From NCBI GenBank assembly GCA_002631855.1, contig NTLF01000017.1:434001-498000 (forward strand): 64,000 nt of DNA. Direction: 5' to 3'. The stretch's first letter is position 1. Each line of letters begins with the position of its first letter. Both the position numbers and the translations under genes were made by a program. Source of the DNA: Zunongwangia sp. ESRF-bin46 (GTDB lineage: Bacteria > Bacteroidota > Bacteroidia > Flavobacteriales > Flavobacteriaceae). Positions 1 to 64,000 of this stretch are shown piece by piece. Under the pieces are notes generated by a model, which ran no database searches, was not told where the DNA came from, and worked only from the letters and a program-made list of their open reading frames with translations.

Positions 1-28
1 GTAATAATTGATTTTCTTTTATTTCCAT
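1..28 (-). CDS. cysN: Sulfate adenylyltransferase subunit 1, first nine codons only
   Basis: On the minus strand an ATG at 28-26 opens a frame reading MEIKENQLL before the window ends. It lies 22 bases after the cysD stop, in the position where CysN, the GTPase subunit of ATP sulfurylase, normally follows CysD. The nine residues agree with flavobacterial CysN N termini, which lead into a P-loop GTPase domain. The identification rests mostly on gene order because the catalytic part is outside the window. Confidence 0.7.
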
Positions 29-50
29 TATGCTACTGCTTCTTTATTTT

Positions 51-956
51 TTAAAAGTATCCTTGTCTCTTTCTGTCTTCCATCGATGTTTCGCTACGCT
101 TATCATCAGTACGATTACCTCGTTCTGTCTGTTTCATGGCAGAAACCTCCATAGCAATTTTTTCTAACGTATCTGCATCAGACTCCATGCCTCCAGTAAT
201 AGTTATATCACCCAATGTTCTAAAACGGATTTTCTTGGTAACGATTTCTTCGCCTTCTTCCAGTTTTAAATATTCTGAAACTGGTATCCAAGAATCATTA
301 CGCCATACTACTTCTCTTTCATGCGCATAATACAAGGATGGAATTTCTATATTTTCTCTTTTTATATAATTCCAAACATCCATTTCGGTCCAATTGCTTA
401 TTGGGAAAGCTCTGAAGTGTTCGCCTTCAAAATGCTTTCCATTAAGAATATTCCAAAGTTCTGGGCGCTGGTTTTTAGGGTCCCATTGTCCAAAATCGTC
501 CCTATGCGAAAAAAACCGTTCTTTTGCCCTAGCTTTCTCTTCATCACGACGACCACCACCAATGGCACAATCTACTTTATTGGTTTCTATAGCATCTAAG
601 AGCGTAGTAATTTGCAATGCATTTCGGGTGGCATTCTTCCCTTTTTCTTCAGCCACACGACCTTGGTCAATCGATTCTTGAACAGAACCTACAATTAATT
701 GTGCATCAAACTTTTTGATTAAATCGTCTCTAAACTGAATGGTTTCAGGGAAATTGTGCCCTGTATCCACATGCATTAATGGAAACGGTATTTTTGATGG
801 ATAAAATGCTTTTTTAGCTAAATGTGTTACCAAAATAGAATCTTTACCCCCGGAAAAAAGAATGACCGGATTTTCAAATTGTGCCCATACTTCCCGTAGT
901 ATGTAAATTGCTTCAGACTCTAATTCGTCTAGATAATTTAAATAATACTTGCTCAT
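51..956 (-). CDS. cysD: Sulfate adenylyltransferase subunit 2 (CysD)
   Basis: CysD with CysN makes adenosine 5'-phosphosulfate (APS) from ATP and sulfate, the first step of sulfate activation, in the cytoplasm. The 301-residue length is normal for the family. The PP-loop SGGKDS is near residue 36, followed by the family landmarks HVDTGHNFPE and GGGRRDEEKARAKER; the C terminus ends in the typical KRQGYF. Start is ATG at 956. It follows cysC by 7 bases and precedes the cysN start by 22 bases, so all are probably one transcript. No reductase (cysH) is seen in this stretch, so the pathway here points to PAPS rather than clearly to cysteine. Confidence 0.96.
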   Translation of the reverse strand: MSKYYLNYLDELESEAIYILREVWAQFENPVILFSGGKDSILVTHLAKKAFYPSKIPFPLMHVDTGHNFPETIQFRDDLIKKFDAQLIVGSVQESIDQGRVAEEKGKNATRNALQITTLLDAIETNKVDCAIGGGRRDEEKARAKERFFSHRDDFGQWDPKNQRPELWNILNGKHFEGEHFRAFPISNWTEMDVWNYIKRENIEIPSLYYAHEREVVWRNDSWIPVSEYLKLEEGEEIVTKKIRFRTLGDITITGGMESDADTLEKIAMEVSAMKQTERGNRTDDKRSETSMEDRKRQGYF

Positions 957-963
957 AGTTTCT

Positions 964-1557
964 TTATAATTCTAATTTGGGTTTTATTGCTTTCATTATT
1001 ATTTCAACAGATTCTGACACGGAAACCTCCGTTGTATCGATTGTTATAGTTGCGTCGTCAGGAGCTTCATAGGGTGCATTTATCCCTGTAAAATCTTTTA
1101 TTAAGCCTTTTCTTGCTTTTGCATACAATCCTTTTACATCTCTTTTCTCACACTCTTCAATCGGTGTGTCAATGAAAATTTCAACAAAGTTAACATCTTT
1201 GACCGTTTCTTTTATCAATTGACGGTCGTTTTTATAAGGAGAGACAAATGCTGCCAATACAACTATGCCTGCCTCTACAAAAAGATTTGCAGTTTCAGCA
1301 ATTCTACGGATATTTTCGGTACGGTCTTCCGGTGTAAAAGTTAAATCATTATTAAGCCCTTTTCTTACGTTATCACCGTCTAATGTATACGTATGTATTT
1401 TTTGGGTATATAGCTCTTGCTCTACCGCATTAGCAATGGTGGATTTTCCAGAACCAGACAACCCCGTAAACCAGATAAGAAATGAATTATGCTTTTTTAA
1501 TTCAGACCTTTTCTTTTTGGTTATTTTAAAATCGTGTGGAATAACGTTTTCTTGCAT
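964..1557 (-). CDS. cysC: Adenylyl-sulfate kinase (CysC)
   Basis: Phosphorylates APS on the 3' hydroxyl to give PAPS, the sulfate donor for sulfotransferases. The 197-residue protein has the Walker [10 protein letters not shown] near residues 33-41, then LDGDNVRKGLN, FTPEDRTENIRR and the lid region FIDTPIEECEKRDVKGLYAKAR, all standard for APS kinase. It starts 2 bases after the DUF2061 gene stop and ends 7 bases before cysD, consistent with translational coupling in a sulfate-activation operon. Confidence 0.96.
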   Translation of the reverse strand: MQENVIPHDFKITKKKRSELKKHNSFLIWFTGLSGSGKSTIANAVEQELYTQKIHTYTLDGDNVRKGLNNDLTFTPEDRTENIRRIAETANLFVEAGIVVLAAFVSPYKNDRQLIKETVKDVNFVEIFIDTPIEECEKRDVKGLYAKARKGLIKDFTGINAPYEAPDDATITIDTTEVSVSESVEIIMKAIKPKLEL

Positions 1558-1559
1558 AA

Positions 1560-2018
1560 TTATTTACTTTTTTTTCCTAAAAAAAAATTTCTAATTCTTC
1601 CCAATGGTAACCGTAACCAAATACGTTCGTGAAGATAATATAATATAAACTTAGAAACCAACTCTGCTAAGGCAACATAAAGTGCTATCTCATCAAAAGA
1701 ATTTAATACTAGACCTGAAATAATAAAGGTTCCTGTTGTTGCGATAATACGCCAAGAAATGGTTTTGTATAATGTTTGGCGTGGGTTTACTTCTTTTCCA
1801 AGTAATATTTTTTGCCAAATACGTTCGTGAAGATAATATACTGCCAATTTGATAAAAAATTCAAACAAGCCAATTCTTATAGCACTATCAATACTACAAT
1901 TACCATTTAAGCAGGTAATTAACAAAACAACTAAAATAGTATCGGCCGTTGCAATACACCGCCAAGAAATCCCTTTTAATATACTTCTGTAATGTGATTC
2001 TTGTTTATACTTAACCAT
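1560..2018 (-). CDS. DUF2061 membrane protein with two tandem copies of the domain
   Basis: A 152-residue protein made of two homologous halves. Residues 12-72 and 82-142 each begin with K-[GT]-ISWR-x-IAT, continue through a hydrophobic hairpin and end in YYLHERIW, the signature of DUF2061. Each half looks like two membrane-spanning helices. The function is not established. Genes of this family commonly lie beside cysQ, cysC, cysD and cysN, as here (5 bases after cysQ, 2 before cysC), so a role linked to sulfate uptake or PAPS metabolism is a reasonable guess but unproven. Confidence 0.85.
   Translation of the reverse strand: MVKYKQESHYRSILKGISWRCIATADTILVVLLITCLNGNCSIDSAIRIGLFEFFIKLAVYYLHERIWQKILLGKEVNPRQTLYKTISWRIIATTGTFIISGLVLNSFDEIALYVALAELVSKFILYYLHERIWLRLPLGRIRNFFLGKKSK
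1617..1840 (-). repeat. Intragenic direct repeat marking the DUF2061 duplication
   Basis: Positions 1617-1642 and 1815-1840 are identical over 26 bases and encode the YYLHERIW end of each DUF2061 half. The exact DNA identity is longer than protein conservation requires, which suggests recent duplication or gene conversion between the halves. Confidence 0.8.
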
Positions 2019-2023
2019 ACTTA

Positions 2024-2818
2024 TTAGCTTCGGTTAGATACCAAAAACCAAGGGTTTAATAAATTTTCTTTATTATACTGCAAAGGTTTGTCTGCAGGAA
2101 GGGCTGTTACGGTTACACCTACAGCCTTACAAATAGCATGTCCTGCTGCTGTATCCCACTCCATTGTTGGAGCATAACGAGGGTATAAATCGGCTTTTCC
2201 TTCTGCCACCAAACAAAATTTAAGTGAACTTCCTTTTGAAACGATTTCCACCTCTTCATTTTTTGAAATTGTATCAATGAACTTTTGTGTCTCTTCATTT
2301 AAGTGAGACCTGCTTCCTACTATACGTGCTTTATCTTTATTTTTAACCGGTTTTATTTCAGAAGCATGTTTTAATACATCAGCTACAGGTGTTTTATGAT
2401 TTTTGAGCACCACTTTAAAAGCTTTTTTATTTGCTACCTCAGTGAAATAAAGTGTTTTAAAGTCTGGAACATATAATACACCTAAAATTGGAATTCCGTC
2501 TTCAACTAGTGCTATATTAACAGTAAACTCACCATTCTTTTTGATAAACTCTTTCGTTCCATCTAGAGGATCTACAATCCAGCATTTATTCCATTTTTTT
2601 CGTTCAGAAAATTTCATTTGTTTATTTTCTTCACTGATAATAGGAATATCGGTTTGTTTTAGATTAGAAATTATTATGTCGTTGGCACGTTTATCTGCAA
2701 TGGTTAAAGGAGAGTCATCATTTTTTGTTTCCACTTCAAAGTTTGAAGTATTATAAACGTTCATAATTTCTTCTCCCGCTTCTAATGAAGCTTGTATGGC
2801 TATATCTATTAAATTCAC
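2024..2818 (-). CDS. cysQ: 3'(2'),5'-bisphosphate nucleotidase (CysQ)
   Basis: Removes the 3' phosphate of PAP, the by-product of sulfotransferase reactions, and can also act on PAPS. The 264-residue protein belongs to the inositol monophosphatase fold: ISEE near residue 60, the metal site WIVDPLDGTKEF, and the C-terminal EWDTAAGHAI. The start is GTG at 2818; the next ATG would remove the conserved first helix (IAIQASLEAGEEI). A gap of 41 bases separates it from the Wzz-like gene upstream. PAP clearance next to PAPS synthesis suits an organism that transfers sulfate to polysaccharide. Confidence 0.93.
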   Translation of the reverse strand: MNLIDIAIQASLEAGEEIMNVYNTSNFEVETKNDDSPLTIADKRANDIIISNLKQTDIPIISEENKQMKFSERKKWNKCWIVDPLDGTKEFIKKNGEFTVNIALVEDGIPILGVLYVPDFKTLYFTEVANKKAFKVVLKNHKTPVADVLKHASEIKPVKNKDKARIVGSRSHLNEETQKFIDTISKNEEVEIVSKGSSLKFCLVAEGKADLYPRYAPTMEWDTAAGHAICKAVGVTVTALPADKPLQYNKENLLNPWFLVSNRS

Positions 2819-2859
2819 TGTAATATTAGTTAATGCTATACTGAATATAATCAGAATAG

Positions 2860-3960
2860 CTATTTCGTAATTTTATTTTTTATTGCTGGGTAAAAATGTC
2901 TAAATAGAATATAAAGTGCTCCTAATAAAAAACCAACTAAAATAAACTGGATAAGAATCAATAACTTTTGAGGTGAAGAAGGTTCTATTGGTATAGTTGC
3001 AGGTTTTATAATCGTAAATACAGGGGTATCTTTTTTTACGTTTAGTTTAGCTGTCTCAAGTTCTCCTGCTAATTGAGAATAAATATTTGAGGACAAGCTG
3101 TATTCTGTTTGTAATTGTTCCAATCTATTTTGAGCCAAGTTACTGATAACGTTTACATTTCTATCCTTATAATTTGCCAAAGTAGCTCTTTTGCTAAAAT
3201 AATCGTTTTCAGCTTCTTCAAAACGCTCACTTATATATTCTAGCTCTTGTCTTGCTTTTTTAATATTGTATTCTATAATAAACTCTTGAAGCAAATTTTG
3301 AATGTTGTTTGCAAGTCTAGCAGATGCTTTTGCTTCTGGAAATGTTGTTTTAATTTCAATATACCCATCAACATCATTTATATTTACTGAAAAATTTGAA
3401 TACAAGTAATTAAGTTGTTGTTTTTCATTAAAGTTTAAATAATACTCGGTAGAATCTTGTCTTTCAACAGATTCTTCAACTTCAGAGTTTTTGAACAGGC
3501 CAATAATTTTACCCGGTAAACCAATAGTATATCCTTTTACGTAACTTAACACTCCAGGTTTTCTAATTTCTGTAAGATAATGAGATACAGAAACCAAGCT
3601 ATCTTCTTCCTTGATGGGTATTTTAGATTCTAGAATTTGTTTTTTAAAGGGGGTACTTTCTACTATTAGCGGGTACTGCATAGGTAATATTACATCATTT
3701 CCCGAATCTCCCACATTAACCCCAATTAGGTTTGCTATTCCACTTATTTTTTTCCCTAGTTTTTTAGAAGAGGAGATTTGGGAAACAAATACCGAAGATG
3801 ATGAATACTCTTTTGGTAGTAAAAAGGCTACTAAAACCCCTAAAATTAGAAAGACTATAAGAAACCTTATAATAACTCTTCTAGAGCTGTTTAATATTTT
3901 TAATATTTCAAAAGTATCTACTTGAAATATTGATTTTTCAGATGTTTTCTCGTTTTCCAT
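2860..3960 (-). CDS. Wzz-type polysaccharide chain-length determinant
   Basis: An inner-membrane co-polymerase that sets chain length and links polymerisation to export. The 366 residues have one transmembrane helix near 29-49, a large periplasmic part with a coiled-coil region (about 220-300, including the tract ARQELEYISERFEEAENDYF), and a second helix near 335-357. A proline-rich PATIPIEPSSPQK stands just before the second helix, as is usual in Wzz proteins. It has no C-terminal tyrosine kinase domain, so any BY-kinase must be encoded elsewhere. It starts 1 base after the Wza-like gene. Confidence 0.88.
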   Translation of the reverse strand: MENEKTSEKSIFQVDTFEILKILNSSRRVIIRFLIVFLILGVLVAFLLPKEYSSSSVFVSQISSSKKLGKKISGIANLIGVNVGDSGNDVILPMQYPLIVESTPFKKQILESKIPIKEEDSLVSVSHYLTEIRKPGVLSYVKGYTIGLPGKIIGLFKNSEVEESVERQDSTEYYLNFNEKQQLNYLYSNFSVNINDVDGYIEIKTTFPEAKASARLANNIQNLLQEFIIEYNIKKARQELEYISERFEEAENDYFSKRATLANYKDRNVNVISNLAQNRLEQLQTEYSLSSNIYSQLAGELETAKLNVKKDTPVFTIIKPATIPIEPSSPQKLLILIQFILVGFLLGALYILFRHFYPAIKNKITK

Positions 3961-3961
3961 A

Positions 3962-6424
3962 TTACTGAAGCAATCTATCTATTAAAAGTCCTAATGTTGT
4001 TAAACCAGTACTTATACCCACCACTTCTTGTGCGGATAGTTTATTTCTGTTTTCTGGTTTAGCAGGCACTAATATGGCGGCACCTGGCTCTAGTTTTGGA
4101 AAACTTCTAAAGAATAAAAAGTGTTTAGTTGAAGCAATATCACCATTAGCATATACTACATAGGTCTTACCTTTTTTGGCATCTGATGAAAAGCCTCCAG
4201 ATTTACTTATGTAATCTTTTAGCGTCATACCTTTTTCAAAACGAACCAAAGAAGGCACCAACACCTCACCTTGAACTTTTACAGTTTGCCTTGTCGATGG
4301 AATAATTAACCTATCTCCACTTTTTAGTACTAGGTTATGTTTAGAGTCATTATCCTTTATTATTTTTTGTAGATTAATCCCTACCCTAAATTCTTTTCTA
4401 TTTTTAAGTGTTTCTTCTTCTACATTAGTAGAGTCTTCTTTTCCGGTAACCTCTTCTTTCTCTATCAATCCTTCAAACGTTTCTTTTTGTGATCCGTCAT
4501 TATAAAAAGGATTTAACCTAACCAATGTAGCACCTTCAACAAAGGCGTATTGAGTAACCCCGCCCGCTCTTTCTAAAAGGTCTGAAATTTTCTCATTTTT
4601 ACTTTCGATAGTATAGTTTCCTGGATAATTAGCTTCTCCTGTTACAGATACTTTAATTTGCTCAGAAAAACCTTTTAGGTATCTTACAGAAACACGATCG
4701 TTAGGCTGAAGTATAAAATTTGATCCATCTTCCAGTGTTAATTCCCCATTTGCTGAAACTTTGAAATTTTTACTTAATGTTTCATAAGAATCATCATCTA
4801 CTCTCCTATAGATATCTATTTTGTTTTCGTTGGCACTATCTGTAAAACCTCCACCTAATAAAACTAAATCTTCTACTGTCATATTTTCTACATAGGGTAT
4901 TGTCACTGGAGAATTTACCGCTCCATCTATGGATAAGGTATAATTTTCCGATAAATTATATTTGTTAAAAACCTGAACTTTATCATCAGGTTTCAAGTTG
5001 ATAGCTTTATTCCCTTTTAATACTTCTGAAACCGAAAAAGGAGTCACTGTTTCGGTAACGCCGTCCTCTGTACTAAAAAGCAATCCTCTTTCTAAAAAAG
5101 CCCTTTCAGTAACTCCAGCGGCTTTCTGAATCAAGTCATTTACTGTCAACCCATCTGTAAACTCATAGCTACCTGGACGATAAACCGCTCCTTCAATACT
5201 TATTCTATTTTCAAATTTATCTATAATTTCATTTACCGTAAGCACATCCCCATCTTGTAATGGTGTTTCACTCTCGTTATCAACAAGGATTTCTTTTACA
5301 ACTCTTCTATCCCCTTCTATTCTTTCTAAAACAACTCGCTCTTTATAAGCGTTGGAAGTAAATCCACCTGTAAATTCCAAAAGATCATTTAAGGTTTCCC
5401 CTGGTTTTAATTCGTATGTTCCTGTACGCTTTACACTTCCATTTATCTTTACTCTTGAAATGTAAGGAGAGATGATAATAACATCTTGGTCTTGCAGTGT
5501 TTTATTTCCAACTTGCGAACCGTTTATTAAATAATCATATACATCAAAGTAAGTGATTTCATCACCGTTTCGAACTAATTTTATATCTCTAAAAGTACCT
5601 TGTTTTGTAGGGCCTCCAGAAGCATATAAAGCATTTAAAACCGTTGATAAAGCACTTAATGAGTATGTGCCCGGAACTTTAACCTCACCTATAATATTTA
5701 CTTGAACGGTCCTAACATTAATTAATGAGACACTTAGAAAAACCTTATAAGGACTATTATCTGAAGCGTTGATACCAGAGTATATCCGTTTGAGTTTACC
5801 TTTAATCTTACCAGAAGCTTCTTCCATAGTAAGCCCGCTTACATAAATAGGACCCACATTTGAAATACGGACAGCTCCTTCCCTGTCAACCTCAACAATA
5901 TAGCTATTCTCTGCAGCTCCCCATAAGTTTATGGATATCTCATCACCAGGACCTAATTCATAATTAGTTGGGGTAGCCAAATTCATATTAGGCGTAAAAG
6001 AGATGTTCTGGTTATTAAAAAAATCATACCCAAAAAGTGGGTCTTTGGTTACCCCTTCTTTAACCTCATTTCCTGTAAATCCAACTGGAGCTTTATTATC
6101 AATGTTTAAAGAGCTATCAATCTGCTCACCTTCTAACGTTTTTGTAGAAGACCCTATTTGATTTAATCTACGTTCCAATTCAGCAATTTTTGTAGGAGAA
6201 ACGCCCCTTGCCGTGGCCATAGCTTTTAATTGCTCCATTGTATACCCTTGTGCTTTTGCTCGCTCCCAATACGATTGTATTTGTTCGTCGGAAAGATTCT
6301 CTACATCTGCAGATAATATTGATGAGGATGGAATAGTCTGTGCAACCATATCACCTGTTGTAAAACAAATCGTGAATAGAAGAAACAGCAATACTTTTTT
6401 TATGCTAAAATTTACTTTTGCCAT
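3962..6424 (-). CDS. Wza-like outer-membrane polysaccharide export protein with about six SLBB domains
   Basis: Forms the outer-membrane or periplasmic channel for capsule or exopolysaccharide. The ATG at 6424 gives 820 residues with a signal peptide ending at MVAQ; a longer frame opening at a TTG (6478) would lie across the promoter and is rejected. After a charged helical region (about 35-95) comes a polysaccharide export domain (YELGPGDEISINLWG), then repeated SLBB units, each with a G-x-V-x-x-P-G-x-Y type turn followed by a GG[FV]T-like motif: I count six. Classical Wza proteins have about 380 residues and two SLBB units, so this is an extended version. It is the first gene of the operon that continues into wzz and cys genes. 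Confidence 0.9.
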   Translation of the reverse strand: MAKVNFSIKKVLLFLLFTICFTTGDMVAQTIPSSSILSADVENLSDEQIQSYWERAKAQGYTMEQLKAMATARGVSPTKIAELERRLNQIGSSTKTLEGEQIDSSLNIDNKAPVGFTGNEVKEGVTKDPLFGYDFFNNQNISFTPNMNLATPTNYELGPGDEISINLWGAAENSYIVEVDREGAVRISNVGPIYVSGLTMEEASGKIKGKLKRIYSGINASDNSPYKVFLSVSLINVRTVQVNIIGEVKVPGTYSLSALSTVLNALYASGGPTKQGTFRDIKLVRNGDEITYFDVYDYLINGSQVGNKTLQDQDVIIISPYISRVKINGSVKRTGTYELKPGETLNDLLEFTGGFTSNAYKERVVLERIEGDRRVVKEILVDNESETPLQDGDVLTVNEIIDKFENRISIEGAVYRPGSYEFTDGLTVNDLIQKAAGVTERAFLERGLLFSTEDGVTETVTPFSVSEVLKGNKAINLKPDDKVQVFNKYNLSENYTLSIDGAVNSPVTIPYVENMTVEDLVLLGGGFTDSANENKIDIYRRVDDDSYETLSKNFKVSANGELTLEDGSNFILQPNDRVSVRYLKGFSEQIKVSVTGEANYPGNYTIESKNEKISDLLERAGGVTQYAFVEGATLVRLNPFYNDGSQKETFEGLIEKEEVTGKEDSTNVEEETLKNRKEFRVGINLQKIIKDNDSKHNLVLKSGDRLIIPSTRQTVKVQGEVLVPSLVRFEKGMTLKDYISKSGGFSSDAKKGKTYVVYANGDIASTKHFLFFRSFPKLEPGAAILVPAKPENRNKLSAQEVVGISTGLTTLGLLIDRLLQ

Positions 6425-6466
6425 TAAAAATTTATAATTCAATATGATTCTTGTTTTATTAACGCG

Positions 6467-6474
6467 CAAAGATA
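6467..6474 (-). promoter_or_regulatory. Promoter -7 element (TATCTTTG) for the export/sulfate operon
   Basis: On the minus strand TATCTTTG matches the Bacteroidota -7 consensus TAnnTTTG, 42 bases before the ATG at 6424. No convincing -33 TTG lies 17-23 bases upstream. Its position supports the ATG start over the TTG at 6478. Confidence 0.55.
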
Positions 6475-6582
6475 ACAATTCTTTAAAGAGATTATTGCTT
6501 TTCTCCTTTTAAATAAAAGTTGTTGTACAGTATATTTTGGACTGTTTTCAACGTTAAAAAAAGGCTAAACTCCTCGTAAGTA

Positions 6583-6613
6583 TTGGTTTCGACTGCCTGA
6601 CTGCTTAAATTTG
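6583..6613 (+). promoter_or_regulatory. dps promoter, -33 TTG and -7 TAAATTTG
   Basis: TTG at 6583-6585 and TAAATTTG at 6606-6613 are separated by 20 bases, matching the Bacteroidota housekeeping consensus (TTG, 17-23 bases, TAnnTTTG). The ATG of dps is 24 bases downstream. Confidence 0.7.
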
Positions 6614-6637
6614 TATAAAACTAAAAAGAAAAATACT

Positions 6638-7129
6638 ATGAGCTACTTGAACTTAGATAAAGAAAAAACAACCACTACTGCAAAAGAACTAAACGTGCTA
6701 TTAGCAGACTATCATTTATACTACCAAAAGCTTCGTAATTTTCATTGGAACATTGTTGGAAAAAACTTTTTTGATCTTCATGAAAAATTTGAAGAAATGT
6801 ATGACGATGCCAAATTAAAAGTAGATGAAATTGCAGAACGAATTTTAACGTTGCGATTCCAACCAGTTAGTAACTATACCGATTATCTTGAAATGTCAAA
6901 TTTAAAAGAATCACCTTCTCGTACTGAAGATTCAAAAATGGTGAAAATCCTGTTAGATGATCACGGAAAAATACTAAATCAAATGCGAAACGTGATTGAT
7001 AAGGCTGATAAAGCTGGTGACGAAGGGACTATTGATTTAATTGGTGGTTATATTGCCGATATTGAAAAAATTAGTTGGATGTTAGACGCTTGGTCTATGA
7101 AATCTAGTGATACACACCCTGAAGCATAA
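6638..7129 (+). CDS. dps: Dps family DNA-binding ferritin-like protein
   Basis: Dodecameric iron-storage protein that oxidises Fe(II) with peroxide and protects DNA under stress. The 163 residues are the usual Dps length. The inter-subunit ferroxidase ligands are visible in FHWNIVG (His) and in LHEKFEEMYDD (Asp/Glu). The start is ATG at 6638; an upstream TTG frame would overlap the -7 element. It is monocistronic, divergent from the polysaccharide operon, and followed by a strong hairpin terminator. Confidence 0.95.
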   Translation: MSYLNLDKEKTTTTAKELNVLLADYHLYYQKLRNFHWNIVGKNFFDLHEKFEEMYDDAKLKVDEIAERILTLRFQPVSNYTDYLEMSNLKESPSRTEDSKMVKILLDDHGKILNQMRNVIDKADKAGDEGTIDLIGGYIADIEKISWMLDAWSMKSSDTHPEA

Positions 7130-7153
7130 TTAATTGTATCCAAAATTTTTATT

Positions 7154-7177
7154 AAGCCCGCTTATGCGGGCTTTTTG
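7154..7177 (+). terminator. Rho-independent terminator after dps
   Basis: An eight-base-pair perfect stem (7154-7161 with 7166-7173, AAGCCCGC / GCGGGCTT), four-base loop TTAT, then a T run. It sits between convergent genes; the minus-strand side has only a poor T tract, so it mainly serves dps. Confidence 0.9.
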
Positions 7178-7189
7178 TTTTTTAGAAGC

Positions 7190-10100
7190 CTAATAGCTTA
7201 TTTTTAAGCCAAAAGATAAGCGAGTGCCTTCTTCTCCTTTAAATGCCGTAAAACTTCCCACTATGGCGTTAGTCCACAAAATATCAAATCCACCACCATA
7301 GGCATCGTACCATTTTTCTGAAGTATCTCTTTTTACCCAAACACGACCTATATTGTACCCTCCACGAATTCTAACCGTTACAGGGAATAAAGCTGTTTTT
7401 ATGGGTTGAAACGTATACAACAAATCACTTTTACCTAAAAAGCTATTGAATCCTTTAAATCTACCCTCACGATATCCTCTTAACCCCGTTTTCGCGCCTA
7501 AGGTAGCAGTTTGATGAAATTCAGGCCTATCTCCTACTTGCAAATGTGTAGAAGCCCCAGTCTCCAAAACAAGCCTGTTATTACTTAATAGTGAATTGTA
7601 AAACAAAACGGAAGACTTTAAAAAGCCAGTAATATCATTGGATTTTAAATTATCAATCCCTCCTACTGTGGCAGAAAAAAACATTCCTTTGCTAGGGAAG
7701 TAATCTGCATTGTAATTTTTATAGCTATAGGTAACTTCAGGAACAGCAAAATAGGACCGCAATGTATATTCTTCTGGTGCTGCATCTAACAAGAAATTAC
7801 TTTCATTATTAATTAGCTTTAGTGTATTTAGATTCAGTTTTAACTGAAAAAAACTTCCGTAATCTGTTTCTTTTTCAAGTGCCAGCCCACCGTGAATTCG
7901 TTCCATTTGAATACGATTATAACTTAGCCCTAAATCATCTTCAGGATTAATTGTTTCATTTCCGAAGCCAAAAAAGTTTTCAGTATAATCTAAAGAGGTA
8001 TACCTGCCATCTATCACCAAATTAAAATCGTTGACTACCGCCGCAAACCCTTTTAAAAAATCAATATCAAATCCTGTGGTTTGAAAATTATAATCAAGTG
8101 AAATATTGGTTCTTTTGCTGTACGGGTTTTTTATAAAGTTAAACTTATCATTCGTGTAAGAAGCTTTTAAAGAAACTCCTGTATCGTTATTATACAGTGT
8201 TTCCAAGCTAATGGTACTGGTAGAAGATTTCTTCTTTGTGTAATCATAACTATTGGCTTCATAAATATTAGTGGTTTTAAAACGGGCCCCACCTTTGTTT
8301 TTTATTTCTACCTCATCATCTTTATTATCATACACTACAATTTTTTTTCCTTCTGAAATGTTATAAATATCATCATCTTGCCCTCCTATTAATCGTATTA
8401 AAATTGCTTTTTCTGCTACACCGTTTACTTCAAAAACATCATCATCGTCCAATCCATACAACCAAATCTCTTTCGTTTCTTCTGAATTAAAAACTCTATC
8501 AAATAATACATCGCCTTTTTCCCCATCCTTTATTCTATAGGCAATTATTTGAGTTTTTCCGTTAGGCTGACGGTTTATAACAAAATGATCATCTTTATCG
8601 GTCCCTGTCAACATTTGAAACTTTATAAACTCTTGGTAATAACGTTCTACGATATGTACTAGGTTTTCTTTTCTTTTTAGAAATGATTTTTTTATCTCGC
8701 TACTAGTTGTGTCTTGTACTTCCATAGGAAGGTCCTTAAAAGCGTTGTCTAAAATTTCTTCGTCAATTGCTTGTTGCATTTTTTTGGCCTCTTCCATCCA
8801 AACAGATTTATCACTTCGTTTAATAAGGGCACGGTCTAACTTTGAACCTGCCTTATTAAACCAAGCGACATCCTTTATATCTTCGTTATAAATCCCGAAC
8901 TGATTTACTGAACCAGCTAATTTTCTAAGTAAGTTTAAAAAGCTACCGTCAAAATTGGCAAATACCTGATCTCGATCTCGCGGAATTGGTATGAACTGTA
9001 ACTTCTCACCCTCATCTTCAAACTCTGACCAACGCCATTGATCGCTGTGCCTGTCCCAATCACCGATCAACATATCAAAAATACGTGCTCGAATATACGT
9101 CGCTTCGTCTAAGGTATGGTCCTCGTCTTCTCTAAGTTTTTCCAATAAGTCGTCTGTGCTCTCTACATTATCTGGATATCCAAAACTTTTACGGTTTTCA
9201 TACTCTTCCGCAGGACGTTCTACAATCATATACAATTGATTACCGTAGTCTTCATTATATTTTCCTAAACGCTGCTGCTTAGGCACGTAATACAATTCTG
9301 GCGTGGTGTAATATACACCCGCTGCTTTGGCCAGTTTTGGAATTGCAAATGCCCCATAGGGATGTGCTGCTGTGTAAAAATCTAGAATTAAATCCTCAGG
9401 CACTGTATTGCTGAAATATTTCTCAGCGTCAATTCCATTAAAAGTTGTTGTTTCCAACAGTTGAACAGCACTCTTTTTAAGGGCACGCATATTATATTCT
9501 TTACCATCTTTTGTCACTAACCTTAAGGAACGTGTTTGATGTCCGCCTCCTGGCCTTACCACTTCTAAACCTCCATATAAAGTATCTAACAAGGCAGTTG
9601 CGGCTGTTACTTTTGTTCCATAAACATCGCGATAATGTTGTCCCCAAAAAGACTTGAAAAAATCAGATTTTTCTACTTTATCGATATCATAAACTGAAGC
9701 TGTATACGTTCGCGGATATGTTTTTGGAAACGATTCGGTTTCTAGTTCTCCAACAGTTTGAAAAATTTTTCTTCTGAATAATAGATTTGATGCGTCTTTT
9801 TTTTCTTCCGAAGCATAAAAAGAGACCCAAACACTACCTTTATCTGTTATTTCAACTGAAGCGAAACCTTGCTTTCCGTATGAAAAGATACCATTGTCAC
9901 TTAACGAAACTGGTTTAGCACTAGATGCAGCTCCACTAACCAACTGTTTAAAGTTTCCTTCTTCGATATACTGAAGGTTTTCCTCGTGCCCTGAAACTAT
10001 TAGAATGCGATGGTCGGGTTTATTCAGTAAGATTTCAAGCTCCTTCATAAGCTCACTATACCGATAGTTAAAACGGTTTTGCTTAGACACACCGCCTTGT

Positions 10101-10861
10101 GAACGAATTTCGGTAATGAGTGTTCCTACACCTGGAAAAGGAATATTCCCCTGCAACGGGAAAATATGGTCCCGAAATGAAAAGCGTCCTCCATGAAAAC
10201 CATTTGTGAACATAGGATGGTGCATCGCAAAAATTATTATTTTATTGGCGCTTTTCTTTATTTCACCTGCAATTTCTAAGAGAAGTTTTTCACGCGTTTT
10301 AATCTGGCATTTATCATTCATATTTGGGTTTTTGTCCCAATCTTCAATAAACCATTGGCTATCTACCGCTATTAATTGTATGTTTTCTGAAAGCTCAATG
10401 CTCTCTAGAGGGCAACCGTTATTTGGGGTTAGGATATCGCCATCTTCAAAATTTTCTTTTAAGTAATCTTCAATGGTTTCCAGCCCTTTGGTTTTATTGA
10501 AATCCCATTCGTAATTTCCTGGTAAAAAATAAGGGGTAGCCCCAGTAGTTTTTGCTACTCGAATTTGAGGATCAAGTTGCTTTTTTAGTTTTTCTTCCTC
10601 ACCGTCTTCAGCATCTATATTGTCCCCCATAAAAAGAACACTTTTTTCTTTGGAAGCATTCTTTGCAATTATTTTACTTAAAACGGATACCGTTGCTTCA
10701 CTATTATTAGCCGCATTTCCTGTTACATAGATAGTATTTACAACCTCTTCTTGATTAAAAGTATCATCAATTGTTCTATCTAATCGTGTTTGTAGTTTTG
10801 AGGTCGCACAAGAAGCTAGAAGCAGAAAAGAAAGTACTAAGTAAAATGGGGATAATTTCAT
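7190..10861 (-). CDS. Giant surface lipoprotein: degenerate phosphoesterase + kinase-like domain + outer-membrane barrel (third gene of triplet)
   Basis: 1223 residues. A lipoprotein signal (LLASC, Cys18) precedes a purple-acid-phosphatase-like domain whose ligand motifs are altered: motif I TGNAAN (47-52, Asp lost), II GDNID (79-83, Tyr lost), III GNYE (115-118, His to Tyr), IV AMHH kept (212-215), V GHEEN (291-295, last His lost). The middle region keeps kinase-like marks: GGGHQT (438-443), RALKK (459-463), VERP (547-550), GDWDRHSDQW (600-609), PRDRDQVF (627-634). About 880-1223 is a beta-barrel of the surface-antigen/Omp85 type with the loop motif GLRGY (1126-1130) and a terminal Tyr. It lies 20 bases after the second paralogue. 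The phosphatase is probably inactive; the kinase reading is inference. Confidence 0.85.
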   Translation of the reverse strand: MKLSPFYLVLSFLLLASCATSKLQTRLDRTIDDTFNQEEVVNTIYVTGNAANNSEATVSVLSKIIAKNASKEKSVLFMGDNIDAEDGEEEKLKKQLDPQIRVAKTTGATPYFLPGNYEWDFNKTKGLETIEDYLKENFEDGDILTPNNGCPLESIELSENIQLIAVDSQWFIEDWDKNPNMNDKCQIKTREKLLLEIAGEIKKSANKIIIFAMHHPMFTNGFHGGRFSFRDHIFPLQGNIPFPGVGTLITEIRSQGGVSKQNRFNYRYSELMKELEILLNKPDHRILIVSGHEENLQYIEEGNFKQLVSGAASSAKPVSLSDNGIFSYGKQGFASVEITDKGSVWVSFYASEEKKDASNLLFRRKIFQTVGELETESFPKTYPRTYTASVYDIDKVEKSDFFKSFWGQHYRDVYGTKVTAATALLDTLYGGLEVVRPGGGHQTRSLRLVTKDGKEYNMRALKKSAVQLLETTTFNGIDAEKYFSNTVPEDLILDFYTAAHPYGAFAIPKLAKAAGVYYTTPELYYVPKQQRLGKYNEDYGNQLYMIVERPAEEYENRKSFGYPDNVESTDDLLEKLREDEDHTLDEATYIRARIFDMLIGDWDRHSDQWRWSEFEDEGEKLQFIPIPRDRDQVFANFDGSFLNLLRKLAGSVNQFGIYNEDIKDVAWFNKAGSKLDRALIKRSDKSVWMEEAKKMQQAIDEEILDNAFKDLPMEVQDTTSSEIKKSFLKRKENLVHIVERYYQEFIKFQMLTGTDKDDHFVINRQPNGKTQIIAYRIKDGEKGDVLFDRVFNSEETKEIWLYGLDDDDVFEVNGVAEKAILIRLIGGQDDDIYNISEGKKIVVYDNKDDEVEIKNKGGARFKTTNIYEANSYDYTKKKSSTSTISLETLYNNDTGVSLKASYTNDKFNFIKNPYSKRTNISLDYNFQTTGFDIDFLKGFAAVVNDFNLVIDGRYTSLDYTENFFGFGNETINPEDDLGLSYNRIQMERIHGGLALEKETDYGSFFQLKLNLNTLKLINNESNFLLDAAPEEYTLRSYFAVPEVTYSYKNYNADYFPSKGMFFSATVGGIDNLKSNDITGFLKSSVLFYNSLLSNNRLVLETGASTHLQVGDRPEFHQTATLGAKTGLRGYREGRFKGFNSFLGKSDLLYTFQPIKTALFPVTVRIRGGYNIGRVWVKRDTSEKWYDAYGGGFDILWTNAIVGSFTAFKGEEGTRLSFGLKISY

Positions 10862-10881
10862 ACAATATGTTATCTGGGTTC

Positions 10882-13800
10882 TTAAAAGTCAAATCCTAAG
10901 CCGAAAACCAAGCGAGCTCCTTCTACAGAGTGAAATAAGCTTGCTGAACCAGTTAAGCCACCGCTACCGTTTATCCAAAGACCGCCTCCATATGAGTTAT
11001 GCCATTTTTCCGAATCAAATTCAGGTGTCCATACACGACCTAAGTCGGCCCCGCCGTAGAGACCTACTTGTAAAGGGATTAAACCTACTTTAAATTCGTC
11101 AAAGCTATATCGAACATCTGCACTTCCTACTAATGAAGACTTCCCTGTAAAGCGTTCTTCCCTAAACCCGCGAAGACCACTATTTGCACCTAAATTAATG
11201 CCCTGAAAAAATTCAAATTGACTCCCAAAGTTAAACTTTGCTCGTACATTGGTTTTTAACACCCATTTTTTATTGGTAGTTAAGCTATTGTAGAAACCGA
11301 GTCGGGTTTTTAAATACCCGAATACCCTTTTTAAGTTATCAAAATTAGCTGTTACCCCAGTATTAAGGTCAAACATCATCCCAATAGTTGGGTTTCTGGG
11401 ATTATCAAAACTTCGGTAATTATAGATACCTTCAAGCGTACCGTATGGATCGAAGTTTTCAGTTTTATCTATTCTGCTAATATTGGTTAAGCCTGGTATT
11501 TCATTATTTACACGAATGGCTTCAAACTTACCTTGCAATTTAAAAAAGCTACCAAAATTTGAGTTACGTAACAATCCAGCTTTTGCCATAAGGGTTTGTA
11601 TTTGAACTCTATTATGATCAAAACCTAAATCGTCTTCTGGGTTAATGGTCTCATTTCCGTAACCAAAATAATTTACCACGTAAGTAGGGCTTGTGAAACG
11701 ACCACCAAAACTTAAATTTAATGTATTTCTAATATTGGCTATTTCTCCTTCGTAACTTATATCAAAACTATCACTATCAAAATAATACCCCACGTTTAAA
11801 CTATGTCGGCGGGAAAAAGGATTTTGCTGAAAGCCATTTACTTGGTACACATACTGTAATCCTGCTCTATAGCCATCATCCGGGTTGTATCCAAATGCCG
11901 CTGCATACGCGTGTGTATTTTGAATATTTTTCCGGTAATCGTATGTGTTTAAAGTATATACATCGGTAAGTCGCAAATTACCCCCATTTTTAACCTCAAC
12001 AGTATTTTCTTTACTTTCATGGTCATACACCTTTACTTTTTTTCCTTCAACTAACCGATACACATCGTTGCCGTGACCACCAATTAACCTTACGAATATT
12101 GGGTTATCGCCTGTTCCAGTCACTTCAAAAATATCTTGCTCATCTAATCCATAAATCCAAATCTGATTTGTTTCTGAAGCTAAAAAAGTACGGTCAGCCA
12201 CTAACATTCCCCTATCTTCTGAAGGAAAATTATACGTTCTTACATTTGTTCTCCCATCAGACAATCTAGTTACCTGAAAGAAGTCTTTTTTATTGGTGCC
12301 TTCAATGGTTTGAAGCTTGGCTAAATATGAATAGTATCTATCAGCAATTTTTTCAAGGTTATCCCTTCGCCCTTTCAAAACAGTTACTATGTCCTGTAGG
12401 GATTCATCGTTAACACTTTCGGGGATAATTGAAAAAGCGGTTTCAATAATTGAGTCTGAAATTGAGTTTTGTAAGTTTTTTGCTGCATTAATCCAATCTT
12501 CCCTTCCTGATTTTTTTAGAAGAGCACGATCCAATATAATTCCTTCTTTATTAAACCATCTTATATCCCGCAGGTTTTCATTATATACCTGTTTTTCATA
12601 GGTTCTACCAAATATAGATCTTGCAATATCAAGCACATTTCCTTCAAAACTAGAAAAAGCATCATCCCTGTTTCTTGGTATGGGAACAAAGACATTTACA
12701 CTATCTTGACGTAAGTATTCTGCCCATCTCCAGTGACCTGGTTCTCTATCCCAATCTCCCACAAGCATATCAAATAGCCTGGAACGTATAAAGTTTTCTT
12801 CATCTATTGACACTTCACGACCTCTTCGAAGTTTTATAAGGATATCATCTGCTGTTTCAATATCGTCCGGATACTCAAAAAGAGGCTCATCTTTCGTGCT
12901 TTCAGCAGGTTCTGTTGTAAGTAAATAAAGAGCATCCCCAAATTTTTCATTATAAACGCCTAATTGCTCTTGCTTGGGTATATAAAAGAGTTCTGTTTGA
13001 TTATGGAATATCCTTGCGGCCTTTGCCAGTGTAGGAAGAGCAAGTGGTGCATATGGATGAGTTGCCGTATAAAAATCTACCCCAAATGTATTTTTAGGTG
13101 TAACTTTAGAATCTTCTTTATCTATTTCTTGTGTCTCTGTATCTTCTTCAAAAACTATTTTTTGGGAAAACTCTAAAGCGTTCTTTTTCATGGCCCGCAT
13201 ACGGTACCTATTCCCTCTGGTATCTTCTAAAATTAAAGCATTATACTCTTCATTCTCTGTTTCCCGTATTACTTCTAGCCCACCATAAAGCGTATCTAAT
13301 GACGTGATTTTTGCAGTTACTTTATTAGTATAAGCATCTTTGTATTTAGCCCCCCAAACGGTTTTAAAAAACAATGCTTCACTAACACTATCTTGCTCGT
13401 ATATAGCAACTTCTTTGGTAGGTTCATAATTATTAGGTAATACAGAAGCAGGATAGGTTTTGTTTGAAGGAAACACTTCTTTCTGAAATAAAAGTTTTGG
13501 TTGATTGTCTTTCGTTCCACCATAATATTTTACAAATGAAGAGCCATCTTCAAAAACATCAAAAATGGCAAAACCTTGGCCACCATAGCTAAAAACACCA
13601 TTCTGCCCTAAAGCTGCGTATGATGATTTACCTCCAGAGCCTGAAAGTATTTGTACCAATCCTTCTTTTTCTACGTGTTGAAGTGTATGTTCATGACCTG
13701 AGGTAAAAACCACTCGACCATGCTTTTTAGCCAAAGAGGCCAAACGATTCATTAGCTTGTTGTAAAGTTCATTATATCTATCTTGAACCGAAACCCCTCC

Positions 13801-14598
13801 CTGTGAACGTATTTGTACCACTAAAGATGATAATATAGGTAAGGGAAACTTACTTTGTGTAGGGTATAAATGCTTTTCTAACGCAAAATAGCCACCGTGA
13901 GTTCCATTGGTGAACATAGGGTGGTGCATCGCAAAAAGAACCGTTTTATTTTTATTCTTTTCCAGTTCATTGGCTATTTCAATAAACAGTTTTTCCCGTG
14001 TTTTAATTTCACAATTTTTATTGAAATCTGGATCACTATTCCAGTCTTCAAGATACCACTGTGAGTCTATAATTAATAATTCAACATTTTCTGAAACTGA
14101 AAAACTTATTAACGGACATCCTCCTGTAGGTTGAAAAGCCAAAGAGTCTAAGTGTTTTTGAACGTATTCCTGTTCCCGCTTAAGACCAATTAACCCACCA
14201 GAATAATATTCATGATTTCCCGGAATAATATATGTCTGCCCCTTAAAGTCTTCTAATGCTTTAAACTGGTTGTCCATATAATATTCACTGATCTCCCTGT
14301 TGGGATGCCCTTCTGCTGGCATGCCATCATCGTAAATATTATCGCCTAAAAAAATAGCATGATCACTAGCTTTAGTTGAATTTTCCTTTAAATAATTATT
14401 AAAAATAGTAAGACCATCACTCATTCTATTTAGCGGTGAAATCCCAGCATCACCTACTAAATAAAAAGTTCGTTCTATTTTTTTATCTGTTGGGAAAGAA
14501 GGTTTTTCTTCCGGATTTTTATACTGCGGTTCATAAGTAGCACATGCACTTACTATAGTAATTAAAATTAAAAAAAGAGAGTTCTTTTTGAAACGCAT
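10882..14598 (-). CDS. Giant surface lipoprotein: intact phosphoesterase + degenerate kinase-like domain + outer-membrane barrel (second gene of triplet)
   Basis: 1238 residues from ATG 14598 (a TTG two codons earlier is less likely). Lipobox VSAC, Cys19. All five purple-acid-phosphatase-like motifs are present: GDAG (49-52), GDNIY (85-89), GNHE (127-130), AMHH (223-226), GHEH (301-304), so this copy should be an active metallophosphoesterase. In the middle domain the glycine-rich stretch is replaced by an acidic one (about 446-452), DRH becomes DRE (617-619) and PRDRDQ becomes PRNRDD (641-646), while RAMKK and the GDWD aspartates remain. The C terminus is an Omp85-like barrel with GLRGF and a terminal Phe. 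It lies 22 bases after the first paralogue's stop. Confidence 0.87.
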   Translation of the reverse strand: MRFKKNSLFLILITIVSACATYEPQYKNPEEKPSFPTDKKIERTFYLVGDAGISPLNRMSDGLTIFNNYLKENSTKASDHAIFLGDNIYDDGMPAEGHPNREISEYYMDNQFKALEDFKGQTYIIPGNHEYYSGGLIGLKREQEYVQKHLDSLAFQPTGGCPLISFSVSENVELLIIDSQWYLEDWNSDPDFNKNCEIKTREKLFIEIANELEKNKNKTVLFAMHHPMFTNGTHGGYFALEKHLYPTQSKFPLPILSSLVVQIRSQGGVSVQDRYNELYNKLMNRLASLAKKHGRVVFTSGHEHTLQHVEKEGLVQILSGSGGKSSYAALGQNGVFSYGGQGFAIFDVFEDGSSFVKYYGGTKDNQPKLLFQKEVFPSNKTYPASVLPNNYEPTKEVAIYEQDSVSEALFFKTVWGAKYKDAYTNKVTAKITSLDTLYGGLEVIRETENEEYNALILEDTRGNRYRMRAMKKNALEFSQKIVFEEDTETQEIDKEDSKVTPKNTFGVDFYTATHPYAPLALPTLAKAARIFHNQTELFYIPKQEQLGVYNEKFGDALYLLTTEPAESTKDEPLFEYPDDIETADDILIKLRRGREVSIDEENFIRSRLFDMLVGDWDREPGHWRWAEYLRQDSVNVFVPIPRNRDDAFSSFEGNVLDIARSIFGRTYEKQVYNENLRDIRWFNKEGIILDRALLKKSGREDWINAAKNLQNSISDSIIETAFSIIPESVNDESLQDIVTVLKGRRDNLEKIADRYYSYLAKLQTIEGTNKKDFFQVTRLSDGRTNVRTYNFPSEDRGMLVADRTFLASETNQIWIYGLDEQDIFEVTGTGDNPIFVRLIGGHGNDVYRLVEGKKVKVYDHESKENTVEVKNGGNLRLTDVYTLNTYDYRKNIQNTHAYAAAFGYNPDDGYRAGLQYVYQVNGFQQNPFSRRHSLNVGYYFDSDSFDISYEGEIANIRNTLNLSFGGRFTSPTYVVNYFGYGNETINPEDDLGFDHNRVQIQTLMAKAGLLRNSNFGSFFKLQGKFEAIRVNNEIPGLTNISRIDKTENFDPYGTLEGIYNYRSFDNPRNPTIGMMFDLNTGVTANFDNLKRVFGYLKTRLGFYNSLTTNKKWVLKTNVRAKFNFGSQFEFFQGINLGANSGLRGFREERFTGKSSLVGSADVRYSFDEFKVGLIPLQVGLYGGADLGRVWTPEFDSEKWHNSYGGGLWINGSGGLTGSASLFHSVEGARLVFGLGFDF

Positions 14599-14620
14599 AC
14601 ACAATAATAGTATTCTTATT

Positions 14621-17600
14621 TTACATTGAAAAAGCTACTTTGAAAGAAAACTGAACACCTTCATCTGAAGTAAAAACATTTACGGTACCGCTTAACAAGT
14701 CGGCAGCATTAATCCAAACACCTCCACCGTAGCTATTATGCCAAACATCTGAAGTATCATTCGGAATCCATACTCTACCCAAATCGTACCCGCCAAATAC
14801 TCCTATTTGTACAGGTGTCACTGCTGTTCTAAAACTATTAAAGCTATATCGTAAATCTGCTCCTCCAGCTAATGCACTACGACCGGTAAAACGGTCTCTT
14901 CTATATCCTCTTAATCCATAGTCTCTACCTAATTGCGCGCCTTGATAGAATTCAAAGTTGTTTCCTACATTAAAGTGTCCAACTGCTTTGGTTTTTAAAA
15001 CAACCTTTTTGTCTTTTGTCAAAGCGTTGTAAAAAGTTAACTTCGGAATTACATATCCAAAAACACGATCACTATCATCAATGTTTTGAGTTCCTCCTGC
15101 CGTTAAGCTTGCATGCATTCCTCTACCAGGATTGGCTTTATTGTCAAAACTTTCATAGGTGTATGTTCCTTCAGCAGATGCGAAATATTTTCTTTCCTCA
15201 ACATCTGGGTATCCAATATCTGAAATGAATCTATCGTCGGTATCTTCTACTTCAACGCCTTCAAATTTCGCTTTAAATTCAAAAGTGCTTCCGTAGCGGC
15301 CATCTTTTTTAATTCCTAATGCTCCACCATAACTTCCTATACGCACTCGGTTATAATCTCTACCAAGATCTTCTTCATAATCAAGGTTTATAGTTTCATT
15401 TCCGAAGCCAAAAAAGTTTTCAGAAAAATTTGGGTTACGGAAATGCCCTTCGACTAAAAAGTTCCAATCTCCAAAAATGTTGGCAAACTCACCGCTATAA
15501 TTTATATCAAAACTTTCAGTAGCAAAATAATACCCCGCTTTTATACTGTGCTTTTGTTTAAAAGGATTTTCTTGGAAACCGTGAACGGTAAACGTATCAG
15601 AAAGTCCAAGTAAAAACCCATCATCTGCATTGTAACCAAACGTAGGCAGTAAAAGGTTAATTGTTTTATTCTCTTTTACATAGTCATAGGTATTAAAATT
15701 GTAATTATTGGTGATTCTAAAAGCAGCCCCACCTTTATTCTTAATGGTGTTTTTCTTACTTTTTTGATCATAAACCTTTATTCTACTTCCGTTTTCGATA
15801 TCGTAGGTGTCGTTATTTTGTCCACCAATAATTCGAATAAAAATAGGACGGCTACCTTTTCCTTTTACTTCAAAAACATCATCATCATCAAGACCATACA
15901 CCCAAAGCTCTTTGGTATCATCTTTTGTAAACGTTCTGTCAAGAATAAGGTCGCCTTTTTCACCATCTTTTATTCTGTACGCCTTAATATTTGTTTTTCC
16001 TTCTGGCAATCGAGTAATTTCAAAAATATCATCCTTATCGGTACCCGTTAAGATTTGAAGGTTTGAAAAGTAATCGTAGTATTCAGAAGCAATTCTTACA
16101 ATATTGTTGCGTCTCCCTTTTAGGTTTTCTTTAATTTCTTCAGCAGTTTCATCTTGCACTTCTTTTGGCAAGTCATTAAACGCTTGTTCAATCACTTCAT
16201 CGGTTACATTTTCTTTAATGTATTCGGCTTGTACCATCCACTCTTCTCTTCCGTAGTTTTCAGCTAAGGCGCGGTCTAATTTTATTCCGGCGCTGTTAAA
16301 CCATTTGGTATGTTCCAATTCTGGGCCATACACTTGAAATTGACGGGCTGTACTAAATAAAGCTCGTACCGCATCTAACAATCCGCCATCAAAATTTGCA
16401 AAAACCTGATCTCTATCCCTTGGTATTGGCGTATAAATCTTATCACCATTTTCATCTTCTTGCAAAGCAAATCGCCACTGGTCATTATGACGATCCCAAT
16501 CTCCAATCAACATATCGAACATTCGAGCACGGATGTATGCTTTCTGGTTTATTTTATTTTCTTCATCTTTCCTTATTTCTTCCAACACATCATCTGTACT
16601 AATGATATCTTCTGCGTAATCAAAAATAGCTTCATCATATTCTTCGTCAGGACGTTCAACGATCATGTACAGTTCATCCCCATAGGTTTCATTAAACTTA
16701 CCAAGCGCCTTTTGCTTAGGGACGTAAAATAATTTGGGATTGGTATGGAATACTTTCGCTGCATCTGCCAATTTTGGGATGGCAAAAGCTCCATACGGAT
16801 GAGCTGCAGTATAAAAATCGAGGATTAAATCTTCCGGTAGCGTATTTTTAAAATCGCTTTCAATCACTTCGTTTTTAAGAATTACCGTTTGTAAAAACTG
16901 AACAGCACTCTTTTTTAAGGCTCGCATATTATAATCGTGACCTTCTTTATCTACTAAGCGAAGTGAAACCGTTTGATGGCCTCCACCTGCGCGTTCAACT
17001 GTTAAACCGCCATATAAAGTATCTAAATCTACTGTTGGTGCCAGTACTTCTTTGCCGTACACTTTGCGATAATGGTCGCCCCAAACTGTTTTAAAGAAGC
17101 CACTTCTATTTACCAGACTATCGCTATATACAGCAGCTTTTACGGTTTTAGGAAAGGTGTTTGGTAGTTTTGAAATATTATATTCTCTTTCTGGACCTAT
17201 AATTTCCTTTTCAAATACTTTAGTTGAGCTTCCATCTTCTTCAGCCTTAAAAAAGGCAACTGAAGTTGAACCGTCCTTATAAATGGTCACTTTACTGAAA
17301 CCTTGTCCACCATATGAAAACATTCCGTTTTCACCTAAAGCCGTAGCTGTGGCATCTCCGCCAGAGCCCGAAATAACTTGTTTTGCGTTAGCCCCTTCAA
17401 TGTATTGCAATGAACGGTCGTGACCGGAAACCAAAACAAGGTTTTTATGATCTTTTACTAAAACTTCAATTCTCCCCATTAATTCGCTATAAGCTTCATT
17501 ATATCTATCTTGAGGGGATATGGCTCCTTGGCTTCGTACTTGTGTAATTAAAGAAGCTACTCCAGGAACAGGTAATAGATGGTTTAGAGCAGGATATTTT

Positions 17601-18313
17601 CCACCGATTTTACCATTGGTGTACAATGGGTGGTGCATTGCTAAGATTATGGTTTTTTGTTTTGCTTTTTTAAGTTCACCTTCCAGTTCAACTAAAAACT
17701 TAGCTCGGTTTTTAATCTGGCACTTATCGTTCATTTTTGGGTGTTTATCCCATTCTTCAATATACCATTGTGTGTCAATCATTATTAAATGAACTGAATC
17801 ACTGATTTCCACTTCTTCCAGCGGACATCCGTTGTTTGGTTCTAATACAGAATCTGAATTTAAAGCTTCCTTCAACAAGTCTTCTTCCAGTTCAAGACCA
17901 TCGACACCAGATTTCCAGTCTAGGTTTCCTGGTAATACATTTACGGTTCCTTGAAAACCTTCAATAGCTTCTAATTGTTTTTTAATTTTTTGTTTTGCTT
18001 CAGCCTTAACAGGGCCATCATCTTTCGGCATTCCTTTTGGGTAAAAGCTATTGCCCAAAAATAACAAGTTGTTATCTTCGGTATTTTTTTCAGCTATATA
18101 GTTTTTAAAGGCTTGTAGCGTTAAGTTTTTTTCTGTTTCACCTATTGATATATAGCCCGCATCGCCTATAAAGTAAAATGTTCTTTCTATTTCTTTCCCG
18201 TCACTAGAAAAAGAATCTGGTTGGTAGGTTGAAGAGTATTGGGGTTGATAGGTTGCACAAGAGAAAAACAATAGTGCCGTGATAAAAGTTATAAAGATGT
18301 TAATTTTTTTCAT
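14621..18313 (-). CDS. Giant surface lipoprotein: degenerate phosphoesterase + kinase-like domain + outer-membrane barrel (first gene of triplet)
   Basis: 1230 residues from ATG 18313. Likely lipidated Cys19 (FFSC, a weak lipobox). The phosphoesterase keeps GDAG (50-53) and AMHH (225-228) but has GNSFY for GDxxY (87-91), GNLD for GNHE (129-132) and GHDR for GHxH (297-300), so three metal ligands are gone. The middle domain is like that of the third gene: GGGHQT (443-448), RALKK (464-468), VERP (552-555), GDWDRHNDQW (604-613), PRDRDQVF (631-638). The C-terminal barrel carries GLRGY but ends in Met rather than an aromatic residue, unusual for a barrel sorting signal. It is first in a three-gene operon; no exact TAnnTTTG is visible upstream. 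Confidence 0.85.
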   Translation of the reverse strand: MKKINIFITFITALLFFSCATYQPQYSSTYQPDSFSSDGKEIERTFYFIGDAGYISIGETEKNLTLQAFKNYIAEKNTEDNNLLFLGNSFYPKGMPKDDGPVKAEAKQKIKKQLEAIEGFQGTVNVLPGNLDWKSGVDGLELEEDLLKEALNSDSVLEPNNGCPLEEVEISDSVHLIMIDTQWYIEEWDKHPKMNDKCQIKNRAKFLVELEGELKKAKQKTIILAMHHPLYTNGKIGGKYPALNHLLPVPGVASLITQVRSQGAISPQDRYNEAYSELMGRIEVLVKDHKNLVLVSGHDRSLQYIEGANAKQVISGSGGDATATALGENGMFSYGGQGFSKVTIYKDGSTSVAFFKAEEDGSSTKVFEKEIIGPEREYNISKLPNTFPKTVKAAVYSDSLVNRSGFFKTVWGDHYRKVYGKEVLAPTVDLDTLYGGLTVERAGGGHQTVSLRLVDKEGHDYNMRALKKSAVQFLQTVILKNEVIESDFKNTLPEDLILDFYTAAHPYGAFAIPKLADAAKVFHTNPKLFYVPKQKALGKFNETYGDELYMIVERPDEEYDEAIFDYAEDIISTDDVLEEIRKDEENKINQKAYIRARMFDMLIGDWDRHNDQWRFALQEDENGDKIYTPIPRDRDQVFANFDGGLLDAVRALFSTARQFQVYGPELEHTKWFNSAGIKLDRALAENYGREEWMVQAEYIKENVTDEVIEQAFNDLPKEVQDETAEEIKENLKGRRNNIVRIASEYYDYFSNLQILTGTDKDDIFEITRLPEGKTNIKAYRIKDGEKGDLILDRTFTKDDTKELWVYGLDDDDVFEVKGKGSRPIFIRIIGGQNNDTYDIENGSRIKVYDQKSKKNTIKNKGGAAFRITNNYNFNTYDYVKENKTINLLLPTFGYNADDGFLLGLSDTFTVHGFQENPFKQKHSIKAGYYFATESFDINYSGEFANIFGDWNFLVEGHFRNPNFSENFFGFGNETINLDYEEDLGRDYNRVRIGSYGGALGIKKDGRYGSTFEFKAKFEGVEVEDTDDRFISDIGYPDVEERKYFASAEGTYTYESFDNKANPGRGMHASLTAGGTQNIDDSDRVFGYVIPKLTFYNALTKDKKVVLKTKAVGHFNVGNNFEFYQGAQLGRDYGLRGYRRDRFTGRSALAGGADLRYSFNSFRTAVTPVQIGVFGGYDLGRVWIPNDTSDVWHNSYGGGVWINAADLLSGTVNVFTSDEGVQFSFKVAFSM

Positions 18314-18368
18314 AAGCAAATTAAAGCGTGGTATTTTTAGTAATTTGGATATTTAAAACTGAAATTTT

Positions 18369-19577
18369 ATGAGCGACAAAGATATAATTGAAGCAGCGGA
18401 TAATTTTGTACTTAACCTTTTTAAGGAAAAATTACCCAACACCTTTGTTTATCATAACTATTCGCACACAAAACGTGTCTATAAAAGTATAAACGAAATT
18501 ATTGAAGACTCACAAATTTCTGTTAAAGATGCTACCATCCTTAAATTGGCCGCCATATTACACGACACAGGTTACATTGTAAAACGGGAAGGCCATGAAG
18601 AAGAAAGTGTGAAAATTGCACGCGAATTTTTGGAAGAGAAAGATGTTGAGAAAGATATTATCGATGGGGTTGAAAAATGCATCATGGCAACCAAGTTTAA
18701 AAATACAACTCCAAAAGATCATTTGGAAGAGATTATGCGCGATGCAGACTCGTCACATTTTGGTAAAGACTATTTTGAAGAGGCTAGCGAATTTTTAAGA
18801 CAAGAATACATTGCCCAGAATATTAAAAATTATACTCCACAAGAATGGCGTGATGAAAACATCGATCTTCTTATAAATAAACACAAATTTTATACTTCTT
18901 ATGCTTTAAACAATTGGCAAAATACAAAGCAAGAAAACTTGGCCGACTTAATTGGCAAGAACAAAAAGATTAAAAAGAAAATAAAGAAAGAAGAAGTTAA
19001 AGCAAAATTAAAGGCCAAATACAAAGATAAAAGCGTAGATCGCGGTATTCAAACCTTTTACAGAACGGCTTTACGTAACCATATTAAACTGAGTGACATA
19101 GCCGATACTAAAGCTAATATATTGCTTTCGGTAAATGCTATTATTATCTCGTTAGTGCTTTCTAATTTACTTTCAAAACTGGATAACCCATCTAACGATT
19201 ATTTAATTATACCAACTGCAATCTTTGTTATTTTCAGTGCCGTGACGATGATTCTATCAGTAATTGCCACGCGGCCTAATGTTACAAGAGGTGAGTTTAC
19301 TAAAGAAGACGTTGACAATAAAAGTGTAAACCTGGCTTTCTTCGGAAATTTCCACCGTATGGAACTTCAAGAATATGAATGGGCTATGGAAGAATTATTA
19401 AAAGACCGTGATTATGTTTATACAGCATTAACCAAGGATTTGTACTTTTTAGGTAAGGTATTAGATCGTAAATATCGTATTTTAAGATGGACCTATACCA
19501 TATTTGTTACAGGAACTATTATATCGATATTAGCTTTCGCAATATCTTTCTATTTAGGCGGTTCTAGAATGTCTTAA
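18369..19577 (+). CDS. HD-domain phosphohydrolase fused to a PycTM (DUF5706) membrane domain
   Basis: 402 residues. Residues 1-200 form an HD domain with metal ligands H33, H65-D66, H76 and D125 (motifs YSHTKRV, ILHDTGY, MRDAD). After a very lysine-rich linker (about 198-225) comes a domain beginning NHIKLSDIADTKANILLSVNA, with membrane helices near 258-275, 285-305 and 375-395. This matches DUF5706, the membrane effector domain of Pycsar anti-phage systems, which responds to cyclic UMP or CMP. No cyclase is encoded nearby, so this may be a housekeeping relative in which the HD part hydrolyses a nucleotide. Its 3' end overlaps the convergent GAF gene by 4 bases. Confidence 0.85.
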   Translation: MSDKDIIEAADNFVLNLFKEKLPNTFVYHNYSHTKRVYKSINEIIEDSQISVKDATILKLAAILHDTGYIVKREGHEEESVKIAREFLEEKDVEKDIIDGVEKCIMATKFKNTTPKDHLEEIMRDADSSHFGKDYFEEASEFLRQEYIAQNIKNYTPQEWRDENIDLLINKHKFYTSYALNNWQNTKQENLADLIGKNKKIKKKIKKEEVKAKLKAKYKDKSVDRGIQTFYRTALRNHIKLSDIADTKANILLSVNAIIISLVLSNLLSKLDNPSNDYLIIPTAIFVIFSAVTMILSVIATRPNVTRGEFTKEDVDNKSVNLAFFGNFHRMELQEYEWAMEELLKDRDYVYTALTKDLYFLGKVLDRKYRILRWTYTIFVTGTIISILAFAISFYLGGSRMS

Positions 19578-21946
19578 TTGTTGATTTCAGTAATTAAATC
19601 ATTATAAGTATAGTATTCTTTTTTATTATCCTTGTCTTTAGAGTAAAGAACACTTACACGTATGGCTTTTAAGCCTGTAACCCCTTGTAAATCTTCAAGC
19701 TCTACAATATCAACATCTTTGTCAAGTTGTTTTTTATGTTGAAGGAATGATATATACTTTAAATACTCTTTTTCATCTTCTCTTTGTGAGTAAATAATAA
19801 CGATTTTACCTTCTTGAGTTACGCGTTCTTCTGTGCCTTTGATATTTGCTTTATCAACTCGTTTTTTTACAACTTCGTAGCGGGCGTTGTATGTTCCATC
19901 AACATCAAAACGTTTTTCGTCCATTCTAAACCGAAGGGACAACGAACCATTAAATGCCAAAATCATTGAAGCTACATTTAACTGAACAGGCAACTGTTCT
20001 TTAAGCTTGTAATAACTGTTTTCCATTTCGCACATCACCTGTAATTGCCATAGCCTCAAGTTATATAAATAAACCTTGTTAAAGCTTTTATGTTTAGTAA
20101 TTGCTTCGCCTATATACAAGTTATGCTCTACCCCGTCGGTTTTAAAGCGTTCAAAATAATGCGGGTACATTTTTTGAGCTTCTATTTGTTTTTTATCGAT
20201 TATTGAAGCCATACGCTTATTGATAGTCATTACAGCGTCATCGTAATCTTTACGGTACTTATAAATTAAACCGCTATTATCATCTACTTGTTCATGGTAG
20301 TCTTTAATTAAATTCTCTAGGTTTTCACTTTTACTACTTAAATGCTTAAAAAGTGGGATTATTTCAGTGCGCAAGAACTTTAGTACTTGGCGCTCGCTAT
20401 CCACCTGTAAGCCTTCTTTAAGCTCTTTAAGGTAATTTGAGATCCTAAATTCTAAATGCTCATAAATAGGAAGCGGCTCCAGTTTGTTTATTTTTTTTAT
20501 AATTTCCTTGATTTGCTTCAATTGAAGTATTAAATCCTTAATGGTTGCATTATTTCTAGCTTCCGAAGAACCTTTTACATCAATTTGTCCATATAGCGGG
20601 TGTACATCCTCAAAAACAACTTCTCTAAAATACGTAGGGTTTCCTTGGGTAATGGAATTTAAATATCGTTTGGCTTCTTTTCTAAATTTCCAATGTACAC
20701 TAGGGTGCAATGAAGTACATTCATCTTGAATGATCAATTCAAGTTTATTTTCTATTTGTTTTTTTCCACGAACTACCGAATCTACTAAAAACGGCATAAT
20801 AGTATGCAGCTTATTGGCATTTATAGAGTTAAGATCGTTGATATTAGGCGAAACAAGCTCTAAAATACCTAATACTTTATCTTCTTTATTTACTATGGAT
20901 GCTAAAATGGCACTTTTAATACCTTGGTCCTGTAGCTTTTTGTATAAAACATTTTCAGGATATAGTTTACGGTACTTTGGTACATTTGATATACAATAAA
21001 ATTCCTTTTGCTTAAACAGCTTATAGTATGAAGCATCACATAGTGCTGTTTGGCAATGTTGCTTATCTTTATCATTTAAAATAAAGCTTTCAACATCCTT
21101 AAAAATAAATTTTTCGAACAGTTGATCCTCTTCATTAAACTCTGAAAATCCAATTTTTAAATCTTGTAGCTGAAAAATAGATTTGAAAATAGATTCAAAT
21201 GTCTTAGTGCTATTTTCAGTTTCAGGATTATTACGTAACAAGTGAGATTTAAAGTCGGAGATAGATGCATCTAAAGTAACATCAAACATATTCGCGATTA
21301 CGAACCCTTTAAAAATCCAACTTCCGGGAGGGAATTTTTCTTTCCAAAGTGCAATATTATCAAAGCCGTCCAAGAGCTCTTCAACATCTTCTTTAGTGAT
21401 ATCTTTTGCTTTATCAGTTGGTATAAGATCCACAAAATCCCCATTGTACAAAATACGGTACGTATGGTTAACGCCTTCGGCATCTGGTATTTTATAGTAT
21501 AATGGGTTTTTAAAATCTACATTATAGCCATAATATACATTTAAAATAATGCTACAGCTCATTATGTATGTATAATCATCGTCAAAATTGGTAAGCTGCG
21601 GTGTATATTCTTCACCAGCTGCAGCAAGGATATCCTTATACCGTTTAGATGATTTGAAAACAAATTCCTGAAAAGGGATGGTGGCCAGTTTTATTTCATT
21701 TTCCTGTAATAAGGAGGAAAACAGCTCATCTAGAATAATGTCGATTTGTTCATCATATTTCTCAAATTCAGCCTTGGTAGTAATACCTTCTTCTAGAATA
21801 GGATACTTATCTGCAATTTCCAAAACAGCTTTTGCACGATCCCTAATCATTCTTTGAGGATCATCTAGGTGAGCGCGATACTTGTTAAAAAGCTTACTGA
21901 AGCTTACTTGCACCTTTAAAGGAAATTCACTGTTTTGTGTTTTCAT
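19574..21946 (-). CDS. Large cytoplasmic protein with a central GAF-like domain, function unknown
   Basis: 790 residues from ATG 21946 (an upstream TTG at 21952 is less likely). No signal peptide or membrane helix. About residues 260-395 look like a GAF fold: a strand pattern around FYCISNV, then GIKSAILASIVNKEDKVLGILELVS, typical of the GAF core. The C-terminal half is mostly helical (KQIKEIIKKINKLE and similar heptad-like stretches). GAF domains often bind cyclic nucleotides or other small ligands. The gene converges on the HD-PycTM gene with a 4-base overlap. I cannot assign a function. Confidence 0.7.
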   Translation of the reverse strand: MKTQNSEFPLKVQVSFSKLFNKYRAHLDDPQRMIRDRAKAVLEIADKYPILEEGITTKAEFEKYDEQIDIILDELFSSLLQENEIKLATIPFQEFVFKSSKRYKDILAAAGEEYTPQLTNFDDDYTYIMSCSIILNVYYGYNVDFKNPLYYKIPDAEGVNHTYRILYNGDFVDLIPTDKAKDITKEDVEELLDGFDNIALWKEKFPPGSWIFKGFVIANMFDVTLDASISDFKSHLLRNNPETENSTKTFESIFKSIFQLQDLKIGFSEFNEEDQLFEKFIFKDVESFILNDKDKQHCQTALCDASYYKLFKQKEFYCISNVPKYRKLYPENVLYKKLQDQGIKSAILASIVNKEDKVLGILELVSPNINDLNSINANKLHTIMPFLVDSVVRGKKQIENKLELIIQDECTSLHPSVHWKFRKEAKRYLNSITQGNPTYFREVVFEDVHPLYGQIDVKGSSEARNNATIKDLILQLKQIKEIIKKINKLEPLPIYEHLEFRISNYLKELKEGLQVDSERQVLKFLRTEIIPLFKHLSSKSENLENLIKDYHEQVDDNSGLIYKYRKDYDDAVMTINKRMASIIDKKQIEAQKMYPHYFERFKTDGVEHNLYIGEAITKHKSFNKVYLYNLRLWQLQVMCEMENSYYKLKEQLPVQLNVASMILAFNGSLSLRFRMDEKRFDVDGTYNARYEVVKKRVDKANIKGTEERVTQEGKIVIIYSQREDEKEYLKYISFLQHKKQLDKDVDIVELEDLQGVTGLKAIRVSVLYSKDKDNKKEYYTYNDLITEINN

Positions 21947-22068
21947 TTTCAATTAATTAACCGCTAATTATTTTACTCTAAATTATAATTTTCTTTCTAT
22001 AAATCTATCCGTTTTAACAAATTAACAATAATTTGAGAGTTGCATTTTTTTTCAGAAACAAATACTGT

Positions 22069-22076
22069 TATTTTTG
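22069..22076 (+). promoter_or_regulatory. Promoter -7 element (TATTTTTG) for the thioredoxin-like gene
   Basis: Exact match to TAnnTTTG, 20 bases before the ATG at 22097. The nearest upstream TTG (22040-22042) is 26 bases away, slightly beyond the usual spacing. It supports ATG 22097 rather than the in-frame start at 22040. Confidence 0.5.
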
Positions 22077-22096
22077 CGCATACAAATATACCTATT

Positions 22097-23218
22097 ATGA
22101 GACGATTATTAGTTACATTACTTACAACAACATTATTGATGTCCTGCGCGGGGGATAGCGACACATATACCCTAGAAGGAACAGCACAGAACTTTGAAGA
22201 TGGCACCGAAGTGTATGTTTATAGTATCAAAGATAGCAACCAACCCAAGGTAATAGACACACTTACCATAAAAAATGGCACTTTTGAAGGCACATATCCA
22301 AAGAGTGACAGCATTTCTGTTAACTACATTAATGTAGAAGGTGTGCGGGCAAATGTTGTTTATTTTCCAGAAAATGTAGATATGAAGGCCACACTTTACA
22401 AAGACAGTATTGGTTCTTCTTTTGTTTCTGGAGGAAAACAAAATGAAGCTTTTACTTCTTTTTCTGAAAATATGCGCAGCATCAACGAGAAGAAACAAGC
22501 TCAGATGAAAGAGTTTAGAGCTGCTCAACAAAGTAGCGATGTGGCTGCCATTAAACAAATTCAGCAAGAAAATACGGCTTTAACAAAAGAAGAAACTGAA
22601 TTTAAAAAGGAGTTTATAAAGAACAATAAAAATTCACTTTTTTCAGTGATGCTACTTTCTGAAATGATTACTCGTAAAGAGATGAATGCAGAAGAAGCGG
22701 GCGAAGTATTAAACAATCTTTCCCCTAAAGTAGCCGCTTCTCCTATTGTTACACAAGTTGAAGCAATGATTGCAAATGCAAGAAAAGCAGATATTGGCTC
22801 AATAGCCCCAAACTTTAGCGCCCCTACCCCAGATGGCGAAACCCTTTCTTTAAAAGAAGCAATGGGAAAATATACCATTATTGATTTCTGGGCATCGTGG
22901 TGTAAACCTTGTAGAGTTGAAAACCCAAACGTGGTAAAAGTATATGAAAAATACCATGATAAAGGGCTGAACATTATAAGTGTTTCATTAGACCGTCAAA
23001 AGCAAAAAGATAAGTGGATAAAGGCTATCGCCGATGACAATATGGATTGGCACCATGTATCTAACTTACAGTTTTGGCAAGACCCTATTGCAAGACAATA
23101 TAATGTTAGAGCGATTCCTGCTACATTCCTTTTAGATGAAAACGGAAAGATTATCGATAAAGATTTACGCGGTCCTGCTCTAGGCGCGAAAATGGAATCT
23201 CTATTAGGTAGCGAGTAA
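22097..23218 (+). CDS. TlpA/AhpC-type thiol-disulfide lipoprotein with N-terminal DUF4369-like domain
   Basis: 373 residues from ATG 22097. The signal peptide ends in a lipobox (LMSC, Cys near 16), so it should be membrane anchored in the periplasm. Residues about 20-130 resemble DUF4369 (beta-rich, GTAQNFEDGTEVYVYSIKD). A charged helical linker leads to a thioredoxin fold starting at GSIAPNFSAPTPDG, with the redox motif WCKPC and the cis-proline segment AIPATFLLDENG. Such proteins reduce or isomerise disulfides, for example in cytochrome c maturation or oxidative stress, but the substrate cannot be read here. Single gene between a -7 element and a strong terminator. Confidence 0.88.
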   Translation: MRRLLVTLLTTTLLMSCAGDSDTYTLEGTAQNFEDGTEVYVYSIKDSNQPKVIDTLTIKNGTFEGTYPKSDSISVNYINVEGVRANVVYFPENVDMKATLYKDSIGSSFVSGGKQNEAFTSFSENMRSINEKKQAQMKEFRAAQQSSDVAAIKQIQQENTALTKEETEFKKEFIKNNKNSLFSVMLLSEMITRKEMNAEEAGEVLNNLSPKVAASPIVTQVEAMIANARKADIGSIAPNFSAPTPDGETLSLKEAMGKYTIIDFWASWCKPCRVENPNVVKVYEKYHDKGLNIISVSLDRQKQKDKWIKAIADDNMDWHHVSNLQFWQDPIARQYNVRAIPATFLLDENGKIIDKDLRGPALGAKMESLLGSE

Positions 23219-23247
23219 TTTTCTTACAACTATCTATTCTTAAAAGC

Positions 23248-23287
23248 AAAAACCTTGAAGCTATAAATTTAGCTTCAAGGTTTTTTT
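23248..23287. terminator. Bidirectional rho-independent terminator
   Basis: A perfect 16-base-pair stem (23248-23263 with 23270-23285) around a six-base loop, flanked by A and T runs. It lies between the convergent thioredoxin-like and SIMPL genes and can serve both. Confidence 0.9.
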
Positions 23288-23310
23288 AAATATTTAAGTG
23301 ACAACTTCTG

Positions 23311-24000
23311 TTAATTCAGTAAAAAGCTAACATTCACAGTTGCCTTTAATTTTATTTCTCCAGGTGCTATAGGTTGTTGTCCACCAGAAGCATCACCTTC
23401 CATCATAGCTGATTTGTACATTCTTGGCTGTGGATAATCCGTTTGTTGAAATTCACTAATCAATACAGCTTTACCTATAGTTTGATTAAGGACACCAGCA
23501 TATTCTTCAGCTTTCATTTTGGCATTTTCAACTGCTTTTTTTCTAGCTTGGCCTTTTAATTCATCTTCATTTGAAGCTGAGAAGCTAACACCATCAATAC
23601 GGTTAATACCACTCTGCAATAAGCCATTCATTAAATCTTCATATTTTGAAAGATCTTTCAACTTAATTGAAATTGCTTGGTTGGCGCTGTAATTATATGT
23701 TTTACTGTTATAGTCGTAGTTTTTATTTAACCTGATGTATTGTGTTTTTACATCTTTATCGTCAATACCCATTTTCTTGATAAACGAAAGTACTTTTGAA
23801 ACGGTACGGTCATTTTCTTGTTTAATTATGGTGGCATCCTTTCCTGTGTTTTCTACACGAATATCTATGTTAGCTTCATCAGGAACTGTATTTACAATAC
23901 CTTCTCCAGTAACCGATACGGTAGGTTGTTGTGTGTTTTGAGCGTGTGTCATCATCGTTGTTGTTAAGAGAATAACTAAAATTTGAAATGTTTTTTTCAT
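23311..24000 (-). CDS. SIMPL domain (DUF541) periplasmic protein
   Basis: 229 residues with an N-terminal signal peptide ending in THAQ. The body is a SIMPL/DUF541 domain: VSVTGEGIVNTVPDEANIDIRVENTGKDA at the start, the helical segment NDRTVSKVLSFIKKMGIDDKDVKTQYIRL, and the terminal strands EIKLKATVNVSF. The family includes E. coli YggE, linked to oxidative stress, but no reaction is known. It follows the rhomboid gene by 11 bases, so the two are probably co-transcribed. Confidence 0.9.
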   Translation of the reverse strand: MKKTFQILVILLTTTMMTHAQNTQQPTVSVTGEGIVNTVPDEANIDIRVENTGKDATIIKQENDRTVSKVLSFIKKMGIDDKDVKTQYIRLNKNYDYNSKTYNYSANQAISIKLKDLSKYEDLMNGLLQSGINRIDGVSFSASNEDELKGQARKKAVENAKMKAEEYAGVLNQTIGKAVLISEFQQTDYPQPRMYKSAMMEGDASGGQQPIAPGEIKLKATVNVSFLLN

Positions 24001-24011
24001 AATATTCTTTT

Positions 24012-24665
24012 TTAAATTTTTCCGAGTTTATGTAATACAAATAATAAAATAATAGGAATGGCCAATACGGCAACAATCCATAATTGCGTTTGCAATAATA
24101 TAGGTGCAAAGGCAATTGTTAATACATACCCTGCAATAGCCCCGCCAAAGTGTGCGTCGTGACCAATATTTCCTAATCTACTTTTCATTCCGTAGATGGA
24201 ATACAGCAAATACAGGATACCAAAAATCCAAGCCGGTATGGAGGCGCTTGGGATGAAAATTAAGCCCAAGCCCATATCTGGATAAAACAATATCGCCGAG
24301 TATAAAACCCCGGTTACAGCACCACTTGCCCCTACAGCACTGTAATGGTATTCATCTTTATGAAAAAAGAAGGACAGTAAATTACCCACTATCAAACTGG
24401 CCAAATATATTAGTACAAATTTGATTACCCCAACCGAACTGATTACAACATTGGCAAAAAAGAACAGGGTAAACATATTAAAAAACAAATGTGCCCAATC
24501 TACGTGCAAAAAACCTGAGGTTACCATTCGCAGTTGTTCGCCACGGCGTATGCCGGCAATGTTGAATTTATACTTTTCAAAAAAAGAAAAATCATTAAAG
24601 CCTTTTAACGAGATAATTACATTGGCTGCAATGATGATGATAGTTGCAATGTGAAGTTCTGGCAT
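24012..24665 (-). CDS. Rhomboid family intramembrane serine protease
   Basis: 217 residues with about six transmembrane helices. The catalytic serine lies in GASGAVTG (GxSG motif) near residue 112 and the catalytic histidine in GHDAHFGGAIAGY near residue 165. The first loop holds FLHVDWAHLFFNMF, the usual rhomboid amphipathic loop. The minimal six-helix form is the common bacterial type. Substrates are unknown. Divergent from the LpxL-like gene and upstream of SIMPL. Confidence 0.92.
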   Translation of the reverse strand: MPELHIATIIIIAANVIISLKGFNDFSFFEKYKFNIAGIRRGEQLRMVTSGFLHVDWAHLFFNMFTLFFFANVVISSVGVIKFVLIYLASLIVGNLLSFFFHKDEYHYSAVGASGAVTGVLYSAILFYPDMGLGLIFIPSASIPAWIFGILYLLYSIYGMKSRLGNIGHDAHFGGAIAGYVLTIAFAPILLQTQLWIVAVLAIPIILLFVLHKLGKI

Positions 24666-24709
24666 GTCTTTTCGGTAGAATTATACAGTTATTATGCAAT
24701 AAAATTAGT

Positions 24710-24717
24710 TAGTTTTG
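24710..24717 (+). promoter_or_regulatory. Promoter -7 element (TAGTTTTG) for the acyltransferase gene
   Basis: Exact TAnnTTTG, 14 bases before ATG 24732. It lies within a frame that would otherwise start at GTG 24651, so it argues for the ATG start. Confidence 0.55.
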
Positions 24718-24731
24718 CGGTAAATTTATCT

Positions 24732-25604
24732 ATGCAACGGCTACTTTATTTTTTGTTGTACCCACTACTTTGGCTTACTTCTATACTGCCTATGTGGCTG
24801 TTGTATTTTAAATCTACCTGCCTGTACATAATTACATATTATATAATTGGCTACCGAAAAAAAGTAGTTAAAAACAACTTAAAACTGGTATTTCCTCATC
24901 GTTCTTCGGAAGAAATAAACCGCATTACAAAAGGATTTTACAAACATTTATGCGATGTTATTTTTGAAACCATCAAAAGCCTTACCATTTCTGAAAAGGA
25001 AATAAGCAAGCGCTTTCAGTTTGAAAATTTAGAATTGTTAGAAGAATTGAAAGCAAAAGGAAAAAGTACCTTGCTTATGAGCGGTCATTATGCCAACTGG
25101 GAATGGATGGGGATTTTGAACAAAAAAACAAGTTATAAATGCTATGCTGTATACAAAAAACTGGACAACCCTTATTTTGACGCTTTAGTAAAAGGAACCC
25201 GCGAACGTTTTGGTGGAAACATAGTAAGCAATAAAAAAATTGTACCCCAACTATTTAGGGAATCGAAACGCAACGTGGAAACCGTTACGCTTATATTATC
25301 AGATCAAACCCCAAAACGAAACGCTTACAAGCACCGTGATACATTTATGGGCATCGATGTTCCAGTTTTTACTGGGACAGAAGAAATAGCAAAGCGACTG
25401 GACTTTGCCGCTGTGTATTTAAAAGTAAAAAAAGTAAAAAGGGGTTATTACAAAACTTCTTTTGAACTACTTACCGAAAACCCAAAAGAACTTCCTGATT
25501 TTGAAATCACACGTATGTTTTTAACGGAAATTGAAAAACAAATACAGGAAGAGCCAAAGTATTACTTATGGTCTCATAAACGTTGGAAGCATAGACTTCA
25601 ATAG
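24732..25604 (+). CDS. LpxL/HtrB-type lipid A (Kdo2-lipid IVA) acyltransferase
   Basis: 290 residues. A hydrophobic N-terminal anchor (about 1-40) is followed by the catalytic HX4E motif in GHYANWEWMG (H119, E124) and the LSDQTP segment typical of the late acyltransferases that add secondary acyl chains to lipid A at the inner membrane. The length is near that of flavobacterial family members. The chain specificity cannot be told. Convergent with glmM, 2 bases apart. Confidence 0.9.
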   Translation: MQRLLYFLLYPLLWLTSILPMWLLYFKSTCLYIITYYIIGYRKKVVKNNLKLVFPHRSSEEINRITKGFYKHLCDVIFETIKSLTISEKEISKRFQFENLELLEELKAKGKSTLLMSGHYANWEWMGILNKKTSYKCYAVYKKLDNPYFDALVKGTRERFGGNIVSNKKIVPQLFRESKRNVETVTLILSDQTPKRNAYKHRDTFMGIDVPVFTGTEEIAKRLDFAAVYLKVKKVKRGYYKTSFELLTENPKELPDFEITRMFLTEIEKQIQEEPKYYLWSHKRWKHRLQ

Positions 25605-25606
25605 TT

Positions 25607-26995
25607 TTAGTTATTTGCTATCGCCTTAATTTCAGTAATAAACCGGTCTGCCAATGTATCGGCGTCTTTTTGAGAAGGACCTTCTGTATAAATTCTAATA
25701 ATAGGCTCTGTGTTTGATTTTCGAAGGTGTACCCAATTTTCAGCAAAATCTATTTTAACCCCATCGATTGTATTGATTTCTTCTGAAGCATATTTACTTT
25801 CAATTGATTTCAAAATTTTATCAACGTCTAATTGTGGCGTTAATTCAATCTTTTTCTTGCTCATATAGTACGACGGATATCGTTTTCTAAGTTCGCTTAC
25901 CGCTATTTTTTCTTCGGCTAAATGACTTAAGAATAAAGCGATTCCTACCAAGCTATCTCTTCCGTAATGTAATTCAGGATAAATGATACCGCCATTTCCC
26001 TCGCCACCAATGATAGCTTTGGTGTCTTTCATTTTCTGTACTACGTTCACTTCGCCAACGGCGCTTGCTGTATAGGTTCCCTTATGATTTTCGGTCACAT
26101 CGCGTAATGCACGGGAAGATGACATATTGCTAACGGTATTCCCAGGATTGTGCTGTAAAACATAATCGGCAACGGCAACCAAGGTATATTCTTCACCAAA
26201 CATTTCGCCTTTTTCGTCCACAAAAGCCAATCTGTCCACATCGGGATCAACCACAATACCAAAATCGGCGTGTTCGTCCACCACTTTTTTCATTAAGTCG
26301 GTCAAATGCTCTTTTAAAGGCTCTGGATTGTGTGGGAATTCGCCCGTGGGCTCACAAAACAACTCTACAGTTTGAACACCTAACGCTTTAAGAAGCATTG
26401 GAACCGCAATTCCTCCAGTTGAGTTTACACCGTCCACAACCACTTTAAGGTTTGCCTTCTTTATAGCTGAAACATTTACCAATGGTAATTCCAGTATTTC
26501 ATCAATATGTAAATCTATATAAGCATCGTTGGTGGTAATTTTTCCCAAATCATCCACTTCAGAAAAATTGATGTTCTCAGCTTCAGCAATATTCAAGATT
26601 TCCTGTCCGGCTTCAGCATTTAAAAATTCACCGTCTTTATTTAATAATTTTAAAGCATTCCATTGTTTTGGGTTATGACTTGCTGTTAAAATAATTCCGC
26701 CATCAGCGTGTTCCATCATCACTGCCATTTCAACGGTTGGGGTTGTTGATAAATTAAGGTCAATCACGTGGATCCCCATTCCCACTAGTGTGTTCATGAC
26801 TAATTGTTGCACCATTTCACCAGAAATACGGGCATCACGCCCCACTACAACACGATATTCATCTTTATTACGTTGTTTTTTCACCCAACTCCCATAGGCT
26901 GCTGCATACTTTACCGCATCAATTGGGGTTAAATTTTCACCTTGTGAACCACCAATGGTTCCTCGTATTCCCGAAATGGATTTTATCAATGTCAT
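25607..26995 (-). CDS. glmM: Phosphoglucosamine mutase
   Basis: Converts glucosamine-6-phosphate to glucosamine-1-phosphate for UDP-GlcNAc and hence peptidoglycan and lipid A. 462 residues with all four alpha-phosphohexomutase motifs in order: the phosphoserine loop TASHNP near 103-108, the metal loop DPDVDRLAFVD near 250, the sugar loop GGEGNGG near 325, and the phosphate-binding RKSNTEPIIRIY near 420. The family also contains phosphomannomutases, but the sequence and length fit GlmM as usually named in Bacteroidota. Confidence 0.87.
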   Translation of the reverse strand: MTLIKSISGIRGTIGGSQGENLTPIDAVKYAAAYGSWVKKQRNKDEYRVVVGRDARISGEMVQQLVMNTLVGMGIHVIDLNLSTTPTVEMAVMMEHADGGIILTASHNPKQWNALKLLNKDGEFLNAEAGQEILNIAEAENINFSEVDDLGKITTNDAYIDLHIDEILELPLVNVSAIKKANLKVVVDGVNSTGGIAVPMLLKALGVQTVELFCEPTGEFPHNPEPLKEHLTDLMKKVVDEHADFGIVVDPDVDRLAFVDEKGEMFGEEYTLVAVADYVLQHNPGNTVSNMSSSRALRDVTENHKGTYTASAVGEVNVVQKMKDTKAIIGGEGNGGIIYPELHYGRDSLVGIALFLSHLAEEKIAVSELRKRYPSYYMSKKKIELTPQLDVDKILKSIESKYASEEINTIDGVKIDFAENWVHLRKSNTEPIIRIYTEGPSQKDADTLADRFITEIKAIANN

Positions 26996-27012
26996 GAATT
27001 CAAATTTTTAAG

Positions 27013-27020
27013 CAAATATA
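27013..27020 (-). promoter_or_regulatory. Promoter -7 element (TATATTTG) for glmM
   Basis: Minus-strand exact TAnnTTTG, 17 bases before the glmM ATG at 26995. No -33 TTG at the standard spacing. Confidence 0.55.
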
Positions 27021-27067
27021 CTTTTTTTAAGACGCATTACTACCTCATGATTTTGTAAATTGTCCCG

Positions 27068-27652
27068 ATGAATTTTTTGGCACATATCTATCTTTCCGGT
27101 GAAGATGAAGGCATTACTATAGGTAACTTTATAGCCGATGGTATAAAAGGCAAAAAATATAAGAAGTTTCCGCTTAAAATTCAGAAAGGCATCTTATTGC
27201 ACCGCGAAATAGACACTTTTACGGATAGCCACCCAACCGTGAAACAAAGCACAGCAAGACTTCATGAAAATTACAGTCATTACAGCGGTGTGATTGTAGA
27301 CATTCTATACGATCATTTTTTAGCGAAAAACTGGAACCAATATCACGAACTTCCATTAGATGTATATGTAGAAAATTTTTACGATTTGCTACGGAATAAC
27401 TTCGCTATGCTCCCTACAAGAATTCAGCGTATGATGCCGTACATGATTGCGGATAATTGGTTGTTGAGTTATGCTACCATTAGGGGTATCAGTACAATTT
27501 TAGACCAAATGAATGTTCGTACTAAAGGAAAGTCGAAGATGAATTTTGCCGTATTGGAACTCGAACAATATTACGATGAATTTGAAGCAGAGTTTACTTC
27601 TTTTTTTGATGAATTGGTTATATTTTCAGAAGAAAAACTAAAAGAGCTATGA
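27068..27652 (+). CDS. Acyl carrier protein phosphodiesterase (AcpH/DUF479 family)
   Basis: 194 residues starting MNFLAHIYLSG, the standard opening of this family. The HD-like metal site is seen in GNFIADGIKG, LLHREIDTFTDSHP and DILYDHFLAKNW. E. coli AcpH removes the phosphopantetheine arm from ACP; the same reaction is likely but not certain. Its stop overlaps the start of ggt (ATGA), so the two are translationally coupled. Confidence 0.88.
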   Translation: MNFLAHIYLSGEDEGITIGNFIADGIKGKKYKKFPLKIQKGILLHREIDTFTDSHPTVKQSTARLHENYSHYSGVIVDILYDHFLAKNWNQYHELPLDVYVENFYDLLRNNFAMLPTRIQRMMPYMIADNWLLSYATIRGISTILDQMNVRTKGKSKMNFAVLELEQYYDEFEAEFTSFFDELVIFSEEKLKEL

Positions 27653-29364
27653 AAGCACTCTCCTACCTTCTTTTCTTTTTATTAATCCTTTCTTGTAAAC
27701 AAGTTCCTGAAATAAAGGAAACGTCCTTTAAAGTTGAAAGAAAACCTGTAAAACCAGTAGTTGCCGATAGTGCAATGGTTGTGTCGGCTCGCAAAGAAGC
27801 TTCAAAAATTGGTGTTGAAATTTTAAAAAAAGGTGGTAATGCTTTCGATGCAATGATTGCTACAGAAATGGCACTGGCCGTAACCTATCCCTATGCTGGA
27901 AATCTGGGCGGTGGAGGTTTTATAGTCTATCGAACCCAATACGGCGAACTAGGAAGTATTGATTATCGGGAAAGAGCCCCAAAAGCAGCTGGTCGCGATA
28001 TGTATTTAGACGAAAATGGGGTTTACAATACAGAACAAAGCAAAACAGGAGGCTTGGCGGTTGGCGTCCCTGGAACGATTGCAGGAATTTTTGCCGTTCA
28101 CGAAAAACTGGGGTCCTTACCTATGGAAGTTATTTTACAACCAGTAATAGACCTTGCTAATTCCGGTTTTGCTTTGACCGAAGACCAAGTAGAACGGTTC
28201 AACGAATACGGACCCATTTTCAAAGAAGTTAATGGCGAAGAGTCCATCTATACAAAAAAGTACCTTGCTGGTGATACGCTAAAAAACAAAGCACTTGCTA
28301 ATACTTTACAGCGAATTGTAAAAAAAGGACGGGCAGGTTTTTATGAAGGAGAAACAGCAAAAAAAATAACCGCTTTTATTCAGAAAAAAGGAGGGATTAT
28401 TACAAAGGAAGACCTTAAAACCTATGAAGCCGAATGGCGTGAACCCGTGGTTTTTGAGTATAAAGATTTAAAGGTAATTTCTATGGGGCCACCATCAAGT
28501 GGCGGAATTGTATTAGGACAAATTTTAAATATGATTGAACCATATCCTATTGAAACTTATGTCCATAATTCGGCTAAATACATTCAACTACTTACCGAAG
28601 CCGAACGCAGAGCCTATGCAGATAGAAGCCACTATTTAGGCGATCCCGATTTTGTAACCATCCCTACAGATTCCTTATTGTCAAAAAACTATGCAAAAGA
28701 AAGGATGCAAAATTTTTCTTTTGAAACCGCAACCCCTTCAACCGAAATAAATCCCGGTAGCGTGCACGGCTATGAAAGTACCGAAACCACACATTATTCC
28801 ATCGTTGATCAATTAGGAAATGCTGTTGCCGTAACCACGACGCTAAATGCTGCTTTTGGTTCAAAATTATATGTAAAGGACTTGGGTTTTTTCTTAAACA
28901 ACGAAATGGACGATTTTAGTGCTAAACCAGGAGAACCAAATATGTTTGGATTAATTGGCGGCGAAGCAAACGCCATTGAACCTCAAAAACGAATGCTAAG
29001 CTCTATGACGCCCACTATTATTGAAAAAAATGACAGTCTTTGGATGAGTGTCGGTACACCTGGTGGCTCTACTATTATTACTTCAGTATTACAAACTATT
29101 TTAAATGTATCAGCTTTTAATATGAATATGCAAGAAGCGGTCAATGCCCCGCGTTTTCACCATCAATGGCTACCCGATGAAATTATTTTTGAACCTCAGG
29201 GTTTTTCAGAAAAGCTAATGGATAGCTTACATACAAAAGGCTATATTATCAATAAAAAAGAAACACCCATTATTGGCAAGGTGGATGGTATTTTAATATT
29301 ACCAAATGGAAAATTAGAAGGCGGTGCCGATAAAAGAGGTGATGATACTGCCAAAGGTTTTTAA
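27649..29364 (+). CDS. ggt: Gamma-glutamyltransferase lipoprotein
   Basis: Cleaves or transfers gamma-glutamyl groups, for example from glutathione, in the periplasm. 571 residues, the normal proenzyme length. The lipoprotein signal ends LILSC (Cys16). The autocatalytic and catalytic Thr is predicted at 380 in TTHYSIVD; the oxyanion/glutamate-binding GTPGGSTI lies near 470. The N-terminal domain begins with DSAMVVSARKEAS and GGNAFDAMIA, as in other GGTs. A lipid anchor in place of a soluble signal is common in this phylum. Confidence 0.95.
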   Translation: MKALSYLLFFLLILSCKQVPEIKETSFKVERKPVKPVVADSAMVVSARKEASKIGVEILKKGGNAFDAMIATEMALAVTYPYAGNLGGGGFIVYRTQYGELGSIDYRERAPKAAGRDMYLDENGVYNTEQSKTGGLAVGVPGTIAGIFAVHEKLGSLPMEVILQPVIDLANSGFALTEDQVERFNEYGPIFKEVNGEESIYTKKYLAGDTLKNKALANTLQRIVKKGRAGFYEGETAKKITAFIQKKGGIITKEDLKTYEAEWREPVVFEYKDLKVISMGPPSSGGIVLGQILNMIEPYPIETYVHNSAKYIQLLTEAERRAYADRSHYLGDPDFVTIPTDSLLSKNYAKERMQNFSFETATPSTEINPGSVHGYESTETTHYSIVDQLGNAVAVTTTLNAAFGSKLYVKDLGFFLNNEMDDFSAKPGEPNMFGLIGGEANAIEPQKRMLSSMTPTIIEKNDSLWMSVGTPGGSTIITSVLQTILNVSAFNMNMQEAVNAPRFHHQWLPDEIIFEPQGFSEKLMDSLHTKGYIINKKETPIIGKVDGILILPNGKLEGGADKRGDDTAKGF

Positions 29365-29616
29365 CATAAACCTAAAATACCAGCACTTAATCGATACTTT
29401 TAGACCTTATATCTAATTGTAAGTATTTTACTACATTTTGTAGGAAAAATAGTTAATTTTGAGTGAGTTAAACAAGTATAAAAAAGCTGGGGAGCCTAAA
29501 TTATATCACACAAATATTTTATCATCTATTTAATTTAGTACAAGTTTTACTTTGTAAGTACTTGTCATGAGTTTCCTGTGCTTTTGCATTAAAAATTACT
29601 TTTTTGCCAAACACCT

Positions 29617-30627
29617 ATGAAGAAAAAATCTTTCTTTAAAGATTTATACGCCCTTATTCCACTAGTTTTTAGTGGGTTTCTTTGTATAGGACTAATTTTC
29701 ATCCTTTGGCAAAAAACGACTTTAGTACTTCAGTTTGAAAACCAATTAATCGATCTTTCTTCAATTTTTATCAGTATAAGTGGTTTCCTATCCACTTTTA
29801 TTTTATTGTACTTAATTTTATTTGCAGTTAATTTAAAAAAAGACAAAAAAATTGGAGTAAGTGGCTTAGAGGTTTTAAACCAGAAAATGCATGATTTTAG
29901 AGAAATCATAGAGATTTTACTTCGATCAAAAATGTGGTTACCTGGGCTGAAAGAATACATTGATGAAGAATTTGCCGGACTTACCTTTTTTCAGGTTAAA
30001 GAGTTTTACAAAGGAAAATCAAAATTGGCCATTGAGTTTTTACAAGAAAAAAATAATTACGCAGATACTGAAAACCTGTATTTGGAGTTAAAATCATTGT
30101 TACAAACAGACACTAAGCAAAAACACATTCCTGAAACCATTGCAAAACCAGAGTCTTACAAAAAAGAGCTTATTCAAAAATGGTTAGAGCACAAATGTGG
30201 ATCTGGGTTATGGTACTACTTCGGATACAAATACGGAACCTATAAAGAGGCGTTAGACCTTGACGCTATCTACGAAAGGCATCAAGAAAAAATTATGATG
30301 CATGCTATTTCCATAGATAGCAAAGCTTTTGAAGATTCATCGTTTAACGAAGTGTTTTTATCAAAACTAGGAGAGTATATCACCAATGAAGTGTTGCCAA
30401 AACTGTATCAACTTCAGGAAAAATCATCCGAAAAATTACCTGCTATTTCTCGCTACTTATACCTCTTATTTTTGTTATTGGTATTTTTTGGTGTACTGCT
30501 TCCCCTAGCATTTTTCCTTTTTAACCTCACTATACTTTCATTGATAGTAAGCTATTCATTTGTAATTAGTGTGGTTTTCTTTATAAGTACAACTTTTTTC
30601 CGCTTTTTGAATAATTCCGTTAACTAG
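29617..30627 (+). CDS. Four-helix membrane protein of unknown function
   Basis: 336 residues. Two transmembrane helices near 12-32 and 47-70, a cytoplasmic or periplasmic soluble part of about 200 residues (72-270) rich in charged helices, and two more helices near 276-300 and 305-328. No motif I recognise. It is preceded by 252 bases without a gene, in which I see no structured element, and is a stand-alone gene ahead of uvrA. Confidence 0.7.
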   Translation: MKKKSFFKDLYALIPLVFSGFLCIGLIFILWQKTTLVLQFENQLIDLSSIFISISGFLSTFILLYLILFAVNLKKDKKIGVSGLEVLNQKMHDFREIIEILLRSKMWLPGLKEYIDEEFAGLTFFQVKEFYKGKSKLAIEFLQEKNNYADTENLYLELKSLLQTDTKQKHIPETIAKPESYKKELIQKWLEHKCGSGLWYYFGYKYGTYKEALDLDAIYERHQEKIMMHAISIDSKAFEDSSFNEVFLSKLGEYITNEVLPKLYQLQEKSSEKLPAISRYLYLLFLLLVFFGVLLPLAFFLFNLTILSLIVSYSFVISVVFFISTTFFRFLNNSVN

Positions 30628-30702
30628 TAATACGTTTTCTTTTTCTTCAGAAAAACAATACCCCCAAGCCAAACCAAATTCTAAAATTTCAGTTCAAATG
30701 AG

Positions 30703-30710
30703 TACCTTTG
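30703..30710 (+). promoter_or_regulatory. uvrA -7 element (TACCTTTG) only six bases from the start codon
   Basis: Exact TAnnTTTG ending at 30710; the ATG is at 30717. If transcription starts a few bases past the element, the mRNA is leaderless or nearly so. Confidence 0.6.
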
Positions 30711-30716
30711 CAAACT

Positions 30717-33551
30717 ATGGCAAAAAATGAAGATTTTATTGAAGTTTTAGGGGCACGTGTCCATAATTTAAAGGACATTGATGTTAAAATTCCAAGAGAT
30801 AAATTAGTTGTCATTACTGGTTTATCCGGTAGCGGAAAATCTTCATTAGCCTTTGATACTATCTATGCTGAAGGGCAACGCCGATATATTGAAACATTCT
30901 CTGCCTACGCCCGCCAATTTTTAGGAAACTTAGAGCGTCCAGATGTTGATAAAATTGAAGGCCTCTCCCCTGTTATTGCAATTGAACAAAAAACTACTAG
31001 TAAAAGTCCACGATCTACAGTAGGTACCATTACCGAAATTTACGATTTCCTCCGTTTGTTATATGCACGAGCCAGCGATGCATATAGTTATAATACTGGT
31101 GAAAAAATGGTGAGTTATAGCGATGAGCAGATTAAAAACCTGATTATTGAAGAATTCAATGGTAAAAAAATAAGTGTTCTGGCTCCAGTTATCCGCTCCA
31201 GAAAAGGACACTATCGTGAACTTTTTGAGCAAATTGCCAAGCAAGGTTTTGTAAAAGTTAGGGTTGACGGCGAAGTAAAAGATATTGTAAAGGGAATGCG
31301 TACAGACCGCTATAAAACCCACGATATCGAGATTGTAATTGACCGCTTAAAAGTTTCAACTGAAACAGAGAACAGCAAACGCCTTAGCGAAACCATAAAT
31401 ACCGCCATGTATCACGGCGACGATGTGTTAATGGTTTTGGATAACGAGACCAATAAAGCTCGATTTTTTAGTCGTTCGTTAATGTGCCCGACCACAGGAA
31501 TTTCGTACCCGAATCCCGAACCGAATAACTTCTCATTCAATTCACCTAAGGGAATGTGCCCAAATTGTAAAGGATTAGGGACTTTATACGAAGTAAACCT
31601 CAATAAAATTGTTCCAGATGAAAGCTTGTCTATCAAGAAAGGAGCGTTGGCACCACACGGCCCTCAAAAGAAAAATTGGGTTTTTAAACAACTTGAATTG
31701 ATTGCACAAAAGTTCGATTTTGAATTAAGTGATCCATTCAGTAAAATTCCTGAAGAAGCAAAAGAAATGATCTTCAACGGCGGAAATACAGCTTTTGAAG
31801 TAGACTCAAAAACCCTTGGGATTACCCGAAAATATAAAATAGATTTTGAAGGAGTTGCCACTTTTTTACAAAACACTTTTGAAGCAAATGAATCTAGGTC
31901 GCTTCAGCGTTGGGCAAAAGAATATATGGATAAAGTAATCTGTCCAGAATGCGAAGGAAGCCGATTGCGAAAAGAGTCACTATTTTTTAAAGTGAATGAT
32001 AAAAACATAGCCGAACTTGCCCATATGGACATCATCGAACTGGCAAGCTGGTTTAAAAATATTGAAAAAGACTTAAGTGAAACACAACTTAAAATTGGTT
32101 CGGAAATTATAAAAGAAGTACGAACACGTATCCAATTTTTGGTTGATGTAGGATTGACCTATTTAGCGCTTGACCGAAGCTCAAAATCCTTATCGGGAGG
32201 AGAAGCGCAACGTATCAGATTGGCTACGCAAATTGGTTCGCAATTAGTTGGGGTGCTTTACATTCTTGATGAGCCTAGTATTGGTCTACATCAACGCGAT
32301 AATAAAAAATTGATAGAATCCTTGGTTTCCCTTCGTGAAATAGGCAATTCGGTTCTTGTGGTGGAACACGACAAAGACATGATTGAAAGCGCCGATTATG
32401 TGATAGATATTGGTCCAGCGGCAGGAAAACATGGTGGTGAAATTGTTTCGGAAGGAACCCCTTCGGAAATATTAAAACACAAAACCCTTACCGCGGAATA
32501 CCTTAACGGAAACAAGGAAATTGAAATTCCCAAGAAAAGACGGGAAGGCAACGGAAAAACCTTAAAGCTTTCGGGCGCTACTGGAAACAACCTAAAAAAA
32601 GTAACTGTAGAGTTTCCACTTGGTAAAATGATCGGTGTTACTGGAGTTTCGGGAAGTGGAAAATCTACTTTAATAAACGAGACGCTCTACCCTATTTTAA
32701 ATGCCGAAATTTACAATGGCGTTAAAAAGCCGATGCCGTATAAAAAGATTGAAGGATTAGAGCATCTTGATAAAGTGATTGACATTAACCAATCGCCCAT
32801 TGGTCGAACACCACGTTCTAATCCGGCGACTTACACTGGTGTTTTTTCAGAAATACGGAGTTTATTCGCTAAAATCCCTGAATCTATGATACGGGGTTAT
32901 AAACCGGGGCGTTTCAGTTTTAATGTAAAAGGCGGGCGTTGTGAAACCTGTAAAGGGGCAGGTTTAAAGGTTATTGAAATGAACTTCCTGCCCGATGTTT
33001 ATGTAGAATGCGAGACCTGTCAAGGAAAGCGTTTTAACCGGGAAACACTCGAAATTCGTTATAAAGGCAATTCAATCTACGACGTATTGAGCATGACCAT
33101 TAATGAGGCGTGTGAGTTTTTTGAACACATCCCGAAAGTGTACCGAAAACTTAAAACCATTCAAGATGTAGGGCTTGGCTATATTACGCTAGGGCAACAA
33201 TCTACCACACTCTCAGGCGGGGAAGCACAACGTGTAAAATTGGCAACAGAGCTTTCAAAAAGAGGAACCGGAAATACATTTTACATACTGGATGAGCCCA
33301 CAACAGGTTTACATTTTGAAGACATCAGGGTATTAATGTTAGTATTGAACAAGTTGGTTAAAAAGGGAAACACCGTACTTATTATAGAACACAATCTGGA
33401 TGTTATAAGAACGGTGGATTACATTATCGATATTGGTCCTGAAGGTGGAAAAAAAGGAGGAAAAGTAATTGCGAAAGGTACCCCCGAGGAAATTATTAAA
33501 AACAAAAAAAGCCATACTGCTCATTTTCTTAAAAAAGAACTACATTCGTGA
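30717..33551 (+). CDS. uvrA: Excinuclease ABC subunit A
   Basis: DNA damage sensor of nucleotide excision repair. From ATG 30717 it has 944 residues; the TTG three codons earlier is inside the promoter element. Two ABC ATPase modules: Walker [15 protein letters not shown] near 36 and GVSGSGKST near 645, signatures [13 protein letters not shown] and [13 protein letters not shown]. Zinc-binding cysteine pairs are in [14 protein letters not shown] and the CETCKG/CETCQG finger. All parts of UvrA1 are present. Single gene. Confidence 0.98.
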
Positions 33552-33642
33552 GCAAAAGCTGGTAATTGAATAAAAGATAGTTGTGAGAAGATTAGTTTAA
33601 GCATCTAATTTACATTCAAAAAAAGATTACAGATTTTAAATT

Positions 33643-34332
33643 ATGAGAAACGAACAAAAAAATAAAAACTGGAACTTAGTAAAAACCAATGATTCTTGGG
33701 CGATCTTCAAGATTATGGGCGAATTTGTAAATGGGTACGAAAAAATGAGTAGAATTGGTCCTTGCGTTTCTATTTTTGGTTCGGCCCGGACTAAGCCAGA
33801 TCATGAGTACTATAAATTAGCCGAAAGAATTGCTGAAAAAATAACCAATAACGGCTATGGTGTTATTACCGGTGGTGGCCCAGGTATTATGGAAGCTGGT
33901 AATAAAGGGGCACATTTGGCCGGAGGAACTTCTGTAGGCTTAAATATTACATTACCGTTTGAGCAACATGACAACCCATATATTGACAGCGACAAAAGCA
34001 TTGATTTTGACTACTTTTTTGTGCGTAAAGTAATGTTCGTTAAATATTCACAAGGCTTCGTGGTTATGCCAGGTGGTTTTGGAACACTTGACGAGTTTTT
34101 TGAAGCCCTTACCCTTATACAAACCCATAAAATAGATAAGTTCCCGTTGATATTGGTAGGTACAAAATTCTGGAGCGGATTATGGGATTGGGTTAAAGGC
34201 ACACTACTTGAAGCAAACAACAATGTAAGCCCAGAAGATTTAGAGCTTGTTCATATAGTAGATCATGAAGATGAAGTGCTCGATATATTAAATCAGTTTT
34301 ATAATGAGTATAATTTAAGTCCTAATTTCTAA
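33643..34332 (+). CDS. LOG family Rossmann-fold protein (nucleoside 5'-monophosphate phosphoribohydrolase)
   Basis: 229 residues with the two LOG signatures: GGGPGIMEAGNKGA near 80 and MPGGFGTLDEFFEALTLIQTHK (PGGxGTxxE) near 147. Relatives release the base from cytokinin ribotides or from ordinary nucleoside monophosphates. In a marine bacterium a housekeeping nucleotide role is the safer reading. The next gene starts 17 bases downstream. Confidence 0.9.
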   Translation: MRNEQKNKNWNLVKTNDSWAIFKIMGEFVNGYEKMSRIGPCVSIFGSARTKPDHEYYKLAERIAEKITNNGYGVITGGGPGIMEAGNKGAHLAGGTSVGLNITLPFEQHDNPYIDSDKSIDFDYFFVRKVMFVKYSQGFVVMPGGFGTLDEFFEALTLIQTHKIDKFPLILVGTKFWSGLWDWVKGTLLEANNNVSPEDLELVHIVDHEDEVLDILNQFYNEYNLSPNF

Positions 34333-34349
34333 AATATTCCCTCCCCAAT

Positions 34350-35597
34350 ATGCTTAAAAAGCTCTTAGTTTTCACATGTTTTTTAATAGGTGTTTCTGCA
34401 GTTTCGCAGAGTACCATTAAAACCATGTTTTATAACCTATTGGAGTTCCCTGAAGCCCTGCCCGGAAACAGGTCTACTATATTACAAAATATACTCAATG
34501 AGTATGAGCCAGATATTTTTATGGTCTGTGAGCTACAAAGTGAAGAAGGCGCTGATGAAATACTTAACGTTTCACTAAATAACGGAGGTTCAAACTATTC
34601 GAGAGCGCCTTATCTTGAAAATCAATCAGGATTTGCAGATTTGCAACAATTGATTTTTTTTAAAACATCAAAGTTCATTTTAATTTCTTCCGAAATAATA
34701 ACCACCAACATTCGAGACATAAACAGGTATACTCTTAAAGTGAACACGACAGATGGAGATAGTGACCCTTTATTTATTGAGGTGTTTGTTACACACTTAA
34801 AAGCAAGTACTGGCGGGGAAAATGAAATGAAACGCTTACAGATGGCACAGGCGTTTACCAATAAGCTGGAAGAATTAGACGCTAATTCGTTTGTGATATT
34901 TGCTGGAGACTTAAACCTATACAGCTCTACCGAACCTGCTTACCAAGAATTATTGAACCCCTCAAATAATATCACAATGGTAGACCCTATTGATACTCCC
35001 GGTCTGTGGCATGCCAACGCAAATTTCACATCGGTACACACCCAAAGTACACGCTTAAATTCTGGGCCTTTTGGTGCCGGTGCAGGGGGAGGCATGGACG
35101 ATAGGTTCGATTTTATATTGGTTTCAGAAAATATGCTGTCAAACCCTACGTTACGGTATATTGAAAACAGTTACAAGGCGTTTGGCAATAATGGAAATTG
35201 CTTTAACAAAAGTATTAGTAACAATGATTGTAATGGGACTTTTTCACAAGCACTTAGGGATAACCTTTTTAGCATGAGCGATCATCTTCCAGTAACTATG
35301 GAGCTTGAGACGGATAAAGAAATTATTTTAAGCAGTGTAAGTTTTACTGAAAACTTAACAACTATTTCAATTGAAAACACGCTGGCTAAAACCTTTTTAA
35401 GGATAAAAGTCCACAATCAAGTTCTTGATATAAATAAGCTTACAATTTATAATACATTAGGGCAAAAAGTTCTAGACTATAAGCTAAATAGTTCAGCAGA
35501 TATTATTCAAATTCCTGTCTCACATTTAGCAAACGGTATGTATTATATAAAACCCGATACTGGGCATAAACCACTGAAATTCATAAAAACTTCTTGA
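34350..35597 (+). CDS. Secreted endonuclease/exonuclease/phosphatase family protein with type IX secretion tail
   Basis: 415 residues. Signal peptide ends near VSAVSQ. The EEP catalytic motifs appear in order: MFYNLLEFP, VCELQSE (Glu), VTHLKAS, AGDLNLYS (Asp/Asn), DRFDFILVS and MSDHLPV (Asp-His). The C-terminal 75 residues (about 340-415) form a Por/type A sorting domain: LTIYNTLGQKVLDYKLNS...NGMYYIK, which directs export through the type IX system. The substrate may be extracellular DNA or a phosphoester; not determinable here. Stop and next start overlap as TTGA. Confidence 0.9.
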   Translation: MLKKLLVFTCFLIGVSAVSQSTIKTMFYNLLEFPEALPGNRSTILQNILNEYEPDIFMVCELQSEEGADEILNVSLNNGGSNYSRAPYLENQSGFADLQQLIFFKTSKFILISSEIITTNIRDINRYTLKVNTTDGDSDPLFIEVFVTHLKASTGGENEMKRLQMAQAFTNKLEELDANSFVIFAGDLNLYSSTEPAYQELLNPSNNITMVDPIDTPGLWHANANFTSVHTQSTRLNSGPFGAGAGGGMDDRFDFILVSENMLSNPTLRYIENSYKAFGNNGNCFNKSISNNDCNGTFSQALRDNLFSMSDHLPVTMELETDKEIILSSVSFTENLTTISIENTLAKTFLRIKVHNQVLDINKLTIYNTLGQKVLDYKLNSSADIIQIPVSHLANGMYYIKPDTGHKPLKFIKTS

Positions 35598-38407
35598 AAA
35601 TAAAAAATTTCATAACCAGTATTTGTTGCTTATTCGTGGTCACCATGTCCGCTCAATACGAAATTTCTATTGATGCAGAGTTAAAACCTGAAACCAAAAG
35701 CATACAAATAAGCCAGCAAATAGTGTTTGAAAACAGCTCAAACATAGCATGGCAAGAAGTTTATTTAAACGATTGGGGCAATAGTTTTTCAAGTAAAACC
35801 ACCCCTTTGGCTAAACGTTTTGCCGAAAATTATAATAGCTCGTTTCATTTTGAAAAAAAGGAAGACCGCGGGAAAACAGACTTGCATAGCATAACAGACA
35901 ACGCCAATAACCCGATAGTCTGGGATCGTGATAAAGTAGCAGATATTATCAAAATTATCCCGAAAACGCCCATAATGCCAGGGGAAAAATTTACGGTTAA
36001 TTTAATGTACACCGTAAAGTTGCCAAGCACAAAGTTTACACGCTTTGGAGTAACTGGCAACAACAATTATAAACTTAAATATTGGTACATTTCACCTGCT
36101 GTTTTTGATGACGGCTGGCAGACTTACAGCAATAAAAACACGGACGATCTTTTTTTAACACCTTCCTCTTTTTCAATAGATTTTAAAATACCTCAGGAAT
36201 ATACTCTTACTTCAGACTTTAATATTATTTCTGAAACGATTTCTGAAAATCAAAAAAATATTTTACTTCAAGGAAAAGAACGTAATCAAGCTACAATATA
36301 CCTTGAAAAAGAAACCTCTTTTGAAACTATAAAAACCGATAAACTTACTATTGTTACTAATTTAAAAGACGAAAAAGTTTCCCCTCAAATCAGTGCCCTT
36401 GCAGTTGACAGAGTTGTGCACTTTTTAGGAGACAAACTTGGTGAATATCCGTTTGAAAAAATGGTGATAAGCGAAGCAGAGTATCGAAATAGTCCTGTTT
36501 ACGGTCTTAACCAGCTCCCTGACTTTATAAGCCCCTTCCCTGCCGGTTTTGAATACGATATGGAGCAGCTTAAATCCATAACCAGAAAATACCTTGAAAC
36601 TTCTCTTTCCCTTAATCCACGAAAAGACAGTTGGTTAATTGGTGCATTGCAAATTCATTTAATGATGGAGTATGTAGACACGTATTATCCAAAAATGAAA
36701 ATTATAGGAAGTCTTAGTAATTTCTGGGTGATCCGTTGGGCTCACGCAGCCGATTTAGAATTTAACGATCAATACCCACTATTATACCAGAATGTAGCTC
36801 GAAATAACTTACAACAATCCTTAACCACTTCTCGAGATTCGTTGCTGAAGTTTAATAAAAACATTGCAAATGATTATTATGGCGGTGCGGGACTAAAGTA
36901 CCTTTCTGATTATTTAGGGAAAGGAACCGTTTCAAAAAGCATTAAAGAATTTTATTCTGAAAATAAGCTGAAACCAATTAAACCGACAACTTTTCAAGAA
37001 ACACTTCAAAAAAATACAACCTTACCTATCAATTGGTTTTTTACAGATTATATAGATTCTCGTACCACTATTGATTTCAGAATAAAAGATGTTGAAAAAC
37101 AAGGTGATTCCCTTAAAGTAACCGTTAAGAATACCCGTAAAAACAGCATGCCTGTTTCGCTCTACGGAATCAATAACGACAGTATTCTCTTTAAAAAATG
37201 GTTATTGCCTATTGACAGCACAGCAACGGTTACCGTACCCAAAAAGGACATTAGAAAACTAGTTTTAAATTACGAAAAAACAATCCCAGAATACAACCAA
37301 CGCAACAACTATAAAGCCGTAAAAGGATTGTTTAATCGTCCGTTTCAATTTAGGTTGTTTCAAGATGTTGGTGATTCACGCTATAATCAGGTGTTTTTTA
37401 TGCCGGAGTTTCAGTACAACTTGTATGATGGTTTCGTAGTAGGGCCAAAAGTGTATAATAAAACAGTACTGCCAAAAGGGTTTCATTATAAAGTAACCCC
37501 CCAAATTGGGCTCAAATCCAATACAATAATAGGAAGTGGATCATTAGTATATACTCAAAATTTAGATAAGGAGTCTCTATACTCGATGCGGTATGGGTTT
37601 GCCGGAAGCTATTTTTCGTACGACCGTGATCTATTTTACAGACGATATACACCGTTTATGACCTTCGCTTTCCGAAATAAGGATTTACGGAACAATGAAA
37701 AGCAATTTATCAACCTGAGAAGTGTAAATGTAATTAGGGATGACAATCCTAACGACCCAGATCAAGAGCCTAATTATAGTGTTTTTAATCTTCAGTACGT
37801 GTATTCTAACCCTAATTTGATTAATTATTTTAAAGGGGTGGTCGATTATGAAATTTCAGCAAAATTCAGTAAGATTTCTACCACTTTTGAATACCGGAAA
37901 CTCTTTTTAAACAACCGTCAATTAAACCTTCGTTTTTTTGCGGGTGCCTTTCTTTTCAATGATACACGTGAAAATGAAGATTTTTTCAGTTTTGCCTTAG
38001 ATAGACCAACAGATTACCTTTTTGATTACAATTACTACGGAAGAAGTGAACAAAGCGGACTTTTTAGTCAGCAATTAATAGTTGCTGAAGGGGGTTTTAA
38101 GTCCCAGTTAAAACCCAAGTTTGCCAATAGCTGGATTACAACATTAAATGCCAGTACCAATATATGGAAATGGGTATACGCTTACGGTGATGTTGGTTTA
38201 ATACATAACACCGATCGAGGTACCCAAGGAGTGTTTGACACAGGAATCCGTCTAAGTTTAGTCGCCGATTATTTTGAGCTTTACTTCCCACTATATTCCA
38301 ATTTAGGATGGGAACCAGGATTAGAGAATTATGACCAACGAATTCGTTTTATTGTTACCCTCGATCTTCGAACATTACTCGGTTTATTTACCAGAAAATG
38401 GTATTAA
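35594..38407 (+). CDS. M1 aminopeptidase-like protein without the zinc site, with C-terminal beta-barrel
   Basis: 937 residues. The start is a TTG at 35594 overlapping the previous stop (TTGA); it gives the signal peptide MKIKNFITSICCLFVVTMSAQ, which a later ATG would destroy. Residues 20-500 follow the M1 layout (beta-sandwich, then thermolysin-like region), but the equivalents of the motifs are altered: GxMEN to YGLNQLP, HExxH to a stretch near RKYLETSL, and WLNEG to WLIGA. No zinc ligands remain. From about 590 to the end, alternating hydrophobic strands (FFMPEFQYNLYDGFVVG and others) ending in KWY look like an outer-membrane barrel. Probably a non-enzymatic surface or transport protein. 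Confidence 0.75.
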   Translation: MKIKNFITSICCLFVVTMSAQYEISIDAELKPETKSIQISQQIVFENSSNIAWQEVYLNDWGNSFSSKTTPLAKRFAENYNSSFHFEKKEDRGKTDLHSITDNANNPIVWDRDKVADIIKIIPKTPIMPGEKFTVNLMYTVKLPSTKFTRFGVTGNNNYKLKYWYISPAVFDDGWQTYSNKNTDDLFLTPSSFSIDFKIPQEYTLTSDFNIISETISENQKNILLQGKERNQATIYLEKETSFETIKTDKLTIVTNLKDEKVSPQISALAVDRVVHFLGDKLGEYPFEKMVISEAEYRNSPVYGLNQLPDFISPFPAGFEYDMEQLKSITRKYLETSLSLNPRKDSWLIGALQIHLMMEYVDTYYPKMKIIGSLSNFWVIRWAHAADLEFNDQYPLLYQNVARNNLQQSLTTSRDSLLKFNKNIANDYYGGAGLKYLSDYLGKGTVSKSIKEFYSENKLKPIKPTTFQETLQKNTTLPINWFFTDYIDSRTTIDFRIKDVEKQGDSLKVTVKNTRKNSMPVSLYGINNDSILFKKWLLPIDSTATVTVPKKDIRKLVLNYEKTIPEYNQRNNYKAVKGLFNRPFQFRLFQDVGDSRYNQVFFMPEFQYNLYDGFVVGPKVYNKTVLPKGFHYKVTPQIGLKSNTIIGSGSLVYTQNLDKESLYSMRYGFAGSYFSYDRDLFYRRYTPFMTFAFRNKDLRNNEKQFINLRSVNVIRDDNPNDPDQEPNYSVFNLQYVYSNPNLINYFKGVVDYEISAKFSKISTTFEYRKLFLNNRQLNLRFFAGAFLFNDTRENEDFFSFALDRPTDYLFDYNYYGRSEQSGLFSQQLIVAEGGFKSQLKPKFANSWITTLNASTNIWKWVYAYGDVGLIHNTDRGTQGVFDTGIRLSLVADYFELYFPLYSNLGWEPGLENYDQRIRFIVTLDLRTLLGLFTRKWY

Positions 38408-38530
38408 TAAACTTACTGTTTCAGAAATATTAATTTAAGCTTTCATAACAACTTTGTTAAATCAAGGCTTCAAATTAAAGAATCCATACTGTTTGTAGAA
38501 ATTAATTAACAGTTCAATAAGAATCATTCA

Positions 38531-38561
38531 TTGCAAAACCCAGCTGTTTTCGCTACTTTTG
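38531..38561 (+). promoter_or_regulatory. Promoter of the fused E1 gene, TTG and TACTTTTG
   Basis: -33 TTG at 38531-38533 and -7 TACTTTTG at 38554-38561, spaced 20 bases, match the Bacteroidota consensus. The ATG is 18 bases downstream. Confidence 0.72.
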
Positions 38562-38579
38562 TAACTCAAAATTTAGACT

Positions 38580-40994
38580 ATGCAAACAGACCCAAAAACC
38601 AATAGTGACCTTTCCTTTGAAGATTTTAAAGCAGAAGTACTTTCTGATTATAAACTGGCAGTAACAAGCCGTGAATGCAGCCTTCTAGGTCGTCGCGAAG
38701 TGTTAACTGGTAAAGCGAAGTTTGGAATCTTTGGTGATGGTAAAGAAGTTCCACAATTGGCTTGGGCAAAAGCATTTAAAAATGGCGATTGGCGAAGCGG
38801 GTACTACCGTGACCAAACGTTTATGATGGCGATTGGTGAGTTGACAGTTCAACAATTTTTTGCAGGTTTGTACGGGCATTCAGATCTAGATGCAGACCCA
38901 ATGAGCGCTGGACGCCAAATGGGAGGACATTTTGCAACACATAGTTTAAATAAAGACGGAAGCTGGAAAAACTTAACCGCTCAAAAAAACAGTAGTGCCG
39001 ATATTTCGCCAACTGCAGGGCAAATGCCGCGTTTATTGGGATTGGCACAAGCTTCAAAAATTTTCAGAAACGTTAAAGGCATTGAAGATAAAACCAACTT
39101 CTCTATCAACGGAAATGAAGTTGCTTGGGGTACCATTGGTAACGCTAGTACGAGTGAAGGCCTGTTTTGGGAAACTATCAATGCCGCGGGTGTATTGCAA
39201 GTACCTATGGTTGTTAATGTTTGGGATGATGAATACGGTATTTCGGTTCACGCAAAACACCAAACTACTAAAGAGAATATTTCTGAAATATTAAAAGGAT
39301 TTCAACGTACCGAAAATGAAGAAGGTTACGAAATTATCCGTGTGAAAGGATGGAGCTATTCAGAATTAATAGAAGCATATCAAAAAGCAAGTAAAATAGC
39401 TCGTGAAGAGCACGTCCCTGTTTTAATTCACGTGCAAGAATTGACTCAACCACAAGGTCACAGTACTAGTGGTAGTCACGAACGGTATAAAAGCAAAGAA
39501 CGTTTAGAGTGGGAAGCCGAGCACGACTGTAATGTACAGATGCGTAAGTGGATGATTGAAAATGATATCGCTACAGACGAAGAGCTTTCTGAAATAGAAA
39601 AAGTTATCAAAAAAGAAGTTCGTGATGGTAAAAAAGCAGCGTTAAAAGCCTTTTTAGCACCACAAAAGAAAGAACAAAAAGAAGCGGTAACACTTTTAGG
39701 TAACTTAGCCGAAAGCAGCCAGAATAAAAACTTCATTGAAAAAATAAAGAACGATTTAGCTTCTGATACAGAACCACTTCGTAAAACAATATTAGGGGCC
39801 GCGAGAAAATCACTTCGATACGTTACTACTGAAGATTCTTCAGAAAAAAGACAACTAATCGATTGGATTGAAAACTACTACGAGTTAATTCAGCCAAAAT
39901 ACAGCGCTCATTTATATTCTGAAGCAGAAGAGAACGCTAAAACAATTTCCGAAGTAAAACCAGAGTATAATGATGACGTAAAAGATGTTGATGGTCGTGT
40001 GGTACTTCGTGATAATTTTGATGCTATTTTCAGTAAACATCCAGACACGCTAATTTTTGGTGAAGATAGTGGTGAAATTGGTGATGTAAACCAAGGTTTG
40101 GAAGGCATGCAAGAAAAATATGGAGCATTACGAGTTGCCGACGTAGGTATTCGTGAAGCGACTATTTTAGGACAAGGTATCGGGATGGCTATGAGGGGCC
40201 TCCGCCCTATCGCCGAAATCCAGTATTTAGATTATGTGCTGTACTGTCTGCAAATTATGAGTGATGACTTGGTAACACTCCGTTACCGAACGAACGGCAC
40301 GCAAAAAGCACCGCTAATTGTCCGTACAAGAGGACACCGTCTTGAAGGTATTTGGCACAGTGGTTCGCAAATGGGTGGTTTAATTCATCTCTTGCGCGGT
40401 ATGTATGTTTTAGTTCCTAGAAATATGACAAAAGCTGCCGGTTTTTACAATACGTTGTTAGAAACTGACGAACCTGCTTTAATTGTCGAATGTTTAAACG
40501 GCTACCGATTAAAAGAGAAAATGCCTAATAATTTGGGTGAATTCCGCACACCAATTGGTGTAGTTGAAACCATAAAAGAAGGTGAAGATATCACCTTGGT
40601 TTCCTACGGAAGTACACTTCGCGTTGTTGAAGAAGCTGCTAAAGAACTGCAACAAGTTGGTATTAATGCTGAAATTATCGATGTACAATCCTTACTTCCG
40701 CTCGATCTTAATGAGGATATGGTAAAAAGTGTCGCCAAAACTAATAGACTATTAGTGGTAGATGAAGATGTACCGGGAGGTGCTGCTGCATATATTTTAA
40801 ATACCATTGTAGAAAAGCAGAATGGATATCGCCATTTAGATAGCAAACCACAAACGTTGACTGCAAAAGCACACCGTCCAGCGTATGGAACCGATGGTGA
40901 TTATTTCACCAAACCATCTGTAGAAGACGTTTTTGAAAAGGTATATGCCATTATTCACGAAGCAAACCCAGAAGACTTTCCAAAGTTAAGATAG
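38580..40994 (+). CDS. 2-oxoacid dehydrogenase E1, fused alpha and beta subunits
   Basis: 804 residues. The thiamine diphosphate-dependent E1 decarboxylates a branched-chain or related 2-oxo acid and passes the acyl group to lipoyl-E2. Residues 1-390 are the alpha half, about 470-804 the beta half (FGEDSGEIGDVNQG, REATILGQGIG, VDEDVPGGAAAYI). The cofactor motif usually read as GDG...NN is here GNAS...DDE, with N188 and D216-D217 exchanging the usual Asp and Asn. No E2 or E3 gene is adjacent. The 3' end of the gene is duplicated downstream (see repeats). Confidence 0.9.
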   Translation: MQTDPKTNSDLSFEDFKAEVLSDYKLAVTSRECSLLGRREVLTGKAKFGIFGDGKEVPQLAWAKAFKNGDWRSGYYRDQTFMMAIGELTVQQFFAGLYGHSDLDADPMSAGRQMGGHFATHSLNKDGSWKNLTAQKNSSADISPTAGQMPRLLGLAQASKIFRNVKGIEDKTNFSINGNEVAWGTIGNASTSEGLFWETINAAGVLQVPMVVNVWDDEYGISVHAKHQTTKENISEILKGFQRTENEEGYEIIRVKGWSYSELIEAYQKASKIAREEHVPVLIHVQELTQPQGHSTSGSHERYKSKERLEWEAEHDCNVQMRKWMIENDIATDEELSEIEKVIKKEVRDGKKAALKAFLAPQKKEQKEAVTLLGNLAESSQNKNFIEKIKNDLASDTEPLRKTILGAARKSLRYVTTEDSSEKRQLIDWIENYYELIQPKYSAHLYSEAEENAKTISEVKPEYNDDVKDVDGRVVLRDNFDAIFSKHPDTLIFGEDSGEIGDVNQGLEGMQEKYGALRVADVGIREATILGQGIGMAMRGLRPIAEIQYLDYVLYCLQIMSDDLVTLRYRTNGTQKAPLIVRTRGHRLEGIWHSGSQMGGLIHLLRGMYVLVPRNMTKAAGFYNTLLETDEPALIVECLNGYRLKEKMPNNLGEFRTPIGVVETIKEGEDITLVSYGSTLRVVEEAAKELQQVGINAEIIDVQSLLPLDLNEDMVKSVAKTNRLLVVDEDVPGGAAAYILNTIVEKQNGYRHLDSKPQTLTAKAHRPAYGTDGDYFTKPSVEDVFEKVYAIIHEANPEDFPKLR

Positions 40995-40996
40995 TC
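40959..40996 (+). repeat. 38-base direct repeat, copy 1 (3' end of E1 gene)
   Basis: Covers the last 12 E1 codons (EANPEDFPKLR and stop) plus two bases. Identical to 41457-41494, offset 498 bases. The similarity extends weakly upstream to 40941. Confidence 0.95.
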
Positions 40997-41038
40997 GTTC
41001 AAAAACTAAGCAATAAATGGTTAAATCTAATTCTTTAG

Positions 41039-41434
41039 ATGCAAAGTAATTATAAAGGCCTATCTATTAGGTTAAAACTTATAATCCTGTTCATTGATTA
41101 TATTATAGTTATTAGTCTTATTTCAATTTTAGACTTGACTTTTAAATTAGGAGAAAAAAATCCTTGGATTTTTTGGGCTTCTGTATATTCAATTTATTAT
41201 GTCTTGCCAGAATTATATTATAATAGAACTTTAACTATGAAGTTTTTTGGTGTTAAAATAGGTAAAACCCAAAATAGGTTAAATAGAACTTTTTTATTAT
41301 ACTCTTTTTTAATTTTTCTTGATAGAATTGTATTATTAATCATTTACATTTTTAGATTGTTGCTTCAAGGCAAAAGTAATTTACTTATCAGTGAGAAGTA
41401 TAGCGGATTAAGATGGTTAAAAACTAATGAGTAG
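41039..41434 (+). CDS. RDD-like small membrane protein in an AT-rich insert
   Basis: 131 residues, with hydrophobic helices near 11-32, 41-57 and 85-108. The segment YNRTLTMKFFGVKI resembles the GxTxGKxxxGxxV turn of RDD family membrane proteins. Function unknown. The gene is far more AT-rich than its neighbours (sampled 60-base lines contain 18-28 percent GC, against about 37 percent at the end of E1) and lies between direct repeats of the E1 3' end, so it looks inserted. No RNA hairpin is visible after it. Confidence 0.65.
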   Translation: MQSNYKGLSIRLKLIILFIDYIIVISLISILDLTFKLGEKNPWIFWASVYSIYYVLPELYYNRTLTMKFFGVKIGKTQNRLNRTFLLYSFLIFLDRIVLLIIYIFRLLLQGKSNLLISEKYSGLRWLKTNE

Positions 41435-41456
41435 TTATGTATATACAGTTATACAA

Positions 41457-41494
41457 GAAGCAAACCCAGAAGACTTTCCAAAGTTAAGATAGTC
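41457..41494 (+). repeat. 38-base direct repeat, copy 2 (displaced E1 3' end)
   Basis: Identical to 40959-40996. Read in the E1 frame from 41439 it encodes VYTVIQEANPEDFPKLR and a stop; copy 1 has VYAIIHEANPEDFPKLR. The diverged upstream part suggests it came from a related E1 gene or an older event and is now non-coding debris. Confidence 0.9.
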
Positions 41495-41518
41495 ATAAAG
41501 TACTGTTTTTCTAGCTGT

Positions 41519-41526
41519 TATATTTG
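41519..41526 (+). promoter_or_regulatory. Promoter -7 element (TATATTTG)
   Basis: Exact TAnnTTTG, 32 bases before the ATG at 41559. It is just past the displaced E1 tail, so the downstream gene has its own promoter. Confidence 0.5.
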
Positions 41527-41558
41527 TATCTTTTATTGAATTTATAAAGATAACGACT

Positions 41559-42083
41559 ATGAAAAACAGTACTTTACTAATTATATTATTACTCTTCTTT
41601 CCTTTCTTTACGAAAGCCCAAGATGTCAATTTATCTCAGCCAACCATTGCTGAATCTGAAGTTCCACAAGCGGTACTAACAAACCAAGACACACTTTTTC
41701 CGGGTGGTTTTATATCAGAGTGGCAGCTTCAAAAGGGGTTTGATGCCGCAGATGATAAAGCCGTACGGTATATTTCAAAATTTGAAGAAGACGGGAATCC
41801 TGGTTCTTCCGCTTCGTATCTAACAGATGGTACATTGATATTTCATTCAGAATATATGGAAGCAGGAACCATCCCTGAAACAGTCCGGTTGAAACTTCAA
41901 TTTGATTACAAAGATTTTGATGTAAAGTATGCCGATTTTATCACGGTTTATTTTCCTGAAAGAGAAATATATCGTGTACATCTTAGGAAAGACACAAGTG
42001 TAAAACATGCTTTTTATGATATAAATGGAAACGAAATCCCAGAAAAAGCACTTCCAATCGAAATAATTTTATTTGACCGTTAA
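41559..42083 (+). CDS. Secreted protein of unknown function
   Basis: 174 residues with a signal peptide (hydrophobic 4-18, ending FTKAQ). The remainder is rich in beta-strand-like segments (VRLKLQFDYKDFDVKYADFITVYFPE) with no motif I recognise. Probably periplasmic or outer-membrane associated. It has its own promoter and precedes the asnB leader by 129 bases. Confidence 0.7.
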   Translation: MKNSTLLIILLLFFPFFTKAQDVNLSQPTIAESEVPQAVLTNQDTLFPGGFISEWQLQKGFDAADDKAVRYISKFEEDGNPGSSASYLTDGTLIFHSEYMEAGTIPETVRLKLQFDYKDFDVKYADFITVYFPEREIYRVHLRKDTSVKHAFYDINGNEIPEKALPIEIILFDR

Positions 42084-42212
42084 GCCTTTATTTTAAAACA
42101 CTTAAAACCGATTTTAATTGCAAAAAACAAAATAATTGATGATTAAAATTTGGAATCCTCGTTTTTTTTATTGAATATTTACAAATAATCATAAAAGACA
42201 AAAACAAGTAGT

Positions 42213-42263
42213 ATGTTACTTTTCAACTTAAATAATAACAATAATAATAACCCGTTGCCGTAG
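42213..42263 (+). CDS. Asparagine-rich attenuator leader peptide of asnB
   Basis: A 17-codon frame, ATG 42213 to TAG 42261-42263, encoding MLLFNLNNNNNNNPLP. Eight of sixteen residues are Asn, seven of them consecutive, using both AAT and AAC. It ends 23 bases before a terminator hairpin and 94 bases before asnB, the gene that makes asparagine. By analogy with trp and his leaders, ribosomes should stall at the Asn run when Asn-tRNA is scarce and free an antiterminator. The sequence is seen directly; the mechanism is inferred. Confidence 0.82.
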   Translation: MLLFNLNNNNNNNPLP

Positions 42264-42267
42264 CAAA

Positions 42268-42297
42268 AACTTGTCGCGATATATAGCCCGTCAGGTT
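42268..42297 (+). promoter_or_regulatory. Candidate antiterminator of the asnB attenuator
   Basis: Bases 42268-42278 (AACTTGTCGCG) can pair with 42287-42297 (CCCGTCAGGTT) at 9 of 11 positions, including one G-U. The second strand is also the left arm of the terminator, so the two structures are mutually exclusive. The six bases ACAAGT at 42204-42209, upstream of the leader ATG, could in turn pair with ACTTGT and block the antiterminator. Confidence 0.65.
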
Positions 42298-42320
42298 TTT
42301 TTAACTTGACGGGTTTTTTT
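42287..42320 (+). terminator. Attenuator terminator before asnB
   Basis: Eleven-base-pair stem (42287-42297 with 42303-42313, one G-U), five-base T loop, then seven T residues. It lies between the leader peptide and asnB on the coding strand, the position expected of a regulated intrinsic terminator. Confidence 0.88.
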
Positions 42321-42357
42321 GTGTTTTAAAACTACTAACCAATAAAATATAGAAATT

Positions 42358-44028
42358 ATGTGTGGAATTGTATGTGCCTTTAAACTAAAAGAACCAGCAG
42401 AAGCCTTGCGCTTGCAGGTATTGTCAATGAGTAAATGTATCCGTCACCGAGGGCCGGACTGGAGTGGTATTTTTGATAATGATAAAGCTATTATGGCCCA
42501 CGAACGTTTAGCAATTGTAGATCCTACTTCAGGAAAACAGCCGCTTTTCAGTAAAGACAAGAAGTTTGTATTGGCTGCCAATGGTGAAATTTATAACCAC
42601 TTAGAACTACGGAAGCAGTTTGAAGGGAAGTATGAATTTCAAACAAAATCTGATTGTGAAGTAATCTTACCCCTCTTCAAAGAAAAAGGAGGCGATTTTT
42701 TAGATGAACTAAACGGAATCTTCGGCTTTGCCATTTATGATGTTGAAAATGATGAGTATTTAATCGCCCGCGACCATATAGGAATCATTCCATTGTATAT
42801 GGGCTGGGACCAAAACGGAACTTTTTATGTTGCTTCAGAATTAAAAGCTTTGGAAGGTATCTGTACAAAAATTGAACTCTTTCCCCCTGGACATTACCTC
42901 TACAGCAAAGAAGGCGAATTAAAAAAATGGTACACCCGCGATTGGATGGAATATGACGCTGTAAAAGACAATGAAACTAGTATTGAAGAATTGCGTGAAG
43001 CTTTAGATGCCGCTGTGCATCGTCAATTAATGAGTGATGTACCATACGGGGTCTTACTTTCCGGCGGACTGGATTCTTCCATTACCTCAGCTGTTGCCAA
43101 AAAATATGCTGATAAACGTATTGAAACCGGTGACAAAGAAAATGCTTGGTATCCAAGGTTACATTCTTTTGCCATTGGTCTGGAAGGAAGCCCAGATCTA
43201 GCTGCCGCTCAAAAAGTAGCCGATCATTTGGATACAGTTCATCACGAAATAAAATTTACCATTCAAGAAGGTATTGATGCGATTCGGGATGTTATTTACC
43301 ATTTAGAAACCTATGATATTACTACTATCCGCGCTTCTACACCTATGTTTTTAATGGCCCGGGCCATCAAAGCATTAGGTATAAAAATGGTGTTGAGTGG
43401 AGAAGGTAGCGATGAGATATTTGGTGGCTATCTATACTTTCACAAAGCACCAAATGGAGAAGAGTTGCATAAAGAAACCGTTAGAAAATTGGATAAGTTA
43501 CACCAGTACGATTGTTTACGAGCCAACAAAAGTTTGGCTGCTTGGGGTATTGAAGGCCGGGTTCCTTTTTTAGATAAAGAGTTTATGGATGTAGCCATGC
43601 GCTTAAACCCAGATGATAAAATGATAAACGGAGAGCGCATGGAAAAATGGGTGCTACGAAAAGCATTTGAAGATATGCTTCCTGAAAGCGTTGCTTGGCG
43701 CCAAAAAGAGCAATTTAGTGATGGTGTGGGATACAGCTGGATTGACACCTTAAAAGAAATGGTTAACGAGAAAGTAAGTGATGAACAAATGGAAAACGCC
43801 CATTTTAAATTTCCTATTCAAACCCCTACCAGTAAAGAAGAGTTTTACTACCGTTCTATCTTTACTGAACATTTTCCAAGTGATACGGCGGCGTTGAGTG
43901 TGCCATCTGTTCCTTCGGTAGCTTGTAGCAGTCCTGCAGCGTTAGAATGGGATGAAAGTTTTAAAAACATGAACGACCCTAGTGGACGGGCTGTTGCAAA
44001 CGTTCATAGTGATGCGTATAGCAAGTAA
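42358..44028 (+). CDS. asnB: Asparagine synthase B (glutamine-hydrolysing)
   Basis: Makes asparagine from aspartate, ATP and glutamine in the cytoplasm. 556 residues, the normal AsnB length. Cys2 of MCGIV is the glutaminase nucleophile; ERLAIVDP, NGEIYNH and SDCEV are in the glutamine domain. The synthetase domain has the ATP-binding SGGLDSS at 235-241 and GEGSDEIFGGY. Expression is probably controlled by the Asn-rich leader upstream, and a strong terminator follows. Confidence 0.97.
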   Translation: MCGIVCAFKLKEPAEALRLQVLSMSKCIRHRGPDWSGIFDNDKAIMAHERLAIVDPTSGKQPLFSKDKKFVLAANGEIYNHLELRKQFEGKYEFQTKSDCEVILPLFKEKGGDFLDELNGIFGFAIYDVENDEYLIARDHIGIIPLYMGWDQNGTFYVASELKALEGICTKIELFPPGHYLYSKEGELKKWYTRDWMEYDAVKDNETSIEELREALDAAVHRQLMSDVPYGVLLSGGLDSSITSAVAKKYADKRIETGDKENAWYPRLHSFAIGLEGSPDLAAAQKVADHLDTVHHEIKFTIQEGIDAIRDVIYHLETYDITTIRASTPMFLMARAIKALGIKMVLSGEGSDEIFGGYLYFHKAPNGEELHKETVRKLDKLHQYDCLRANKSLAAWGIEGRVPFLDKEFMDVAMRLNPDDKMINGERMEKWVLRKAFEDMLPESVAWRQKEQFSDGVGYSWIDTLKEMVNEKVSDEQMENAHFKFPIQTPTSKEEFYYRSIFTEHFPSDTAALSVPSVPSVACSSPAALEWDESFKNMNDPSGRAVANVHSDAYSK

Positions 44029-44094
44029 TCATTATTAAAGCTATTAATTTAACAAATAGCTCTTTGGTTGCTAATTTAGCGTTAAATAATTTTT

Positions 44095-44125
44095 AAACGC
44101 CTCGGTCTCATCGAGGCGTTTTTTT
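44095..44125 (+). terminator. Rho-independent terminator after asnB
   Basis: Ten-base-pair stem (44095-44104 with 44112-44121, AAACGCCTCG / CGAGGCGTTT), seven-base loop, T run. It separates asnB from the QEGLA cassette. Confidence 0.9.
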
Positions 44126-44177
44126 ATCTTATGCTTAGATAAAATTATTAAGAATATATCAAGCAATAAGAAGAACA

Positions 44178-46016
44178 ATGGAGGTATCTGAAACTTCAAA
44201 AAAAACAGAACAAATTTTAAACGATTTAACCCCCGGCGAACGCACTGTTTGTCCATTGCCGCATGACGGGTATCTATTTTTGGAACACGATGTACCATCC
44301 CTGCTTATTTATAGAAAAAAACCAGATGATAAAGCTACTTTACGCTTAGCTCGAAGCGGTGCTTCCTATTTAATTATTGGAGAGGAAAGTTTTGATTTTT
44401 TTCAAGAGTTTATTTCAAAGCTTACCGAAAAAATGGCTAGCAAATTCGGTTCTTTTATACTATTGGAAATTTTCAGTGGAAACACCAATAGCACCGAGTT
44501 TGTAATACGAGGACCTTCGCACAAATTACCTGTCTCGTTAGATGTTTTAAAAGACGAGCTCTGTAAAATCCCGAGTAGAAAATACAACGTACAACTTACG
44601 GCACGCATTGAGCAAACTAAACAACGTCAACTTGAAGAAGTTACACCGCTTTTTAGTATTGAAGACATCAAGGCAAAAGGAGGAACTTTAATAGGTCTTG
44701 AAGTCCCTCCCGTTTATCGTGATGTACATGATAATGTGTATCCTGTTTACTTCAGAAAGTTTAGGGACAGTTTTGTAGAAGCGATTCAAAAAGCCATTTT
44801 TGAGTTTGTAAGGGTACAGACTACGTCAAAACTGGCTAATTTTCATGCATTAGGAAAACGTGATATTCATTCCGAAGTATTTAAAATTGACAAACAACTT
44901 ACCGAAATTGAATCCAGTTATCAATTTTTGCTGTTAGTAGCCCCTGTAAATATTCAAGCACTTAGAGAACGTTTTTTCGAAACTAATTTTGAAGAAATAA
45001 ACACCTATCACTATCGTTTGCTACCAGTCGATCCAGATTTGCTAAAACGTAAGTTATACAACTTAAGGATTGATGAAATTGATGACCCTGCCCTTTCCTA
45101 TCTCTTTGATGAAAAACGTGAAGAAATAGACCATCAACTCACTATGTTAAAAGAACGCGATTCAAAAAATTTCTTTTATAGTAGTGTTCGTTTGTACAAA
45201 GGACTTGAAAAAAATGTATTGACCGAAGCTAAGCTTATTCTTCAAAATATTTCTGAAGACCATACACAAGAAGATCGCCTACTTATCGACGCCAATGCTT
45301 TTGCAAAATTAGCGAAAGAAGAGTTTAACTATTTTAAGAAGCAGGCACCCGATTACCAAGGAAAAGTCCATATTCGAGATGATGTTAATATTATAATGGT
45401 TTCGCGAGGTGAATTGTATTTACCGTCAGATTATAAAATGACACAAAACGGAGCAAATGCCTTATTGCAACACGAAATTGGCACCCATGCTCTTACCTAT
45501 TACAACGGCAGCCAACAATCATTAAGTCAAATGGCGGCAGGGTTTGCAGATTATGACGCTCTTCAGGAAGGCATTGCAGTACTTTCAGAATATTTAATTG
45601 GCGGCTTATCAGGCAATCGGCTTCGTATATTAGCCGGAAGGGTAATTGCCGGTAATGCTTTATTAAATGGAGCTCACTTTAAACAAGTTTTCAACTTGCT
45701 ACACAGAGAATACGGTTTTTCAAAAGAACCAGCTTTTAATATTACATCCAGAATGTTTCAGGGAGGTGGCTTTTTAAAAGATATTATTTACTTAAAAGGA
45801 TTGGTGGAGCTTCGAGATTATTTAGTTGATGGTGGCGAACTGGAACCTCTTTTGGCGGGAAAATTTGCTTTAAAACACGTTGATGTAATCAAGGATTTAA
45901 CCGACAGGGGACTTTTAACACCACCTAAATTAAAACCTAGGTATATAGAACAAAAAGACTTTAAACAAAAAATTGATAAACTAAAACAAGGGCTGGCCCT
46001 TTCTAAAATGATATAA
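44178..46016 (+). CDS. QEGLA-motif (DUF1704) metallopeptidase-like protein
   Basis: 612 residues. The C-terminal half has a zincin-type site HEIGTH (432-437) and, 26 residues on, QEGIA (463-467), the signature for which the family is named. The family is often called flavohemoglobin expression-modulating, on thin evidence; eukaryotic relatives (MATCAP) are tyrosine carboxypeptidases. The N-terminal half (about 1-330) is conserved but of unknown role. It is first of a three-gene set with an ATP-grasp ligase 2 bases downstream and an aspartoacylase-like hydrolase. Substrate unknown. Confidence 0.87.
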   Translation: MEVSETSKKTEQILNDLTPGERTVCPLPHDGYLFLEHDVPSLLIYRKKPDDKATLRLARSGASYLIIGEESFDFFQEFISKLTEKMASKFGSFILLEIFSGNTNSTEFVIRGPSHKLPVSLDVLKDELCKIPSRKYNVQLTARIEQTKQRQLEEVTPLFSIEDIKAKGGTLIGLEVPPVYRDVHDNVYPVYFRKFRDSFVEAIQKAIFEFVRVQTTSKLANFHALGKRDIHSEVFKIDKQLTEIESSYQFLLLVAPVNIQALRERFFETNFEEINTYHYRLLPVDPDLLKRKLYNLRIDEIDDPALSYLFDEKREEIDHQLTMLKERDSKNFFYSSVRLYKGLEKNVLTEAKLILQNISEDHTQEDRLLIDANAFAKLAKEEFNYFKKQAPDYQGKVHIRDDVNIIMVSRGELYLPSDYKMTQNGANALLQHEIGTHALTYYNGSQQSLSQMAAGFADYDALQEGIAVLSEYLIGGLSGNRLRILAGRVIAGNALLNGAHFKQVFNLLHREYGFSKEPAFNITSRMFQGGGFLKDIIYLKGLVELRDYLVDGGELEPLLAGKFALKHVDVIKDLTDRGLLTPPKLKPRYIEQKDFKQKIDKLKQGLALSKMI

Positions 46017-46018
46017 AA

Positions 46019-47071
46019 ATGAAGATATGTTTTGTAATTAGCGATATAGAATCCGAAGCTATAGGAACTTCGGTAGTGTTAATGAAAAAAGCACACGAGA
46101 GAGGGCACGATTTGTACGTAATGAGCGTAGGTGACTTTATTTTTCACCATGACAAACCCATCAGTCTGCGATGTAAGAAAGTACCAAAAGCACCAAAATC
46201 CAGAACAGTAGAAAAATTTTGGGAACGCGTACAGGATGAAGAACTGAAATATAAAGTGATAAGCAGTTCAGATCTTGATGTACTTTTTCTTCGGAATAAT
46301 CCAACTGAGGAAACAGATGATAGACATTGGGCCGAGCATAGCGGAATTGCCTTTGCCCGTATGATTCAACAAAGCGGCATTTTGGTATTGAACGATGCTT
46401 TTGCCATGTCCCATGCTTTTATTGACAAACTATATTTTGAAGAGTTGCCTTCCATTATAAAACCAAACAGTTTAATTACCCGAAATAAAGAAGATTTATT
46501 GAAGTTTTGGAAAGACAATGGTAAAAAGATGGTATTAAAACCCTTGGAAGGTTCGGGAGGTCAAAATGTTTATTTAATTGATAAAGACAAAAAGAACCTC
46601 AATCAAATTATCGAAACCATTACCAAAAAGGGATACGTAATCGCACAAGAGTTTCTACCAGAAGTTTCAAAAGGTGATGTGCGCGTCATTTTAATGAATG
46701 GTAAAATTTTAGAAGAAGATGGTGAGCAAGCAGTTATACGGAGGGTAAATAAAGATGATTCTGAATTTAGGAGTAACCTCGCTCTCGGTGGAAAAGCTGA
46801 AAAAGGAAAGTTGACAGACGAAATGCAACGAATTGTTGATGTTACGGCACCTAAATTAATTAGGGACGGGCTCTTTTTTGTTGGACTGGATATCGTTAAA
46901 GATAAGTTGATTGAAATAAATGTACTAAGCCCCGGCGGATTGGATTACTGCAACGATATTGGCCTGCCAGACTTTACCGAGACAGTAATCAAAGCCATAG
47001 AACGAAAAATAGAACACAAAACACATTATAAAAAAAGTCTTTCCAATCGGCAATTGGCAACGATGGACTAG
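46019..47071 (+). CDS. Glutathione synthetase-like ATP-grasp ligase
   Basis: 350 residues. The N-terminal part is a preATP-grasp domain. The ATP-grasp core shows MVLKPLEGSGGQNVYLI near 176, AQEFLPEVSKGDVRVILMNGKIL near 215 and the metal-binding DIVKDKLIEINVLSPGG near 290. It resembles GshB, which adds glycine to gamma-glutamylcysteine, but no gshA is nearby, so it may join another amino acid or peptide. It starts 2 bases after the QEGLA gene, so the two are coupled. Confidence 0.86.
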   Translation: MKICFVISDIESEAIGTSVVLMKKAHERGHDLYVMSVGDFIFHHDKPISLRCKKVPKAPKSRTVEKFWERVQDEELKYKVISSSDLDVLFLRNNPTEETDDRHWAEHSGIAFARMIQQSGILVLNDAFAMSHAFIDKLYFEELPSIIKPNSLITRNKEDLLKFWKDNGKKMVLKPLEGSGGQNVYLIDKDKKNLNQIIETITKKGYVIAQEFLPEVSKGDVRVILMNGKILEEDGEQAVIRRVNKDDSEFRSNLALGGKAEKGKLTDEMQRIVDVTAPKLIRDGLFFVGLDIVKDKLIEINVLSPGGLDYCNDIGLPDFTETVIKAIERKIEHKTHYKKSLSNRQLATMD

Positions 47072-47096
47072 ATAGATAGTAGATGAAATTAAATAA

Positions 47097-48020
47097 TTGC
47101 TTCTGAAGCTAAAAAGATATATTTTGAAGAAAGAAATTTCAAGGATAATAGGAAAATATAGTAGTAACAACAAAGGTCCTTTGCTGTTTGTTACCGCGGG
47201 AATCCACGGTAATGAACCCAGCGGAATCATCGCTTTAGAAAAAGTCTTTGCTGAACTTTCAGTTTCAAAACCTGAAATAAAAGGGACTATTGTTGGGGTT
47301 GCCGGTAATAAAAAAGCACTTAATAAAGAGGTTCGTTTTATTGATGAAGATTTAAACCGAACTTGGACAAAAGACAATATTGAGAACCATATTACAGACA
47401 CCAATGAAAAAGAGGAAATGTTTAGTATTATTGAAGTACTGAATAACTACCCTGCTTCAGAGTATACAAAACGCTATTTTTTAGATTGCCACACTACGTC
47501 ATCAGATAGTTTACCGTATGCTTCGGTGCAAGATGTACACGATAACGATAGTTGGGCACACCACTTCCCTACTCACATAATTAGAGGGTTTTCAGATATC
47601 GTCTATGGAACTACAGATGGGTATATGAGTCGACAAGGTTTAACCGGTTTTGTATTAGAAGCCGGACAACATGATGATCCAGAATCGATAATAAATCACG
47701 AAGGCACTATTTGGATTGCACTGCAAGAAGCTTGTGATTTAGATTTAAATAAACTTTCAAAGTTTCCTGAATCAGTTTCAAAACTTCAGAAACAAAAAGA
47801 AAATCAAAAAACATTTGAAATAGAATACCGCCACGGACTTGAAGACGATGACACTTTTTCCATGGAATCAGGTTATAAAAATTTTCAGCAAATTAAAAAG
47901 GGAGAGTTATTAGCGCATCATAATGGTAAACCTGTTACGAGTGATTGGAATGCATATATTTTTATGCCACTATACCAATCGCAGGGAAATGATGGTTTTT
48001 TTGTAGTAAAAGAGATATAA
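47097..48020 (+). CDS. Succinylglutamate desuccinylase/aspartoacylase family hydrolase
   Basis: 307 residues from a TTG at 47097; no in-frame ATG precedes the conserved core. Zinc ligands are in AGIHGNEPSG (HxxE, near 37-40) and LDCHTTS (near 128), with the substrate-binding DEDLNRTW between. This is the M14-like AstE/AspA fold, which removes acyl groups or amino acids from small amides. It follows the ATP-grasp gene by 25 bases. An ATG at 47084 is out of frame and ends after seven codons. Confidence 0.82.
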   Translation: MLLKLKRYILKKEISRIIGKYSSNNKGPLLFVTAGIHGNEPSGIIALEKVFAELSVSKPEIKGTIVGVAGNKKALNKEVRFIDEDLNRTWTKDNIENHITDTNEKEEMFSIIEVLNNYPASEYTKRYFLDCHTTSSDSLPYASVQDVHDNDSWAHHFPTHIIRGFSDIVYGTTDGYMSRQGLTGFVLEAGQHDDPESIINHEGTIWIALQEACDLDLNKLSKFPESVSKLQKQKENQKTFEIEYRHGLEDDDTFSMESGYKNFQQIKKGELLAHHNGKPVTSDWNAYIFMPLYQSQGNDGFFVVKEI

Positions 48021-48160
48021 CTTGCTCTTTTTAGTGTGATTTTCTATATTCATATAGCAATTTATTAGAAAAAGTTCTGTTATGATATTGAGTTGAGTTT
48101 ATAAGCTTTATCTTGCAAACTTTAGTCCCAAAAATTAATAATTTCAATAATTTATAGAGA

Positions 48161-49132
48161 ATGGATTTTACAAACCCGTTAGTATATGGGGTACCTTGTT
48201 TTTTAGGATTTATTGCATTAGAGCTTTCTTACAGTAAAGTTTTTGATGATAAAAGCCTCTATAAATGGAGAGACTTCTTTTCTAGTTTATCCCTTGGTAT
48301 AGGCTCTGCTATTTTGGGAGCGTTGATTAAAACAGTTTCCATCATCCTCGTTTTTAATTTTGCGTACGATATTTTTAATCCTGTTGTAGACGGTGTCCGC
48401 ACCAATATTATGGGTTACGAATCATTCGGGTATGCTTGGTATGTATGGATAATCTGTATGTTGTTAGATGATTTTACTTACTATTGGTTTCATAGGCAAA
48501 ACCATATGGTTCGTTTTCTTTGGGCAGCACACATTGTTCATCACTCATCCGATAATTTTAATCTGGGAACTGCAGTTAGAAACGGTTGGTTTACCATATT
48601 GTACAAACCGTTTTTCTATGTTTGGATTGTCATCATCGGCTTCCCACCAGAAATGTTAGTGGTTTGCTTAGGTATTGAAGCGTTGTGGCAGTTTCAGTTG
48701 CACACTAAATACATTAAAAATTTAGGTTTTATTGAAAAGTTCATCAACACCCATACCATGCACCAAGTACACCATGCTTGCAACATTGAGTATATGGATA
48801 AAAACCACGGCGGTATTTTAAACGCTTTTGATAGAATATTTGGTACTTGGAAAGAACTGGATAATGATATTGAAATTCAATATGGAGTTTCTACCCCACC
48901 AAACTCTTATAATCTCTACGTAATTTTAATGCACGAATACCAGAACATTTGGCAAGACATGAAAAAGTCTAGCAATTGGTACCACAAATTCATGTATGCG
49001 TTTGGCCCTCCAGGTTGGAGCCACGACGGTAGTACTTTAACGGTAAAGCAAATTCGCAAAGAAATGGCTAAAGAAAAACTTGAAGCGGAAATTAAAGAAG
49101 AAAAAAAGGAGAAAGAGTTGAAGGTTGCTTAG
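48161..49132 (+). CDS. Sterol desaturase / fatty acid hydroxylase superfamily membrane enzyme
   Basis: 323 residues with about four membrane helices in the first 190 residues. The di-iron histidine boxes are HRQNH (near 111), HIVHH (near 124) and HTMHQVHH (near 202). The family oxidises lipids at the membrane; the substrate here is unknown. The C-terminal tail is a strongly charged Lys/Glu helix. Convergent with the next gene, 6 bases apart. Confidence 0.9.
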   Translation: MDFTNPLVYGVPCFLGFIALELSYSKVFDDKSLYKWRDFFSSLSLGIGSAILGALIKTVSIILVFNFAYDIFNPVVDGVRTNIMGYESFGYAWYVWIICMLLDDFTYYWFHRQNHMVRFLWAAHIVHHSSDNFNLGTAVRNGWFTILYKPFFYVWIVIIGFPPEMLVVCLGIEALWQFQLHTKYIKNLGFIEKFINTHTMHQVHHACNIEYMDKNHGGILNAFDRIFGTWKELDNDIEIQYGVSTPPNSYNLYVILMHEYQNIWQDMKKSSNWYHKFMYAFGPPGWSHDGSTLTVKQIRKEMAKEKLEAEIKEEKKEKELKVA

Positions 49133-49138
49133 TATTTT

Positions 49139-49618
49139 TTATTTCTCATAAAACCGATCAGAATATACTTCTAATAACTTGTTATAAGTTTTATCTTCCA
49201 CTTTAATTAAGTGTTTTTCTAGCCTGTTAGTTATTATACGAACCTTGTTACTCGATATAAAGTAAGACTTTAGACGAACTAACTTTAAAATTTTTTGTCG
49301 AGGCAAATCAATCGTTTTGTCTTCAACGTTAAACTGAATTCGATCACCCTCAATAATTAAGTTAGTTTTAGTCCATTTACGCAAATTTGATAGTAAAAAC
49401 CCTATTAAAGTAAGTAGAACCGAAAATTCGAGTCCTGTGTAAACATAGTTGTTCATTACTTTAAAATAATAAACAAAACTCATTTCTGAAGGAAGGCCTT
49501 TTACTGTATATAATACTACAAGAAAAAAAAACAAGCATAATAAACCTATTAGGCCAATCCACAATCCAAATCTTGTTAGCCAAAATTTGTTTCCAACCTT
49601 TATTATATCACTTTCCAC
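49139..49618 (-). CDS. Two-helix membrane protein, PH-like tail
   Basis: 159 residues. Two transmembrane helices near 13-37 and 58-80, then about 75 residues of alternating short strands (NLIIEGDRIQFNVEDKTIDLPRQKILKLVRLKSYFI) that could form a bacterial PH-like fold. No identified function. The start is GTG at 49618; no in-frame ATG occurs until residue 47, so the start is uncertain. Confidence 0.6.
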   Translation of the reverse strand: MESDIIKVGNKFWLTRFGLWIGLIGLLCLFFFLVVLYTVKGLPSEMSFVYYFKVMNNYVYTGLEFSVLLTLIGFLLSNLRKWTKTNLIIEGDRIQFNVEDKTIDLPRQKILKLVRLKSYFISSNKVRIITNRLEKHLIKVEDKTYNKLLEVYSDRFYEK

Positions 49619-49653
49619 AGAAATTGATAAATTTTAATCTCATTAAAAATTAA

Positions 49654-50493
49654 TTAAGGCAACCACTTTTTATCAAAATTAGGTTTTCTTTTTTCTAAAA
49701 AGGCATCTCGACCTTCTTTTGCTTCTTCGGTCATGTATGCTAAACGTGTAGCTTCCCCAGCAAACACTTGTTGCCCGACCATTCCGTCATCGGTTAGGTT
49801 CATTGCAAATTTTAGCATTTTTATAGAAGTTGGTGACTTTCCTAACACTTCTTGCGCCCATTCGTAAGCAGTTTGTTCTAATTCGTCATGTGGGATTACC
49901 GCATTTACCATACCCATTTCAAAAGCTTCTTGGGCGCTGTAATTTCTTCCGAGGAAAAATATTTCACGTGCTTTTTTCTGCCCTACCATTTTAGCTAAAT
50001 AAGCACTTCCGTAGCCTCCGTCAAAACTGGTTACATCGGCATCGGTTTGCTTAAAAATAGCATGTTCTTTACTGGCTAACGTCATATCGCAAACCACGTG
50101 CAAACTATGACCGCCACCAACAGCCCAACCAGGAACCACGCAAATTACAGCCTTAGGCATAAAGCGAATTAACCGTTGAACTTCCAGGATATTTAAGCGA
50201 TGGTATCCATCCTCACCTACATAACCTTGGTGTCCGCGCGCTTTTTGATCACCACCACTACAAAAGCTATAGACGCCATCTTTAGAAGATGGCCCTTCGG
50301 CAGATAATAATACCACCCCAACACTGGTATCTTCTTGTGCATCGTGAAAAGCATCCAGCAATTCAGAAGTGGTTTTAGGTCGAAACGCATTGCGAACATC
50401 GGGACGGTTAAATGCGATTCGGGCTACGCCATTTGACTTTTTATAGGTGATATCTGAATATTCTTTAGCTGTTTTCCAGTTGGGTGTGCTCAT
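49654..50493 (-). CDS. menB: 1,4-dihydroxy-2-naphthoyl-CoA synthase
   Basis: Closes the second ring in menaquinone synthesis. 279 residues of the crotonase fold: FNRPDVRNAFRPKT, the oxyanion segment CSGGDQKARG near 80, GWAVGGGHSLHVVCDMTLAS near 123 and SFDGGYGSAYLAKMVG near 155, all MenB-specific. A near-match to the -7 element (TATCTTTA) lies upstream. It is about 3 kb from menD and menF on the same strand. Confidence 0.96.
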   Translation of the reverse strand: MSTPNWKTAKEYSDITYKKSNGVARIAFNRPDVRNAFRPKTTSELLDAFHDAQEDTSVGVVLLSAEGPSSKDGVYSFCSGGDQKARGHQGYVGEDGYHRLNILEVQRLIRFMPKAVICVVPGWAVGGGHSLHVVCDMTLASKEHAIFKQTDADVTSFDGGYGSAYLAKMVGQKKAREIFFLGRNYSAQEAFEMGMVNAVIPHDELEQTAYEWAQEVLGKSPTSIKMLKFAMNLTDDGMVGQQVFAGEATRLAYMTEEAKEGRDAFLEKRKPNFDKKWLP

Positions 50494-50574
50494 ATTTTAT
50501 ATTTTTACGGTAAAGATACTAATTCCCTTGAAGCTGGGAATAATTCTATGTTAATCCATATTTACTTAAAACTA

Positions 50575-51696
50575 ATGAAAAATCTATTATTTTTCTTCGG
50601 AATTATCCTTTCAACACTAACTATAACTGCTCAAGAAGCTTATAAGTTCACTACGGAAATTGATCTGGAAACTACACCCGTTATAAGCCAAGGCCGAACG
50701 GGAACCTGTTGGAGCTTTTCCACATCTTCTTTTTTAGAATCTGAAATAATTCGGTTAACTGGAAAAGAAATCAATCTTTCTGAAATGTACACCGTAAGAA
50801 ACACCTACCCAAAAAAAGCTGAAAATTTTGTGATGCGACAAGGTAAGGCGCAGTTTAGCGAAGGTGGATTGGCACACGATGTAATTAACTCTGTTCGTTA
50901 TTATGGTTTGGTTACACAAGAGGCATACAGTGGTTTGTTTGCCAAAGAAGAAAACCATAACCACGCCGAATTGGTTGCTGTTTTAAAGTCTATGCTTGAA
51001 ACTTATATTGACAATCCGGCAAAAGCTTTAAGCCCCAAGTGGAAAAAAGCTGTTTCGAGCGTGTTAGATGTATATTTGGGCAGTAACCCGAAAACATTTC
51101 AGTTTGAAGGAAAACAATACACTCCCGAGTCTTTTTTGAAGATGACCAAAATAGTCCCTGAAGATTACATAACTATCACATCTTTCAATCATGCCCCATT
51201 CTATTCAAAATTTATTTTAAATATACCAGATAACTGGAGTAATGGTAGTTTTTATAATGTTCCTTTAGATGAAATGATATCGACTATTGACAATGCCCTA
51301 AAAAACGGCTTTACGGTTGAATTGGATTGTGATGTGAGTGAACGCACGTTTTCTTCAAAAGATGGGGTTGCGGTGATTCCTGAGGATTCAGAAAATAACA
51401 TAAAAGCGCTACAAGGTGTTTATCCAGAAAAAGATATTACACAAGAATACCGTCAGGCTGAATTTGAAAATTATGACACTACCGACGACCACCTTATGCA
51501 TATTACTGGTTTGCTGCGCGATCAAAATGGTACAAAATATTACAAAGTAAAAAATAGTTGGGGTACCGATGAAAGCCGAAATGCAAATGGCGGGTATGTA
51601 TATTTTAGTGAAGCCTATATGAAACTAAAAGCTATTAGCGTTATGGTGCACAAAGATGCTGTGCCAAAGGCGACTTCTAAAAAATTGGCGTTGTAA
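50575..51696 (+). CDS. C1 family cysteine peptidase (bleomycin hydrolase-like), secreted
   Basis: 374 residues from ATG 50575, which gives the signal peptide MKNLLFFFGIILSTLTITAQ; an ATG nine codons earlier would only add residues ahead of it. Catalytic Cys45 in GTCWSFS, His306 in HLMHITG, Asn327 in VKNSWG. The order and spacing match aminopeptidase C/bleomycin hydrolase, although those are cytoplasmic and larger. It probably degrades peptides in the periplasm or outside the cell. Confidence 0.9.
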   Translation: MKNLLFFFGIILSTLTITAQEAYKFTTEIDLETTPVISQGRTGTCWSFSTSSFLESEIIRLTGKEINLSEMYTVRNTYPKKAENFVMRQGKAQFSEGGLAHDVINSVRYYGLVTQEAYSGLFAKEENHNHAELVAVLKSMLETYIDNPAKALSPKWKKAVSSVLDVYLGSNPKTFQFEGKQYTPESFLKMTKIVPEDYITITSFNHAPFYSKFILNIPDNWSNGSFYNVPLDEMISTIDNALKNGFTVELDCDVSERTFSSKDGVAVIPEDSENNIKALQGVYPEKDITQEYRQAEFENYDTTDDHLMHITGLLRDQNGTKYYKVKNSWGTDESRNANGGYVYFSEAYMKLKAISVMVHKDAVPKATSKKLAL

Positions 51697-51749
51697 ACTG
51701 TTTTTCTGAAAAAATAAATTTGGCTTAAAATTTGTGTATTTTTATACTG

Positions 51750-52298
51750 ATGAAAAAACTTGTATTCATATTATTTATCTTACCAGTATTGGCTATTGGC
51801 CAATCTGATTTTGATACCCAGTATTTTTCTATTGAAGCAACTCCATCTCCAGAAATTAAAAGTTTAGAGTTGGTACCATACAAGGTATTTGGCGACAGGC
51901 AAAATTTTGGCAATATTTCCGTTTTCACCCCTAGCCTAGCACCTGTTTCGGTTTCAACTAATGACTATTGGCAACCCGTAGATATGATTGAAGCATCTAC
52001 AAAGGACAATAATTTTATTGATTCAAGACCCACCGGAAACAATCCGTTTGCAGCTCGACTGAATAGTCAATTTGTACAGCCAGGCCTACAAGGGCCTAAT
52101 AGGTTTAAAGCTTATAGTGATGATGAATATTCTCGTGTAAATAATTCAGTTTATAAAAGCCAAACAATGCCTTATTATGGAAATCCGTATTATGGCAATC
52201 CTTATTATTACAACCCATATTACCGGCAATCTGGTATAAACCTTTATAAAAATAAAGACAGTAAAAGTACGATAAGTATTCAGGTACGGGAATATTGA
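51750..52298 (+). CDS. Secreted protein with a tyrosine-rich repeat near the C terminus
   Basis: 182 residues from ATG 51750 (signal peptide MKKLVFILFILPVLAIGQ). Residues 141-159 repeat P-Y-Y-[GY]-N units: PYYGNPYYGNPYYYNPYYR. The rest has no motif I recognise. Probably periplasmic or outer-membrane associated. It ends 16 bases from the convergent cvfB-like gene. Confidence 0.65.
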   Translation: MKKLVFILFILPVLAIGQSDFDTQYFSIEATPSPEIKSLELVPYKVFGDRQNFGNISVFTPSLAPVSVSTNDYWQPVDMIEASTKDNNFIDSRPTGNNPFAARLNSQFVQPGLQGPNRFKAYSDDEYSRVNNSVYKSQTMPYYGNPYYGNPYYYNPYYRQSGINLYKNKDSKSTISIQVREY

Positions 52299-52314
52299 TA
52301 TTGATTAAACGCTA

Positions 52315-53145
52315 TCAAATTAATTCTATCCCATCACTCTTTATAACAATCTGCTTATCCTTGTAAAGACTTCCTATTGCTTTTTTAAAGCTTTTTTTAC
52401 TTAGTCCTAATTCGTTTTTAATAGTATCAGGGTCGCTTTTGTCGTGCAAGGGTAAAAAGCCGCCAGCAGCTTTTAATTCATCTAAAATATAATTGGCATT
52501 GGGTTCTATGCTTCGGTAGCCAGGTGCTTGCAGTACCACGTCTATCTTATTGTCTTCCCGAACTTTCTTTATGTAGGCCTTTAAGCGATCTCCAGAACGG
52601 ATGTCTTCAAAAATTTCATCAATATAGATGAGTCCGTGGTGTTTTTCATTTACAATAACATTGGCTCCTTTATCGGTTAAATGGGTAACCAGAATATCTA
52701 CTTTTTCATATTTTTCAACGGTAACATTACTGTTATCTAAAAAACGATTTGTTTTACTTGATCCCACCAAACGGTTGGTCTTATCGTCTAAATATAAATA
52801 CACAATGTACCAACTACCCGCTGTCATTGGGCGTGCTTGTTCTTTAAATGGGACAAACAACTGTTTCTCCAGGCCCCAATCCATAAAGGCTCCATACTTG
52901 TTTACATCACTGCATTGTAGGTAAGCAAATTCATTTAATGTTACATAAGGTTCAAGCGTCGTTGCGATAGGGCGCTCTTCATTGTCCAGATAGACAAATA
53001 CTTGAATTTCATCCCCTACTTCAAATGTTTCAGGTTTGTATTTATGTGGTAATAAAATTTCATTTTCTTCCCCGTCACCAAGGTATAAGCCTGGATCGGT
53101 TTCTCTTAAAATGGTAAATGTTTGGTATTGTCCTATATTGATCAT
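52315..53145 (-). CDS. CvfB-type S1 RNA-binding protein
   Basis: 276 residues: tandem S1-like OB domains (MINIGQYQTFTILRETDPGLYLGDG..., then AYLQCSDVNKYGAFMDWGLEKQLFVPFKEQ near 76-105) and a C-terminal winged-helix part (ELGLSKKSFKKAIGSLYKDKQIVIKSDGIEL). This order is that of CvfB/YitL proteins, linked to RNA binding and virulence gene control in firmicutes. The role in this phylum is not known. Confidence 0.9.
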   Translation of the reverse strand: MINIGQYQTFTILRETDPGLYLGDGEENEILLPHKYKPETFEVGDEIQVFVYLDNEERPIATTLEPYVTLNEFAYLQCSDVNKYGAFMDWGLEKQLFVPFKEQARPMTAGSWYIVYLYLDDKTNRLVGSSKTNRFLDNSNVTVEKYEKVDILVTHLTDKGANVIVNEKHHGLIYIDEIFEDIRSGDRLKAYIKKVREDNKIDVVLQAPGYRSIEPNANYILDELKAAGGFLPLHDKSDPDTIKNELGLSKKSFKKAIGSLYKDKQIVIKSDGIELI

Positions 53146-53150
53146 AGCTG

Positions 53151-53158
53151 CAAAGGTA
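53151..53158 (-). promoter_or_regulatory. -7 element (TACCTTTG) five bases from the cvfB-like start
   Basis: Minus-strand exact TAnnTTTG, followed by five bases and the ATG at 53145. Suggests a leaderless transcript. Confidence 0.6.
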
Positions 53159-53232
53159 CTATATTAGCCATTCATTAAAATATGAAAAAAACATTTTTAA
53201 TCGTTTAAAATTATTTACTATCTTCACGTGAT

Positions 53233-53646
53233 ATGAAAGTAACCCCTTCCCATCACACCTTGCCAGAGACAGCTGTACTAAAAAATATAATGGACAGTAA
53301 AATTGGCACCATTTATTTTTATGGCAATATTGTTATTGTAGAAGCTAAGGAAGGTGTTACGCTTTCCTATAAAAATGCTTTTCCTGTGTTGGTAAAAGGA
53401 TTAACTTATTTAAAAGTTTCGTCTTGGGTGTATATTTCCAATAGGGTTAACTCGTACTCATTAATCCCACAAGATTATAAATATTTAGAAAAAGTACCCA
53501 CTTTAAAAGGAATTGCAGTTGTTGCGAAAAGCAACATTGGCGTAAAAAATACTGAAGTAGAAGCTGCTTTTTTTAACAAGCCTTTTGTTTCATTTTCAAA
53601 CCTTACTGAAGCCTATAACTGGGGGAAAGACCTGTTGGACTCTTAA
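53233..53646 (+). CDS. Small protein, possibly STAS/SpoIIAA-like
   Basis: 137 residues, no signal peptide. The alternating strands and helices (GTIYFYGNIVIVEAKEGVTLSYKNAF, then KGIAVVAKSNIGVKNTEVEAAFFN and a final helix LTEAYNWGKDLL) resemble the STAS/SpoIIAA-like fold found in many Bacteroidota proteins of this size. The call is tentative. It ends 6 bases from the convergent menD. Confidence 0.6.
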   Translation: MKVTPSHHTLPETAVLKNIMDSKIGTIYFYGNIVIVEAKEGVTLSYKNAFPVLVKGLTYLKVSSWVYISNRVNSYSLIPQDYKYLEKVPTLKGIAVVAKSNIGVKNTEVEAAFFNKPFVSFSNLTEAYNWGKDLLDS

Positions 53647-53652
53647 AATAGG

Positions 53653-55317
53653 TTATTTAATAAACTTAAAATAGTCTAATAAAACAGTATCATTTATTTC
53701 AGAAGGTGTAAAAACTTCCAAAATTTTTGGTTTTTCTGAAGAAGAAAAGAAATTACTCAACTGTTCTTTTAAAATGATATCATTATGAGCTGTAGTATAA
53801 TCAAACTTATACATTTTGGCCAATTGCTTTGCTGAAAGCTCATGTTGTGTTTCAAAAAACCGGTTAAAATGTTTGGTGTCTTTGGCGCCAGGTAAAATCC
53901 TGAAAATACCTCCTCCACTATTATTAATCAATATAATTTTGAAGTTATTAGGAATGTAATTATTCCACAGCGCATTGCTGTCATAAAAAAAGCTCAAATC
54001 ACCCGTAATTAAAACCGTAGGCAATTGTGAAGCATATCCCGCTCCTATTGCTGTGCTTACACTACCGTCAATCCCGCTTGTTCCCCGATTACAAAACACC
54101 TGAACAGACGACGGAATATTAAATAGTTGTGCATACCTAATCGCGGCACTATTAGCCACCTGCATTTGTATCTTGTTTGGCAGGCTTTTAAAAACGTTAG
54201 CATATACTTTGAAATCTGAATAAGGGGCCGTGGAAACGTATTCTTTATGTAATGCAATACGTTTATTTTTAACAGTTAACCATTCATTTTGATAGGTACT
54301 AACAACCTCTTCGGTTTTAGGTAAAAAAGCTTTTAAAAATATATTGGGAGTGGTTTTAATATGGTTACTCAAAGAAAAGTATGTATCATATGCTTTTTTT
54401 GTATCAACATGCCAATGCATTTTTGGCGCATAGGTCCTTAAAAACTTTTTGATACGTTTTGAAACCACCATACCACCAAACGTAAGCAAGATGTCTGGTT
54501 GCAATGCTTTAAAACCATCTTCGTCCAAAGCTGTAATAAGTTGATCGATTGCCGGAATGAAATTTTCGTGATATAAATTTGAAGTTGTTTCAGTCAATAC
54601 CAAAACACTTTCATCTTTCGCCAGAGCATTAATGTATTGCTCTTCAATACTGTTTGGTGCCAATACACCAACCAAAATTAATTTTTTAGGGCTTTTGTTC
54701 CATTCTTCTGCAAATTCATCTAAATTTTCAGAAATTACACCAGATGCAACCCTCGCTGGAACATTTTGTGGAGCTACTTTTAACACATCTACTTTGCCAT
54801 ATAAAGGTTCAGAAAAAGGTATGTTAATATGTACCGGCCCTTGTAGCTCAATTACTGTGTTTAAAGCAATGTTTATTTCGGTTTCATTAAAAGTTTGGTG
54901 CTCATCCTCTTCTTTGCAATTAGCATTGTATAAGATATGCTTTCCATAAACATCTTCTTGCTGAATGGTCTGCCCATCCCCTATTTCCAGTAATTCTGAT
55001 GGACGATCTGCAGAAAGAATAACCAATGGAATATCGCTATAAAAAGCTTCGGCTACGGCAGGAAAATAATTTAGCAAAGCCGAACCTGAAGAACAAACCA
55101 AAGCAACTGGTTTGTTTGTTTGCTGCGCCATACCTAAAGCAAAAAAGGCCGCACAACGCTCATCTACAATACTAAAGCATGTAAATTTAGGGTGTTCTGT
55201 AAAACCAATAGTTAGAGGGGCATTGCGGGAACCCGGTGAAATAACGATGTGATCTATACCCTTAGATAAACAAAGTTGTGTAACAGTTTGCGAGAGGCGT
55301 TTAGCGGAAAAATTCAT
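53653..55317 (-). CDS. menD: 2-succinyl-5-enolpyruvyl-6-hydroxy-3-cyclohexene-1-carboxylate synthase
   Basis: Thiamine diphosphate enzyme that joins isochorismate and 2-oxoglutarate in menaquinone synthesis. 554 residues, normal length. N-terminal SPGSRNAPLTIGF and the catalytic Glu region; C-terminal cofactor motif GDLSFFYDSNALWNNYIPNNFKIILINNSGGGIF (GD...NN). It follows menF by 31 bases, with its own -7 element in the gap. Confidence 0.97.
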   Translation of the reverse strand: MNFSAKRLSQTVTQLCLSKGIDHIVISPGSRNAPLTIGFTEHPKFTCFSIVDERCAAFFALGMAQQTNKPVALVCSSGSALLNYFPAVAEAFYSDIPLVILSADRPSELLEIGDGQTIQQEDVYGKHILYNANCKEEDEHQTFNETEINIALNTVIELQGPVHINIPFSEPLYGKVDVLKVAPQNVPARVASGVISENLDEFAEEWNKSPKKLILVGVLAPNSIEEQYINALAKDESVLVLTETTSNLYHENFIPAIDQLITALDEDGFKALQPDILLTFGGMVVSKRIKKFLRTYAPKMHWHVDTKKAYDTYFSLSNHIKTTPNIFLKAFLPKTEEVVSTYQNEWLTVKNKRIALHKEYVSTAPYSDFKVYANVFKSLPNKIQMQVANSAAIRYAQLFNIPSSVQVFCNRGTSGIDGSVSTAIGAGYASQLPTVLITGDLSFFYDSNALWNNYIPNNFKIILINNSGGGIFRILPGAKDTKHFNRFFETQHELSAKQLAKMYKFDYTTAHNDIILKEQLSNFFSSSEKPKILEVFTPSEINDTVLLDYFKFIK

Positions 55318-55322
55318 TAGTA

Positions 55323-55330
55323 CAAAGGTA
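55323..55330 (-). promoter_or_regulatory. -7 element (TACCTTTG) five bases from the menD start
   Basis: Minus-strand exact TAnnTTTG in the short menF-menD gap, five bases before the ATG at 55317. menD may therefore be transcribed independently of menF, without a leader. Confidence 0.55.
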
Positions 55331-55348
55331 CAAACTGCTCTGTCAATT

Positions 55349-56416
55349 TTAAAGTATTGGCTGTACTACTTGCAACATAGTTTGCAATTTATTTTGAGTT
55401 TCTTCCCATTCTTCTTCTGGGTTTGAGTCAAAGGTAATCCCACCACCTACATACAAATGAGCCCTATTCTCTTCAATCTTCATACAGCGAAGGTTTACAT
55501 ACAAGCAAGACCTTGAATCATTATTATCTATAGAACCAATAAAACCAGTATAATATTCTCTGTTGTACCCTTCATTTTCATTTATAAATTTTAATGCAGA
55601 TGATAGAGGTGTTCCACATACAGCTGGTGTAGGGTGCAATGCAGCGGTAATTGTTGCTAACGTAGTTTTTTTATTTTTTAACATTCCGGTTATATCGGTA
55701 CGTAAATGTGCTAAAGATCCCGCTTCGTGGGTATACGTTTTTGAAACCCGTAAAACCGAAGTAACTTTTTGAAGACAATTGCTTATCGCATCGGTCACCA
55801 CTTGTTGTTCATTTTTTTCTTTAGGGGTCCACTCTGGTTCCTGTTCGCTTTCAATCTTTTTAGTCCCTGCTAATGCCATAGTAGTAAAAGACTCTCCATT
55901 GGTCACTAAGAGTACTTCAGGCGTAGCACCGCTCCATATCCCTGTTTCGGGATGAAACCATACATAACGAAACGCTGTTGGGTATAAGTGTAATAGTCGG
56001 GGGACAAAGCTTGAAAAATCTATACTTGAAATTGGAAACTCTTTTTTTCTAGAAACAACAACCTTGTGGGTGTTTTTTTGATTTATAGTTGTAAGTGCTT
56101 TTGAAACCAAACGCATGTACTCTTCCTTTTCCAAGGTTTTAAAACTTGGATCAATACTTTCAGTTTCTATTTTTTCTTTTGAAAGTTCGCAAGATATATG
56201 TTCCGATTCTTGTAGGGGAATACAGATAGGCTTCGTTTCAAAATTAAACGGAGCCATAACAATCCCACGTTTATCAAATGCTTCAGAAGTATATATATTT
56301 TTATTTTTCTGAAGTAAAACCTCAACTGTATCGCTTTCAGGGTGGGTATAAAGGACAAAAGGTTTTTTTTGGTTATACTGGTCGGTTATTCTTTCTAGCA
56401 GTAGTTTTAAATTCAT
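55349..56416 (-). CDS. menF: Isochorismate synthase
   Basis: Converts chorismate to isochorismate, the first committed step of menaquinone synthesis. 355 residues of the chorismate-binding fold: KVVVSRKKE near 140, TPEVLL, ALAGTKK, HLRTDITG, HPTPAVCGTP and REYYTGFIGSID, then the metal-binding GGGITFDSNPEEEWEETQNK. The context with menD favours MenF over salicylate or anthranilate enzymes. It starts 6 bases after the hotdog thioesterase. Confidence 0.94.
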   Translation of the reverse strand: MNLKLLLERITDQYNQKKPFVLYTHPESDTVEVLLQKNKNIYTSEAFDKRGIVMAPFNFETKPICIPLQESEHISCELSKEKIETESIDPSFKTLEKEEYMRLVSKALTTINQKNTHKVVVSRKKEFPISSIDFSSFVPRLLHLYPTAFRYVWFHPETGIWSGATPEVLLVTNGESFTTMALAGTKKIESEQEPEWTPKEKNEQQVVTDAISNCLQKVTSVLRVSKTYTHEAGSLAHLRTDITGMLKNKKTTLATITAALHPTPAVCGTPLSSALKFINENEGYNREYYTGFIGSIDNNDSRSCLYVNLRCMKIEENRAHLYVGGGITFDSNPEEEWEETQNKLQTMLQVVQPIL

Positions 56417-56422
56417 TAGCGG

Positions 56423-56842
56423 TTAGTTTTCAAGCGTTAAGGTAGTTAATTTCACTAAAGAAACCAATTGATTGTCTTCATTGACAATTTTAATTTGCCA
56501 AAGTTGTGTGGTACGCCCTTGGTGCAACACTTTTGCATGCGCAAAAACAAACCCTTCTCTTACACTTTTAACGTGATTTGCTGCAATTTCAATTCCCCTA
56601 ATGCTCACTTTTTTGGCATCCATGAAAATAAAGGCTGCGGCACTCCCTACACTTTCAGCTAAAGCGACAGATGCACCCCCATGCAACACACCGTCTGGCT
56701 GGTGTACTTTTGGCGTTACGGGCATTTTGGCAATTAGGGTGTCTTCGGTGACATCTATAAACTCAATTTCCAATGTTTCCATTAATGTATTTTGACACAT
56801 TTTTTTGCAACCTGCCAATACTTCCTCTTTAGTATACTTCAT
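56423..56842 (-). CDS. Hotdog-fold thioesterase, probable DHNA-CoA hydrolase
   Basis: 139 residues of the PaaI/YbgC-like hotdog family. The active-site segment HQPDGVLHGGASVALAES and the following helix are standard. In this position, first of an operon with menF and menD, it most likely hydrolyses 1,4-dihydroxy-2-naphthoyl-CoA (MenI function). The substrate is inferred from gene context only. Confidence 0.85.
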   Translation of the reverse strand: MKYTKEEVLAGCKKMCQNTLMETLEIEFIDVTEDTLIAKMPVTPKVHQPDGVLHGGASVALAESVGSAAAFIFMDAKKVSIRGIEIAANHVKSVREGFVFAHAKVLHQGRTTQLWQIKIVNEDNQLVSLVKLTTLTLEN

Positions 56843-56852
56843 CTGTTTCTTT

Positions 56853-56860
56853 TAACTTTG
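56853..56860 (+). promoter_or_regulatory. Promoter -7 element (TAACTTTG)
   Basis: Exact TAnnTTTG, 18 bases before the ATG at 56879, in a 36-base gap between divergent genes. Confidence 0.55.
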
Positions 56861-56878
56861 TAAAAATACAAAATAGAA

Positions 56879-57523
56879 ATGGCCAAAGAAAAAGAGGTTT
56901 CCTATACTTCAACTAAAACCTATACTACCCTAAATAAACTAACACCTAAAACTAAAAATATCTGGATTGCTTTTCATGGCTTAGGCTACTTAAGCCGCTA
57001 CTTCGCCAAGTATTTTAGGCACTTAAACCCCGAAGAAAATTATATAATTGTGCCCCAAGCCCCTTCTAAATACTATCAAGGAAGCGATTTTAAACATGTA
57101 GGCGCATCATGGCTTACCAAGGAAAATACCGTAGCTGAAACAAGGAATGTATTAGAATATGTCGATGCCGTTTGGGAAGCTGAAAAACCAGAAGTTTTAC
57201 CAAGGTTTATCGTAATGGGTTATTCGCAAGGGGTTTCTATAGCGAGTAGATGGCTTTCTAGCCGTAAGATACAGTGCGATTATTTATTGTTACATTCTGG
57301 AGGTATTCCGGTAGAATTAAAACCAGAAGATTTTTCATTTCTAAAACCTGAGACAACAGTTACCTATCTCTACGGAAATAAAGACCCTTACATTACAGAA
57401 GCCCGTAAAACCGAAGAGCAACTAAAAGGAACTTCTTTATTCGAAAATAGATTGAAAGTATCTGTTTTTGAAGGGGTTCACGAAGTAAACACTTTATTTC
57501 TTCAACAAATAGCTTCAATGTAA
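56879..57523 (+). CDS. Alpha/beta hydrolase, phospholipase/carboxylesterase type
   Basis: 214 residues, cytoplasmic. Oxyanion-hole segment IAFHGLGYLSRYF near 31, nucleophile elbow GYSQG near 119 (Ser), acid in YGNKDPYI near 169 and His in GVHEVNTL near 202. The fold is that of small esterases such as YpfH or phospholipase/carboxylesterase. Divergent from the men operon; substrate unknown. Confidence 0.88.
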   Translation: MAKEKEVSYTSTKTYTTLNKLTPKTKNIWIAFHGLGYLSRYFAKYFRHLNPEENYIIVPQAPSKYYQGSDFKHVGASWLTKENTVAETRNVLEYVDAVWEAEKPEVLPRFIVMGYSQGVSIASRWLSSRKIQCDYLLLHSGGIPVELKPEDFSFLKPETTVTYLYGNKDPYITEARKTEEQLKGTSLFENRLKVSVFEGVHEVNTLFLQQIASM

Positions 57524-57619
57524 TTAATCTATTTTGTGTAGTTCATCGATTTTTTTTGCACTTAAGCAAAAAAATTGGTTTCTTTATAAAGTTTTGTAAG
57601 AAAACCAAAGCCCCTTATT

Positions 57620-58330
57620 ATGAAAAAACTAGTACTAAGTATTTTATTTATAGCTTTTTGCACTACAGTCTTCGCTCAGGTTAGCGTTCAAGAAAAACAA
57701 GCTCTTATCGATTTTTACAACGCAACAAATGGTGAAAACTGGAACAGCACTTGGGAATTAAACCAACCGGTATCTGAATGGGAAGGAGTAACATTAGAAA
57801 ATAATAAAGTTAAAGGTATTACATTACTCTTTAACAACGTTGAAGGAACAATCCCTTCATCTATAGGAAACCTTAGCAACCTGGAAACTTTAGAGCTATC
57901 GTTCAATAAAATATCTGGCGAATTGCCTACTACTATCGGGAATCTTACAAACTTAGAAGTTTTGGCTTTTAATGGTAATAACTTAACCGGGGCTATTCCG
58001 GCTAATATTGGTAACCTTACCCAGTTAAAACAACTACACCTTAGTAGCAATAAAATCACAGGAAATATCCCGGCAACTGTCAAAAACCTGAAAAGCTTAG
58101 AAGTTTTTAATGTTTTCGATAATCAATTGAGTGGGATTTTACCAACAGATTTAGCACAAAACAATAACTTAGAAGAACTAATGGTGGCTGAAAATAATTT
58201 TACTAATCCTGAAATGTTTTCAATCATATTACTTTCAAATTCTGGAGCTACGCTGGATCTTACCAAAGAGCCAACGATAACTTCTCCAGCAAATAGTATT
58301 ATTGCTATTGAGACAAGTGACGATGAATAA
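57620..58330 (+). CDS. Secreted leucine-rich repeat protein
   Basis: 236 residues with a signal peptide ending FAQ. After an LRR N-cap-like part (ALIDFYNATNGENWN...WEGVTLENNKVKGITL, as in plant-type LRR proteins) come four to five repeats of about 24 residues with the pattern LxxLxLxxNxLxGxIPxxIGNL, the so-called plant-specific subtype. Likely a cell-surface binding protein. The 96 bases upstream contain an inverted repeat TTGGTTT/AAACCAA (57575-57581, 57602-57608) of unknown meaning. Confidence 0.88.
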   Translation: MKKLVLSILFIAFCTTVFAQVSVQEKQALIDFYNATNGENWNSTWELNQPVSEWEGVTLENNKVKGITLLFNNVEGTIPSSIGNLSNLETLELSFNKISGELPTTIGNLTNLEVLAFNGNNLTGAIPANIGNLTQLKQLHLSSNKITGNIPATVKNLKSLEVFNVFDNQLSGILPTDLAQNNNLEELMVAENNFTNPEMFSIILLSNSGATLDLTKEPTITSPANSIIAIETSDDE

Positions 58331-58484
58331 GATTATTAATTTATTGTATGAATTTTCATAATAATTTTAAAAAAACAATACGATAAAAATCAAAAAATAC
58401 CGTTAAAGAACTTTGTTCAAAAAATATAATTCCATACTATTGTATTAATTAATTAGTTTAGTTGCTAATTGATTTATTTGGTTT

Positions 58485-58518
58485 GAACGGCTCTCTACTA
58501 AGGGCCGTTCTTTTTTTT
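58485..58518 (+). terminator. Rho-independent terminator after the LRR gene
   Basis: GAACGGC (58485-58491) pairs with GCCGTTC (58504-58510), followed by eight T residues. The rest of the 280-base gap (58331-58610) has no other structure I can support. Confidence 0.8.
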
Positions 58519-58610
58519 ATCTACATCCACCTGTATGTAAGGGTTTTATGACAGTGCACGAAAGCTTTTTCAAAGCAAAAAATTGTATCTTGGAGTACTT
58601 TTAATGTAAA

Positions 58611-59297
58611 ATGAAAAAAAACGCGTTACTTCTTATATTGTCTATTTTCTCGTTTTCACAACTTTACTCACAACAGTTTACAGGAAGCTTTGATTTAGTT
58701 GTATCACAGCAATATGAAAATGGAAACGAACGGGCTGATACTCTTTCCTATTTCTTCGGAAAAGATAAAACAGCGCTTATCATTCATGCAAAAAGAAATC
58801 AGCCTGATTTAAGACTTGTTTTTAACCCCAAAGATGCTACCATTACTGGATTGTTTGAGCAAAACGGAAGAAAAGGTGGTTATATCTTACCTATGAACGA
58901 AAAGTATTGGCCTGGAATGCAAGTAGCAACTCGTGACTATGGAACGGGACCCCGAACTAAACAAAACTACACGGGAAAAACCAAAGAAATTGAAGGCTAC
59001 CAAACCCGTGAAGTGTTAGCAGAAAATGATGAATACACAGCTAGTTTATGGTTACCCGAAGCTATAGAACTAAATATGGGCAGCGTATTCGCATATCAAT
59101 CAGTTGGCGCTGGAAAAGATATTAAAGAGCTGGAACTCTTTGACCAATTTGGTGTAGAAGGATTACCATTAGAACTATTTTTAAAGAGTAAAATAGGCCG
59201 TGCAGACGTAATAATCCGTGTCATTAATATTTCTAAAGCTGTTGATAAAAATATGTTCAGTAGCGAAGGGTACGCGTTAAGCAAGGTTGAAAATTAA
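58611..59297 (+). CDS. Secreted protein, DUF4412-like
   Basis: 228 residues with a signal peptide ending LYSQ. The strands FTGSFDLVVSQQYENGNER, then DATITGLFEQNGRKGGYILP and KTKEIEGYQTREVLAENDEYTASLWLPEAI, resemble the DUF4412 family of periplasmic proteins. Function unknown. It ends convergent with the LolA-like gene, overlapping by 4 bases. Confidence 0.65.
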   Translation: MKKNALLLILSIFSFSQLYSQQFTGSFDLVVSQQYENGNERADTLSYFFGKDKTALIIHAKRNQPDLRLVFNPKDATITGLFEQNGRKGGYILPMNEKYWPGMQVATRDYGTGPRTKQNYTGKTKEIEGYQTREVLAENDEYTASLWLPEAIELNMGSVFAYQSVGAGKDIKELELFDQFGVEGLPLELFLKSKIGRADVIIRVINISKAVDKNMFSSEGYALSKVEN

Positions 59298-59947
59298 TAC
59301 GAAATGGTTTTATAATCCAACGTCAAGAAAATTTTACCGGTTTTTATTTCTTCTCTTCGCATCTTTTTTCTGTCAACATCAATGTCTTTTCCCATAAAGT
59401 TAAGCGGAATACGAATACGTTCCATTTCAAATTGCACTTCTACTTTTGAGGGTAAAACTGATTCGGAAGTCGGGTAATCTAATAGTAAGGTATATGTACC
59501 ATCTTTTTTTGTACTTATTTCTGAAATAGCTATTTGCTCGGCTTTTAAATCCAGATACAAGGTTGCAATTGAAAAATCGGCTTTTTTATCTGTTGGAATA
59601 ATATTCACCACCTTCAATTTGTTTCCTCCAACCGTTTCCATTCCACGATCAACAGTGATAAAAGGATATTCAAACAATTCTTGAAACGAAAAGTCTAGAC
59701 CACGCTTTGGGATAAGCGCAAAGTCTTCCGAAGAAAAAGCCATTGGCTCTCCTTTTTTAAATTCTACAGTCGCTTTTTTCTGTGGCATATTAATAAAGCT
59801 AATATCCACATCCAGTTTTAAATCGGCCGTAAATGCTGAAACCGTGTCCAGCCGTTCTTTAATGCGCAAAAGATCTTTATCTTGCTCTTGAGCCAAGCTT
59901 GGAAACGAACTCACAAATAGTAGTATCAATATCAATCGTTGTATCAT
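59294..59947 (-). CDS. LolA-like periplasmic protein
   Basis: 217 residues from ATG 59947, which overlaps the permease stop (ATGA) and gives the signal peptide MIQRLILILLFVSSFPSLAQ; a frame opening at 60043 would run inside the permease. The body (LDTVSAFTADLKLDVDISFINMPQKKATVEFKKGEPMAFSS...) resembles the half-barrel of LolA/LppX lipoprotein carriers. Being the last of an ABC operon, it may carry or sense a lipid or lipoprotein. The family call is tentative. Confidence 0.68.
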   Translation of the reverse strand: MIQRLILILLFVSSFPSLAQEQDKDLLRIKERLDTVSAFTADLKLDVDISFINMPQKKATVEFKKGEPMAFSSEDFALIPKRGLDFSFQELFEYPFITVDRGMETVGGNKLKVVNIIPTDKKADFSIATLYLDLKAEQIAISEISTKKDGTYTLLLDYPTSESVLPSKVEVQFEMERIRIPLNFMGKDIDVDRKKMRREEIKTGKIFLTLDYKTISY

Positions 59948-60774
59948 CCTATATCTTTTTTCTGAAATACATACACTCCAACTCCTATAGTAATCAAGGT
60001 GTATGCTATTAATAAAGCGACATTGGTGTATATGGTGCTCCACGGAATTTCAAATGTAAAAAAGTACTGCCAGGTATCATTCAGTTTTACGTATAGTAAT
60101 TTATTTAGCAATTCACTTCCAAAATCAACTTTCAGCAGAATGTTTGAAAGTATTAAAAAGAAAGCTGCAATAATCCAAGTTTTCATTGCTTCTTTAAAGA
60201 TAACGGCCAAGGTTACACTTACTACCGAAAAGAACACCATCGACACCGATCCTACTATAAAAGCATATACCAACCTCAACAAAGCATCATCATGTTCAAA
60301 AAAGGTAAGTCCGTTTACATATACAATTAAATCCCCTTTCCCGAACAAAGCATACGATAGCAAAAAGGACGTCAGCGCCAATACAAATACTACACACGCT
60401 GTAAAAACAATGGCTACAATGTATTTACTGAATATATACTGCCACTTTTTTACCGGCTGCATCATCACGGTTTGCAAGGTTTTGTCTTTATATTCTGTAG
60501 TGAGTAAACCCGACATAATGATGATCAAAATCAGTGGAACGTGAAACCACAGCGAGTTTAATATAAAGTAGGTGACTAAGTTTCCATTCAGCAGATTTCC
60601 TTCAAAGTAAAAGGAATCTTTTAAATTACTCAACACAATATCAATAATCCCAGCGCCTTGATAATACGCGCTAAACAAGACTACACCTTCTATTACAAAA
60701 ATGGCAGCGAGCGCATAATAGGTTCGGCTTTGTCTTATGAGTTTGTAAAATTCAGTCGCTAAAAGTGCTCTCAT
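59944..60774 (-). CDS. ABC-2 type transporter permease
   Basis: 276 residues with about six membrane helices (near 20-38, 67-90, 108-133, 155-180, 187-205, 245-270). It starts with the cytoplasmic MRALLATEFYKLIRQSRTYYAL and keeps the MMQPVKKWQYIFSKY segment typical of ABC-2 permeases. It overlaps both neighbours by 4 bases (ATGA). The cargo is unknown. Confidence 0.88.
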   Translation of the reverse strand: MRALLATEFYKLIRQSRTYYALAAIFVIEGVVLFSAYYQGAGIIDIVLSNLKDSFYFEGNLLNGNLVTYFILNSLWFHVPLILIIIMSGLLTTEYKDKTLQTVMMQPVKKWQYIFSKYIVAIVFTACVVFVLALTSFLLSYALFGKGDLIVYVNGLTFFEHDDALLRLVYAFIVGSVSMVFFSVVSVTLAVIFKEAMKTWIIAAFFLILSNILLKVDFGSELLNKLLYVKLNDTWQYFFTFEIPWSTIYTNVALLIAYTLITIGVGVYVFQKKDIG

Positions 60775-61625
60775 TGCGATATTGGGTGAAAAAGTTTCTG
60801 TAAATCTACTTCGGGTGTACAGGATGTGATGCTAATTTGTTCTTCGGCCAATTGTTGCAATACCTTCGGAATTTCTTTGGAAGAAACAGAAACCGTCACA
60901 CAATTACCCCGTTCTATCATTTCATATTTCTGTAGGGTTTTTGAATCTGCAATTCCAGAACCGCAGATGGTATATGCATTTGTGTTTTCAGAAATTAATG
61001 CAGCTGTATCCCCTGAATTAACAATGCTTCCGTTATTAATAACATAGAGTTTTAAGCATAATTTACTTAATACATCAACAATGTGAGAGGAAATTAAAAT
61101 AGCTAGATTCTCTTTTGATAATTTCAGAATAAGGTTTCGTAGTGATTCAATTCCCATCGGGTCGAGGCCTGAAAACGGTTCATCCAAAATTAAACAAGAA
61201 GGATTATTTAGCAGTGCAATGGCAATCCCTAGTCGTTGTTTCATACCCATGGAATAATTGCGCACCGGATCTTTTCTTTCAATTGGTAATCCTACTCGCT
61301 TTAAAAATTGATGTAGTGTACTTTTATCGCTATTTGCACCTTGCATTTTGGCAAATACTTTAAGGTTTTCATAAGCCGTCAGATATTCGTACAAAGCAGG
61401 TTTTTCTATAATACCTCCCGCTTTTTTCTTTCCTGTATTTTCAATAGTAACGGAGCCATTATCGGGTGTTACCAATCCTATTAATATTTTAAACAAGGTT
61501 GTTTTACCAGCTCCGTTGGCGCCTACAATTCCACAAATTTCACCGGCTTTACAAGAGATACTTACGTTTTGTAACGCAATCACCGAACCGTATTGTTTGC
61601 TTACTTGTGTGCACGAAATACTCAT
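60771..61625 (-). CDS. ABC transporter ATP-binding protein
   Basis: 284 residues with Walker A GANGAGKTT near 36, signature YSMGMKQRLGIAIAL near 124, Walker B CLILDEPFSGLDP near 145 and the switch His in SSHIVDVL. It pairs with the downstream ABC-2 permease. The last 80 residues are the regulatory tail common in this subfamily. Confidence 0.95.
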   Translation of the reverse strand: MSISCTQVSKQYGSVIALQNVSISCKAGEICGIVGANGAGKTTLFKILIGLVTPDNGSVTIENTGKKKAGGIIEKPALYEYLTAYENLKVFAKMQGANSDKSTLHQFLKRVGLPIERKDPVRNYSMGMKQRLGIAIALLNNPSCLILDEPFSGLDPMGIESLRNLILKLSKENLAILISSHIVDVLSKLCLKLYVINNGSIVNSGDTAALISENTNAYTICGSGIADSKTLQKYEMIERGNCVTVSVSSKEIPKVLQQLAEEQISITSCTPEVDLQKLFHPISQ

Positions 61626-62161
61626 ACCGTAGCTTGTGGCATATTTTGAAAATCAAATTTTGGCGTGTAATTCTTTTCTAAAAAGGTACGAGACCAAAAG
61701 TCTTTTTTAAACATAAATAGAGGTTCTTTCACCATAAAATAAGGGATATAGTGATACCATTTTACCCCACAGCTTTTATAATAAGCTTGTACTTCTTCTT
61801 TTATCCCTAGTTCTTCTGCGGCGGTTTCAGCTGCCATACGTTGACACTTTGAAACGATGTAAATATCTGCAATACGCGGACGAAAACCGTGTATAAAAAA
61901 CTGATCCTTTGCTCGTTTGTAATTCTGGTACCGTGACCAGCCATCCATAATGACCAAATAAATATGAATAAAGGAAAATAGAAAACATATAGCCCAAAAA
62001 GAAACAATGTAAATTGAAGCATTATTCCAAGCCTCCATAAGTTGCACACCATACACCCACGACTCTATAATAAATAAAATGAGTGAAAAATACAGCAACC
62101 TCCCTACACGTAGGTATGAAACCACAGGATGCGGCTGTTTGGGAAGTAGTACAGATTCCAT
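61622..62161 (-). CDS. Membrane protein of unknown function, first gene of an ABC operon
   Basis: 179 residues with two membrane helices near 22-45 and 51-72. The C-terminal half contains IVSKCQRMAAETAAEELG and KSCGVKWYHYIPYFMVKEPLFMFKKDFWSRTFLEKNY, with two cysteines that could matter but no known motif. It overlaps the ATPase by 4 bases and its -7 element lies 5 bases upstream of ATG, so it heads the operon. Confidence 0.7.
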   Translation of the reverse strand: MESVLLPKQPHPVVSYLRVGRLLYFSLILFIIESWVYGVQLMEAWNNASIYIVSFWAICFLFSFIHIYLVIMDGWSRYQNYKRAKDQFFIHGFRPRIADIYIVSKCQRMAAETAAEELGIKEEVQAYYKSCGVKWYHYIPYFMVKEPLFMFKKDFWSRTFLEKNYTPKFDFQNMPQATV

Positions 62162-62166
62162 AAATT

Positions 62167-62174
62167 CAAATATA
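62167..62174 (-). promoter_or_regulatory. -7 element (TATATTTG) five bases from the start of the ABC operon
   Basis: Minus-strand exact TAnnTTTG followed by five bases and the ATG at 62161. Suggests leaderless transcription. Confidence 0.55.
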
Positions 62175-62238
62175 CTGATAAATGGTATAGTGGGGTGTTA
62201 TACTTGTCTTAAACAACTTTATGGTCTTTATACAATAA

Positions 62239-62268
62239 AAAAACCGCAACTTAATAGTTGCGGTTTTT
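62239..62268. terminator. dnaK terminator, symmetric hairpin
   Basis: Thirteen-base-pair stem (62239-62251 with 62256-62268) with loop TAAT, and A and T runs on the two sides. It lies 23 bases past the dnaK stop. Confidence 0.85.
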
Positions 62269-62291
62269 CATATTATATATAAACTTCAGTC

Positions 62292-64000
62292 TTACTTAAC
62301 TTCTTCGAAGTCTACGTCTTCTACATCACTGCCTTCTTCTTCTGAAGATCCGCCTGTAGCACCTTGCTCAGCTCCAGCTTCACCACCTGGGGCAGCTCCA
62401 CCTTGTTGATCAGCTTGCGCTTTGTACATTTCTTCGCTTGCAGTTTTCCATGCTTCGTTGATTTTATCCAACGCTGGTTGAATGGTTTCAACTTCTTGTG
62501 TAGCGTGTGCTTTCTTAAGCTCCTCTAAAGCATCTTCGATTGGCTTCTTCTTATCATCAGATAATTTATCACCAAATTCTTTAAGTTGCTTTTCAGTTTG
62601 GAAAATCATCGCGTCAGCTTCGTTGATTTTATCAACTTTTTCTTTCGCTTTTTGATCAGCATCAGCATTTGCTTCAGCTTCTTGCTTCATCTTTTCGATT
62701 TCCTCTTCTGTTAAACCTGAAGAAGCTTCAATTCTAATATCTTGCTTCTTACCAGTCGCTTTATCTTCAGCACTTACTTTAATGATACCGTTGGCATCAA
62801 TATCGAACGTAACTTCAATTTGAGGTGTTCCTCTTGGCGCAGGAGGAATTCCATCTAAGTGGAAACGTCCTATTGTCTTGTTATCTGCTGCCATTGGGCG
62901 CTCACCTTGCAATACATGAATCTCTACACTTGGCTGATTGTCTGCCGCTGTTGAGAACACCTGACTTTTCTTAGTCGGTATCGTTGTATTGGCTTCAATA
63001 AGTTTAGTGTTAACGCTACCCATTGTTTCAATACCTAATGAAAGTGGCGTAACATCTAATAATAGTACATCTTTTACATCACCAGTTAACACACCACCTT
63101 GAATAGCTGCTCCAACTGCAACAACCTCATCAGGATTTACTCCTTTACTAGCCGCTTTGCCGAAGAAATTCTTCACAGCATCTTGTACAGCAGGAATACG
63201 TGTTGAACCACCTACTAAAATTATTTCATCAATATCACTCTTAGATAATCCAGCTGCTTTTAGCGCTTTCTCACAAGGAGTGATTGTTCTTTTTACTAAA
63301 TCGTCAATTAACTGCTCAAACTTAGAACGTGTTAACGTTTTTACCAAGTGTTTTGGTCCACTGCTTGTTGCAGTAACGTAAGGCAAGTTAATTTCAGTTT
63401 GTGTAGAAGATGATAATTCAATTTTAGCTTTTTCAGCAGCTTCTTTCAAACGTTGTAATGCCATCGCGTCTTTACGAAGATCTAAATCTTCTTCCTTTTG
63501 AAACTCATCTGCTAACCAGTTAATGATTTTGCTATCAACATCGTCACCACCTAAGTGCGTATCACCATCGGTAGAAAGTACTTCAAAAACGCCGTCTCCT
63601 AATTCAAGGATACTAACATCGTGTGTACCACCACCAAAGTCAAATACTACAATTTTCTGGTCGCTATCTTTTTTATCAAGTCCGTATGCCAACGCAGCCG
63701 CAGTAGGCTCGTTAATAATACGTTCTACTTTAAGGCCGGCGATTTCACCAGCTTCTTTTGTTGCTTGACGCTGACTATCGTTAAAGTAAGCCGGAACTGT
63801 AATTACAGCACGATCTACATCTTGCCCAAGGTAATCTTCAGCGGTTTTCTTCATTTTCTGAAGAATCATCGCGCTCAATTCCTGTGGTGTGTACATGCGA
63901 TCGTCGATTTTAACACGCGGTGTGTTATTATCGCCTTTTTCTACATCGTATGCAGCGTTATCAATTTCTTTTTTTGATTCGGAAAACTTATTCCCCATAA
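62292..64000 (-). CDS. dnaK: Molecular chaperone DnaK (Hsp70), N terminus outside the window
   Basis: 569 residues are seen, from about residue 70 of the full protein onward; the frame continues past base 64000, and the ATG at 63998 is an internal Met. Nucleotide-binding motifs: [49 protein letters not shown]. The substrate domain starts near [16 protein letters not shown]; the C-terminal tail is [18 protein letters not shown] and ends EDVDFEEVK, standard for the phylum. ATP-driven protein folding in the cytoplasm, with DnaJ and GrpE encoded elsewhere. Confidence 0.97.

Follow-up and report, generated by a model that had tools for sequence, protein, structure and literature searches.

The asnB gene in the window (the whole 64-kb stretch of DNA that was analysed) is very probably controlled by transcription attenuation, with the ribosome sensing how much Asn-tRNA is available. 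The locus contains the following features.

42150-42181, + strand: probable promoter, TTG (42150-42152), a 21-nt spacer and AATATTTA (42174-42181); a weak match to the consensus
42204-42209, + strand: segment 1, ACAAGT, a short way 5' of the leader start codon and pairing with segment 2
42213-42263, + strand: leader peptide MLLFNLNNNNNNNPLP, predicted from sequence, from ATG at 42213 to the stop codon TAG at 42263; the next base is C
42265-42276, + strand: segment 2, AAAAACTTGTCG, the antiterminator strand, separated from the stop codon by one base (C)
42285-42315, + strand: terminator, 13 pairs of which 6 are G-C, followed by a T run
42286-42300, + strand: segment 3, the terminator 5' arm and the T run of the loop; CGTCAGGTTTTT (42289-42300) is the part that pairs with segment 2
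42303-42320, + strand: segment 4, the terminator 3' arm AACTTGACGGG (42303-42313) and the U tract; 13-bp stem
42358-44028, + strand: asnB, asparagine synthase B (glutamine-hydrolysing), 556 aa; NF006949, TIGR01536, PF00733
44095-44121, + strand: terminator-like hairpin 3' of asnB, 12 pairs and a T run, from a consensus scan only

The asnB product scored 934.7 bits on NF006949 (asparagine synthase B), for which the cut-off is 499, and given its own terminator-like hairpin asnB is probably a single-gene transcript. The leader stop codon and asnB are 94 nt apart with the terminator in between, and ACAAGT of segment 1 is complementary to ACTTGT in the antiterminator strand. The leader (121 nt) folded with a z score of -4.24 against shuffles. 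When both strands of the window were scanned for ATG frames 8-40 codons long in which one residue made up 30% or more and which had a terminator after them, the asnB leader was the only match. The original prediction had placed these elements directly before asnB and had described a 16-residue frame with eight Asn, seven of them consecutive, and both statements were borne out. The terminator and T run that it described are real, but the stem consists of 13 pairs and not of 11. It had also proposed a competing pairing of 42268-42278 with 42287-42297 (9 of 11 positions). This register was right, but the helix is three A-U pairs longer, and the fuller helix of segments 2 and 3 joins 42265-42276 to 42289-42300 with 11 of 12 positions paired.

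Since Asn genes of Firmicutes are under T-box control, a T-box might be considered for asnB, or else a metabolite riboswitch for asparagine. However, no Rfam family reached its gathering score anywhere in the 64-kb window, and the matches in the leader region (42100-42360) were all unrelated up to an E value of 10, with no T-box among them. Moreover, the open reading frame and the 1:2, 2:3 and 3:4 pairings explain the element. For want of Rfam support the riboswitch and the T-box were rejected, and the chance that either is present is negligible.

The Asn run of the leader is encoded by AAT AAT AAC AAT AAT AAT AAC. The 274 nt upstream of asnB were shuffled with respect to dinucleotides, and ATG frames of 8-30 codons were searched. 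A frame with at least four consecutive Asn was found in 1 of 5000 shuffles and one with at least five in none. Five consecutive Asn codons occur at seven separate sites in the 3.3-Mb genome (nine overlapping matches). One of the other six sites lies in a 1005-aa frame, and the remaining five are in open frames 8-43 aa long. Inspected by eye, none of the six is an ATG-started Asn leader with a terminator after it. At L183, a terminator lies just past an Asn run, but the run comes after a stop codon and without an ATG.

To survey asnB, we took the best 80 of 588 loci from genome contigs together with the window's own locus (81 loci). The leader was found at 25 of them and was absent from 56. An ATG frame with three consecutive Asn occurred at 23 of the 25 leader loci versus none of the 56 leaderless loci. 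A stricter test demanded at least four Asn and at least 19% Asn in an ATG frame of 8-40 codons, followed by a terminator with a stem of at least 7 pairs, -9 kcal/mol and five T. It was passed by 21 of the 81 real upstream regions versus none of 1620 shuffled ones, and four of the 25 leader-bearing loci (L003, L012, L018 and L020) failed it, leaving 21 of 25. The Asn run was kept where the terminator was kept: a search for the terminator only found 24 of the 81 loci, and all 24 had the Asn frame. The Asn frame is also present at L043, although its terminator has diverged from the search pattern.

Names of leader-bearing contigs include Marixanthomonas, Luteirhabdus, Aequorivita, Gilvibacter, Planktosalinus, Cochleicola, Altibacter and Patiriisocius. 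No leader was found among the 81 at asnB loci named Maribacter, Zobellia, Aquimarina, Zunongwangia or Gillisia. The Flavobacterium loci among the 81 were also leaderless, except for one MAG named Flavobacterium sp. (L010), which groups with the leader clade by its AsnB. In a tree of 87 AsnB proteins (the 81 and six outgroup rows), the 25 leader loci form one side of a single branch. The support of this branch is 86, below the starred level, and the distribution takes one change on the tree, compared with 22 on average when the labels are shuffled.

We also searched 397 genomes of the family with the covariance model R1, and 50 of them had matches with an E value no higher than 0.001. Forty matches scored at least 67 bits, one each in 40 of the 397 genomes, and all 40 precede asnB. 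All 40 loci carry the Asn frame, 39 with ATG and one (L095) with GTG; since the model includes the leader, they are no independent test of the retention of the frame. There were 11 weak matches in the family (42-51 bits), one of them at a contig edge, and the other ten were read. L135 is an Asn leader before asnA (42.7 bits), and the rest look like ordinary terminators. A Lys-rich frame was seen at the weak match L137. Among 276 genomes drawn from the order, real matches occurred only in the window's own genome and in G042, and the matches in three other genomes of this draw had no ATG-started Asn frame. The own genome gave one strong match and six weak ones (21-38 bits), and in none of the six could an Asn leader be recognised ahead of an Asn-metabolism gene.

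The gene upstream of the leader is not constant. Among the 25 leader loci, the nearest upstream gene is an E1 dehydrogenase in nine, the 174-aa gene of the window in eight and neither in eight, as called by a script that took the nearest long frame, which is not necessarily a gene (L038, scored as neither, shows the end of E1). Because the upstream gene varies, the leader element goes with asnB. This bears on the possibility that the terminator belongs to the upstream gene and that the Asn frame is a chance frame in AT-rich DNA. The upstream gene indeed ends at 42083 in the same direction as asnB, and the region is AT-rich. However, a conserved frame lies in between, and leader, terminator and asnB stay together while the upstream gene changes. 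The upstream-gene terminator and the chance frame were rejected on these changes and on the shuffles described above, and this explanation is almost certainly wrong.

For a closer view of the leader, the 40 R1 matches and the 25 asnB loci were combined into 65 loci, in which the organisms partly overlap. Of these, 64 parse with ATG and one (L095) with GTG, and 51 of the 64 are distinct. After the start codon, these 51 leaders have 723 sense codons in total, 342 for Asn (AAT 248, AAC 94) and 12 for Lys (AAA 5, AAG 7). The Asn residue is therefore conserved, with either T or C at the third position and only seldom A or G. The longest Asn run has 1 to 10 residues and begins at codon 7 in 30 of the 51 (range, codon 2 to 11). 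Three leaders have only three Asn each, and the shortest longest-runs are 1, 2, 2 and 2; L119 (MFLNKNSNYQP) is among the Asn-poor leaders, whose longest runs are of 1 to 3 residues, and L020/L127 and L018 have three Asn. The end of the frame is more uniform. It closes with Pro in 38 leaders, with Thr in 12 and with Arg in one; a C follows the stop codon in all 51, and in 47 of them the TTG belonging to segment 2 starts 7 nt past that codon.

An Asn residue that is conserved while AAT and AAC vary would also be seen if the Asn-rich nascent peptide itself arrested the ribosome, with a ligand or general translation stress as the signal. However, little is shared by the leaders beyond the Asn run and the last residue, given the range of run length (1-10) and of the codon at which the run starts (2-11). 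Furthermore, the run consists of the very amino acid that the regulated enzyme produces, and AsnA, which has the same product, has different Asn-rich leaders. We consider an arrest peptide very unlikely. Short leader frames near genes can also help reinitiation (PMC4833913), and the leader might be a uORF that feeds ribosomes to asnB, or it might encode a small protein that acts in trans. Against this, the 94 nt up to asnB include the terminator, the distance from segment 2 to asnB ranges from 67 to 178 nt in the 40 loci, and neither the leader length nor most of its residues are conserved. Both of these roles are highly improbable, and attenuation remains the preferred reading.

The consensus of Bacteroidota promoters is TTG-N19-23-TAnnTTTG. 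The probable promoter of the window agrees with it at 7 of 9 positions, a score also obtained by 49% of shuffled controls. A score of 8 or 9 was found in 18 of the 51 leaders versus 7.7% of shuffles, and ATATTTG or ATATTTA lies 48-24 nt ahead of the leader start in 26 of the 51.

The original prediction had proposed aligning relatives, and in our alignments the Asn codons are conserved and both the hairpin arms and the competing pairing covary. Two alignments were used: A1, made of 25 leaders with MAFFT, and A3, made of 53 leaders, for which the terminator but not the competing helix guided the fit. As judged from them, the terminator covaries strongly and the competing 2:3 pairing moderately. 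For the terminator, 97.0% of cells in A1 are standard pairs, 6 of 13 pairs are changed on both sides, and all five measures exceed those of all 500 shuffles; in A3, 96.6% of 624 cells are paired and 10 of 12 pairs are changed on both sides. For the antiterminator in A1, 94.9% of cells are standard and the covariation is 0.152 versus 0.109 in shuffles, with only two pairs changed on both sides, a number reached by 245 of 500 shuffles. In A3, 91.0% of 580 cells are paired, the covariation is 0.177 versus 0.129, and 18 cells are changed on both sides versus 5.9 in shuffles, while three pairs are so changed, as many as in 77 of 500 shuffles. The covariation score of the antiterminator was above all 500 shuffles and all slid versions. 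A change from A-U to G-C at columns 89:129 is present in 12 sequences and may represent few events.

Pairing energies point the same way. Over the 51 leaders, the mean energy of the duplex of segments 1 and 2 is -5.96 kcal/mol for a leader's own strands, -5.47 for cross-pairs and -2.33 with a shuffled partner; for segments 2 and 3 the values are -10.72, -9.94 and -4.33 kcal/mol. Own pairs of both kinds beat cross-pairs on average in 500 of 500 permutations, a test weakened by the relatedness among the leaders. Segments 1 and 2 have changed jointly in L102 (ACAAGCT with AGCTTGT) and in L125 (GCACAAG with CTTGTGC), and CAAG lies within 14 nt of the ATG in 35 of the 51 leaders. Segment 1 is weak in L043, L121, L124 and L127 (-2.7, -1.5, -0.5 and -0.4 kcal/mol). 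The terminator has a mean energy of -19.2 kcal/mol, compared with -10.7 for 2:3.

From these elements, with their spacing, conservation and covariation, we infer how the promoter, the position of the ribosome, the timing and the response to asparagine might work together. RNA polymerase would start just upstream and make, in order, segment 1, the leader frame, segment 2 and the terminator (segments 3 and 4). With ample asparagine, the ribosome would reach the stop codon and cover segment 2, the 3:4 terminator would form, and asnB would be off. When Asn-tRNA is short, the ribosome would halt on the Asn run, where it would tend to block segment 1 from segment 2 and leave segment 2 free. As long as segment 4 is still missing, the free segment 2 could then pair with segment 3 on its loop-side half, allowing read-through to asnB. 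Such timing would be aided by the place at which segment 2 binds, since it covers segment 3 on the loop side, where closure of the hairpin begins; what it would leave free is only the stem base of segment 3, whose partner is made last. If the leader is not translated, segment 1 could hold segment 2 and favour the terminator. Pro or Thr before the stop codon and C after it are contexts of slow termination. The invariant C and the last Pro or Thr might thus slow termination, so that the ribosome would stay on segment 2 long enough. The genome has an asparaginyl-tRNA synthetase gene, asnS (592.8 bits), and a search of the same genome for AsnA gave no match; thus, charged tRNA-Asn should report the free asparagine made by AsnB.

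We modelled the folding of the leader at the stage at which segment 3 is complete but segment 4 is still absent, assuming a ribosome footprint of 29 nt and a transcript start at 42189. In the window, the 2:3 pairing forms with a probability of 0.84-0.99 when the A site of the ribosome is on any Asn codon, and of 0.98-1.00 when it is on one of the remaining codons as far as the Leu that precedes the last Pro. Moving the A site to this Pro lowers the probability to 0.48, and moving it to the stop codon lowers it to 0.01. Since the pairing is equally probable on other codons, the sense of the switch in the model comes from the place of the Asn codons alone. Over the 51 leaders, a ribosome placed where the Asn run begins leaves the loop-side half of segment 3 held with a probability of 0.87, compared with 0.49 when segment 2 is shuffled. 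With the ribosome at the stop codon the two values are 0.40 and 0.43, and the effect of segment 2 is thus gone there. When a strict on/off cut is applied, switching is seen in only 9 of 51 leaders, compared with 15 of 1020 controls. Once the full terminator is present, it wins at equilibrium at every position of the ribosome, and therefore the switch must work by timing, like that of trp.

Folds without a ribosome were also calculated. In the window, 2:3 exceeds 1:2 (0.72 versus 0.26) before segment 4 is made, while 1:2 has a probability of 0.90 at full length. In the 51 leaders, segment 3 is held with a probability of 0.74 (control, 0.50). As 2:3 is favoured without a ribosome, these folds do not predict an off state in the absence of translation, and termination of an untranslated leader would depend on 1:2 forming first. 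The 1:2 pairing could act as the hairpin of a polymerase pause that would couple transcription to translation. The original prediction that asnB is attenuated in response to a shortage of Asn-tRNA is supported by the conservation, the covariation and the on and off positions of the ribosome in the model.

Asn-rich leaders also occur before asnA. The upstream regions of 38 asnA loci were read, 37 of which had enough sequence for the strict test, and 8 of the 37 were positive versus none of 740 shuffles. Four of the eight (L135, L150, L168 and L171) have two leader and terminator units in series. Reading by eye added a unit at L142, where the Asn fraction is too low for the strict test, and a second unit at L149, where the frame runs on; the leader of L170 was doubtful. 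The asnA loci with Asn attenuators are L135, L142, L144, L149, L150, L151, L167, L168 and L171, and the leaders come from family codes f1, f9, f44, f61 and f72. In one type of asnA leader, the antiterminator strand is inside the frame and copies the 3' arm of the terminator. The pairs are GGAAGGCT with AGCCTTCC (L142) or AGCCTTTC (L144), GGAAGATT with AGTCTTCC (L150), and GAGAGGCT with AGCCTCTC (L171).

An Asn leader of this in-frame type is also present at L199, before an asnB outside the family. At L194, before another such asnB, there is an Asn-rich frame with a strong hairpin that has no T run, and no convincing leader was seen before the other asnB orthologues outside the family (29 read). 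A ribosome scan covered 14 units of asnA and L199, leaving out the second L149 leader and the first L135 unit, and was run without a shuffled control. It showed a clear fall past the Asn codons in 7 of the 14 (both units of L150 and of L171, L151, L167 and L199) and a partial or weak fall in five (L142, L144, L149, the first unit of L168, and L170). There was no fall in the second units of L135, which was never on, and of L168, which was flat. Eleven loci selected for their leaders before asnA or other asnB genes were also compared with Rfam, which gave only a tRNA match.

R2, which models one type of asnA leader, was searched in 267 genomes drawn from the class. It was strong only on two of its own seeds and matched weakly in 26 more genomes, and some of these matches resemble leaders of other amino acids; the own genome had no match. 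Named by the appearance of their sequences, the genes at three weak matches are a HisG-like gene preceded by a His-rich frame (L222) and aspartokinase-like genes preceded by Thr/Ile-rich frames (L226 and L235).

Asn attenuation may have arisen more than once in Bacteroidota. A wider reading, to which we give an even chance, is that it has been invented repeatedly in this phylum, with at least three leader designs on two non-homologous synthetases: AsnB in one flavobacterial clade and AsnA in five family codes. On the same reading, tandem asnA attenuators would give a steeper or two-stage response, and Pro/Thr, the stop codon and C would form a slow-termination timer over the antiterminator strand. 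The attenuator of the clade ancestor may have replaced a palindromic operator that still lies before asnB in many leaderless lineages.

Amino-acid attenuators are textbook material, and Bacteroidota is a main phylum of the sea and the gut. To our knowledge, few worked cases of attenuation are known in Bacteroidota, and our results suggest that further leader peptides in the phylum are still unannotated. With a compact leader, natural variants of three to ten Asn codons and a marked point of gain on the tree, the asnB leader clade is a ready system for studying how the sensitivity of attenuation depends on the length of the run, on the stop context and on timing. With the parallel asnA leaders, some of them in tandem, one could ask how frequently and how readily new attenuators evolve. 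A compact asparagine sensor would be a practical use.

Among known systems, the asnB leader is most readily compared with trpL of Escherichia coli and hisL of Salmonella. As in these, the leader peptide is rich in the product amino acid, the antiterminator and terminator are mutually exclusive, an upstream strand competes for the antiterminator, and a single U-tract terminator stands before a biosynthetic gene; the long codon run is of the His type. Unlike them, the asnB leader uses Asn, belongs to Bacteroidota, matches no Rfam leader family at gathering score (Trp, His, Leu, Thr, Phe and others), and has a segment 2 that starts one base past the stop codon. Segment 1 of the E. coli trp leader lies within the leader frame, whereas that of the asnB leader is 5' of the start codon. 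Asparagine synthetase genes are also the targets of T-box elements in Firmicutes, which bind tRNA directly, and of AsnC, a DNA-binding protein that controls asnA in enterobacteria. The asnA attenuators share the Asn-rich leader and terminator with the asnB leader, and in several of them a strand past the Asn codons mimics the 3' arm of the terminator. They differ in that they control AsnA (aspartate-ammonia ligase, ammonia-dependent), which is non-homologous to AsnB, in the in-frame segment 2 of one type and in the two units in series at four of the eight strict positives.

The timing of trp attenuation and release from the stop codon have been modelled (PMC1183508). Within Bacteroidota, strong clues have been reported for leader-peptide attenuation before amino-acid biosynthesis operons of Flavobacterium psychrophilum (PMC9723704), and leader-like sORFs have been described in Bacteroides thetaiotaomicron (PMC7366714). 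These systems belong to the same phylum as the asnB leader, and the main texts of the two reports do not mention asnB or asparagine. A 2010 report, whose authors knew of no leader-peptide system demonstrated beyond Proteobacteria and Actinobacteria apart from the atypical ermC leader, added a His case in Firmicutes (PMC2965389). The His leaders of Bacillus hisS/hisZ have a regulatory codon run before a terminator and lie outside Proteobacteria, but differ from the asnB leader in amino acid, phylum and gene; in the main text of the report 'asparagin' does not occur and 'asn' is found only inside a reference (PMC2965389). Among the matches listed in the open-access literature, no title or abstract opening described an asparagine attenuator. 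As far as we have found, the Asn specificity, the case in Bacteroidota, the segment 1 before the start codon and the parallel asnA leaders are new. The asnB leader thus brings a new amino-acid specificity to a known mechanism, and its interest is heightened because such leaders appear in parallel on two enzymes. By every feature that could be tested in sequence and model, and with reservations on the folding, it is well supported as a ribosome-mediated attenuator of the trp/his type.

Among the 81 asnB loci examined (the best 80 of 588 and the window's own), those without an Asn-rich leader often carry a different element in front of the gene. A palindrome resembling AGTTATAAATTGTAACTA, with at least 14 of 18 positions matching and no more than 180 nt before the gene, was found in 30 of the 56 leaderless loci and in none of the 25 leader loci, the consensus having been taken by eye from the same leaderless loci that were later scored. 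In the shuffled control, 1 of 56 reached this threshold. The palindrome is possibly an operator that has been replaced by the attenuator. Example loci and a further feature of the window are as follows.

L019, L037, L060 and L078, in the last 180 nt before asnB: palindrome of the AGTTATAAATTGTAACTA kind
Window 38580-40994: 2-oxoacid dehydrogenase E1-like protein, 804 aa, matches under curated cut-offs

The 804-aa protein joins E1 alpha-like and E1 beta-like parts in one chain, and in 9 of the 25 loci that have the leader, the nearest long frame on its upstream side, as picked by script, encodes a relative.

The asnB leaders have a uniform end. In the 51 distinct leader peptides the base after the stop codon is always C (51/51), and the last residue is Pro or Thr in 50; the RNA pairings tested on this set explained neither feature. 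Asn-rich frames were also found before asnB elsewhere. In locus L199 (genome G739), the leader MKTQTHNNNRFFALASR lies about 160 nt upstream of an asnB of another family, and its antiterminator strand sits within the frame. In locus L194 (G640), an Asn-rich frame ending in VNSNNNS stands directly upstream of asnB; after it comes a strong GC hairpin that lacks a T run, an arrangement that is perhaps translational control.

Upstream of asnA, five loci (L135, L149, L150, L168, and L171) have two serial units, each an Asn leader with a terminator; the second unit of L149 was recognised by eye. In four asnA loci the Asn codons of the first leader lie in an inverted repeat, GAATAA..TTATTC in L135, L144, and L150 and GAATA..TATTC in L142, which might be a pause hairpin.

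Weak matches to R2, a model of one asnA leader type, which itself ends in a terminator, included leader-like frames for other amino acids: a His-rich frame with a HisG-like gene downstream (L222), and Thr/Ile-rich frames with aspartokinase-like genes downstream (L226, L235). In L233 (G820), a terminator follows the frame MNNKAKNILNTINNTMMCCMMCI, but the locus lies close to the edge of its contig and the sequence stops before any readable gene; this frame is perhaps a Met/Cys leader.
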